From Thermoplasmata archaeon (GTDB lineage Archaea > Thermoplasmatota > Thermoplasmata > Lutacidiplasmatales > UBA184), in the NCBI GenBank assembly GCA_021790425.1, contig JAJYEA010000017.1, forward strand, positions 1 through 38,824: 38,824 nt of DNA, written 5' to 3'. Numbering within the stretch: position 1 is the first letter of the stretch; each line of letters starts with the position of its first letter. A model generated the notes under the pieces. The model saw only the letters and a program-made list of their open reading frames with translations, made no database searches and was not told the DNA's origin. Shown in pieces: positions 1 to 38,824 of the stretch. Made by a program: the position numbers and the translations under genes.

Positions 1-3000
1 CACCGAGGCGGGTGGGGGAGAGGGGGGCGTGGAGGGGGCCATGGTCCCCGCGCTCGCCGCCGGCGTCACCGCCGGTGGGGGCTGGGGGGAGGAGGGCGGC
101 GGCGCGGGGGGAGGGACGTTCCCGGACGGGGAGGGTGGGGCCGCCGGCGCCGGGGACGGCCCCGAGATGGGCACGATGGTCCCTGCGGGGGGAACCCCCG
201 ACGCGGAGGCGACCGCCGGGCTCCCGGAGCCCGAGGAGCCTCCCGACCTCCGAAGGGCGAGGATCACCGCCACGATCGCGAGCACGACCACCAGGGCGAT
301 GAGGAGGTATTGGAGGAAGGGGCTCAGGGGACCGCCCGCGCCGCCGTTGTTGCTGTTGTTGCTGTTGCTCGGGCTGCTCGACGGCACGAACGTCGCCGTG
401 AGCGTGCCGGAGCCCACCACGGACAGGGTCGTGGACGCGGTCGAGCCGGACTGGGCGGTCACGGCGCCCGAGGTGGACCACCCCGAGAACCGGTAGTTGG
501 GACAAGGCGATTCCGAGATCGAGTACGTCCCCCCGGGGACCGAGCGGTTCAGGGCCCCGGACCCGTAGGCCTGCCCGTTGAAGTCGATGGTCCCGCACCC
601 GGAGGGCCCGGTCACGAAGCTGACGGAGTACCCCCCCTTGCCCGACGAGCCGGCCACGAAGCTGGCCCGGAGCGTGCCGGCCCCCGAGACCTGGAGCGTG
701 GTCGACGCACTCGAAGTGTTGCCGACGGTGAGCCCGCCGCTCGCCGTCCACGACTGGAAGCCGTATCCCGAGCAGGCCACGGCGTCGATGGCGTAGATCG
801 TGGGGGCCACGGACGCATTGGCGGTGCCGTTGGGGTAGGGCTTCCCTGCGAATTGGATGGCCCCGCAGCTGGTCGGGCTCGTCGTGAAATTGAGCGCGTA
901 GGTGATGCTGCTCGAGGGTTGCTGGGCGAAGACGGCCGTCTCGTTCACCGGGCCGTTCATCGTGACGGACGCGGGGTTGAGCGGTCCCGTGTAGTTGCCG
1001 GCGCCCTGCCCCGACCATCCTTGGAAGAAGTAGCCGGCGCCGCTGGTGGCCGTGAGGCTCACGCCCAGCCCGGCGGCATACCACCCTTGCACCGCAGACA
1101 CGCTCCCCTCCGAGGAGGGGGCCGGGGTCGCCGTGAGGTAGTATTCCGCCGCGTAGGTGAAGGACTCGCTCGCGGCTCCTCCGAAGACGTTGAGGGTCCC
1201 GCTCGTCGTGGGGGTAGTGTACTCCACGCCCTGGCCGATGAGGACAGGGGCCTGGACCGTCCAAGGGATCCCGGTCCCGTTGGGCTCCAGGAAGACGATG
1301 TTGGGGCCGGTCGAGGCCGCGGTCTGCCCGTTCAGGGTGGCGCTCCACAGGGCCCCGGTGGGCAGTCCGGTCTCCGAGAAGGTGACCGGGTAGGCGTTGA
1401 CGTTCGTGGAGGAGAAGACCGCGAATTCGGTATCAGGGTAGAAGAGCGTTATCGACTGGGACGCGCTCGATCCCGTGTAGTTGGACAGGCCGCTCCCGTA
1501 CCAACCTCCGAAGAGGTATCCCGCCGTGGGCACCGCATCGAGCGTGACCGTGCTGCCGTAGGCGTACCACCCGCTCGCCGGAGAGGCCGTCCCGGCCCCG
1601 GCCGGGCTCACGGAAACGGCCAGGTAGACCTGGTCGGTGTACGTGACGCTGCCCGAATACCCGACGCCCGAGATCGTGATGCTCCCGGAGGCGGGGGAGG
1701 GACCCCACCGAACCCCGGCGGCCTGCGACAAGGAGTCCACGGTGTACGAATACGTGCCGTTGGGGAGGCTCAGGTAGTTCGTGGAGGAGGTGGAGGAGAC
1801 GTTGTTCCCGCCGATGTTGAGCCACCAGGAGGTGCCGTAGGGCAATCCGGTCTCGGTGAACGTGATGGGATAGCTGCCCACCGCCGAGAAGTTGGCCGTG
1901 AGGCTGCCCGACCCGATCACGTCGACCAGCGAGCTTGCCGACAGGGGGCTCGCGACCTGGACGCCCCCGGTGAAGGACCAGAAGGCGAAGCTGTAGCCGA
2001 CGCAGGGGATCGCCTGGGCCGACACGTTCCCGTGCGGCACGTCTGCGACGTACGCCCCGTCCGTGTAGCTCGCCCCGCCGAAGACGACGGTGCCGCAGGT
2101 CGTGGGACCCGTGTACACCTGCATCGTGTAGGTGCTGTAGGAGTTGAACTCGGCGGTCAGGACGCCGTTCCCGGTGACCGTCAGGGTTCCCGGGTCGCTG
2201 TACTGGCCGATCGAGAGATTGCCCGACGTGCCGACGTACCACGAGACCCAGGCCGCATCCGGGCAGGCCGCGGAGGACACCGCGTAGGAAGCGCCCGAGG
2301 TCACCGTGAGCGTCTGGCCGTTGACGTAGGGTATCCCGTTCACCACGGCGGCGCCACAGTTCGTTGGCGAGGTGTCGATCGTAAGGGTGTAGGTCGTCGT
2401 TCCGACGAAATTGGCGTAGACGGCGCCCCCCGTCGCGGAGACGTTGATCGACGTGCTCGCCAGGGCAGGGTTCGCGATGACCACCCCTCCCGTGGAGGCC
2501 CACCCGGTGAAGGCGAAGTTGGGACAGCTGGTCGCCACGAGCAACGCATTCCCGATCGCGAACGTAGCGGACTGCCCGTTCGTGTGGGTGGCCCCTCCAA
2601 GGGCGATGGCACCGCAGGTGGTCGGCGCGGTGCCGAAACTCACGGTGGGCTCGTTGTAGTGGGCGTACTCCGCCGTCAGGATGCCGGAGCCGCTCACGGT
2701 CAACTGGGAACTGGAGACGCTGATGTTGCCCTGCGTCCCCCAGGATCCGCCTCCCGTGGCGTTGCATCCCTGGAACCCGATGTCGTAGACGCCCGGGGAG
2801 AGCCCGAAGCTCTGGCCGGTGGTGTAGAGCACGGAGCCGAGATAGACACCACCGCAGTTCGTCGGGTCGGTCGCGAAGGTGATCGGATAGGTGGTCGTTC
2901 CGAGGTCGGTCGCCGCCAGCGTCCCGGTCGCGGACACAGTGATGGTGGCGAGGCTCTGGGTCGAGCTCGAGAGCGCGACCCCTCCGGTGGCATTCCACCC

Positions 3001-5799
3001 GTGGAACGCGAAGTTCGCGCACGGCAGGTCGTCGATGTGGTAGGTCCCCGGCGAGAGCGACGTGGAGGCCCCGTCACCCATCGAGATGTTGGCGAGGGAG
3101 ATCGACCCGCAGGTCGTGGGCTCGATCAGGGTGTGCACCGCGTAGGTGGTGTCGGAGGTGAAGAGCGCGGTCAGGTTCGCGAAGGAGCTCAGGGTGAGGG
3201 TCGTCGGGTTGCACGACTGGCAACCGACCGAGATGGCCCCGAGGTATTCCCAACCGTTGAAGTTGAAGTTCGTGCAGCTCGTCGCCGCGAGGTTGTACGA
3301 TCCGGGAGAGAGGCTCACCGACTGGCCGTCCGTGTAGATCGCACCGTTGAAGTTGATGGAGCCGCACCCCACCGGCCCGATGTGGAAGTCGAGCGCGTAG
3401 GTGGTGGTGGAGACGAAGGTGGCCACCAGGTAACCCGTGGCCGTTACGGTGAAGGAGTTCGCGGCGGTCCCGGCGCTCGAGCCCAGCGACACCCCCCCGC
3501 CCGGTGTCCAATAGCTGAACGAGTTCCCGCAGGGGTTCGGCGTCAGCGTGTAGACTACCCCGGGCTTGAAGGACGCGCTCTGGCCGTTCGTGTACGTCGT
3601 CGACGCGTTGACCGTGATCGAGCCGCAGGTCGTCGGTCCCGTCTGGAACGTTACCGAGTAGCTCGGGGCCACGTACGCGTACGTGACGTTGAGGTCGCCG
3701 TTCGAGTTCACGGTCACCGTGGTCGAGCTGCCGCTACCGCCCGGCACCGACAGCCCGGACGTGGTCGCCCAGCTGACGAAGGTGTAGTTCGCGCAGGGCT
3801 CGGCCGCGATGGGGTAGGTCAGTCCGCCGGCGACGGCGACCGTCTGGCCGGTCGTGTAGGTCCCGCCGTCGAACTCAATGCCGCCGCACGACATGGGAAG
3901 GGTGTTGAAGGTGACCGTTGCCGGCGTGCCGGCGATGAAGAGGGCCCCGAGGCTCGCGCTGCCGGTCAGCGTCATGGAAGTCGAAGACTTCCCCGGAGCG
4001 GTGACGGTGAGGCCGCCGCTGTAGCTCCACTGCGAGAAGGCGTATCCGCTGCAGGGCACGGCCGTGATGTTGTAGACGCCCTCCGAGAGGCCGCCCTGAT
4101 ACGTCCCCCCGTTCCCGTAGGGGATGCCGTCAATGTAGATCGTGCCGCAGGTGGTGGGTCCGGTGAAGGTGGAGAGCGAGTAGGACCAGTCGGACTCGAA
4201 GGTGACCTGGAGGGTCCCGGTCCCGCTCACGGTGATCGTGCTCGCCTGGCTGCCCGGGCTCGAGACACTGAGCCCGCTTCCGGGACCCGTCCCCCAGATG
4301 TTTCCTCCGAAGTTGTTGTGGGCGGCGAAATTGAGGCAGGGGACCGCATAGATGTCGTACGTCCCGGCCGCCACCGGAGTGGCCTGCCCGGTGGAATAGG
4401 TCTGCCCGTTGAACTCGATCTGGCCGCATCCCTGGGGACCGGTCACGAAGTTGACGAGGTAGGTCGTCGCGGCGGTGAAGTTTGCGGTCAGGGTGCCCCC
4501 GGCAGGTCCGACCGTCAGCAGGGTCCGGGCGGAAGAGGTGCTCGTCACCGAGAGCCCGGGGGCGGTCCCAATGTTCCAGCTGGAGAAGACGAACCCCGGG
4601 CAGGGGACGGCCGTGAGATTGTAGATACCCGGGGTAATCCCGGAGGCTCCCGTGGGATATCCCTGCCCGTTCGTGAAGGGGGCACCGTTCACGTAGATGG
4701 TGCCGCACGCGGTGGGACCCGTGGCGAAGCTCAGGGCGGTGGTCGAGTAGGAGTAGAACGTAACGGAGAGCGTCCCGTTCCCGGTCTCGGTCACCACCGC
4801 CGAGTTCCCGTTGGTCGTGCCTACGCTCAGTGAGCCGGAGCTGCCCACCGACCACTCGGGCCCGCCCCAGTAGTTGCTCGAGCTGAACCTGGGGCAGGGG
4901 TTTTCCCAGATGTGGTACTGGTACGATCCCCCGGACGCGACCGAGACCGTCTGCCCGTACGTGTAGTTGTTCCCGCTGAAGGTGATCGAACCGCACCCGA
5001 TCGGCCCGTTCTCCAGGGTCAAGGTGTAGGGGTTCGTGTTGAGGAAGGTCGCCGTGAGCGTCGTCCCATGGCTCAGGGTCACGGTCGTGCTGAGAGCGGA
5101 GAGGGACCCGAAGACCGCTCCCCCACCCGGGGCGGACCCCCAGCCGGCGAAGGACCAGCCGGTGCCGGTGCAGGGAAGCGCGGACACATTGTAGGTCCCG
5201 GGGGACAGGCCCGACAACGTCGCCCCGTCCCCGAGGACCGTCCCCGCGAGAACGGTGGAAGCCCCGCAGTTCATGGGCCCCAGATCCATCGCCGCGGTGA
5301 ACTGCGGGGGCGCCTGGAACTGAACGTAGAGGGTACCGGTCGCACTGACGGTCACCGAGGTGGAGGCGAGGCTCGGGGAGGCCACGCTGATCCCTCCCGA
5401 GCCGCCGTTGGCCCATTGCAAGAACCGGAACCCGAGACAGTTCTCGGCGGTGATCGGGTAGGTTCCCCCGGCCACCGTCAGCGTTTGTCCGCCGGTGTAA
5501 TTGACGCCGTTGAAGTTGATCGCCCCGCACGGGGTGGGCTCGGTGTCGAAGGTGACCACCACTCCGGCGCCGGGGGTCCGCGTCGCCCGGGGAACGACCG
5601 AAGCATGGACCGGGGGGCCAACGGTAACGTGCGGAGCCGAGTCCGCATTGATGATCGCCAACGTCGGGACCGAGAAACCGACCACAGCGACCCAGACGAC
5701 GACAAGGGCGACGCCCACTGCGGCGATAGACCCACGGTTGTTGCTCATTCGTCGGGCGATTCGAAGCGCGCCGTTCTCCGTAGACTCCCTGGCCATCAT
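1..5799 (-). CDS. Giant cell-surface protein with tandem two-cysteine InlB-like repeats (C-terminus cut by window edge)
   Basis: The minus frame appears open from the ATG pair at 5799/5796 to the left edge, so at least 1,933 residues; I translated long stretches and met no stop, but did not check every codon. A hydrophobic segment near residues 24-50 looks like a signal or anchor. The ectodomain is built of ~85-90 residue units, each with a CG(S/P/A)I-FNG motif, a GQ turn, a second Cys, then F-x-W and GG. About 16 such units are seen, at 5525, 5265, 4990, 4700 and so on down to 592. Between about 1130 and 1900 are more typical InlB B-repeat-like units and two FTETGLP modules, a motif common in Thermoplasmata and Sulfolobales secreted proteins. 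A membrane helix is encoded at about 250-300, followed by a Pro/Ser/Ala-rich cytoplasmic tail that continues off the window. NxS/T sequons are frequent. A role in adhesion or envelope structure is inference. ATG 5748 is an alternative start. Confidence 0.85.
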   Translation of the reverse strand, partial: MMARESTENGALRIARRMSNNRGSIAAVGVALVVVWVAVVGFSVPTLAIINADSAPHVTVGPPVHASVVPRATRTPGAGVVVTFDTEPTPCGAINFNGVNYTGGQTLTVAGGTYPITAENCLGFRFLQWANGGSGGISVASPSLASTSVTVSATGTLYVQFQAPPQFTAAMDLGPMNCGASTVLAGTVLGDGATLSGLSPGTYNVSALPCTGTGWSFAGWGSAPGGGAVFGSLSALSTTVTLSHGTTLTATFLNTNPYTLTLENGPIGCGSITFSGNNYTYGQTVSVASGGSYQYHIWENPCPRFSSSNYWGGPEWSVGSSGSLSVGTTNGNSAVVTETGNGTLSVTFYSYSTTALSFATGPTACGTIYVNGAPFTNGQGYPTGASGITPGIYNLTAVPCPGFVFSSWNIGTAPGLSVTSTSSARTLLTVGPAGGTLTANFTAATTYLVNFVTGPQGCGQIEFNGQTYSTGQATPVAAGTYDIYAVPCLNFAAHNNFGGNIWGTGPGSGLSVSSPGSQASTITVSGTGTLQVTFESDWSYSLSTFTGPTTCGTIYIDGIPYGNGGTYQGGLSEGVYNITAVPCSGYAFSQWSYSGGLTVTAPGKSSTSMTLTGSASLGALFIAGTPATVTFNTLPMSCGGIEFDGGTYTTGQTVAVAGGLTYPIAAEPCANYTFVSWATTSGLSVPGGSGSSTTVTVNSNGDLNVTYAYVAPSYSVTFQTGPTTCGSITVNASTTYTNGQSASFKPGVVYTLTPNPCGNSFSYWTPGGGVSLGSSAGTAANSFTVTATGYLVATFVSTTTYALDFHIGPVGCGSINFNGAIYTDGQSVSLSPGSYNLAATSCTNFNFNGWEYLGAISVGCQSCNPTTLTLSSFANLTALFTSDTTYAVHTLIEPTTCGSISLANISMGDGASTSLSPGTYHIDDLPCANFAFHGWNATGGVALSSSTQSLATITVSATGTLAATDLGTTTYPITFATDPTNCGGVYLGSVLYTTGQSFGLSPGVYDIGFQGCNATGGGSWGTQGNISVSSSQLTVSGSGILTAEYAHYNEPTVSFGTAPTTCGAIALGGATHTNGQSATFAIGNALLVATSCPNFAFTGWASTGGVVIANPALASTSINVSATGGAVYANFVGTTTYTLTIDTSPTNCGAAVVNGIPYVNGQTLTVTSGASYAVSSAACPDAAWVSWYVGTSGNLSIGQYSDPGTLTVTGNGVLTAEFNSYSTYTMQVYTGPTTCGTVVFGGASYTDGAYVADVPHGNVSAQAIPCVGYSFAFWSFTGGVQVASPLSASSLVDVIGSGSLTANFSAVGSYPITFTETGLPYGTSWWLNIGGNNVSSTSSTNYLSLPNGTYSYTVDSLSQAAGVRWGPSPASGSITISGVGYSGSVTYTDQVYLAVSVSPAGAGTASPASGWYAYGSTVTLDAVPTAGYLFGGWYGSGLSNYTGSSASQSITLFYPDTEFAVFSSTNVNAYPVTFSETGLPTGALWSATLNGQTAASTGPNIVFLEPNGTGIPWTVQAPVLIGQGVEYTTPTTSGTLNVFGGAASESFTYAAEYYLTATPAPSSEGSVSAVQGWYAAGLGVSLTATSGAGYFFQGWSGQGAGNYTGPLNPASVTMNGPVNETAVFAQQPSSSITYALNFTTSPTSCGAIQFAGKPYPNGTANASVAPTIYAIDAVACSGYGFQSWTASGGLTVGNTSSASTTLQVSGAGTLRASFVAGSSGKGGYSVSFVTGPSGCGTIDFNGQAYGSGALNRSVPGGTYSISESPCPNYRFSGWSTSGAVTAQSGSTASTTLSVVGSGTLTATFVPSSSPSNSNNSNNGGAGGPLSPFLQYLLIALVVVLAIVAVILALRRSGGSSGSGSPAVASASGVPPAGTIVPISGPSPAPAAPPSPSGNVPPPAPPPSSPQPPPAVTPAASAGTMAPSTPPSPPPASV

Positions 5800-5811
5800 G
5801 GACACTTCGGA

Positions 5812-5838
5812 AAGAACCCCGGGTTCTTGCCGGGTTCT
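5812..5838. promoter_or_regulatory. Palindrome plus third half-site at the predicted transcript start
   Basis: AAGAACCC-C-GGGTTCTT at 5812-5828 is an inverted repeat with 8-bp arms around one base. A further GGGTTCT half-site follows at 5832-5838. It sits between the TATA-like box and the start codon of the minus-strand surface gene, the usual place for an archaeal repressor operator. It could instead form a hairpin at the mRNA 5' end. Confidence 0.45.
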
Positions 5839-5851
5839 GAATAAGTTCCCA

Positions 5852-5868
5852 CATTATAGTCTTTATGG
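5852..5868 (-). promoter_or_regulatory. TATA-like box of the giant surface gene
   Basis: An AT-rich stretch reading CTATAATG (with CATAAAG just upstream) on the minus strand lies in otherwise GC-rich DNA. It predicts a transcript start near 5828-5837, some 30-40 bases before the ATG at 5799. Confidence 0.5.
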
Positions 5869-6096
5869 TTTTACGACGCCCACCCAGGCTCTTTCGACGG
5901 GGCATGCCGGGATCTCGAGCGGTCATGGGGCTCTTCTGGGCAAATTCCATCTCATGGAGGACCCCAAGCGCCCTCGGCTCAACGTCAGTTACGAGCGAAA
6001 TGTCCTCCGCGGAGCGGAAGGATGATAAACCACCCCGACTATTCACTATTGGGTTTGGTGGCAGGAGAGCCCGTCAACTGGAACAATCGATGCGAA

Positions 6097-9000
6097 ATGA
6101 CATGGCATAGGGCACTCCGGAAGGCATTCCAGGTATCGTTCGCCCTGCTGCTCGTCGCGATCCCTGCTGCTCTCCTGACATCGCCTCTCGCTGCCCCCAC
6201 CGCACATGACGGCGCCGCGGTCCATGACCTCCGGTCCCTCGCACTTTCCCCGGCAAAGGCGAGCGCACCGTCCGCGGGGGACTTGCGCAGCGGTCCCTTC
6301 GGGCCGGCGCCGCGCGCGGGTACCCCGGTGGCCCATCTACCCATCACCATCGTGAACAATCAAGGGTCTCCCACTCCGCAACCGTTCCAGCAGAACCTGA
6401 GCGTGGATTCCCACCTCTGGAGCGCCTACATCAACGCCAACTGGTCCAACGTGGGGTTCCAATACGCGAACGGGACGAACATCCCGGCCTGGATCGAGGC
6501 CAACGCCACCAACACCGCGACGGACACGCCCGTGTGGCTCAAGCTCAACCAGATCCCCGCCGGCGGCTCGGTCACCATCAACATGAACCTCTATGCCAGC
6601 ACTTCCTATCTGCTCTCGGCGGCGGGGCCGATCGGGGAGGCCCCTTCCCTCTCCTCGGCGAGGTATGGAGCGGTCGATGACGGCCGGCAGGTCTTCAACT
6701 TCTACGATAACTTCGCCGGGACCAGCCTCGACTCCCAGTGGACGGTGGGCAGCGGGGGCATCGTCACGGTGAACAATGGGGTCACAGCGGGGCCCGGGAA
6801 CTGCTTCGCGGCGTCGTTCTCCTCGTCCTCGTACCAGATGTCCACCGGCGTGATCGACTTCAACGCCAGCATCTCCGCGGCGGGCGCGACCGGCACCTGC
6901 ACCATGGCGGCCATCGGACTCAGCCTCCCCTCGAACCCGAACGCCGACCGGGCGCTGGTCGGGGACTTCAACGACAAGATCGGAGTGTACTATGGAGTGT
7001 GCGCCACGAACTCGGCCACGGCCGGCTCGACCACCACCGAACCGTTGTCGCTCTTCGGGGCCTACCACGTCTACTCCGTGGGACTTCCCCCCACGCTGCC
7101 CCCCGTGACCGGGCAGGTGGACTACCGCTATCCGGTCAGCGTCACGAACGCAACGTACATGCCCACGCTCCCCCAGCCCCTCACCTTCATCGACCAAACC
7201 TCCACCGGCATCTCCGTCAACGACCAGTGGATCCGGACGCGCGCCTACCCGCCGAACGGGGTGGTGCCCACCGTCTCGTACGGATCCCTCGTGGGCAACT
7301 TCAGTGCCCCGACCCCGAGCGCCGCCTTCCTCGACGCCGACCAGGCGATGACCGTGACGGACACCCTCCCCACGAACGGGTCCGCCCCCTCCTACAGCTA
7401 CCAGTGGCTGGACTCCCAGGGGGGCGGCCCCTTCGGGGTCGCGACGATGTGTGGCGCCTCGGCGTCGGGCACCGGCGCGCCGGGAGCGAAGGTCACCTGT
7501 TCCATCCCGGCCGCGACGCTCACGCCCTCTTCCTACGTCTTCGAACTCCTCGCCACCCCGACGGGGGGAGGAGGGAGCCTGACCTCTCCTCCGTCCCCCA
7601 CGGTCCAGGTGAACACGGCCCTCGCCGCCGCCAGTCCCCCGGTTCCGAACGCGACGAGCCTGTCCGTCAACCAACCGCTCGCCGTGACCGACGCGATGCC
7701 CTCCAGCGGGACCCCTACCTACCAGTATGAATGGTTGGTCTCCCTGAACGGCAGTGCCTACTCGAAGGCCCTCCCGTGCGCGCTCTCCTCGGGCGCCGGC
7801 CTCGGCAAGGGGGCCGCCGTCACCTGCGACGTGGCCGGCGGTACCCTGAAGGCGAATTCCTCGTACACCTTCGAGCTGGGGGTGAACGACTCGGCCACGG
7901 TCCCGGAGTCCCGGGTCTCCTCCCCCTCCGCGACGGTGACCACGGGGCTACCCCTCGCGGCGGGCGTGCCCACCCCATCCCACCCGATACTCGACCTGGG
8001 GCAGAGCGTGGTGTTCACCTCGGCGCCCTCCGGGGGATTCCCACCGTACGCCTACCAGTGGTACGGAGGCACTTCGTCGACCTGTTCCACCGACCCCGCC
8101 CTCGCGGGGGCCACCGGGTCCCAGTACACGGCCCAGCCCGCGGCGAGCGGGTTCTATTGCTACTCCGTCACCGACAACGCGAGCCACCCGGTGACCGTCC
8201 GCTCGCCGATCACCGCCGTGACGGTGAATCCTCCGCTGCTGGCCAGCAACATCACCCCTTCGGCACCGACCCTCGCTCCCGGGCAGAACGTCACGCTCAC
8301 CTCGCACGCGACGGGGGGAACACCCACCATCGCGATCCAGTGGCTGGCGGGGAGCTCCTCCAACTGCAGCCTCGACACCCCGATCGGCGGGGCCACCTCG
8401 GCCACCCTGAATGCCGCGCCCTCCACGAGCACCTACTACTGCTACCGGCTGACCGACCAGTCGTCCGGGACCCCGGCCGCGCGCGCCCTCTCCGCCACGG
8501 ACCTCGTCACGGTGAGCGTGCCCCCGGGGGTGCCGGTGATCACGTCCTTCGGCGTGTCCCCCGCCAGTGTGGGGATCGGTCAGACCGCCACGTTCACGGT
8601 CGCCGTGACGAACGGGACCCCACCCTACGGGTACCTCTACGTCGGGCTCCCTTCCGGATGCCTCACCTCCAATGGCTCCTCGCTCTCCTGCACCCCCACC
8701 GGCTCGGGGACGTTCAACGTCAGCGTCCGGGTCGCGGACTCCCTGAACAAGACCGCCTCCGCGACGACCACGCTGACCGTCACGGGCGTCACCGTCACCC
8801 CGCTGACCGTCTCCCTCTCCGCGAACTCCACGAACCTGCCCGAAGGGTCGTCGGTCACGCTGACGGCCTCGGCGTCGGGAGGGACCGGGCCCTACCAGTA
8901 CCAATGGACGCTGAACGGCACCAACACCTCCGCCGGCCCGAACTACCAGCGGTGGGTCACGTCGGCCCTGAAGCCCGGGAACTACACCTTCGGCGTCTGG

Positions 9001-9822
9001 GTCACGGACACCGTCAACACCATGGCCCCGAGCCCCACCGTGAAGGTGACCGTCCGGTCCGTCGCGGCCCCGCCCAAGGGAGGGAGCCCACCTCCGTCCT
9101 CGAATCCCCTCACCGCCACCGTGGCCGGGGTTCACCTCTACCTCCTCCTCGCCCTCCTCATCGTGGCGATCCTCGTCCTGGTCGTCCTCCTGCTGGTGCG
9201 CCGCCAGCGTGACGCGAGCCAGCCGAAGTCGAAGTCCCGTGGTTCCTCCGCGACACCGGCGGTGGGGGCCAGCGCGGGCCCGCGCGCGTCCGTCGGACCC
9301 TCGACGTCCACTCCGTGGCCCCCGGTCGCACCGGTCGTCGCCGCGGCTCCTCGCACCGAATGGGACGAATCGGGGGAGGAGGAGAACGCGAGGCCCCCGA
9401 GCGCCCCGTCCCCGGCGGCGTCCTCCCCCTCGACCGAGACCCCGGCCGTCGAGGAGCGCCCGGCCCCCGAGCCTCCCTCCCCCGAGGGCCCGGTGGAGTC
9501 ACCTCCCGCAGAGCCACTTCCATCGGACGCGCCCCCGGTCGTCGTGGAGCGCCAGTTGGGACCCGAGCGATCGGAGGAGAATCCCTTCGAGGGGGACATC
9601 ACCCCGGAGGAGATCAACCCGAACGTCCAGCGCATCGACCCGCGCTTGCTGCAACCGATGGAGATGCGGGTCGACCAGGACCGGGGCACGGACCGGCGGG
9701 AGACGGCCGGGCCCAAGCCCACCGAGGCCGATGACCGCGCCCGGGCCCTGATGGAACGGGCGCAGCAGTCCCGGAAGCGGAAGGCGAAGCCCTCGGCTCC
9801 GTCCAAGGACGGGGGGCACTGA
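6097..9822 (+). CDS. Surface protein: signal peptide, DUF2341, Ig/PKD-like repeats, membrane helix, long Pro-rich cytoplasmic tail
   Basis: Counting from ATG 6097 it is 1,241 residues. That start puts a classic signal sequence (basic WHRALRKAF, then a hydrophobic core ending near SPLAAP) right at the N-terminus; in-frame starts at 6022 and 6058 are possible but would add a polar leader. Residues ~75-190 (LPITIVNN..., GGSVTINMNLYAS) match the DUF2341 pattern. A LamG-like stretch follows (DNFAGTSLDSQW). Then come about six ~85-95 residue Ig/PKD-like units with the repeating YxYQW core. A membrane helix lies at ~1013-1036. The last ~205 residues are Pro/Glu/Ser-rich and end in a basic patch. It is divergent from the 1-5799 gene and of similar architecture. 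Function in surface binding is inferred. Confidence 0.85.
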   Translation: MTWHRALRKAFQVSFALLLVAIPAALLTSPLAAPTAHDGAAVHDLRSLALSPAKASAPSAGDLRSGPFGPAPRAGTPVAHLPITIVNNQGSPTPQPFQQNLSVDSHLWSAYINANWSNVGFQYANGTNIPAWIEANATNTATDTPVWLKLNQIPAGGSVTINMNLYASTSYLLSAAGPIGEAPSLSSARYGAVDDGRQVFNFYDNFAGTSLDSQWTVGSGGIVTVNNGVTAGPGNCFAASFSSSSYQMSTGVIDFNASISAAGATGTCTMAAIGLSLPSNPNADRALVGDFNDKIGVYYGVCATNSATAGSTTTEPLSLFGAYHVYSVGLPPTLPPVTGQVDYRYPVSVTNATYMPTLPQPLTFIDQTSTGISVNDQWIRTRAYPPNGVVPTVSYGSLVGNFSAPTPSAAFLDADQAMTVTDTLPTNGSAPSYSYQWLDSQGGGPFGVATMCGASASGTGAPGAKVTCSIPAATLTPSSYVFELLATPTGGGGSLTSPPSPTVQVNTALAAASPPVPNATSLSVNQPLAVTDAMPSSGTPTYQYEWLVSLNGSAYSKALPCALSSGAGLGKGAAVTCDVAGGTLKANSSYTFELGVNDSATVPESRVSSPSATVTTGLPLAAGVPTPSHPILDLGQSVVFTSAPSGGFPPYAYQWYGGTSSTCSTDPALAGATGSQYTAQPAASGFYCYSVTDNASHPVTVRSPITAVTVNPPLLASNITPSAPTLAPGQNVTLTSHATGGTPTIAIQWLAGSSSNCSLDTPIGGATSATLNAAPSTSTYYCYRLTDQSSGTPAARALSATDLVTVSVPPGVPVITSFGVSPASVGIGQTATFTVAVTNGTPPYGYLYVGLPSGCLTSNGSSLSCTPTGSGTFNVSVRVADSLNKTASATTTLTVTGVTVTPLTVSLSANSTNLPEGSSVTLTASASGGTGPYQYQWTLNGTNTSAGPNYQRWVTSALKPGNYTFGVWVTDTVNTMAPSPTVKVTVRSVAAPPKGGSPPPSSNPLTATVAGVHLYLLLALLIVAILVLVVLLLVRRQRDASQPKSKSRGSSATPAVGASAGPRASVGPSTSTPWPPVAPVVAAAPRTEWDESGEEENARPPSAPSPAASSPSTETPAVEERPAPEPPSPEGPVESPPAEPLPSDAPPVVVERQLGPERSEENPFEGDITPEEINPNVQRIDPRLLQPMEMRVDQDRGTDRRETAGPKPTEADDRARALMERAQQSRKRKAKPSAPSKDGGH

Positions 9823-9828
9823 GCCCCC

Positions 9829-9846
9829 GGTCCGCGATCGCGGACC
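9829..9846. terminator. 18-bp perfect palindrome between convergent genes
   Basis: GGTCCGCGATCGCGGACC is its own reverse complement. It lies 7 bases after the stop of the plus-strand surface gene and 45 bases before the end of the minus-strand operon. A second small dyad, CCGGA-GT-TCCGG, follows at 9851-9862. There is no T-run, so bidirectional termination is possible but unproven. Confidence 0.4.
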
Positions 9847-9890
9847 CTACCGGAGTTCCGGAAGAACGCCCGGGCCGGTACTGGACGGCC

Positions 9891-10076
9891 CTATTCGGAG
9901 GGGTTCGCGCCCTGCCAGTCGAAGGTGACCTTCTCGGTCACGGTGCGCCGGTCCTGCGTGTGCTCGGTGTTCTTCGCCTGCCGGGCACGTGCCTCCGTCA
10001 CCAGCTGTGTCACGACCTTCTCCAGACGTTCCACCCGTCGCTCGAGCGCCGCGACCCGGTCCGCATCGTCGGTCAT
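9891..10076 (-). CDS. Small coiled-coil protein, 61 aa
   Basis: The protein starts MTDDADRVAALERRVERLEK, a clear heptad pattern (residues ~8-30), followed by a polar tail ending FDWQGANPSE. It begins 23 bases after the nadB stop and is the last gene of the minus-strand prs-nadB operon. A much longer in-frame extension through nadB exists, but it is only a shadow of nadB in another frame with Arg/Gly-rich nonsense content. I do not recognise a family. A short oligomerising partner of an enzyme in the operon is possible. Confidence 0.6.
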   Translation of the reverse strand: MTDDADRVAALERRVERLEKVVTQLVTEARARQAKNTEHTQDRRTVTEKVTFDWQGANPSE

Positions 10077-10099
10077 CCCGAGGGGAACCGGCGGGGCGG

Positions 10100-11680
10100 C
10101 TAATGACCTTTCCGCGTCAACGTATCGGCGGAGAAGGCGACGTGCACCCGCCAGGCCGCCCGCGGCTTGGGGAAGTCCGTCCGGTAGTGCCCCCCGCGGC
10201 TCTCCTCCCGGGTGAGCGCTCCCGCGGCCATCAGGAGCCCGGTCAACACCTGGTGGTCCTCCGGGGAGGGCGCGCACTCGGGTCCCACGTCGGCACACCG
10301 GACCTTCCACTCCTGCGACAGGACCGTCACCGCCGACGACAGGCCCGGGCCGTCGCGGACGATGCCCACTTTCTTCCAGAGCAGCTCGCCCAGGTCGTCG
10401 CGGGTCATCCGTTCGCGTCCTGAGGCAACCCGGGGCGCCGCGGGCCAGGTGCCGGGGACCGTGCGCAGGGCGCCCCGCGGGGGCACCCAGGGTCCGTCGG
10501 CGGCGAGGGCGCGGGCGATCCGTTCCCCGAAGACCACCCCTTCCATGAGCGAGTTGCTCGCCAGCCGGTTCGCGCCGTGGAGCCCGGTCGAGGCGACCTC
10601 GCCGCAGGCGAAGAGCCCCTCCACCGTGGTCTGGCCGTCGAGCGCCGTGGTGACCCCCCCGCCCATGAAATGGGCGACCGGGGTCACCGGAATCAGGTCC
10701 CTCTCTAGGCGGAACCCGTGCTCCTCGAGAAAGCGGTAGACGGTGGGGAAGCGCGTGCGCAGGCGGTCCTCGGCGATCGCGGTGGCGTCCAGGAAGACGG
10801 AGGTGTCTCCGGACTGGGACATCTCCCGGAAGCACGCCCGGGCGACCACGTCGCGCGGGGCGAGCTCCGCCTGGGGGTGGTACCGGGGCATGAAGCGCTC
10901 GCCCCTCTGGTTGCGGAGGAGCGCCCCCTCGCCCCGCACGGCCTCGGTGATGAGGAAGCGCGGCACCCCTTCCTTGGTGAAGACGGTGGGATGGAACTGG
11001 ATGAACTCCATATCGCGGACCTCGGCGCCGCCGAGGAGCGCGATCGCCACGCCCTCGCCGGTGGCGACTGAAGGGTTCGAGGACTCGCGGAAGAGGCGGC
11101 CCCCGCCGCCGGTCGCGAGGACCACGCGCTCGGCCTCGAGGACCTCCTCCCCCGCGCGCGTGGCGATCGTGAGCCCGACGACGTGTCCCTGCTGCCCGTG
11201 GATGCGCCGCAGCGCGGTCCCCTCCCGGACCTCGATCCCCCGCTCCCGGACCCGGGCCTGGAGCGTCGTCTCGATGTTGAGCCCGGTGGCGTCGCCGCCG
11301 GCGTGCAGGATCCGGGGCATGGAGTGGGCGGCCTCGCGACCCTGCGCGATCTCCCCCTCCACGGTGTCGAAGGGAACGCCGAGCCGGACGAGGTCCGCGA
11401 TCCGGTCCGGGGCCTCCCGGGTGAGGGCGCGGGCCGCCGCGACCTCCACGAGCCCGGCGCCCGCCCGGAGGGTGTCCCGGTAGTGCCGGGCGGGGGAGTC
11501 CCCCTTCCCGATGGCGGCCGCGATCCCGCCCTGGGCGTAGAGCGTGTTCGACTCGCGCAGCGAGGACTTCGTCAGGAGCAGGGGATGCATCCCCAGCTCG
11601 TGCGCCCGGAGGGCGACATAGAGACCGGCGATCCCGGTCCCGATGATCACCGGCCGCTCATGCCCGGACATGGTTGGCAT
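10100..11680 (-). CDS. nadB: L-aspartate oxidase
   Basis: This FAD enzyme oxidises L-aspartate to iminoaspartate, the first step of quinolinate and NAD synthesis, in the cytoplasm. It is 526 residues from the ATG at 11680; a second ATG three codons on is also possible. The dinucleotide-binding motif GTGIAG is at residues 14-19. Family motifs follow in order: QFHPT, TEAVRGEGALLRN, PRDVVARA, HFMGGGV and TGLHGANRLASNSL. These include the His and Arg residues that bind the dicarboxylate in known NadB enzymes. The helical C-terminal domain is present, so the gene looks intact. Its ATG shares one base with the TAA of the upstream acetyltransferase gene (TAATG), which indicates translational coupling. 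nadA and nadC are not in the window. Confidence 0.95.
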   Translation of the reverse strand: MPTMSGHERPVIIGTGIAGLYVALRAHELGMHPLLLTKSSLRESNTLYAQGGIAAAIGKGDSPARHYRDTLRAGAGLVEVAAARALTREAPDRIADLVRLGVPFDTVEGEIAQGREAAHSMPRILHAGGDATGLNIETTLQARVRERGIEVREGTALRRIHGQQGHVVGLTIATRAGEEVLEAERVVLATGGGGRLFRESSNPSVATGEGVAIALLGGAEVRDMEFIQFHPTVFTKEGVPRFLITEAVRGEGALLRNQRGERFMPRYHPQAELAPRDVVARACFREMSQSGDTSVFLDATAIAEDRLRTRFPTVYRFLEEHGFRLERDLIPVTPVAHFMGGGVTTALDGQTTVEGLFACGEVASTGLHGANRLASNSLMEGVVFGERIARALAADGPWVPPRGALRTVPGTWPAAPRVASGRERMTRDDLGELLWKKVGIVRDGPGLSSAVTVLSQEWKVRCADVGPECAPSPEDHQVLTGLLMAAGALTREESRGGHYRTDFPKPRAAWRVHVAFSADTLTRKGH

Positions 11681-12633
11681 TACGGGGACGGCCGCTCCCA
11701 GATAAAGATGGGCTCCCGCTGGGCGACGGTGAACCCCGCCTCCTCGTAGAGGCGGCAGGCGGACGTGTTCGCGCAGGTCACCCAGAGGCTGGCCCGCTCC
11801 ATCCCCCGGGCGAGGAGCCCGCGGAGCGCCCGCGCGAGCAGCGCGCGGCCGACCCCCTTCCGGCGGAGCTCCGGGGCCACCGCCACGTCCGCGATGAGCG
11901 CGCCGGTGGCGCCCTGCTGGAGCGAGAGGAGGAAGGCGACCGGGCGTTCCGGGTCGGCCTCCGGGGCGATGCACGGGGAGCCTTCCCGGATGAGCGGGCC
12001 GAGGTCGCCGCGGAGCATCTCCTCCATGAGGCGGAGGGCCTCCTGCGGGGTCTCGGCCACGAGCCCGCGGTCCGGGCTCTCCTCGAAGGCGCGAAAGTCG
12101 AGCTCCGCGATCGCGGGCGTCGCGAAGTCGGGCACCCATCCCAGGACGAGCCCCGCCGGGAGCACGGGAGGATCGGGCGGCGTCCGCGCGTCGAGGTCGC
12201 GGACCATGCGTTGCCGCTCGACGACGCGGAACGGGAACTCCTCCGCCGGGAACAGCGCCGCGAGCCCCTTCTCCCCTTCGCTGGACGACGCGGAGACCGT
12301 GAGATCGACCCGGCGGATCTCCGGGGTGCGCAGGGCGAGGAACGCCCGGATCAGGGCGAGCCCCTCCCTCGCGGCGGTCCCGTGCTCCGTGAGGTAGAAG
12401 TGGCCGAAGAGACGGTCGCCCCGGAGCGTCAGGAAGAGGAGCCCGCCCACCTCGCCGGTCGGAGGGGAGATGAGGCCCCCGATCCTTCCCGTCCGCAACC
12501 CCTCGTCGGTCTCCTCGACCCAATGGCCGGGGAGCGTCTCGGACTTCTCCCGGAGACGCCGGGCGAGCATCGCGAGGGGCTCGAGGAGGCTCCGGGGATA
12601 GCCCTTCGCCGGGACGGTGGCCGGGAGCTCCAC
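11680..12633 (-). CDS. GNAT-family N-acetyltransferase with an extra N-terminal domain, 317 aa
   Basis: The C-terminal ~150 residues carry the GNAT acetyl-CoA site: VAVAPELRRKGVGRALL (the RxxGxG/A loop) and then ANTSACRLYEEAGF, the classic end of the fold. The first ~165 residues are not recognised and may be a second, degenerate GNAT half or a substrate-binding domain. The start is GTG at 12633, chosen because GGAGGT lies six bases upstream (12640-12645) inside the stop region of the preceding gene. The gene sits between a coiled-coil gene and nadB with almost no spacing. The substrate cannot be told from sequence. Confidence 0.85.
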   Translation of the reverse strand: MELPATVPAKGYPRSLLEPLAMLARRLREKSETLPGHWVEETDEGLRTGRIGGLISPPTGEVGGLLFLTLRGDRLFGHFYLTEHGTAAREGLALIRAFLALRTPEIRRVDLTVSASSSEGEKGLAALFPAEEFPFRVVERQRMVRDLDARTPPDPPVLPAGLVLGWVPDFATPAIAELDFRAFEESPDRGLVAETPQEALRLMEEMLRGDLGPLIREGSPCIAPEADPERPVAFLLSLQQGATGALIADVAVAPELRRKGVGRALLARALRGLLARGMERASLWVTCANTSACRLYEEAGFTVAQREPIFIWERPSP

Positions 12634-12637
12634 GGGG

Positions 12638-12958
12638 CTACCTCCGTCGGAGGTCGCGCGCGATCATCCCTTGGAGGTCGTGGATCTTCTGGACGACCCG
12701 GGAGAGCTCCGTGGTGGTGGCGAGGATCGCACGGTACGTGTCGTGCATCTCCTCGCGCCACGGGCGGGCCAGGACCATCCGGCGCTTGAGCTCCCGGCGG
12801 ACCTTGTCGTCCAGGTCCGCGCTGGGACGGGCGGAGAGGAAGCGTTCCTCGATCGACTTCACGTGGGTCAGGTGGGATTCGAGCTCCTCCCGGAGCCGCG
12901 AGTGCTGGAGCGTCAGCTGGTGGAGCTCCTCCTCCCGCGGGTCCGGGGCTCCGACCAT
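12638..12958 (-). CDS. Coiled-coil protein, 106 aa
   Basis: The protein is almost entirely helical and charged: EEELHQLTLQHSRLREELES, then LDDKVRRELKRRM, then STTELSRVVQKIHDLQGMI-like heptads. There is no signal peptide or membrane segment. The ATG at 12958 lies one base after the prs stop, and the stop lies four bases before the next start, so it is surely co-transcribed with prs and the acetyltransferase. I do not recognise the family. It could be a scaffold or regulator of PRPP synthetase, but that is inference from position only. Confidence 0.75.
   Translation of the reverse strand: MVGAPDPREEELHQLTLQHSRLREELESHLTHVKSIEERFLSARPSADLDDKVRRELKRRMVLARPWREEMHDTYRAILATTTELSRVVQKIHDLQGMIARDLRRR
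12640..12645 (-). promoter_or_regulatory. Shine-Dalgarno GGAGGT deciding the GTG start of the acetyltransferase gene
   Basis: The minus strand reads GGAGGT-6 nt-GTG. It is one of the few clear Shine-Dalgarno sites in the window, used for an internal operon gene. Confidence 0.6.
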
Positions 12959-12959
12959 C

Positions 12960-13832
12960 CTAGCTGAAGCCCTCTCGCTTCAAGATGGAGGCGATGTCCG
13001 GGGCGACCGACCCCGTCTCCGCGGCGCTCTCGAGGGTGTCCGTCGCGAGGATGTCGTTCGTCACGGCCTTGATCCGCTCGAAGGCGTCCTTGAGGAAGAG
13101 CCCGTGCGTGCACGCCGCGACGATCTCGCGCGCCCCTTGTTTCCGCAGGAGCGTGGCCGCCTCGACCACGGTGCCCCCGGTCGAGATGACGTCGTCGACG
13201 ATCACCACGTGCTTGCCTTGGAGGTCGGGAGCTCCGTCCGGGACCACGATCTCCACGTGCTCGCTGTCGATGCGCGTCTTCTGGAGCGCGAGCCAGGGCT
13301 TCCCGAGCAGGGTCGCCATCCGCTGGGCCCGCTCGACCCCGCCCTTGTCGGGGGAGACGAGGAGGTCGACGTTGCGCCGGCGGAGGAGCCGCGCGATGGC
13401 GGGGATGCCGCTCGCCTCGTGGAGGGGCTTCGTGAAGACGGTGCGGTTGAGCGCCGAGTGGAGGTCCACGGTGACCACCAGGTCGGCGTCGATCTCGAGA
13501 CGGTGGGCCATCGCCCGGGCGGAGATGGGCTCCCCGGGGAAGAAGACCCGGTCCTGACGGGAGTAGCCGAAGTACGGGATCACGAGGGCGAGCGACTTCG
13601 CCCCCCCTTCGCGGATGGCATCCTCGAGCAGGAAGAGCTCGATCAGGTCCTCGTCCCGCTTGGTGGACTGGACGAGGACGACACGCTCGCCCTCGAACTT
13701 GCCGCCCACCCGGACGTACATCTCCCCGCCGGGGAAGCGCTTCTTGAAAGGGATCGTGAAGGGGGCGTTTCCCAGTTCGCGCGAGATGAGTTCGGCGAGG
13801 GACGTGGAGGAGCTTCCACCTATGACCAGCAC
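12960..13832 (-). CDS. prs: Ribose-phosphate pyrophosphokinase (PRPP synthetase)
   Basis: The enzyme makes PRPP from ribose 5-phosphate and ATP in the cytoplasm, feeding purine, pyrimidine, NAD, His and Trp synthesis. It is 290 residues, typical of archaeal forms that lack the longer bacterial N-terminus. Visible motifs: KRFPGGEMYVR near 31-41, the flexible-loop PYFGYSRQDRVF near 86-97, VTVDLHS near 120-126, and the PRPP-binding loop VVIVDDVISTGGT at 209-221. The start is GTG at 13832. An AT-rich GAAATAC lies ~35 bases upstream with no Shine-Dalgarno, so a leaderless or short-leader mRNA is likely. It heads the operon ending with nadB, and PRPP is also the co-substrate of quinolinate phosphoribosyltransferase. 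Confidence 0.95.
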   Translation of the reverse strand: MLVIGGSSSTSLAELISRELGNAPFTIPFKKRFPGGEMYVRVGGKFEGERVVLVQSTKRDEDLIELFLLEDAIREGGAKSLALVIPYFGYSRQDRVFFPGEPISARAMAHRLEIDADLVVTVDLHSALNRTVFTKPLHEASGIPAIARLLRRRNVDLLVSPDKGGVERAQRMATLLGKPWLALQKTRIDSEHVEIVVPDGAPDLQGKHVVIVDDVISTGGTVVEAATLLRKQGAREIVAACTHGLFLKDAFERIKAVTNDILATDTLESAAETGSVAPDIASILKREGFS

Positions 13833-14030
13833 TTTGGACGCCTCACGCCCCGGACAAGGGCAGGGTATTTCGTCTTTTGCCTAACAGCGGCCGGATCTGC
13901 GGGCGCTGCGGGAGCCGACCGTTTTGCCCGTGCCGGGGGGTGGGACGCACCCAAAGCGAACCTTCCTACCTCAGGCCGGGTGAGACGCATCGCCAACTCT
14001 CCTGCCAGCAACCGGCGAGCCTTCCGAAAG

Positions 14031-14038
14031 GAATTAAG
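14031..14038 (+). promoter_or_regulatory. TATA-like box of the Doc-family gene
   Basis: GAATTAAG is centred about 28 bases before an in-frame GTG at 14063. There is no Shine-Dalgarno, so a leaderless transcript starting at that GTG is the best reading. Confidence 0.5.
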
Positions 14039-14062
14039 TGCGGGACGAGCCTGCCTCGGTCC

Positions 14063-14938
14063 GTGGCCCCAGGCTTCCCTAGGAGAACGCCGTACGCGCT
14101 TGCCTTCAAGGGAAAGGGGCGGCCGACCGACCTCGCGAGGATGATCGAGCTTGCCAAGATGGCTTGGAGTCCGGTCTTGGACCTCCTGGGTCGGGAGGTA
14201 AAGTTGGAGGAACTCGACGGCAGGGACTACGACCTCTCAACCCGATCGCCCCTGCCAAGGAGGATGATGGCTCGTGCGATGAACTACGCGTCGGGCACCA
14301 CTCACCCTTGGCGATGGCTTTCATCTCGTGACGTCGTCCAGATCCACGATGAGATGGTCCGGACCTTCGGGGGCGACTTGGGCGTGATGGACGTAGGGAG
14401 GATCGACAGCGCGTTGGAACTCGCTTTTGAATCCCCACTACGGGGCCATGACCCTTTCCCGACACTCATCGACAAGGCCGCTTCCGTCCTGCACTCGATC
14501 TTGCTCTATCACCCGTTCGTGGATGGCCAGAAAAGAACGGGGTTGTCAGCGGCGTTCATTCTTCTCGGGGTCAATGGGTTCTATCTGTGGTCTCGAGATC
14601 CGGTAGATGAGGTCCACTTCGCGATCCATGTCGCCAAGGGAGAAATCGAGGTCCCTCAGATCTCCCGATGGATCTCGGCACGAGTGGCCCCACCCGATAT
14701 CCTGGACAACCCCGCGTTGGTGGAAGCGTTACTTCCTTACGCGGAAAAGCGCACTCAGAGGTGCAGTGCGTGCCACAGGTCCGTGAAGCTGGACCGGTTT
14801 CGGGTTCAGTGTCGAGGATGCGGTGCGACCTACGAGGTTCAGCTGAATGCTGCCCTCCTACAGCGAGGAAACCTGTTTGTGCAACCGGGGCTCAGGTTGG
14901 TACGCCGCGAACGATTCGTTCAGCGAACCTTGGGCTGA
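14063..14938 (+). CDS. Fic/Doc-family protein with C-terminal zinc ribbon, 291 aa
   Basis: The middle of the protein (from residue ~86) has Doc-like features: an LSSRDVVQIHDEM start, a GGDLGVMDVGRIDSALE segment, and the active-site motif HPFVDGQKRTG at about 150-160. The catalytic His, the acid and the Arg are present, but the usual Asn of GN(G/K)R is Gln. Known family members transfer AMP, phosphate or other nucleotide parts to proteins; Doc itself phosphorylates EF-Tu. The C-terminus holds CSAC (234-237) and CRGC (250-253), a treble-clef or ribbon type zinc site. GTG 14063 fits the TATA spacing; ATG 14141 and the upstream in-frame codons from 13877 are alternatives. Base composition is visibly less GC-rich than the neighbours, hinting at transfer. 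No upstream antitoxin gene is seen. Confidence 0.8.
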   Translation: MAPGFPRRTPYALAFKGKGRPTDLARMIELAKMAWSPVLDLLGREVKLEELDGRDYDLSTRSPLPRRMMARAMNYASGTTHPWRWLSSRDVVQIHDEMVRTFGGDLGVMDVGRIDSALELAFESPLRGHDPFPTLIDKAASVLHSILLYHPFVDGQKRTGLSAAFILLGVNGFYLWSRDPVDEVHFAIHVAKGEIEVPQISRWISARVAPPDILDNPALVEALLPYAEKRTQRCSACHRSVKLDRFRVQCRGCGATYEVQLNAALLQRGNLFVQPGLRLVRRERFVQRTLG

Positions 14939-15192
14939 CGCGTGAGTCGGCGTTGAGCAGGGCTTCTGCGCCTCCTGCCCCAGATATCGTCGTACAGCGA
15001 ATCTGCGAGCTTCAGAGCCTTGTTGGGGTCGGTCCCGGTATCTCGGACAATATCCGCCAAGCCGCCGTAGAACTCGTTCCACCCGTGATTGCCACTGCTG
15101 GCGGCCCTGTCTCGCAAGTACTTCTCGAGACCGGGACCAAACAGGAAGAGCCCCACCACGAAGCCGTTCCTCCACTCCCTTCTGGATGGCAT
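14920..15192 (-). CDS. Small unknown protein, 90 aa, convergent with the Doc-family gene
   Basis: The protein starts MPSRREWRNGFVVGLFLFG, with a short hydrophobic stretch (residues ~11-20), then a polar helical part (GGLADIVRDTG, NKALKLADSLYDDIWG) and a basic tail. Its 3' end overlaps the Doc-family gene by 19 bp on the opposite strand. Support for it being real: a TATA-like TATTTTAC (plus-strand sense) at 15219-15226 is 30 bases before its ATG, and its composition matches the low-GC doc patch rather than the rest of the window. I do not recognise the family. An antitoxin or immunity role is only a guess from location. Confidence 0.55.
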   Translation of the reverse strand: MPSRREWRNGFVVGLFLFGPGLEKYLRDRAASSGNHGWNEFYGGLADIVRDTGTDPNKALKLADSLYDDIWGRRRRSPAQRRLTRQPKVR

Positions 15193-15218
15193 GGTCAGAC
15201 CCAGAACTGCGGGCCACC

Positions 15219-15226
15219 TATTTTAC
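15219..15226 (-). promoter_or_regulatory. TATA-like box of the 90-aa gene
   Basis: GTAAAATA on the minus strand is centred ~30 bases upstream of the ATG at 15192, with no Shine-Dalgarno between them. Confidence 0.5.
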
Positions 15227-15242
15227 GTTGCGGCGTGAGAGC

Positions 15243-17231
15243 TCAGAAGGGTCCGGTTCGGATTCCGGGGGGGAGTTGCCGACGACGACGCCAGAGCAGA
15301 AGGCCCCCCACCACCGCGAGCGCGCCCGCGGCGACCAGCACGAACACGAGCTCGCCGGAGGTGTTGAGGTCCAGGAACGACGGCGAGCTTGAACCCGACG
15401 GAGGGGGCGGCGAGGGGCTCGAGACCGGACGGACCACCTCGATGGTGACGGCCGGGCTCGCCCCGAGTCTCCCGTTGCTCTCCGACACCCACCCGATGTA
15501 GGTGTAGTTCCCCGGGTGGGGCAGGGAGACCGTCAGGGGGGTGCCGATGCCCAGGGAGGTGTCGTTCGTGCCGTTGAGCGACCACGCCGCGACCTGGCAG
15601 GGGCAGGTCCCCGACGACCAGGAGAGGTTGAGCGCCACGGAGCGTCCGGCTTCGATCGTCGTGGCGTTCGCGACCAGGAGGACGACGATGGGAGCGGGGG
15701 TGTTGGCCGTCGTGCTGACCTCGACCACGACCGCCGCGCTCTCGAGCGACCGGGGCTCCGCATCCGTGACCCAGACCGCATAGGAGTAGTTCCCCGGATG
15801 CGCGAGGACCTCCGTCCAGCCCGCGCAAGCCCCGGAGGTGATGTTCGTGCCGTTCAGGCTGAGGGTACAGGCGTACGGGCCGACCCCTCCGGTGACCGAG
15901 GGGGTGAGCACCACCGGGTTTCCGGCGGAGACGTTCGTCGTGTCGGCCGCCAACCCCACGCCGAGAGGAGAGGAAGCGAAGACCCGGATGACCACCGCCG
16001 CGCTCTCGGCCGAGTGATTGGTCGCGTCGGCCGCCCAGAGCCGGTAGGTGTAGTTCCCGGCCGCGGGGAAGGAGGGGGTCAGGTTCCCGCAGGATCCCGC
16101 GGCGGTCGTGTTCGTGCCGTTCAGGTTCCAGGTGCAGGCATAGGTTCCCCATCCCCCCGAGACGGATGGGGAGAGGATGACCGATCCCCCCACCCCGACG
16201 CTCGTCCGGTTCGCGGCGAGACCTGCCTGGAGGTACGGGATGTACTCGAGGACCAGGGTGCCGTTCTCGGCGACAGGGACGTCGGGCGTGGCGTTGTGGA
16301 GCATGATGATGTGGTTGCCGTACTGGTAGCTGAACGAGCCGAACCAGTGGTTGGGGCAGGCGCTGGCCCGGGCCGGGTAGTCGCCGCCCGGCACCACGAC
16401 CGAGGTGCCGTTCGCCTGCGAGGTCCCGTTGAAGGTGAGCGGCCCGCACGACGCGGGGTCGATGAGGAAGCCCACCGTGAAGGGACCGGGGGGCGGTCCC
16501 TGGAGGCTGTAGGTGGCCGTGAGGGTCCCGTTCCCCTTGACCCACACGGTCTCCGGGTCCGCCCCGAGCTTGGGCAACTGGATCGCGCCGGTCGCGGTGA
16601 CCGTCGGCGGATAGTTGTACCCCGCGCACTTCGGCTCGGAGAGCGTGTAGTTGCCCGCGACGTAGTTCGCGGAGGAGCCATTCGCCCGGTCCAGCCCGCC
16701 GAGCTGGATGGGACCGCAGGCGGCGGGCTTGACGAAGAACCCCACGGCCGCTTCCTTGCCGCCCCAACCGGTCCATACATACCAGGCGGTCAGGGAGCCG
16801 GCCCCGGTCACGTTCACGATCGTCGAGGAGGAGGTGTTCCCGCGGGGGATGAGGATCCCCCCCGAGGCATTCCACTGGCGGAACGCGTAGTTGATGCAGA
16901 GGTTCGCGGTCACCATGTAGGTGCCGGAGGAATAGTTCCCCGTGGTGGCGTTCGCCTGCGCCGTGCCGTTGAAGCCGATCGGTCCGCAGGCCGACGGGAC
17001 GACCGCGAAGGACAGGAGGAAGGGACCCGTTGCTCCGGCGGTCGAGGGCACGGCCGCGGGAGTACCCGGGGGAGCCGAGACGACTCCCGTCGCGGGTCCG
17101 TGTCCGGTGGCGGGCAGAAGCGATCCGTGCGACGCGCCGATGCCGGGCAGCGAGGGCCACGGACCCAGGAGGAGGATGAGCACGATGGCCGTGGTCACGA
17201 CGCCGGTGGATCCCAGGGCGCGTACCCCCAT
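15243..17231 (-). CDS. Membrane-anchored surface protein with three CGP repeats and three Ig-like domains, 662 aa
   Basis: After an N-terminal hydrophobic segment (VVTTAIVLILLLGPW) come three or four repeats built around ACGPIGFNG / ACGPIQLGG / SCGPLTFNG with a second Cys in each, the same family as in the 1-5799 protein. Three Ig-like units follow, each with LSLNGTN or similar and a GNYTY strand. A Ser/Pro linker (SSPSPPPPSG) leads to a membrane helix (LVFVLVAAGALAVVGGLLLW) and a short basic end RRRRQLPPG. NxS/T sites are abundant. ATG 17231 is chosen because GATAATCC is centred ~28 bases upstream; a GTG at 17264 is the alternative and would overlap that box. Function unknown, probably surface contact or binding. 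Confidence 0.85.
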   Translation of the reverse strand: MGVRALGSTGVVTTAIVLILLLGPWPSLPGIGASHGSLLPATGHGPATGVVSAPPGTPAAVPSTAGATGPFLLSFAVVPSACGPIGFNGTAQANATTGNYSSGTYMVTANLCINYAFRQWNASGGILIPRGNTSSSTIVNVTGAGSLTAWYVWTGWGGKEAAVGFFVKPAACGPIQLGGLDRANGSSANYVAGNYTLSEPKCAGYNYPPTVTATGAIQLPKLGADPETVWVKGNGTLTATYSLQGPPPGPFTVGFLIDPASCGPLTFNGTSQANGTSVVVPGGDYPARASACPNHWFGSFSYQYGNHIIMLHNATPDVPVAENGTLVLEYIPYLQAGLAANRTSVGVGGSVILSPSVSGGWGTYACTWNLNGTNTTAAGSCGNLTPSFPAAGNYTYRLWAADATNHSAESAAVVIRVFASSPLGVGLAADTTNVSAGNPVVLTPSVTGGVGPYACTLSLNGTNITSGACAGWTEVLAHPGNYSYAVWVTDAEPRSLESAAVVVEVSTTANTPAPIVVLLVANATTIEAGRSVALNLSWSSGTCPCQVAAWSLNGTNDTSLGIGTPLTVSLPHPGNYTYIGWVSESNGRLGASPAVTIEVVRPVSSPSPPPPSGSSSPSFLDLNTSGELVFVLVAAGALAVVGGLLLWRRRRQLPPGIRTGPF

Positions 17232-17255
17232 GGCCGGGAGAGGCACCCGCGAGAG

Positions 17256-17263
17256 GATTATCA
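17256..17263 (-). promoter_or_regulatory. TATA-like box of the 662-aa surface protein
   Basis: TGATAATC on the minus strand is centred 28 bases before the ATG at 17231, favouring that codon over the GTG at 17264. Confidence 0.45.
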
Positions 17264-17312
17264 CGTTGCTGGGGGACGTCCGGCCCCTACCGGGGAACCG
17301 GCCGGCCCGCCG

Positions 17313-17795
17313 CTACGCCTTGGTCCGCGGCTCCCACCCTTCGCTCTGGGGCGGGACGAGCTCCCGGAGGAGCCCCGCACGGACCGCCTCCGGAATGGGC
17401 TTCTTCTGCCGGGAGCGGTAGTCGTAGGCGACCTGGACCGAGCGGCCGCGCATGAGCACGGTCCCCGTCGGTGCGTCCGTGAAACGGTAGAGGAGCTCCC
17501 AGCTGGACTGGCCCACGTGGGAGGGGGCGACCTCCACCAGGACCTGGTGCTGGAAGCGGACCGGGACGAGGTAGCGCGCCGCGGACTCGGCGAGGATGAA
17601 GTCGATCTGCATGGGGTCCGTGAGCCCCGACACGCGCATGTAGTGGTGGAGACGGGCCGTCTCCATCCAGGTGAAGACAACGGAGTTGTTCACGTGACCG
17701 GCGAGGTCGAGGTCCCGGAACGTGACCTCGATCCTCTCCGAAAAGGGCCATCGTCCGGCCGGGCCCTGCTCGCTCCCTTCCTTCCCGGTGTCCAT
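17313..17795 (-). CDS. Hotdog-fold acyl-CoA thioesterase (4HBT family), 160 aa
   Basis: The sequence TFRDLDLAGHVNNSVVFTWME (residues 25-45, with R27, D28, D30, H34, N36 and E45 conserved) is the 4HBT/YbgC-type signature; the Asp in this motif is catalytic in known members. The rest gives the usual hotdog strands (PVRFQHQVLVEVAPSHVG, RGRSVQVAYDYRSRQ ending in KKPIP). It should hydrolyse an acyl-CoA thioester in the cytoplasm, chain length unknown. The ATG at 17795 lies 25 bases after TTTTGA (17817-17823), which is weakly TATA-like. It stands alone between a surface protein gene and the VWA gene. Confidence 0.88.
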   Translation of the reverse strand: MDTGKEGSEQGPAGRWPFSERIEVTFRDLDLAGHVNNSVVFTWMETARLHHYMRVSGLTDPMQIDFILAESAARYLVPVRFQHQVLVEVAPSHVGQSSWELLYRFTDAPTGTVLMRGRSVQVAYDYRSRQKKPIPEAVRAGLLRELVPPQSEGWEPRTKA

Positions 17796-17867
17796 GGCCC
17801 CGGTACCCGGCCCCCGTCAAAACACTGTCGGCCCCGCGAAGCCTCCCGTCGGCGTCGGGACCGGGGC

Positions 17868-19124
17868 TCACTCGCGCTGCGAGCGCGAGAGCTTCTCGAG
17901 GAAGGCCTTCCCGACCTCGGCGGCCTTCTCCGTCTTTCCCTCCCCGAAGCTCGTCAGCATCTCGTTCGCCAGCTTCACCTTGTGGTAGCGCACGCTCCCG
18001 GGGTGGTAGTAGTGCGCCTCGCACTGGCGGGCGAACTCGCGGAGGAAGGGATTGCCGTGCTCGGTCACGTCCACGATCACCGGGTTCACGTCGATCGAGG
18101 CGATCGTGTGGGGGAGGACCGCGAGCTCGCGGCGCAGGTTCCCTCCCTGGACCATCGGGATGTTCGACTTCCCGGTGGTGATGATCACGAGGATGCGCAC
18201 CGTGTCGATCGTGTCGGCGAGCCGTGCCTGGAAGAGGCGCGCCCCCGACATGAGCCCCGACGCGAAGGGGGAGAGACCGCCCCACTGCGTCTCGAGGAAG
18301 CGGATGCGGACCGCCTCGAGGTCGGTCGTGAAATCGGAGACAATCTGGGCCCGGTCCCCGATGGTGTGGATGAGCGCCACGTGGTCGCGCCGCTCGTAGG
18401 CGTCGAGCAAGAGGGACCCCACGATCCCCTCCTCCTGCTCCCGGACGTCCTCCTCGTAGGTGCTCGTGTCGACGACGAGGGCCATGTACGACCCGATCCG
18501 GGCGTAGCGGATGTTCTCCTGGATGTCCTGCGTGCGGATCGCGAGGCGGCGGGGGGACCCCTCGACCTTGGCGCCGCGCCGGATGGCCGCGCGGATGGTC
18601 GGGAGGACGGCGATGTCGGCGGCCCCCCCGGGGGGGGCGCTCCGGTAGGCCACGACCCGGCCCCGCTTCCCGACGACGAGCCGGGTCGCCGCGCGGCCCC
18701 CGTGTCGCACGGAGCTCAGGAGCTCGCGCTGGCGCTCGTTCGAGATGTCGTTGATGATCCGGCGGAGGCGGCCGTCGCGCCCCGTCTCGAGGCGCTTCAG
18801 GAGGTCGAGGACGAGCTCCTTGAGCGGGCCGGGGTCCCGGTCGTGCACCAGCCCGAGGAAGCGGGAGGTCTGGATCTCCACGAAGTCATGGTCCGCGATG
18901 ACGAACGTCGTCTCCGTCTGCTCGCGCATGTCGCGGACCCAGCGCCCGAAGACGCGCTCCATCTGGATGAGCCCCTGCGGGGTGATCTCGGTGACCTCCC
19001 CGAAGGGGATGCGGACGTAGAGGGCGTACTGCTCCTTGGAAAGCTCGAACCCGTAGGAGCGGGGGAGGAACGCCCGGAAGTCCTCGACCCGCGGGGCCTC
19101 CCCGGTGACGCTCCCGACCGCCAT
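17868..19124 (-). CDS. VWA-domain protein with degenerate metal site, 418 aa
   Basis: The C-terminal half (from ~211) resembles the VWA domain of magnesium-chelatase D subunits: SYMALVVDTSTY (212-223), LLLDAYERRDHVALI, GGLSPFASGL (282-291), ILVIITTGKSN (311-321). In a normal MIDAS these would be DxSxS, a Thr in GGxTP and TDG; here they are DTSTY, GGLSP and TTG, so three metal ligands are altered. The N-terminal ~200 residues contain predicted helices and a central basic region of unknown fold. Chelatase-type VWA proteins work with an AAA+ ATPase; none is in this window. The ATG at 19124 follows a TATA-like TTAAAAATA (19150-19158) by ~30 bases. No signal peptide, so cytoplasmic. Confidence 0.75.
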   Translation of the reverse strand: MAVGSVTGEAPRVEDFRAFLPRSYGFELSKEQYALYVRIPFGEVTEITPQGLIQMERVFGRWVRDMREQTETTFVIADHDFVEIQTSRFLGLVHDRDPGPLKELVLDLLKRLETGRDGRLRRIINDISNERQRELLSSVRHGGRAATRLVVGKRGRVVAYRSAPPGGAADIAVLPTIRAAIRRGAKVEGSPRRLAIRTQDIQENIRYARIGSYMALVVDTSTYEEDVREQEEGIVGSLLLDAYERRDHVALIHTIGDRAQIVSDFTTDLEAVRIRFLETQWGGLSPFASGLMSGARLFQARLADTIDTVRILVIITTGKSNIPMVQGGNLRRELAVLPHTIASIDVNPVIVDVTEHGNPFLREFARQCEAHYYHPGSVRYHKVKLANEMLTSFGEGKTEKAAEVGKAFLEKLSRSQRE

Positions 19125-19149
19125 GCACCCGTAATCATGGCCGAAACGG

Positions 19150-19158
19150 TATTTTTAA
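19150..19158 (-). promoter_or_regulatory. TATA-like box of the VWA gene
   Basis: TTAAAAATA on the minus strand ends ~26 bases before the ATG at 19124; there is no Shine-Dalgarno, so the mRNA is probably leaderless. Confidence 0.55.
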
Positions 19159-19181
19159 CCTCCGCCCAAGACCTTCCCCGC

Positions 19182-19211
19182 CCTCCCCGGGCGCGGGGCC
19201 GCCCGGGAGGC
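19182..19211 (-). terminator. GC-rich hairpin just after the DUF99 stop
   Basis: CCTCCCCGGGCG and CGCCCGGGAGG pair around a short loop, with one bulged base. It begins immediately downstream of the DUF99 gene's stop on the minus strand. There is no T-run, so a terminator role is tentative. Confidence 0.35.
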
Positions 19212-19212
19212 C

Positions 19213-19827
19213 TCAGGCGCGGGAGCGGGAGACGGGTCCCCCGGGGATCGCCGACGCGAAGAGGTGCGCGAGGCGCAGGGGCTCGGGGAACGAGCCCCGG
19301 ACGAAGCTCTTCTTCAGCAATGCCCTCGCGTCGGCCTCGGGGGCCCCCACGCAGGAGACCCACAGGGGCTGGGGCTTGCAGGGGTAGGAGAAGAGCGGGT
19401 GCGCCCGCAGGAGGAGCGCGGTCTCCTTCCCCGCCGGAAGGTGCCGGCCCATCGCCGTCTCCATCGCCGCGAGGTCGGGCCGCCGCCGGGTGACGGTGAT
19501 CACGGGGAGGCGGGTCGCATCGTGGAGCCGGTCCATGTCGACGACGTTGAACCCCCCGAACGTGATCCCGTCGAGCAGGATGGCCTGGGTCGCCTCCCGG
19601 TGCGGGGACGCCCGGACCAGCGCGATGAGGACGTCCGTGGCGTCCGTCCCGTCGACCGTGACCGCCCCGCGCACCACCCCCTCGACGTACCCGGGCAGGG
19701 TCACGATGACGCCGACCACGGGGGTCGAGCGGTCCGAGAAGGTGAAGGGGGAATCGTCGAAGGCGTAGACGCGGGGGTGCGGCTTCGCCGGACGCAGTCG
19801 TCCCCGGGAGGGTGGCGCGACCGTCAA
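19213..19827 (-). CDS. DUF99 family protein, 204 aa
   Basis: Two signature segments are visible: YAFDDSPF at 21-28 and ILLDGITFGGFNVVD at 83-97, both hallmarks of the archaeal DUF99 (UPF0215) family. Length is normal for the family. A nuclease-like role has been suggested for relatives, but the function is not established. The start is taken as TTG 19827, the first start-like codon of the open frame; the weak start is uncertain, and the conserved part begins ~20 codons on. It is divergent from the membrane protein gene at 19860 with only 32 bp between the two starts. Confidence 0.82.
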   Translation of the reverse strand: MTVAPPSRGRLRPAKPHPRVYAFDDSPFTFSDRSTPVVGVIVTLPGYVEGVVRGAVTVDGTDATDVLIALVRASPHREATQAILLDGITFGGFNVVDMDRLHDATRLPVITVTRRRPDLAAMETAMGRHLPAGKETALLLRAHPLFSYPCKPQPLWVSCVGAPEADARALLKKSFVRGSFPEPLRLAHLFASAIPGGPVSRSRA

Positions 19828-19828
19828 G

Positions 19829-19836
19829 TCTTATCC
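19829..19836 (+). promoter_or_regulatory. TATA-like box for the 305-aa membrane protein
   Basis: TCTTATCC is centred 27-28 bases before GTG 19860 and supports that codon as a leaderless start. It lies immediately upstream of the divergent DUF99 start. Confidence 0.45.
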
Positions 19837-19859
19837 TCTCTCCGGGCCTCGCCCGGGGC

Positions 19860-20777
19860 GTGTCCGCTCCCGGGGGCATCCCGCCGCCGCCCATCGCACC
19901 GGGCCTTCCTCCTCCACCGCCCCCGCTCCCTCCCCCGCCCGAGGGGTGGGTGCCCCCCCCACCGCCCCCGCCGCCGCCCCCGGACACCCCGTTCACCTGG
20001 GAGGTGTGGCGGGGGTTCTATCCCGAGCCCCGGTGGCCCCAGGAGCCCTCCGCGCGACGCCGGGCTTGGCTGGTGGGGCTGCTCCTCGCGGCGGGGTTGC
20101 TCCTCCTTTCCGCGGCGGGGCTCTACGCCTGGGTGGGCGTGGCGGGGGCGACGGGCAGCTACACGACGGAGGTGCATGGTCAGGTCACGTCCGGAGGGGC
20201 CCCGCTCCCGGGGGTCGTCGTGACGATCCAGTCCCCGCCGAACGGAACGTGGATGCTCATCACCTCCACCAACGGGAGCGGCTACTTCACGTTCTCCCAC
20301 GTGCCGGAAGGGGCCGCGCTCCTGCAGTTCTCCGCCGCCGGCTACCAGCTCACGGAGGTCGACATCTTCGTCGCCCCCTTCCTGACCGCGGCGGCCACGA
20401 ACGTGACGGACCTCTCTGTCTCGATGGTCCCCGGGAACGTGTCGCAGCCCCGCGCGTTCAACTACGCGGCCTTCCCCGACGTCGAGACCTACCTCACCGC
20501 CGTCTTCTCCACGACGGCCATCGAGGCGATCGCCGGACTGATCGCACTGTGGGGCGGGCTCTCCCTCCGGAGGGCTCGCCGGCCGCCGCGGGCGGTCGTG
20601 GGCGGCTCCGCCGCGGTCCTCGCCCCCTTCTTCCCCCTCGCGCTCAGCGCCCAGCCGCTCTACCTGCTCCTCTACCCCCCGTCGTTGGCCCTCCTGGTGG
20701 TGGCGGGCGTGCTCGGATTCGCCGCGGTCGTCCTGACGCTCCGGAGCTACCACCCCTTCCTCTCGGACGACCTCTGA
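19860..20777 (+). CDS. Membrane protein: poly-proline N-terminus, membrane helix, CarboxypepD_reg-like domain, further helices (305 aa)
   Basis: Residues 8-43 are largely proline (runs of 4-10). After a basic patch a membrane helix covers ~70-95. Residues ~105-170 (HGQVTSGGAPLPGVVVTI, then STNGSGYFTFSHVPEG and FSAAGYQ) match the carboxypeptidase-regulatory-like beta-sandwich, a common extracellular module. Two or three more helices follow (~211-236, 247-264, 267-294), ending in a short polar tail. The poly-Pro part should be cytoplasmic. GTG 19860 is preferred over GTG 19812 because of TATA spacing, and because 19812 would overlap the DUF99 coding region. No known family as a whole; a membrane sensor or anchor is a guess. 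Confidence 0.75.
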   Translation: MSAPGGIPPPPIAPGLPPPPPPLPPPPEGWVPPPPPPPPPPDTPFTWEVWRGFYPEPRWPQEPSARRRAWLVGLLLAAGLLLLSAAGLYAWVGVAGATGSYTTEVHGQVTSGGAPLPGVVVTIQSPPNGTWMLITSTNGSGYFTFSHVPEGAALLQFSAAGYQLTEVDIFVAPFLTAAATNVTDLSVSMVPGNVSQPRAFNYAAFPDVETYLTAVFSTTAIEAIAGLIALWGGLSLRRARRPPRAVVGGSAAVLAPFFPLALSAQPLYLLLYPPSLALLVVAGVLGFAAVVLTLRSYHPFLSDDL

Positions 20778-20816
20778 GACGTCGCGAGCCCCCCCGGGCG
20801 GGGCGGCGGCTCAGAC

Positions 20817-20824
20817 CTTTTAAC
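20817..20824 (+). promoter_or_regulatory. TATA-like box of the enolase-uS2 operon
   Basis: CTTTTAAC is centred ~28 bases before GTG 20849, two codons upstream of ATG 20855. Confidence 0.5.
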
Positions 20825-20848
20825 GGGCCCCACTCTCGCGGGACCCCG

Positions 20849-22087
20849 GTGCCGATGCACATGGTGGAGACGGACCAGGTCCAACGAGTGGTGCTGCGGA
20901 AGGTCTACGACAGCCGGGGGAATCCCACGGTCGAGGCCGAGATCACGACACGGGGCGGGAAGGTGGGACGGGCCTCCAGCCCGAGCGGCGCCTCCCGCGG
21001 CACGCACGAGGTCGTGCCCTTCCCGAAGGAGGGGGTCGACGCGGGCATCGAACGGACGCGGGAGCGGCTGGTTCCCCGGATCACCGGGGCCGCGCTCGGG
21101 GGCCAGTCGGTCTTCGATGCGACGCTCCACGAGATCGACGGCACGGAGGACTTCTCGGTGCTCGGCGGGAACACGGCCACGGCGCTCTCGGTCGCGTACG
21201 CCGCGGCCACCGCCGAGGCCCGGGACGAGCCGCTGTGGAAGGCCATCACGGACGACCCGGACGTCCTTCCCTCCCCTCCCGCCCTGGTCGGGAACGTCAT
21301 GAACGGGGGCGTGCACGCGGTCGGAGGACCCGCGATCCAGGAGTTCATCGCCTTCGTCGAGGCCCCCACGGCGCGCGCCGAGGTGGAGGCGGCCGTGGCG
21401 GTGCACCGCGAGGTGGGCCGGCGCCTCCGCGAGCTGCTCCCGAAGACCGCTCTGGGCAAGGGGGACGAGGGGGGCTGGGTGGCCCCGCTCCCGGACGAGC
21501 AGGCCCTCGAGATCTTGGCCGGCGCCTGCCGCACCGTGGGCGAGGAGCGCGCGGACCGCAAGGTCCGGGTCCGGCCCGGCCTCGACCTCGCCGCGAGCGA
21601 GCTCCTCCGGGACGGCCACTACCACTACCGCGACCGCAAGATCACCCCCGACGAGCAGGGGGAGTTCGTCGCCCGGCTCGCCACCACGTACGACCTGGCC
21701 TACATCGAGGACCCCCTGGACCAGGAGGACTTCGAACGGTTCGCCGAGCTGACCCGCCGCGTGGGGAAGGGCCGGCTCATCGTCGGGGACGACCTCTACA
21801 CGACCTCGGTCGGCCGGCTCCAGCAGGGGATCGACCGCAGCGCCTCGAACGCCATCCTGATCAAGGTGAACCAGGTGGGGACGCTCACGGACACGCTCGA
21901 GGCCTCCCGGCTCGCGCGGCGGTCGGGATGGGCGACGGTGACCTCCCACCGTTCGGGCGAGACCCCGGACGGCTGGCTCGCCCACGTGGCCCTCGCGCTG
22001 GGGAGCCGGGGCCTGAAATGCGGGGTACTGGGCGGCGAGCGCATTGCGAAGCTTAATGAACTGGTGCGCATCGCTGGGGACGCCTAG
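20849..22087 (+). CDS. eno: Enolase (phosphopyruvate hydratase)
   Basis: The enzyme interconverts 2-phosphoglycerate and phosphoenolpyruvate in glycolysis and gluconeogenesis. Conserved parts in order: DSRGNPTVEAEI, SPSGASRGTHE, NGGVHAVGGPAIQEF, GKGDEGGWVAPLPDEQA (acid/base Glu), LDLAASE (Mg Asp), YIEDPLDQED (Mg Glu), LIVGDD (Mg Asp), ILIKVNQ (catalytic Lys), TSHRSGETPD (His) and LKCGVLGGERIAKLNEL. All key residues are seen. At 412 residues it is a little short. The start is either GTG 20849 (fits TATA spacing) or ATG 20855. A frame extension back to 19946 overlaps the previous gene and is rejected. uS2 follows after three bases. Confidence 0.96.
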   Translation: MPMHMVETDQVQRVVLRKVYDSRGNPTVEAEITTRGGKVGRASSPSGASRGTHEVVPFPKEGVDAGIERTRERLVPRITGAALGGQSVFDATLHEIDGTEDFSVLGGNTATALSVAYAAATAEARDEPLWKAITDDPDVLPSPPALVGNVMNGGVHAVGGPAIQEFIAFVEAPTARAEVEAAVAVHREVGRRLRELLPKTALGKGDEGGWVAPLPDEQALEILAGACRTVGEERADRKVRVRPGLDLAASELLRDGHYHYRDRKITPDEQGEFVARLATTYDLAYIEDPLDQEDFERFAELTRRVGKGRLIVGDDLYTTSVGRLQQGIDRSASNAILIKVNQVGTLTDTLEASRLARRSGWATVTSHRSGETPDGWLAHVALALGSRGLKCGVLGGERIAKLNELVRIAGDA

Positions 22088-22090
22088 ACG

Positions 22091-22738
22091 ATGCAGTCCA
22101 TCTCGCAGTCCGGTGATGTACCCCCCGCCGCCAGCCCCGAGGAGGCCGAGCTCCTTCTCCCGGAGGATACCTACGTCACGAACGGCGTCCACATCGGGAC
22201 GCAGCAGAAGTCCGCCACGATGCGGCGCTTCATCTACCGTATCCGCCACGACGGCCTCTACGTCCTGAACGTCCGGGAGACCGACCGGCGCATCCGCGTG
22301 GCCGCCAAGTTCCTCGCCCGTTTCCCCCCCGAGAAGATCCAGGCGGTGTCCCAGCGGCAATACGGGCAGAAGCCCGTGCGCATGTTCGCGACGCTGACCG
22401 GGGCGATGTCCACCGCCGTGCGCATGGTCCCGGGGAGCCTCACGAACCCGAACCTCTCGGGATACGTCGAGCCCAAGGTCCTCCTGGTCACGGACCCCGC
22501 GACCGACCAACAGGCCCTGTCCGAAGCGGTCTCCATCGGCATCCCCGTGGTCGGCCTCTGCGATGTCAACAACGACACCCGGAACGTCGATCTCGTCATC
22601 CCCGCGAACAACAAGGGGCGCGCCTCCCTCGCCACGGTCTACTACCTCCTCACCCGCGAGATGCTGAAGGAGAAGGGCCAGATCACCCCCGAGAAGCCCT
22701 TCAACTATTCCATCAGCGACTTCGAAGCCCCGCTCTGA
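22091..22738 (+). CDS. rpsB: 30S ribosomal protein S2 (uS2)
   Basis: This small-subunit ribosomal protein is in its archaeal/eukaryal form, 215 residues. Recognisable blocks: VTNGVHIGTQQKSATMRRFI near 29-48, GLYVLNVRETDRRIRVAAKF, GSLTNPNL, EPKVLLVTDPATDQQALSEA and GIPVVGLCDVNNDTRNVDLV, then IPANNKGRASLATVYYLL. The ATG is three bases after the enolase stop; eno-rpsB adjacency is common in archaea. Its tail after ITPEKPFNYSI is short. Confidence 0.97.
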   Translation: MQSISQSGDVPPAASPEEAELLLPEDTYVTNGVHIGTQQKSATMRRFIYRIRHDGLYVLNVRETDRRIRVAAKFLARFPPEKIQAVSQRQYGQKPVRMFATLTGAMSTAVRMVPGSLTNPNLSGYVEPKVLLVTDPATDQQALSEAVSIGIPVVGLCDVNNDTRNVDLVIPANNKGRASLATVYYLLTREMLKEKGQITPEKPFNYSISDFEAPL

Positions 22739-22782
22739 GGGCCCCGCCCCGGGTCCCGGGGACGCCCGTCCGGGCCGTCCTT

Positions 22783-22817
22783 CATCGCCCACAATACGGA
22801 GCGCTAAGTGGGCGATG
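22783..22817. promoter_or_regulatory. 10-bp inverted repeat just upstream of a TATA box
   Basis: CATCGCCCAC (22783-22792) and GTGGGCGATG (22808-22817) are exact reverse complements with 15 bases between them. The right arm ends 7 bases before the TATA-like box of the downstream gene. It could be a regulator site or the terminator of the eno-rpsB transcript. Confidence 0.5.
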
Positions 22818-22824
22818 TACCAAG

Positions 22825-22832
22825 CTTATACG
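22825..22832 (+). promoter_or_regulatory. TATA-like box of the 113-aa coiled-coil gene
   Basis: CTTATACG is centred ~28 bases before ATG 22856, with no Shine-Dalgarno. This argues against the upstream in-frame GTG at 22808, which lies inside the inverted repeat. Confidence 0.55.
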
Positions 22833-22855
22833 GGTCTGCAACGCCTAGTCATCCG

Positions 22856-23197
22856 ATGCCGACCGCAGAGACGATCGAGAAGTTGCGCGCCTTCCAGCGC
22901 CAGATCAACGATCTGGCGGAGCGGAGGGAGACCGAGGGCCAGGCCCACGGTGAGGTCGCACGGGTCTCGACCGACGATCGCCAGGCGCGGGCGGAGCTCG
23001 AGACGGCCATCGCCGACACCAGTGTGGCCTTGACCTTGAGGGCGATCGGTGACCTCACGTCGCTGGTCCTCGAGGTCGCCAACACTCGAGAGAGCGACAG
23101 TCAGGTGGCCTCGCTCATGGAGATGCTCCGCTCCCTCGACGATCGGCTCGAGTCGATGGAGAAGAGCCCGAAGCGGCGCGCCCCGATCCTCACCTGA
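22856..23197 (+). CDS. Coiled-coil protein, 113 aa
   Basis: The protein is almost all charged helix: TIEKLRAFQRQINDLAERRE, then a polar linker (ARVSTDDRQARAELETAIAD), a more hydrophobic helix (VALTLRAIGDLTSLVLEV) and a final heptad helix (VASLMEMLRSLDDRLESMEK). It ends in a short basic tail. No signal peptide. It is monocistronic, with its own promoter and an inverted repeat upstream, and converges on the ABC transporter operon. No family recognised; helical oligomerisation is the only property I can support. Confidence 0.7.
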   Translation: MPTAETIEKLRAFQRQINDLAERRETEGQAHGEVARVSTDDRQARAELETAIADTSVALTLRAIGDLTSLVLEVANTRESDSQVASLMEMLRSLDDRLESMEKSPKRRAPILT

Positions 23198-23220
23198 GCC
23201 GGCCCCGGTCTCCCGGGGAT

Positions 23221-23240
23221 GGGACCCCTCCCGGGGTCCC
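23221..23240. terminator. Hairpin between convergent genes
   Basis: GGGACCCC-TCCC-GGGGTCCC is a perfect 8-bp stem with a 4-base loop, followed by TTCT on the plus strand. It lies between the ends of the coiled-coil gene and the ABC permease gene and could serve both. Confidence 0.45.
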
Positions 23241-23280
23241 TTCTCCAGGGCCATCCTTCCGAGGGGCAGGGCCCCCGCCG

Positions 23281-24126
23281 TCACTCGGTGCGCAGGTAGC
23301 GGGCCGCGACCAGGGTCCCGATGACGATCATGAGCAGCGCGAAGAGCCCGAGATACCCCAGGTAGAGCCAGTCCGGGTTCGCGTAGACCAGCACGCCCCG
23401 CCCGAGGAGGGCGGAGTAGCCCACCGGGTTCCAGTTGGCGATGGTCTGCATCCAGCCCGGGTAGTTGGAGGCGGGGAAGAGCGCCCCGCTCGCGAACATG
23501 AGCGGCATCGTGATGAAGTTCGCGATGACCCCCGGGGTCTGCCAGTCGGTGCTCGAGGCGGTGATGGCGAGGAAGAAGGCGGAGAAGCCGATGCCCAGGA
23601 GGACGAGGCCGGCGATCCAGCCGGCCCACATCAGCACGCTCCCGTTGAAGTGGACGCCGAAGGCCCAGGCCGCCACGATCATGACCGGGATCTGGACGAG
23701 GCCCCGCGTGGCGGAGCCCACCACCTTCGAGAGGTAGACGGTCGCCTTCGTCGTCGGGGTGATCAGGATGCGCTTCATGAAACCGAAGCGCTTGTCCTGG
23801 ATCGTGCTCATGGACCCGAACATCCCCACGCTCATCATCGAGGTCGCGAGCACCCCGGGGAGCAGGAAGTCGAGGTAGCCGGTCCCGGGCGGGGCGTCCA
23901 GGAGCTTGTCGAGGTAGGCCACCGAGACGTTCGCGAAGCTCGAGCCGAAGAAGGCGAGCCACATGAAGGGCTGGGCGAAGGTGATGAGGATGACCCACGG
24001 GTTCCGGAAGGTCTTGATCAGCTCGCGGGCGGTGAGCCCGGAGAACTGGCTCCACTGTCCCCCCACCACCCCCCGGGGCGGCATTCGCCTCTGCCCGGGC
24101 GGGCCACGGGGCACGTCCGCGCTCAT
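23281..24126 (-). CDS. ABC-2 type transporter permease, 281 aa
   Basis: About six membrane helices are visible, starting at ILITFAQPFMWLAFFG, with the family's LLPGVLATSMMSVGMFGSM segment, the KRILITPTTKATVYLSKV cytoplasmic loop, and NFITMPLMFASGALFP then NWNPVGY near the end, typical of DrrB/NodJ-like ABC-2 exporters. The gene overlaps the ATPase stop by four bases (ATGA at 24123-24126), so the two are translationally coupled. Substrate is unknown; this class exports drugs, lipids or glycans. The C-terminus ARYLRTE is normal and the gene looks intact. Confidence 0.92.
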   Translation of the reverse strand: MSADVPRGPPGQRRMPPRGVVGGQWSQFSGLTARELIKTFRNPWVILITFAQPFMWLAFFGSSFANVSVAYLDKLLDAPPGTGYLDFLLPGVLATSMMSVGMFGSMSTIQDKRFGFMKRILITPTTKATVYLSKVVGSATRGLVQIPVMIVAAWAFGVHFNGSVLMWAGWIAGLVLLGIGFSAFFLAITASSTDWQTPGVIANFITMPLMFASGALFPASNYPGWMQTIANWNPVGYSALLGRGVLVYANPDWLYLGYLGLFALLMIVIGTLVAARYLRTE

Positions 24127-25205
24127 CGCCGGGCCCTCATCATGCTGGCGTAGAACTTGCGGTAGTCCGGGATGTCGGCGCCCACCTGGTCGATGTGCTT
24201 CCCCGTGATGTTCAAGAAGACGGTCTCGAGGCTCGGCTTCTCCACGTTGATGCGGTGGATCTTGCCCGCGTCGAGGGCCCGGAGGATGTTGGGGATCACC
24301 TCCTCCGCGGAGGCGACCTTGAGCATCCAGACCTTCCCCTGGGTGCGTACCTCGCTCACCCCCGGGATGCCCCGGAGCCGTTCGTCGGTCACTTCCTCGG
24401 CCGTCTCGAGCTCCACGAAGTCGGCCTGCACGCGGGACTTGAGCTCCGCCGGACTGCCCTGGGCGACGAACCGGCCGTGGTCGATGATCGCGACCTCGCT
24501 GCAGAGGCGGTCGGCCTCCTCGATGTAGTGCGTGGTCAGGAGCACGGAGGTGCCGAACTCGCGGTTCACCCCGGTGATGAGCTGCCAGAGCATCTGGCGG
24601 GTGTTCGGGTCGAGGCCGATGGTCGGCTCGTCCATGAAGATGAGCTCGGGCTCGTGCAGGAGCGCGAGGGCGATCTCGAGCTTCTTGCGCATCCCGGTGG
24701 AGTAGTGCCCCACCTTGTCCTTCTTCCGGTCCGTGAGCTCGAAGTACTTCAGGAGCTCCTCGGCGCGGCCCTTCCAGTCGGCGAGCCGCTGGAGCTTCGC
24801 CTGCAACCAGAGGTTCTCCCACCCGGAGAGGTCGTCGTCGAGGATGACCTCCGCGGCCACCCATCCCACGCGCTGCTTGACCTCGAGCGGGTCCTTCTGG
24901 ACGTCGAACCCCGCCACCTGGGCCGTCCCCGCGGTGAGGTCGCTGAGACCGGTGAGGAGCTTGATGATCGTCGTCTTCCCCGCCCCGTTCGGCCCGAGGA
25001 GCCCGAAGACCCCGCCCGACCGGACGCGCATGTCCACGTGGTCGACCGCCACGATCCCGCGGGCGTCGTCCTCCACCGGTGGGGGGGACCGCGGGACCCC
25101 CCGCTCCGCCCTCGCCGAGGGAGGGACCCCCGGGATCCCCAGCCGGAGGGAGCCCCCCCCATAGACCTTGGTCATCTTCTCGGTGACGATCGCGTATCCG
25201 TTCAT
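24123..25205 (-). CDS. ABC transporter ATP-binding protein (DrrA-like), 360 aa
   Basis: Walker A GPNGAGKTT is at residues 71-79, signature YSTGMRKKLEIAL near 168-180, Walker B ELIFMDEPTIGLD near 187-199 and the switch His in TTHYIEEA. The C-terminal ~90 residues (QADFVELETAEEV, PSLETVFLNITGKHI) resemble the DrrA-type regulatory extension. An unusual Pro/Arg-rich stretch of about 30 residues (17-48) sits between the first strand (TKVYGGG) and the usual IVAVDHVDM. The ATG at 25205 overlaps the padR stop (ATGA); the stop overlaps the permease ATG in the same way. It energises the permease encoded next. Confidence 0.94.
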   Translation of the reverse strand: MNGYAIVTEKMTKVYGGGSLRLGIPGVPPSARAERGVPRSPPPVEDDARGIVAVDHVDMRVRSGGVFGLLGPNGAGKTTIIKLLTGLSDLTAGTAQVAGFDVQKDPLEVKQRVGWVAAEVILDDDLSGWENLWLQAKLQRLADWKGRAEELLKYFELTDRKKDKVGHYSTGMRKKLEIALALLHEPELIFMDEPTIGLDPNTRQMLWQLITGVNREFGTSVLLTTHYIEEADRLCSEVAIIDHGRFVAQGSPAELKSRVQADFVELETAEEVTDERLRGIPGVSEVRTQGKVWMLKVASAEEVIPNILRALDAGKIHRINVEKPSLETVFLNITGKHIDQVGADIPDYRKFYASMMRARR

Positions 25206-25747
25206 CGCGTGCCTCCAGCGCTCGGCCGGCGGACGGGATCCCCGTCGACGGCCAGTCGCTCGGTCGTCCGACGGAGCTCGGTGACCACCTCCCGGCGCAG
25301 GCGTTCGCGCTCGGCCTCCGTCCCGGGACCGGCCTCGAGGAAGGCGGCGGTGCGTTCCAATGTGTGCCGCAGGCGTCGCACGAGGAACTCGCCCGCGTCG
25401 TGGTCGCCGAGGATGTAGGCCCAGAGGAGGGCGGCGTCCGGGCGGCCCTGCCCGAACGATTGCTGGCGGGCCCGGACCGTCGCGAGCAGGCGCTCGCCAT
25501 CCCGCGTGAGGGTGTAGGTCCGCCGGCGCCCCTCCACCTTGGCGCGGGCCAGCCCGTTCTCGACGAGCTTCCCGAGGGAGGGGTAGACCGACCCCGGGCC
25601 GGGCCTCCAGGCCCCGTCCGTGCGCTGGGCGATGGATTCCGACAGGCGGTAACCGTGGAGCGGGCCCTCCCGCTCCATGAGGGACAGGGCGTAGAGTCCG
25701 ACCAGGCGCCGGCGGAACTCGCGAGGATCGAGCGGTCCGGGAGGCAT
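25202..25747 (-). CDS. PadR-family transcriptional regulator, 181 aa
   Basis: Residues ~13-85 form the PadR winged helix: GLYALSLMEREGPLHGYRLS, PGPGSVYPSLGKLVENGL and GRRRTYTLTRDGERLL. The helical C-terminal half (residues ~95-165) should be the dimerisation arm of the longer PadR subgroup. It is the first gene of a three-gene operon with an ABC exporter, the usual arrangement in which PadR represses its own transporter until a ligand binds. The ATG at 25747 is ~28 bases from a strong TATA region with palindromes. Confidence 0.93.
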   Translation of the reverse strand: MPPGPLDPREFRRRLVGLYALSLMEREGPLHGYRLSESIAQRTDGAWRPGPGSVYPSLGKLVENGLARAKVEGRRRTYTLTRDGERLLATVRARQQSFGQGRPDAALLWAYILGDHDAGEFLVRRLRHTLERTAAFLEAGPGTEAERERLRREVVTELRRTTERLAVDGDPVRRPSAGGTR

Positions 25748-25757
25748 GACCCGGCAC

Positions 25758-25793
25758 GTGCATCAGCACATATAACTATATCGGCATCGATGC
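25758..25793 (-). promoter_or_regulatory. padR operon promoter with three nested dyads
   Basis: The promoter core ATATA-AC-TATAT (25770-25781) is itself palindromic and is centred ~28 bases before the padR ATG. GTGC-ATCA-GCAC (25758-25769) lies on its start-codon side and the perfect palindrome GCATCGATGC (25784-25793) on the other. PadR proteins bind dyads over promoters, so these are candidate autoregulatory operators. Confidence 0.5.
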
Positions 25794-25830
25794 ATGCCAC
25801 CAGACCGGAGGGCGGACCTTCCGTTCGACC

Positions 25831-28800
25831 TCACCCGTCGTCGGGGTCCGGCGGGGACCGGGGCCGGGGCTTCGGCTCGGAGTGCTTCTGGATCTCCCTC
25901 TCGAGGGCCCGGAGGACGTCGTCGTCGTAGCGCACCTCCTCCTCGGTCCCGAGCGGGGCGTCGCCGGAGCCCGTGAGGTGCAGGCGGACCTCGTCCGCCG
26001 TCGCCCCCCGCTCGGCCCAGACCCGGGCGGAGGAGAGGAGCTCGCTCACGTAGCGGTAGAGCTCCGCCTCGCCGATCTCGGCCTCGGCCAGCCGCTCCTT
26101 GAGCTCCCCGATGGTGATCCCCGACGGGGAGTCCTCGATCGCGCACACGATCATGGAGGTGACGGAGGTCCTCCGCTCGACGTCCTCCCGCGGATCATCG
26201 ACCGTCCCGGGCGGGAGGAGCTCGGGGAGGAAGTACGTCGTCCCGTCCTCCTCGGAGACCTTGCCGATCCGGCGCTCGTCGACCATCGTCGCGAGGCACG
26301 TCCGAACGGCCTCGGGGGGGCTCCCCGTGCGGGTCGCGACCGCGCTCACGAGGTTCCCCTCCGTGAGCCGGGGCGTCTCGGTGAGCGCGGCGAGCACCGC
26401 CGCCGGCAGGCCGTCTTCGGGGGTCTCCTCCTCGTCCTCCGCGGACTCCGACCGTCTCCGGGAGAGGACGAGCGCCATGACCGCGACCAGGACCACGAGG
26501 ACGACCACGAGATAGGGGACCAGCTCGATCAGGAAGGCGTACGTCGGGTTGTTGCCCCCGCCCGAGTGCGTCGTGTTCCAGTCCTGCACCAGGGACGCCA
26601 CGTCGACGGGCATCGTGTAGGCGACCGAGGTCCGCCCGTCCGAGTCCGAGACATGGAAGTTGAGGTAGGCGATCGCGTCCCGGTCGCTCACGTTGAGCCA
26701 GAGCACGTTGTTCCCGAGGGGGATCCAGGGGCTTGGCGCATGGGAGGCGTTCTGCCAGAGGTACTCCGCCACGGTCCCGTCCGGGTCCGACGTGGTCAGC
26801 GAGATATCGAGGGTCATCCCGGCCACTCCCCCGTGGATCCCGAACTGCAGCACGGTGTAGTTGGCCAGGAGGATCTGGGGCGGGATCGTTCCCACGACGA
26901 GCTGCCGGGAGGTCGCGGTCTCCCCGAAGGCATCCGTGACCGTGACCGTCACCGTGTTCGTGCCCGGGAGGGGGAAGGCCACCACGGTGTGGTTCACCGA
27001 GGTGTTCACGTCGGTGCCGTCCGCGGACCAGAGGTAGAGGTAGGGTCCCGTGCCGCCGCTGAGGCATCCGAGGCTCACCGTGAGGTTCGCCCCCGGCATG
27101 GGGACCCCCGTCAGGGTGGGGGCGCACGGGGCGTCGATCGTGGGGTGCACGAGGATCGTCGTGCTCGAGGAGGTGCTCGACCCGTAGACGTCGGTGGCGG
27201 TCATCGAGATCGAGATCGATCCCGACGCCAGGTTGGTGAGGTTGAGCCAGGGCTGCGTGAGGTTAACCCACGTCTGGTGGCCGGCCTCCGACTCCTGCCA
27301 GGAGTAGCGGAACGGGCCGTGGCCTCCCTGGAGCGTCACCGAGACGTCGTCCGACATCCCCTGGTCCACCACCGCATAGGAAACGCTCAGCCGGGGCGCC
27401 CCGGTGAAGTCTGGATCGACCGTGATGGAGAGCTGGAAGGTGGTGACCATCCCTTCGGCGTCGGTGAGGGAGAGCACCAGGTGGTTGGTCCCCGGGTCCG
27501 GCCAGGTGACCTGCCAGGCGACGTACCTGCTCGATGTACGGGAGGAGTCGACCACGTTCCCGTTGTCCTTCCAGACCCACTGGAAGTCGAGCGCGCCCCC
27601 CGACGCCGTGACGTTGAACACCGGGCTCGAGTTCGTGGGGAGCGTCGCGGAGAACCCGTTGGGAACCCCGTGGTACGAGATCGGGCCGTCCAGGATGTTC
27701 ACGTTCGTGATCGACGGGGGAGGGATGACCGTGATCCTAGCCTGGGCGGCCGCGACCGCCCCCTGCCCGTCGAAGGCGGTGACCCCGACGAGGCAGGGAC
27801 CCGTGGACGCCCAAGCATGCTGGGTCCACGCGCTCAGGGTGTTCTGGAAGGTCCCGTCCCCGAAGCTCCAGTTGAAGGAGAACGGCGCGAACCCGCCCGC
27901 CGTGAGGGCCGTGATGTTGACGAGGAGCCCCTGATCGGGGTTCGCCTCGGAGAAGACGAGCGACGGGAGCGAGAGGGCGCTCCGCACGGTGACGTTGATC
28001 TCGCCCCACGCCACTTTCCCGGAGCTGTCGGAGACCGTGAGATTGAGGACCTGGGGGCCCGTGGCCGCAGGGACCCAGGAGAGCCCCGGGCACTGCAACG
28101 AGCTGGTCGACAACTGCCCGAGGAGCTGCCCGTTCAGCCGGTACGAGCAGTCGTAGGGGGCCGTTCCTCCGCTCACCGCGCCGCTCAGGGTGACCGCGGC
28201 CCCGACCTCGGTGGTGAAGTTCCCCCCCGACGAGGAGTAGGTGCCCGCGGTGGCGGTGAAGGAGGCGACGGAGACATCGGGCACCACGCTGACGGTCATG
28301 TTCGCGAACCCCGCCCCAGGGACCGTGCTGTTCCAGCTGCCGTCGTAGCCGGCCCCGAGGGCGTACCGGACGGTGTACTCGAGGGTCTGCGTCCCGAGGG
28401 TCGGGAGCTGCCCGGGGCAGGAGACGCTCGTCACGGAGGGGACGAGCAGGACGCAGAGGTTCGTGGAGGTGGTCGTGTCGTTGACCCACACCCGGAACGG
28501 GGCGGATCCGCCGTTGAGGCTCCCCGTTAGGTCGATGGTCGCGCCCGCGTCCACCGTGCTCGGGCCCGTCAACGTGAGGTTCCCGGGCAGCGGGAAGACG
28601 GTGATGTCCCAGGAGACGGAGACGTTGTACCCGGTCGTATCCACGACGCTCATCGTGATGGGGTAGACCCCGGGCGCGTCGTACCAGTCACCGAAGCCCC
28701 ACGAGTCTTTCGTGTTCCACGTGTCGCACGTCACTCCGGTGAACTGGGAGCCCGGAGCGAGGACGCAACCCCGGTAGTTGTTGTCTCCCCCGGTCCACTG

Positions 28801-31644
28801 CATCAGGGGACCCACCACCCCACCCACGTACGTCGCGTTCACCGGCCAGTAGGGAGGATACTCCGCTTGCGAGTCGGGCGTGACGGAGATGATCTGGATG
28901 TCGTGCGACACGCCGAAGTAGACTGGTGTGCTGGGTCCCGACCAGCCGCCCCCGGAGTCCGAGACGTTCACCGAGACCGAGAAGGTCCCGTTCACCGTCG
29001 GGGTACAGTTCAGAAGGGGAGTGTTCTGGCTCGTACAGCCAAGGGGCAGCCCCGAGTAGGAGTAGGAGTAGGGAGGCGAGCCCCCGGTAGCGGTGCTGGC
29101 GAACTGGATCCTCTCGCCCACGTCCAGATTGGACCGGTTCTCGCTCAGGGAGACCGAAGTGGATGCAACGACGGTCAGGTTCAGCGACTTGGAGTGGACC
29201 ACGTACCCGTTCGAGTCCGTCACCGTAGCGTTGAGAGGAACGATGAAGGGGGATGCGAAGGTGCAAGTGAGGGTGCTAGTGGTTCCTCCGACGCAACCGG
29301 TCAGGGTCTTCCCCCAAGAGTAGGTGTACCCACCAGAGCCCCCCGTCACGACGACCGTGAGCGGATCCGCCACGTTCACGTCAACGGGATTGTAAAGGGC
29401 CCTGGGAGTCCCGACCGTCGGGTCCGGGTGCACGACGAAGTCCAACGTGGCGCTCGTGGTCCGGTACCCGTTCGAGTCGTTGACGGTCAGGACCACGGGA
29501 TACGTTCCCGCCGTGAGCGTGGTACAGTAGGGGGTCGAGCTGTCGAGCAGGGTGCACCCGAGGCCCGGGGCGGACCATGAGAACCAGTAGGTGCCCGACC
29601 CGCCGGTCACGTTCGTCTCGAGCAGGGCCGTCTGTCCGGCGTCGGTGCTGGAGACGTTCGAGTGGATGGTGACCGACGGGTCCGGGAAGACGTCGAGCGA
29701 GGCCAAGCCCTCGGTGACGACCCCGAGGGAATCCTTCTCGCTGGCCGAGAGATTGACCACGCCCGCGACCCCGGGATCCGGGGTGCAGGACTCCACGCTT
29801 CCCGAGCTCGAGCAGACCCAGTAGGCGGGGTGGGGGAGCCAGGACAGGGTGTAGGGACCCGATCCCCCGGAGGCGCTGGCCGTCAGGTTGACCTCCTGCC
29901 CGTCGTCAAGGCTGGCCCGGGAAGCGCGGACCGTGACCACGAGCGGCGGGCTCAGGGCCAGAGAGATGACAGGCGAGCCGACCGACGCGATGGGCGTGCA
30001 CTTGAGGTTCTCCGTGATGCACGAGGTGAGCGTCACGTTCGCCGCCGTGGACCCGTTCTCCTCGGCCACGCAGGAGAAGGAGCTGTGGGTCGTGTTGGTG
30101 CAGGGGAAGTACCCGTGGTCCACCGTCCAGGACGCCTGATAGGGGAAGTATCCCCCCGTTCCGGAGACGCTGAAGTTCACCTGCTGCCCCTGGTCGGTGG
30201 CCGTCGGGGAGACCGTGGCCGACGCGATGGAGAGGGGAGGAGGGTAGGCCCAGTCCCGCGCGTTCCACGCGATCCCGGTGAGCGGGTCGCTGCTGGCGTA
30301 GAGCATCACCGAGTAGTGGTCGGCGGTGTCGTAGGCTCCCGCGACGGAGTACTCCAACGCCTGCGGCGGGTCCACCGTGGGGGCATCCTGGCTCCACGAG
30401 CCGTTCACGTACCGCCAGGTGTGGGGGGTGACGGACCCGCTCGAGTCGGTCACGCCATAGTAGAGGACCGAGTCCGAGTTGGGGTCGAAGACGAGGAGCG
30501 GGGCGCTGAGCAGAATGCTCTTGGGGTTGGTGGGCGGTCCGCCCGCGAGGGTCTGCCACGAATACCCTGTCGCGGACGCCGGGTCGGTCATGGTCCACGC
30601 GGCGTTCCCGTCCCAGACGTAGAGATCGCCCCCGTCCGGACCGCAGGTGAGGGAGGGCGGGACATTGTCGTAGGCCCCCGTCACGTTCGCGAAGACCTGC
30701 GTCCAGGTGCCGCCGGCGAAGGTCCAGGTGTAGAGCACGGAGGACGGGCCCACCCCCACAAGAACGGCGTGGGAGGTCCCGGCCGCCATCGCCACGTAGT
30801 TGACGTGGAGCGAGGTGGGCGTCGCCCCGACGAACGTGGGGGTGACCGAGGTCCAACCGCCGGATGGCGTGAACTCCCAGGTCGATCCATCGAACGTCGT
30901 GTTGGGCTGCCCGAAGGTCGTGGTCCCGCCGTAGAGCACGAGGTAGCCGTCGAGCGGGTCATACCCGAGGGCGGCATCGTAGCGGGGGGAGGGGGAGACC
31001 GCGGGGGAGAGCTTGGTCCAGGCTCCGGCCTTGTACTCCCACGTGGTGGAGACCAGGGAATCGCTCGTGAGATTGTATCCCCCGAAGAGGATCACGGCCC
31101 CGGAGGAGGGATCGTAGGCCATGGCGGCCCCCTCCAGCGGACCCGGGGTGGCCCCGGAGCCCACTTGCTGCCAGGAGTCGTACGCCCAGGGGTAGACGGT
31201 GGGGAAGGTGATCTTCGGGGACGGAGCCAGGACCCGCCGGGAGGGGCTCGGGGCTGGGACACTCCCCGAAGGAGGAACGGTCGGGACCGCCGCGGGAGCG
31301 GATCGAACCGGGGACGTCGTCGGGAGGACAGACGGAACCGCGGGAGAGGAGGGGGGAATGGGACGCGGCGGAAGGGACGTGGGCGAAGCGACCGGAGGAG
31401 ACGGGGAGGGAGACGACAGGGCCGCGGCACCCCGCTGCATCACTCCCTCCGGGGAGGTCCGGGGCGCGACCACCGGAGCGAGACGGAGGGGCGCGACGGA
31501 GGTCACCGGACCGGGGTTGGAAGAGACGGTTCCCACGAACCCCTGGGCCACCAGCGACGTCAGCAGAAAAGAAAGCACCAGGCAGGCAGTCTGCGCGAAC
31601 CCGTGGGAACTCACGCGCATGACCTCCTGCAACGAGCGTGCCAC
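25831..31644 (-). CDS. Giant membrane protein: Kelch-like and PKD-like ectodomain, one membrane helix, cytoplasmic tail with two winged-helix-like domains (1937 aa)
   Basis: The N-terminal hydrophobic segment (CLVLSFLLTSLVAQGF) is followed by a Pro/Ser/Val-rich linker to ~150. Residues ~160-460 carry Kelch-type repeats (AMAYDPSSGAVILFGGYN, ALGYDPLDGYLVLYGG, STWEYKAGAW), suggesting a beta-propeller. A long series of ~90-residue PKD/Ig-like units with GGSGxYxFSW cores fills to ~1690. The single membrane helix is ~1707-1727 (VPYLVVVLVVLVAVMALVL). The ~210-residue cytoplasmic tail contains LPAAVLAALTETPRLTEGNL... to YFLP (~1745-1807) and SMIVCAIEDSPSGITIGELK... to VRLHLTG (~1830-1892), each read as a winged helix. 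This is the layout of a membrane-bound regulator, which is inference. Start GTG 31644; ATG 31620 is an alternative. Confidence 0.85.
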   Translation of the reverse strand: MARSLQEVMRVSSHGFAQTACLVLSFLLTSLVAQGFVGTVSSNPGPVTSVAPLRLAPVVAPRTSPEGVMQRGAAALSSPSPSPPVASPTSLPPRPIPPSSPAVPSVLPTTSPVRSAPAAVPTVPPSGSVPAPSPSRRVLAPSPKITFPTVYPWAYDSWQQVGSGATPGPLEGAAMAYDPSSGAVILFGGYNLTSDSLVSTTWEYKAGAWTKLSPAVSPSPRYDAALGYDPLDGYLVLYGGTTTFGQPNTTFDGSTWEFTPSGGWTSVTPTFVGATPTSLHVNYVAMAAGTSHAVLVGVGPSSVLYTWTFAGGTWTQVFANVTGAYDNVPPSLTCGPDGGDLYVWDGNAAWTMTDPASATGYSWQTLAGGPPTNPKSILLSAPLLVFDPNSDSVLYYGVTDSSGSVTPHTWRYVNGSWSQDAPTVDPPQALEYSVAGAYDTADHYSVMLYASSDPLTGIAWNARDWAYPPPLSIASATVSPTATDQGQQVNFSVSGTGGYFPYQASWTVDHGYFPCTNTTHSSFSCVAEENGSTAANVTLTSCITENLKCTPIASVGSPVISLALSPPLVVTVRASRASLDDGQEVNLTASASGGSGPYTLSWLPHPAYWVCSSSGSVESCTPDPGVAGVVNLSASEKDSLGVVTEGLASLDVFPDPSVTIHSNVSSTDAGQTALLETNVTGGSGTYWFSWSAPGLGCTLLDSSTPYCTTLTAGTYPVVLTVNDSNGYRTTSATLDFVVHPDPTVGTPRALYNPVDVNVADPLTVVVTGGSGGYTYSWGKTLTGCVGGTTSTLTCTFASPFIVPLNATVTDSNGYVVHSKSLNLTVVASTSVSLSENRSNLDVGERIQFASTATGGSPPYSYSYSGLPLGCTSQNTPLLNCTPTVNGTFSVSVNVSDSGGGWSGPSTPVYFGVSHDIQIISVTPDSQAEYPPYWPVNATYVGGVVGPLMQWTGGDNNYRGCVLAPGSQFTGVTCDTWNTKDSWGFGDWYDAPGVYPITMSVVDTTGYNVSVSWDITVFPLPGNLTLTGPSTVDAGATIDLTGSLNGGSAPFRVWVNDTTTSTNLCVLLVPSVTSVSCPGQLPTLGTQTLEYTVRYALGAGYDGSWNSTVPGAGFANMTVSVVPDVSVASFTATAGTYSSSGGNFTTEVGAAVTLSGAVSGGTAPYDCSYRLNGQLLGQLSTSSLQCPGLSWVPAATGPQVLNLTVSDSSGKVAWGEINVTVRSALSLPSLVFSEANPDQGLLVNITALTAGGFAPFSFNWSFGDGTFQNTLSAWTQHAWASTGPCLVGVTAFDGQGAVAAAQARITVIPPPSITNVNILDGPISYHGVPNGFSATLPTNSSPVFNVTASGGALDFQWVWKDNGNVVDSSRTSSRYVAWQVTWPDPGTNHLVLSLTDAEGMVTTFQLSITVDPDFTGAPRLSVSYAVVDQGMSDDVSVTLQGGHGPFRYSWQESEAGHQTWVNLTQPWLNLTNLASGSISISMTATDVYGSSTSSSTTILVHPTIDAPCAPTLTGVPMPGANLTVSLGCLSGGTGPYLYLWSADGTDVNTSVNHTVVAFPLPGTNTVTVTVTDAFGETATSRQLVVGTIPPQILLANYTVLQFGIHGGVAGMTLDISLTTSDPDGTVAEYLWQNASHAPSPWIPLGNNVLWLNVSDRDAIAYLNFHVSDSDGRTSVAYTMPVDVASLVQDWNTTHSGGGNNPTYAFLIELVPYLVVVLVVLVAVMALVLSRRRSESAEDEEETPEDGLPAAVLAALTETPRLTEGNLVSAVATRTGSPPEAVRTCLATMVDERRIGKVSEEDGTTYFLPELLPPGTVDDPREDVERRTSVTSMIVCAIEDSPSGITIGELKERLAEAEIGEAELYRYVSELLSSARVWAERGATADEVRLHLTGSGDAPLGTEEEVRYDDDVLRALEREIQKHSEPKPRPRSPPDPDDG

Positions 31645-31652
31645 GGACGCCT

Positions 31653-31668
31653 TGGTATGTATTTATTG
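31653..31668 (-). promoter_or_regulatory. TATA-like region of the giant membrane protein gene
   Basis: AATAAATACATACC on the minus strand lies 10-25 bases before GTG 31644 and 33-48 before ATG 31620. The spacing leaves the true start codon open. Confidence 0.4.
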
Positions 31669-31818
31669 GTGTCGGGAAGCCGGAAATGCTGGGCAGGTAC
31701 GGGGATGCCGCTCACGGTGGGCATGCTTCGCTTTCCCCGGGGCCGTTCGAACCAAGCTTGCCGATACAATAAACCACGTTTTGGCGCGATAAAGCGTCGG
31801 ATCGTGACCAGGGAAAGG

Positions 31819-31828
31819 TTTTTATACC
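31819..31828 (+). promoter_or_regulatory. Strong TATA box of the ssDNA-binding protein gene
   Basis: AAAGG-TTTTTATACC is the best archaeal TATA/BRE-like site in the window. It predicts a transcript start near 31850, about 130 bases before the ATG. Confidence 0.6.
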
Positions 31829-31896
31829 CACCGTCCGTCGGGCGGCCCAGCAAAAGGCAAGAGTCGCGACACGGTTGGTTTCGCCGAGAGACATTC

Positions 31897-31911
31897 GGTG
31901 TTTTTCACACC
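31897..31911 (+). promoter_or_regulatory. Hairpin in the long mRNA leader
   Basis: GGTGT-TTTTC-ACACC forms a 5-bp stem in the predicted 5' untranslated region of the ssDNA-binding protein gene, ~70 bases before its ATG. Confidence 0.35.
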
Positions 31912-31979
31912 CCTTTCTCCAGGACGGTGCCCACCAAATCGCCCCACCCCGCCCAAGCGGACCCAAAGAGGAACAGAAC

Positions 31980-32432
31980 ATGCCCGAAGGAGACAACAAG
32001 CCCCTGACCAAGATAAAGGACCTGACGCCGAACTCGAAGCAAGTGAACATCCTCGCCAAGGTCGTGACCGTTGGCGAGCCCAAGGAAGTGATGGGAAAGT
32101 ACGGAGAGTCCAAGCGCGTGGCCGAAGCCGTCATCGGTGACGAGAGCGGCCTCGTGACGATGTCCCTCTGGAACGACCAGATCGGGAAGATCGCGAAGGA
32201 CCAGATCATCTTCGTTGACAACGGCTACGTGAGCCTCGTTCGCGGCCACATGCGCCTGAACGTCGGCCGCTACGGCAACATGACCCCGAGCCAGGAGGCA
32301 GTGGCCTCTGTCAACAACTCGGTGGACATGAGCGCCCAGGAGTTCGTCTCCGAGCGCCGCAGCTACGGTGGCGGCGGCGGCGGTGGCGGATACGACCGGG
32401 GCGGAGACCGCGACCGGCCCCGACGGTTCTGA
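31980..32432 (+). CDS. Single-stranded DNA-binding OB-fold protein (SSB/RPA type), 150 aa
   Basis: One OB fold covers residues ~9-100: TKIKDLTPNSKQVNILAKVV, then a VMGKYGESKRVAEAVIGDES segment, VTMSLWNDQI and DNGYVSLVRGHMRLNVG. This is the pattern of archaeal RPA-like and hSSB1-like proteins, which coat single-stranded DNA in replication and repair. An acidic linker follows and then a Gly/Arg/Asp-rich tail (eight glycines in a row, then YDRGGDRDRPRRF), of the kind used for protein or nucleic-acid contacts. ATG 31980 has GAGGAA about 10 bases upstream. A strong promoter and long leader suggest high, possibly controlled expression. It ends just before a hairpin at 32435. Confidence 0.88.
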   Translation: MPEGDNKPLTKIKDLTPNSKQVNILAKVVTVGEPKEVMGKYGESKRVAEAVIGDESGLVTMSLWNDQIGKIAKDQIIFVDNGYVSLVRGHMRLNVGRYGNMTPSQEAVASVNNSVDMSAQEFVSERRSYGGGGGGGGYDRGGDRDRPRRF

Positions 32433-32434
32433 AC

Positions 32435-32452
32435 GGGACGCCCTAGCGTCCC
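32435..32452 (+). terminator. Hairpin after the ssDNA-binding protein gene, abutting the next promoter
   Basis: GGGACGC-CCTA-GCGTCCC is a perfect 7-bp stem with a 4-base loop, two bases after the stop codon. Its last base is the first base of the TATA-like CTTAAG of the next gene. Confidence 0.5.
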
Positions 32453-32457
32453 TTAAG
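32452..32457 (+). promoter_or_regulatory. TATA-like box of the thioredoxin-like/RAM gene
   Basis: CTTAAG is centred ~28 bases before ATG 32482, with no Shine-Dalgarno in between. Confidence 0.45.
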
Positions 32458-32481
32458 ACCCGCCCGCCTTTCCGAGGTACC

Positions 32482-33162
32482 ATGGCGAGCCCCATGCCCG
32501 AGGTGGCCCTCTACGTCAAGAGCCGCAAGGTCGTCACGTCGTTCTACCGAGCCGCGGCCACCGACACCAGTCGGTCCGCGACCGCGTACGAGCCCGCGCT
32601 CGGCGTTGCGATGGGCCTCGAGCCCCCCAAGACGGAGGCCGAGACCACCTACATGCTCCCTGACGAGCAGGCGCGTGCCGTCGCGCTCGTCGAGGAGGTG
32701 GCCGCACGGCGCGGCTACGTGGTGAAGCTGACGGACGTCGGAAAGGCGAACCCTTTGACCCAATTCGTCGAGACCCATCTGAAGGGCGTGGAGCAGTTCC
32801 CCGTCCTCGTGGTCCCCGCCTCCAAGCGGAGGCTCGAGGGGCTCACCGCGTTCACCGAGAACAATCTCTGTGCGGCGATGCCGACCGAGCTCAAGACCAC
32901 CCGGGCCTTCAGCTACCTCAAGGTCCGCACCGGGGACATCAAGGAGGTCCAGCGCTCGCTCCTCTCGTTCGAGGAGGTGCGCGAGGTCCACCTCGTCACC
33001 GGCGACTGGGACGTCCTCGTCGTGCTCGAATTCCCGCCGGCCACCGCCTCGTCGAAGCGCCATGTCCTCGATTTCATCATCGAGAAGGTGGCGAAGATCG
33101 GCGGTGTCGAAGGCACCTCGACCATGGTGCCCGAGTACTCCACCACGAAGTTCCCCCTCTGA
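32482..33162 (+). CDS. Protein with thioredoxin-like middle and C-terminal Lrp/AsnC ligand-binding (RAM) domain, 226 aa
   Basis: Residues ~142-224 (AFSYLKVRTGDIKEVQRSL, VREVHLVTGDWDVLVVLEF, and FIIEKVAKIGGVEGTSTM) match the RAM dimeric alpha-beta barrel of Lrp/AsnC regulators, which binds amino acids. There is no helix-turn-helix before it. Instead residues ~60-122 (QARAVALVEEVAARRGYVVKL, then FPVLVVPASKRRLEG) resemble half of a thioredoxin fold, with a candidate cis-proline in FPVLV but no CxxC. The N-terminal ~55 residues are unrecognised. ATG 32482 fits the TATA spacing. truA follows 10 bases after the stop and may be co-transcribed. A non-DNA-binding amino-acid sensor is a reasonable guess. 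Confidence 0.75.
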   Translation: MASPMPEVALYVKSRKVVTSFYRAAATDTSRSATAYEPALGVAMGLEPPKTEAETTYMLPDEQARAVALVEEVAARRGYVVKLTDVGKANPLTQFVETHLKGVEQFPVLVVPASKRRLEGLTAFTENNLCAAMPTELKTTRAFSYLKVRTGDIKEVQRSLLSFEEVREVHLVTGDWDVLVVLEFPPATASSKRHVLDFIIEKVAKIGGVEGTSTMVPEYSTTKFPL

Positions 33163-33172
33163 GACCCCCGCG

Positions 33173-34000
33173 ATGCGGGCGGCCTTCCGGGTCGGCTACC
33201 GCGCGGAGGGATTCTTCGGCTACGCGACCCAGCCCGGGAAGCCGACCGTCCACAAGCTCCTCGAGGAAGGGCTCCGGCGCAGCCAGGCGCTCTCCCCCAC
33301 GGCCCGCGTCGCGGTCGCGAGCCGCACCGACCGGGGGGTCCACGCGCTCGGGAACGTCATCGCCTTCGACAGCCCCCTCTCCGCCCCGTCGGTCGCGAGC
33401 CTCCTGAACGCGCTCGACCCGCGGATCTTCTGCTTCGGGTACGCCCACGTCCCGGCGGGGTTCGATCCCCGCCACGCCCGCTCCCGCTGGTACCGCTACT
33501 TCCTCCCGGCGGAGGGGCATGACGAGGCCCGGCTGGCCCGCGTCGCCCGGCTCTTCGAGGGCGAGCACGACTTCGCGAGCTTCTCGCGACGGGACAACCC
33601 CCCGCGCGAGACGCGCCGGTCCCTCACCCGCTGCACGATCCATCCCGAGGGACGCTACCTCGCGCTCGACCTCGTCGCCCCCTCCTTTCTGTGGGGGCAG
33701 GTGCGGAAGATCGTCGCGTCGATGCTCTACGTCGAGGAGGGACGCCTCGCCGCCGAGACGATCGAGGAGGCGCTGCTCGGGCCGGTCAGCCTCACCCTGC
33801 CGCTCGCGCCGCCGGAGCGGCTCGTCCTCATGGACGTCGCCTACGACTTCCCCTTCACGCCCGTCGGGGGTCGGCTCGCCCGGCGCCGGGGCGCCCTCGA
33901 CGAGAGCCTCGCGGAGGTCGAGCTCAAGGCGAAGCTCCTCGGCCTGTTCAGGGAGGCCGTGACCGAGGGTCCCCCGAGGCTCTCCGCCGATAGCGGGTGA
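33173..34000 (+). CDS. truA: tRNA pseudouridine synthase A
   Basis: The enzyme converts uridines 38-40 of tRNA anticodon stems to pseudouridine. The catalytic Asp (residue 53) is in SRTDRGVHA; other family segments are FRVGYRAEGFFGYATQPGK at the N-terminus, ARSRWYRYFLP, the GEHDFASFSRRD segment and SFLWGQVRKIVASML. At 275 residues it has normal length, with a helical C-terminal extension (ESLAEVELKAKLLGLFREAV) as in other archaea. Its last 160 bp overlap the 3' end of carB on the opposite strand. Confidence 0.94.
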   Translation: MRAAFRVGYRAEGFFGYATQPGKPTVHKLLEEGLRRSQALSPTARVAVASRTDRGVHALGNVIAFDSPLSAPSVASLLNALDPRIFCFGYAHVPAGFDPRHARSRWYRYFLPAEGHDEARLARVARLFEGEHDFASFSRRDNPPRETRRSLTRCTIHPEGRYLALDLVAPSFLWGQVRKIVASMLYVEEGRLAAETIEEALLGPVSLTLPLAPPERLVLMDVAYDFPFTPVGGRLARRRGALDESLAEVELKAKLLGLFREAVTEGPPRLSADSG

Positions 34001-37000
34001 TCCCGGAGCCAGAGGAGCCCCTCGACGTAGGCGAGGAACGTCTCCACGCTGGTGAAGAGCGGGAGCGAGAGCTCGATCGCGCGCCGCCGGAGGTCGTACT
34101 CGTCCGCGAGCATCCGCTCGAGCTTCTCCTGGGTGTACGAGGAGGGGACGTTGACCACGAGGTCGATCGCGCCCTGGTCGAGCGCCTCCCGCAGGTTCGG
34201 GGTCCGCTCGGGCTCCATGAGCTTGTAGAGCGTCTGGACCCGGGGGAGCCCGTGCTCCCGGAGGTAGGCGGCCGTGTCCTCCGTGGCGGAGAGCTCGAAG
34301 CCCAGCCGGTCGAGGGCGGCCGCGCCCGGAAGGATCCGCTCCTTGAGCACCGGTCCGCCGACGGAGAGGAAGGCGTGCCCCCCCTCGGGGACGAAGCGGA
34401 CCCCCGTGGCGGCCATCGCCTTCACCATGGCGTCCGCGAAGGTGGGCCCGAAGCAGGCCACCTCCCCGGTGGACTGCATCTCGACACCGAGGAGGGGGTC
34501 GGCCCCCTCCACCTGGAAGAAGGAGAACTGGGGGGCCTTCACCCCCCACCGCCCGAAGGGCGGCTCGAGGAGCCCGTAGCGGGTCAGGCGCCGCCCGAGG
34601 AGGGCGCGGGCGATCTCCCGGGGGACCGGCCAGCCGGTCGACTTCGTGGCGAAGGGGAGCGAGCGGGAGGCGCGCAGGTTGAGCTCGATGACGGAGACCT
34701 CGTCGCCGCGGACCAGGAACTGGAGGTTGAACGGGCCGTGGATGTTGAGCCGGCGCGCGAGCTTCCGGGCGATGCCGACCATCGTCTCCTGCACGGGACG
34801 CGGGGTGTTCCGCGGCGGGAGGACCATCATCGCGTCGCCCGAGTGCACCCCGGCCATCTCGACGTGCTCGAGGATCCCCGCCACGAGGACGTCCTTCCCG
34901 TCCGCGACCGCGTCCAGGTCGATCTCGGTCGCCCCCTCCACGAACTTGGAGATCACCACGGGATGCTCGGGGGAGATCTCGGAGGCCTCCCGGAGGAACG
35001 ACTCGAGCGTCGCCTTCCCGTAGGCGACGCGCATGGCCCGGCCGCTCAGCACGAAGGAGGGCCGCACCAGCACGGGGTAGCCCACCTCGTCCGCGAAGGC
35101 CCCCGCCTCCTCCATCGTGGTGAAGGCCTTCCAGCGCGGCTGGGGGATCCCGTCCGCCTCGATCACGCGGGAGAACCGGGAACGGCTCTCGGCCGTCTCG
35201 ATCGACCGGCTGGAGGTGCCGAGGATCGGGACACGGTGCCGGGAGAGGGAGGGGGTGAGGTTCTGCGCGAGCTGGCTCCCCGCCGAGGTCACGACCCCCC
35301 GGATCGGTTCCCGCTCCACGATGTCGAGGACCCGTTCGAGGGTGATCTCGTCGAAGTAGAGCCGGTCCGAGCGGTCGAAGTCGGTGGAGACCGTCTCGGG
35401 GTTCGAGTTGAGGACCGCCACGTGGCCGACCCCCTCGGCCTTGAGGCCGTCCACCAGGTTCATGGTCGACCAGTCGAACTCCACGGAGCTGCCGATCCGG
35501 TAGGGACCGGCCCCGAGGACGAGCGCGCTCCCCTCCGGCATCGGGGGCAGGTCATCCTTCTCCCCCCAGTAGGTCAGGTAGAGGTAGTTCGTCAGGCTCG
35601 GCCACTCGTTCGCCAGCGTGTCGATCACGCGGGCCCGGGGCGTCACCCCGGCCGCGACCCGGCGCTTCCGGACCTCGTCCTCCTCCCGGCCGAGGAGGCG
35701 GGCGATCGCCCGGTCGGAGATGCCGTCCCGCTTGGCCCTCGCGAGGAGCGGTGCGTCGAGACGGTGCCATCCGGCCGACCGGACCGCACCGTAGGACCGG
35801 TGAACGGCGGCGAGCTCCTCCACGAACCAGCGATCGACCCAGGAGGCCTTCGCGATCGCCTCCGGGGAGAGGCCCGCCGCGAGCCCCTCGAGGATGGCCG
35901 GGAGGATCGTCGGGGTCGGGGCCGAGATCTCCGCGAGGACCTCCGCCTGGGGGCGGGGATGCTCCGGTGGGGCGAGGTCCGAGTACGGGTCGACCATCCG
36001 GAAGGCCTTCAGCAGGGCCTCGCGGAAGCTGCCCCCGACGCCCATCGCCTCCCCCACGGACTTCATCGTGGGGCCGAGGCGCCGGTCGGCGCCGGCGAAC
36101 TTCTCGAGGTCCCAGCGGGGGTACTTCACCACGACGTAGTCGAGCGCGGGCTCGAAGTAGGCGGTGGTCTTCCCCGTCACCTTGTTCGGGAGCTCGGGCA
36201 GGGTGTACCCGAGCGCGATCTTCGCGGCCACGTAGGCGATCGGGTAGCCGGTCGCCTTGCTCGCGAGCGCGCTCGAGCGGGAGAGGCGGGCGTTGATCTC
36301 GATCGCGAAGTACTCGCCGCTCGCCGGGTCGAGCGCGAACTGGATGTTGCACTCCCCGACGATCCCGACGGTGCTCGCGGCCCGAAGGGCCGCCGCCCGC
36401 AGCGTCTGGAACTCGGTGTCGGTGAGCGTCTGGGAGGGGGCGACGACGATGTTGTCGCCCGTGTGCACGCGCATGGAGAGGACGTTCTCCATGTTGCACA
36501 CCGTGAGGGAGTTCCCGAGGCGGTCCCGCATCACCTCGTACTCGATCTGCTTGAAGTGGCCGACGTAGCGCTCGAGGAGCACCTGGTGGACCGGGCTCGA
36601 GCGGAGGCCGCGGGAGACGACCCGCTCGAGCTCGGAGGCGTCGCGGGCGACACCGCCGCCCTTGCCGCCGAGGGTGTAGGCGACGCGCACGATCAACGGG
36701 AACCCGATCTCGGCCGCCTTCGAGCGCGCCTCCTCCATCGAGGTGACCGCGTGGCTCCGCAGGACGGGGACCTTCGCCCGCTCCATCATCTGCGTGAAGA
36801 GCGCGCGGTCCTCCGTGCCGCGGATGCCCGAGAGCGGCGTCCCCAGGACCCGGACGCCCAGCCGGCGGAGCGATCCCCGCCGCTCGAGCTCGACCCCGCA
36901 GTTGAGTGCGCTCTGCCCCCCGAAGGAGAGCAGGATCGTGTCGGCGCGCTCGCTCTCCATCACGGGCTCGACGAAGTCCGGGGTGACGGGGACGAAGTAG

Positions 37001-37191
37001 ACCTTCCCCTTCTTCGGGGGGTCGGTCTGGATCGTCGCGATGTTCGGGTTCACGACGATCGTCTCGATCTCCTCCTCGGCGAGCGCCTTGAGGCACTGGC
37101 TGCCCGCGTAGTCGAACTCGCCGGCCTCGCCGATCTTGAGCGCGCCGCTCCCGAGGAGCACCACCCGCGAGGGGCGGAGCGGGGCGGTCAT
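33841..37191 (-). CDS. carB: Carbamoyl-phosphate synthase large subunit
   Basis: The subunit makes carbamoyl phosphate from ammonia (passed from CarA), bicarbonate and two ATP, for pyrimidine and arginine synthesis. Both ATP-grasp halves are present: SGALKIGEAGEFDYAGSQ near the N-terminus with NPNIATIQTDPPKKGKVYF, and LGAGPYRIGSSVEFDW with NSNPETVSTDFDRSDRLYF in the second half. The C-terminal MGS-like regulatory domain (LGFELSATEDTAAYLREHG, VVNVPS) ends near AYVEGL. The protein is 1116 aa, longer than usual, because the frame runs ~50 residues beyond, antisense to truA, giving an Arg/Ser/Pro-rich tail. The ATG at 37191 overlaps the carA stop (ATGA). Confidence 0.95.
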   Translation of the reverse strand: MTAPLRPSRVVLLGSGALKIGEAGEFDYAGSQCLKALAEEEIETIVVNPNIATIQTDPPKKGKVYFVPVTPDFVEPVMESERADTILLSFGGQSALNCGVELERRGSLRRLGVRVLGTPLSGIRGTEDRALFTQMMERAKVPVLRSHAVTSMEEARSKAAEIGFPLIVRVAYTLGGKGGGVARDASELERVVSRGLRSSPVHQVLLERYVGHFKQIEYEVMRDRLGNSLTVCNMENVLSMRVHTGDNIVVAPSQTLTDTEFQTLRAAALRAASTVGIVGECNIQFALDPASGEYFAIEINARLSRSSALASKATGYPIAYVAAKIALGYTLPELPNKVTGKTTAYFEPALDYVVVKYPRWDLEKFAGADRRLGPTMKSVGEAMGVGGSFREALLKAFRMVDPYSDLAPPEHPRPQAEVLAEISAPTPTILPAILEGLAAGLSPEAIAKASWVDRWFVEELAAVHRSYGAVRSAGWHRLDAPLLARAKRDGISDRAIARLLGREEDEVRKRRVAAGVTPRARVIDTLANEWPSLTNYLYLTYWGEKDDLPPMPEGSALVLGAGPYRIGSSVEFDWSTMNLVDGLKAEGVGHVAVLNSNPETVSTDFDRSDRLYFDEITLERVLDIVEREPIRGVVTSAGSQLAQNLTPSLSRHRVPILGTSSRSIETAESRSRFSRVIEADGIPQPRWKAFTTMEEAGAFADEVGYPVLVRPSFVLSGRAMRVAYGKATLESFLREASEISPEHPVVISKFVEGATEIDLDAVADGKDVLVAGILEHVEMAGVHSGDAMMVLPPRNTPRPVQETMVGIARKLARRLNIHGPFNLQFLVRGDEVSVIELNLRASRSLPFATKSTGWPVPREIARALLGRRLTRYGLLEPPFGRWGVKAPQFSFFQVEGADPLLGVEMQSTGEVACFGPTFADAMVKAMAATGVRFVPEGGHAFLSVGGPVLKERILPGAAALDRLGFELSATEDTAAYLREHGLPRVQTLYKLMEPERTPNLREALDQGAIDLVVNVPSSYTQEKLERMLADEYDLRRRAIELSLPLFTSVETFLAYVEGLLWLRDHPLSAESLGGPSVTASLNRPRSFALSSTSARLSSRAPRRRASRPPTGVKGKS

Positions 37192-38384
37192 GCGCGCCTC
37201 CGGACCTTGTCGAGGAAGGTGTCGAAGAGGAACTCCGCGTCGTGGGGACCGGGAGCGCCCTCGGGGTGACCCTGGACGCCCAGCACGAGTCCCCGGTGGT
37301 CCCGGAACCCCTCGACCGTCCCGTCGTCGGGGTTGTAGGCCCACTCCGCGAGCCCGGTGCCCTTCAGGGAGGACCGGTCGACCGCGTACCCGTGGTTCTC
37401 GGAGACGATGTACGCCCGGCCCGCCGGCTGGCGGAAGAGGAGCGGCTTGTTCTGGCCCCGGTGCCCGTACTTCATCTTGTAGGTGGACGCGCCCGCGGAG
37501 AGGGCGAGCAGCTGGTGCCCGAGGCAGATCCCGAAGGTCGGGCGGTCGCGCGGCCGTTCCTTCACCATCGTGATCGCATCGCTCAGCCCGCCCGGGTCCC
37601 CGGGACCGTTGCTGATGAGATATCCGTCGACCCGGCGCCCCTCCCACCGCTCGGGCAGGGCCATGCCCGGAGGACTGCGGAGGACGTCTGCGCCGCGGGC
37701 CAGGAGGTTCCGGAGGATGCTGGCCTTGCATCCCACGTCCATCACCGCCACCAGCGGAGGGCGGCCGCCCGCGCCGCCGGGGGCGGGGGTCGTGCGAGGG
37801 GCGCGGACGAGCGCGGGCTTGCGCGGCGCCACCTGGCGAACGAAGTCCTCCTCGTGATACTGGGGCGCCTGCTCGAGGATCTTCCGGAGCGCGTCCGGCG
37901 AGGGCAGGTCCTTCCCCACGGCCACGACCCCGCGCTGGACCCCCTGGGCCCTGAGACGCTCGGTGATCGCACGCGTGTCGAGACCGGCGATGCCCGGGAC
38001 CCCCGCGGACCGCAGCCAATCGCTCAGCGAGCGGCCCGAGGTCCAGTGGTGCGGAGCGGTCAGCGAACGGGCGATCACCGCGCGGGGCTGGACCTCGCCG
38101 GACTCCATCCCCAGCGGGAACCCCCAGGCATCCTTGCGGTCCGCCGCGGGGACCCCGTAGTTCCCCTGGAGGGGATAGGTGAAGAGGAGGATCTGGCCCC
38201 GGTAGGAGGGGTCGGTGATGGACTCGGGATACCCCGCCATCCCGGTGGTGAAGACGACCTCGCCGACCGCGCGGGTGGGGGCGCCGAACCCCTCGCCGTA
38301 GAAGATCGAGCCGTCCTCGAAGAAAAGAACTCCCCCCACCGGGTCGGAGGCGGAATCCGGGGAGGCGCTCCGTACCTTGGCCAA
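37188..38384 (-). CDS. carA: Carbamoyl-phosphate synthase small (glutaminase) subunit
   Basis: This subunit hydrolyses glutamine and passes ammonia to CarB. The N-terminal domain shows FFEDGSIFYGEGFGAP and GEVVFTTGMAGYPESITDPSYRGQ-type segments, and the class I amidotransferase triad is intact: Cys287 in FGICLGHQL, His373 and Glu375 in GVQGHPEGAPGP. At 398 residues the length is slightly above average, with a Pro/Gly-rich linker near 195-210. The start is TTG 38384; an in-frame TAG a few codons upstream rules out an earlier start. A TATA-like CTTATAGG at 38413-38420 lies ~32 bases upstream. It is the first gene of the carA-carB operon. Confidence 0.95.
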   Translation of the reverse strand: MAKVRSASPDSASDPVGGVLFFEDGSIFYGEGFGAPTRAVGEVVFTTGMAGYPESITDPSYRGQILLFTYPLQGNYGVPAADRKDAWGFPLGMESGEVQPRAVIARSLTAPHHWTSGRSLSDWLRSAGVPGIAGLDTRAITERLRAQGVQRGVVAVGKDLPSPDALRKILEQAPQYHEEDFVRQVAPRKPALVRAPRTTPAPGGAGGRPPLVAVMDVGCKASILRNLLARGADVLRSPPGMALPERWEGRRVDGYLISNGPGDPGGLSDAITMVKERPRDRPTFGICLGHQLLALSAGASTYKMKYGHRGQNKPLLFRQPAGRAYIVSENHGYAVDRSSLKGTGLAEWAYNPDDGTVEGFRDHRGLVLGVQGHPEGAPGPHDAEFLFDTFLDKVRRRA

Positions 38385-38412
38385 CTTAAAGTCACCCTAC
38401 CCCCTGCACTTG

Positions 38413-38420
38413 CCTATAAG
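38413..38420 (-). promoter_or_regulatory. TATA-like box of the carA-carB operon
   Basis: CTTATAGG on the minus strand is centred ~32 bases before the TTG start, so the leader would be zero to a few bases long. Confidence 0.5.
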
Positions 38421-38447
38421 GTCTTGCCCGCCAGGGGCGCGAAAACG

Positions 38448-38473
38448 GGCCCGACAGGGCTGCCCTACGGGCC
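38448..38473. other. Nested stem-loop upstream of the carA promoter
   Basis: GGCCCG-AC-AGGGC-T-GCCCT-A-CGGGCC has two stacked sets of complementary arms (6 bp and 5 bp). It lies ~28 bases upstream of the carA TATA box, in the 209-bp divergent region. Confidence 0.4.
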
Positions 38474-38485
38474 GGCACCGGTCTT

Positions 38486-38544
38486 GCGACCCGGGCCCCG
38501 CGACCCCCACGGGACCGCTCCCGACCCGCGATCCGACGGGTCGC
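38486..38544. promoter_or_regulatory. Cluster of four CGACCC-type motifs in a divergent promoter region
   Basis: GCGACCC occurs at 38486-38492 and 38500-38506, CGACCC at 38522-38527, and the inverted form GGGTCGC at 38538-38544. The last two form a dyad (CGACCCG-8 nt-CGGGTCG). The cluster ends ~8 bases before the plus-strand TATA-like box. Confidence 0.4.
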
Positions 38545-38551
38545 CTCCATA

Positions 38552-38567
38552 ATTAAAAGCTTATGTA
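38552..38567 (+). promoter_or_regulatory. TATA-like region of the right-edge gene
   Basis: ATTAAAAGCTTATGTA is the only AT-rich stretch between carA and the right-edge gene. Its second half is centred ~30 bases before ATG 38594. Confidence 0.45.
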
Positions 38568-38593
38568 GTACCCCCCTGGTGCTAGGGTTTGGC

Positions 38594-38824
38594 ATGGAGG
38601 CAACACCTTCCCCCCTGTCGGATCCCCGGCCTGCGGCCTCCCCTACCGCACCGCCCTCGTCCGCCCTTTCCTCGCCCGCCCCCATGCCCCCGGCTAGCTC
38701 CGCCGCGCAGCCCTCGCGGGCGGCGCACCTCCGGCACCACCGGATGGGAGTCGGACTGGCCGTGGCCGCCGGGCTCGTGGTGGCCCTCCTCGTGGGCACT
38801 GCGTGGGTCGGCGGATGGATCCCG
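38594..38824 (+). CDS. N-terminal part of an unknown membrane protein (runs off the right edge)
   Basis: Seventy-seven codons are visible, all open. Residues 1-50 are Ala/Pro/Ser-rich (ATPSPLSDPRPAASPTAPPS and onward), then a basic patch SRAAHLRHHR leads to a membrane helix GVGLAVAAGLVVALLVG with TAWVGGWIP after it. This layout (Pro-rich cytoplasmic start, then a helix) resembles the 19860-20777 protein. ATG 38594 fits the TATA region; an in-frame GTG at 38579 is an alternative. Too little is visible to name a family. Confidence 0.6.
   Translation, partial: MEATPSPLSDPRPAASPTAPPSSALSSPAPMPPASSAAQPSRAAHLRHHRMGVGLAVAAGLVVALLVGTAWVGGWIP

Follow-up and report, generated by a model that had tools for sequence, protein, structure and literature searches.

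The 1937-residue protein encoded at positions 25831..31644 of the window, the 38,824-nucleotide stretch of archaeal DNA that we analysed, carries behind its single membrane helix a tail of two acidic winged helices, and the second of these (wH2), together with a short motif containing an invariant aspartate, recurs across the order Lutacidiplasmatales. Starting from the computed fold of this tail, its topology signals, its acidity and the conservation of wH2 and its motif, we tentatively propose an undescribed receptor family, with about one member per genome across the order, in which the acidic winged helix and the invariant-Asp peptide would form a docking tail, a DNA-reading fold turned receptor tail. 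The family marked by wH2 and the invariant-Asp motif is new here; a literature search, with most subscription journals outside its reach, turned up no account of PKD proteins that have a winged-helix tail.

Results

A PKD surface protein with a single membrane helix

The gene lies on the minus strand, as do all of its features given below, and starts with GTG. Verification of the open reading frame confirmed the length and frame given in the initial annotation, as well as the signal-like hydrophobic segment at the N-terminus (hydropathy; residues 15-38, 31531..31602). A putative Kelch-like propeller region, as annotated earlier, occupies residues ~150-470 (30235..31197); the E-values of PF24981 (E 3.5e-7, residues 186-317) and PF24681 (E 1.2e-4) are significant, but both models stay below the curated Pfam cut-offs. 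This region is 34% identical to the corresponding region of a homologue with a similar tail (L025) and gave no phmmer match against PDB sequences. Residues ~471-1690 (26575..30234) form an array of PKD/Ig-like units matched by the Pfam models PKD, PKD_4 and SprB, of which PKD (PF00801; E 1.2e-9, 38.5 bits against a cut-off of 23.5) and SprB exceed their cut-offs, in agreement with the PKD-like units described before. With a signal segment and a PKD domain above the Pfam cut-off, the protein is classed as a PKD surface protein.

One membrane helix is predicted in the whole protein, at residues 1708-1726 (26467..26523; mean hydropathy 3.13), a feature shared with transmembrane transcription regulators (TTRs). 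Since the basic stretch SRRR (1728-1731) comes directly after the helix, the 210-residue tail is, by the positive-inside rule, cytoplasmic. Sequons of the N-x-S/T type number 40 in the ectodomain and none in the tail. Both sequence rules thus place the tail inside the cell and not outside it, and the single-pass topology first proposed stands.

The window encodes three more large surface proteins, each of which has a C-terminal membrane helix, while no winged helix was recognised in any of them; they lie at 1-5805 (minus strand, extending past the window end), 6022-9822 (plus strand, with a long charged tail) and 15243-17264 (minus strand).

The tail contains two winged helices

We modelled the tail with AlphaFold2 from an alignment of five sequences, the window protein and four relatives (mean pLDDT 74). 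The first winged helix (wH1, residues 1742-1805, 26230..26421, net charge -5) is predicted with pLDDT values of 83-92 and comprises helices at 1742-1756, 1762-1773 and 1777-1789 and strands at 1759-1761, 1794-1798 and 1801-1805. The second, wH2 (residues 1818-1890, 25975..26193, net charge -6), is the family-defining domain, supported by AlphaFold2, Foldseek and the family profile; its helices span 1818-1837, 1845-1855 and 1859-1871 and its strands 1875-1878 and 1887-1890, with pLDDT mostly 83-90, and a separate model of wH2 alone agrees with the whole-tail model. A C-terminal helix follows at residues 1904-1922 (25879..25935) and carries the family motif (VRYDDDVLRAL), in which the alignment identifies D1907 as the invariant Asp.

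Both domains show the three helices and beta hairpin that define the winged-helix superfamily, and winged-helix proteins dominate the Foldseek match lists of wH1 and wH2 alike when searched against the PDB. The matches include DNA-binding proteins (MecI, F93, BigR, CzrA, MarR, PadR) and protein-binding ones (cullin WHB, ESCRT-II, ScpB, RPC34), and do not separate the two kinds of winged helix; the tail had no phmmer match among PDB sequences. The winged-helix fold of the tail is settled as far as prediction allows. The two winged helices read from the sequence at residues 1745-1807 and 1830-1892 are therefore confirmed as to fold, while the second begins at 1818 in the model.

The tail defines a family across the order

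A search for related loci with the window tail alone gave no matches, and a family alignment was required. Homologues with the two-winged-helix tail were found in genomes G004 (L024/L060), G007 (three proteins, L021-L023, identical with L059, L061 and L058) and G012 (L025 and L050); two of the genomes with such homologues were deposited as MAGs DX1.bin10 and FK3.bin56. The window's own genome (G000) encodes a second PKD protein with this tail, C97 (L020), whose N-terminus is cut by the contig end and whose tail is ~64% identical to that of G012:C92. Tail homologues are present in genomes of the same genus and of the same family, and the tail is, by its dN/dS (0.21-0.24 in three pairs, 0.54 in one), under purifying selection; for these two reasons the two-winged-helix tail is more than chance.

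Searched at E 0.01, a profile of wH2 and the C-terminal motif matched 59 of the order's 106 genomes. A broader profile, with up to 12 candidates scored in each genome, matched at least 65 of the ~105 genomes in family f1 with E-values no higher than 1e-6, as counted from the matches listed. Among these matches wH2 and its motif nearly always occur in one protein per genome, and those listed from elsewhere in the class, outside family f1, are marginal only. Lutacidiplasmatales has been described as a single family of acidic habitats (PMC9287336). Across the family, wH2 is ~16-26% identical to that of the window protein. The search that the initial annotation had suggested, for other archaeal proteins with a PKD-type ectodomain, one helix and this tail, thus recovered a family wider than the annotation had seen. 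Two sets of candidates were discarded: G329:C45 (L055), which matched the first profile, is a helicase-like ORF, and several tail matches among L027-L032 have only the common membrane helix and basic residues, with no winged helix.

We examined twenty members in their gene neighbourhoods; 19 or 20 of these members are of a type with one winged-helix domain. All 20 have a large ectodomain and one C-terminal membrane helix; their tails are 113-171 residues long, carry a net charge of 0 to -20 and in most cases begin with basic residues. The module consists of E-E-E-L-x-R in helix 1, a Glu starting helix 3 (21/26), an aromatic residue in helix 3 and a Gly after it; beyond a linker comes [VIP]-x-[LVI]-D-[EP]-x-[AV]-L, the Asp of which is invariant in all 26 aligned sequences. 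Of 31 tails, 24 contain the motif pattern, against about one of 31 after shuffling. None of the 32 other PKD proteins of the window's genome contains it, which is the more useful control because the pattern was derived from those same 31 tails, making the test partly circular. A one-domain member from G010 also combines Kelch and PKD units, so an ectodomain like that of the window protein is not confined to the two-domain type.

The window's genome holds 72 PKD matches in ~34 ORFs, and the profile of the winged-helix tail picks out just two of these ORFs, the window protein and C97; the remaining PKD proteins have mostly short Pro-rich or zinc-ribbon tails. In four of them (L134, L139, L141 and L143) a zinc-ribbon-like cytoplasmic end (for example CFVCGSELQGNFCPSCNMSW) follows a long Pro-rich tail. 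A 1232-residue ORF of the same genome (L144, G000:C136) has a weak PKD match, a winged-helix-like stretch near the C-terminus and no clear membrane helix, and may be something else.

DNA or protein as the ligand of the tail

The median net charge across the family is -4 for wH1 and -3 for wH2, whereas 15 soluble TrmB/ArsR-type winged helices encoded in the same genome have a median of +5 (p 4e-5 for wH1 and 9e-6 for wH2 by Mann-Whitney test, values that overstate the difference because related sequences do not count as independent samples). In wH2 the median charge of the helix-3 segment is -2 (as in EPAEVADWLASLLTEG and TDGEVAEWVGSLVTEG); helix 3 of wH1 is neutral to near-neutral, and a TV-x-TQL helix in the wH1 of relatives recalls MecI/BlaI. 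As a positive control, the DNA-binding domain of E. coli CadC has a net charge of only 0 to +1 (+1 for residues 1-107); the lack of positive charge is therefore no proof against DNA binding. Judged by charge, a DNA-reading role becomes less probable, with wH1 a better candidate for it than wH2, and the acidity of the tail argues against promoter binding.

No Pfam DNA-binding model exceeded its cut-off in the window tail or in its relatives, nor did any NCBIfam model in the window tail; weak sequence matches to Penicillinase_R, MarR, TrmB, Rrf2, HTH_metalloreg (9e-5) and Z-alpha were seen in the tail or its relatives. Curated models thus recognise no DNA-binding domain in the tail; such a domain is one of the features that define TTRs. 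The initial annotation had read the protein as a one-piece membrane regulator acting on DNA: its fold, its topology and the contrast in ectodomain size hold, whereas the action on DNA finds no support, given the acidic domains, the neutral to acidic segment that would read DNA, the missing curated match and the mixed fold matches.

Gene neighbourhoods

A padR gene (PF03551, E 3e-15) and an ABC-2 transporter lie downstream of the 1937-residue gene on the same strand, and their operon had been suggested as a target of the tail, adjacency being the one argument in its favour. We rejected this target: among the relatives whose flanks were read (2.4 to 8 kb) neither padR nor the transporter lies nearby, and the upstream regions of padR and of the 1937-residue gene have no 9-mer or longer word in common, their two common 8-mers being within the range of shuffled sequence. 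The region upstream of padR (25748-25830) contains a TATA-like element at -28 and the palindromes GCATCGATGC (25784) and GCACGTGC (25754), a possible operator of PadR itself.

Among the family members examined, no neighbour gene is constant across genera. Neighbours are constant only within genera, namely ThpR/LigT, SHMT and a coupling-protein-like ATPase in 12 genomes, and a DNA methylase upstream in genus g3; we dropped them as functional clues, since they are not constant between genera and apparently belong to other transcription units. At L193:2662-5379, and at the equivalent position in 11 other genomes (genera g5 and g7), the ATPase (TrwB_AAD_bind, E 8e-9) is encoded upstream of the family member, together with a LigT/2'-5' RNA ligase-type gene, and a glycosylase-like gene, recognised by eye only, lies between on the opposite strand. 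The g3 methylase, of the N6/N4 type, ends ~90 bases before the open frame of the family member (L178:4552-5328 in G010; the cluster is also found in G009 and G012).

Discussion

The ligand of the tail is most likely a protein, and the tail would serve signalling or anchoring. On the reading that we place first, and to which we give an even chance of being right, the window protein spans the membrane once and acts as a receptor or adhesin at the cell surface, with a tail that docks on a protein in the cytoplasm. The propeller and PKD array would reach out of the cell, the acidic wH2 and the short invariant-Asp helix would form the docking module, and docking would couple events at the cell surface to the cell interior; in the two-domain subfamily, to which the window protein belongs, wH1 would sit between the membrane and this module. 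We favour docking because wH2 and its motif are kept in at least 65 of ~105 genomes, the domains are acidic, the Asp is invariant, protein-binding winged helices are among the fold matches and such a tail is rare among PKD proteins. Against docking stand the many DNA-binding regulators among the fold matches and the weak sequence matches to DNA-binding families, as well as the failure to find a partner protein or a neighbour constant across genera.

The main rival, our second choice and possible rather than probable, is that the protein belongs to the transmembrane transcription regulators as Demey et al. (2023) use the term: its ectodomain would read a ligand while one or both winged helices, most plausibly wH1, would bind promoters from the membrane. 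Bacteria and archaea commonly have membrane regulators with one helix (PMC10269533), and the single pass, the tail inside the cell and the fold fit such a protein, as do the MecI/BlaI-like helix and neutral third helix in the wH1 of relatives and the near-neutral charge of CadC; however, the domains are acidic family-wide, a nearly invariant Glu starts helix 3 of wH2 and no operator or target neighbourhood is conserved. A tail that changes fast and serves as a passive anchor, binding nothing specific, would suit the low identity of wH2 across the family and the dN/dS of 0.54 in one pair, but the fold and motif kept in at least 65 genomes, the low dN/dS of the other three pairs and the invariant Asp make this improbable. 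Least probable of all, and very unlikely in our judgement, is an anti-regulator in which the acidic winged helix would imitate DNA and keep a DNA-binding regulator membrane-bound as long as nothing engages the ectodomain; acidic winged helices in an acidic tail are what it calls for, but no partner was found and no regulator is constant in the neighbourhood.

Little is known of how archaea relay information inward from surface proteins of very large size. With about one copy per genome in the order, the conserved tail provides a defined target, a module of 100 residues of which one is invariant. Should the tail bind a protein, as docking would have it, it would represent a new receptor-tail design in archaea; should it bind DNA, the protein would be a membrane regulator whose ectodomain is unusually large.

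Comparison with known systems

Both bacteria and archaea commonly have membrane-bound one-component regulators, most of them single-pass (Demey et al. 2023, PMC10269533). The family proteins may work like them. The transmembrane transcription regulators ToxR, CadC and TcpP (PMC10269533) likewise combine one membrane helix with a cytoplasmic winged helix and an outer sensor part. In contrast to theirs, the winged helices described here are C-terminal, tandem, acidic and not of the OmpR type, with DNA binding putative; the N-terminal OmpR/PhoB-type winged helix of the ToxR/CadC family is absent, and Pfam gave no Trans_reg_C match. The ectodomain of ~1700 residues is far larger than in known membrane regulators such as ToxR and CadC, as had been pointed out.

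ArnR and ArnR1 of Sulfolobus, archaeal membrane regulators that have been studied biochemically (PMC6396743), are also membrane-bound and contain an HTH domain. They have this domain at the N-terminus, a HAMP and sensor region, two C-terminal membrane helices and no large ectodomain, whereas the window protein has the reverse order, a single C-terminal helix and no such N-terminal HTH or HAMP domain.

In fold, wH1 and wH2 resemble the winged helices of MecI/BlaI and MarR/ArsR; these are soluble dimeric repressors, and the sequence matches to them stay below the cut-offs. ESCRT-II, cullin WHB, RPC34 and ScpB, which use tandem or single winged helices for protein contacts, match the tail by fold only and are not membrane receptor tails. 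Archaeal PKD surface proteins share the signal, the PKD array and the C-terminal membrane helix, and it is in its tail that the window protein is unlike most others of its genome.
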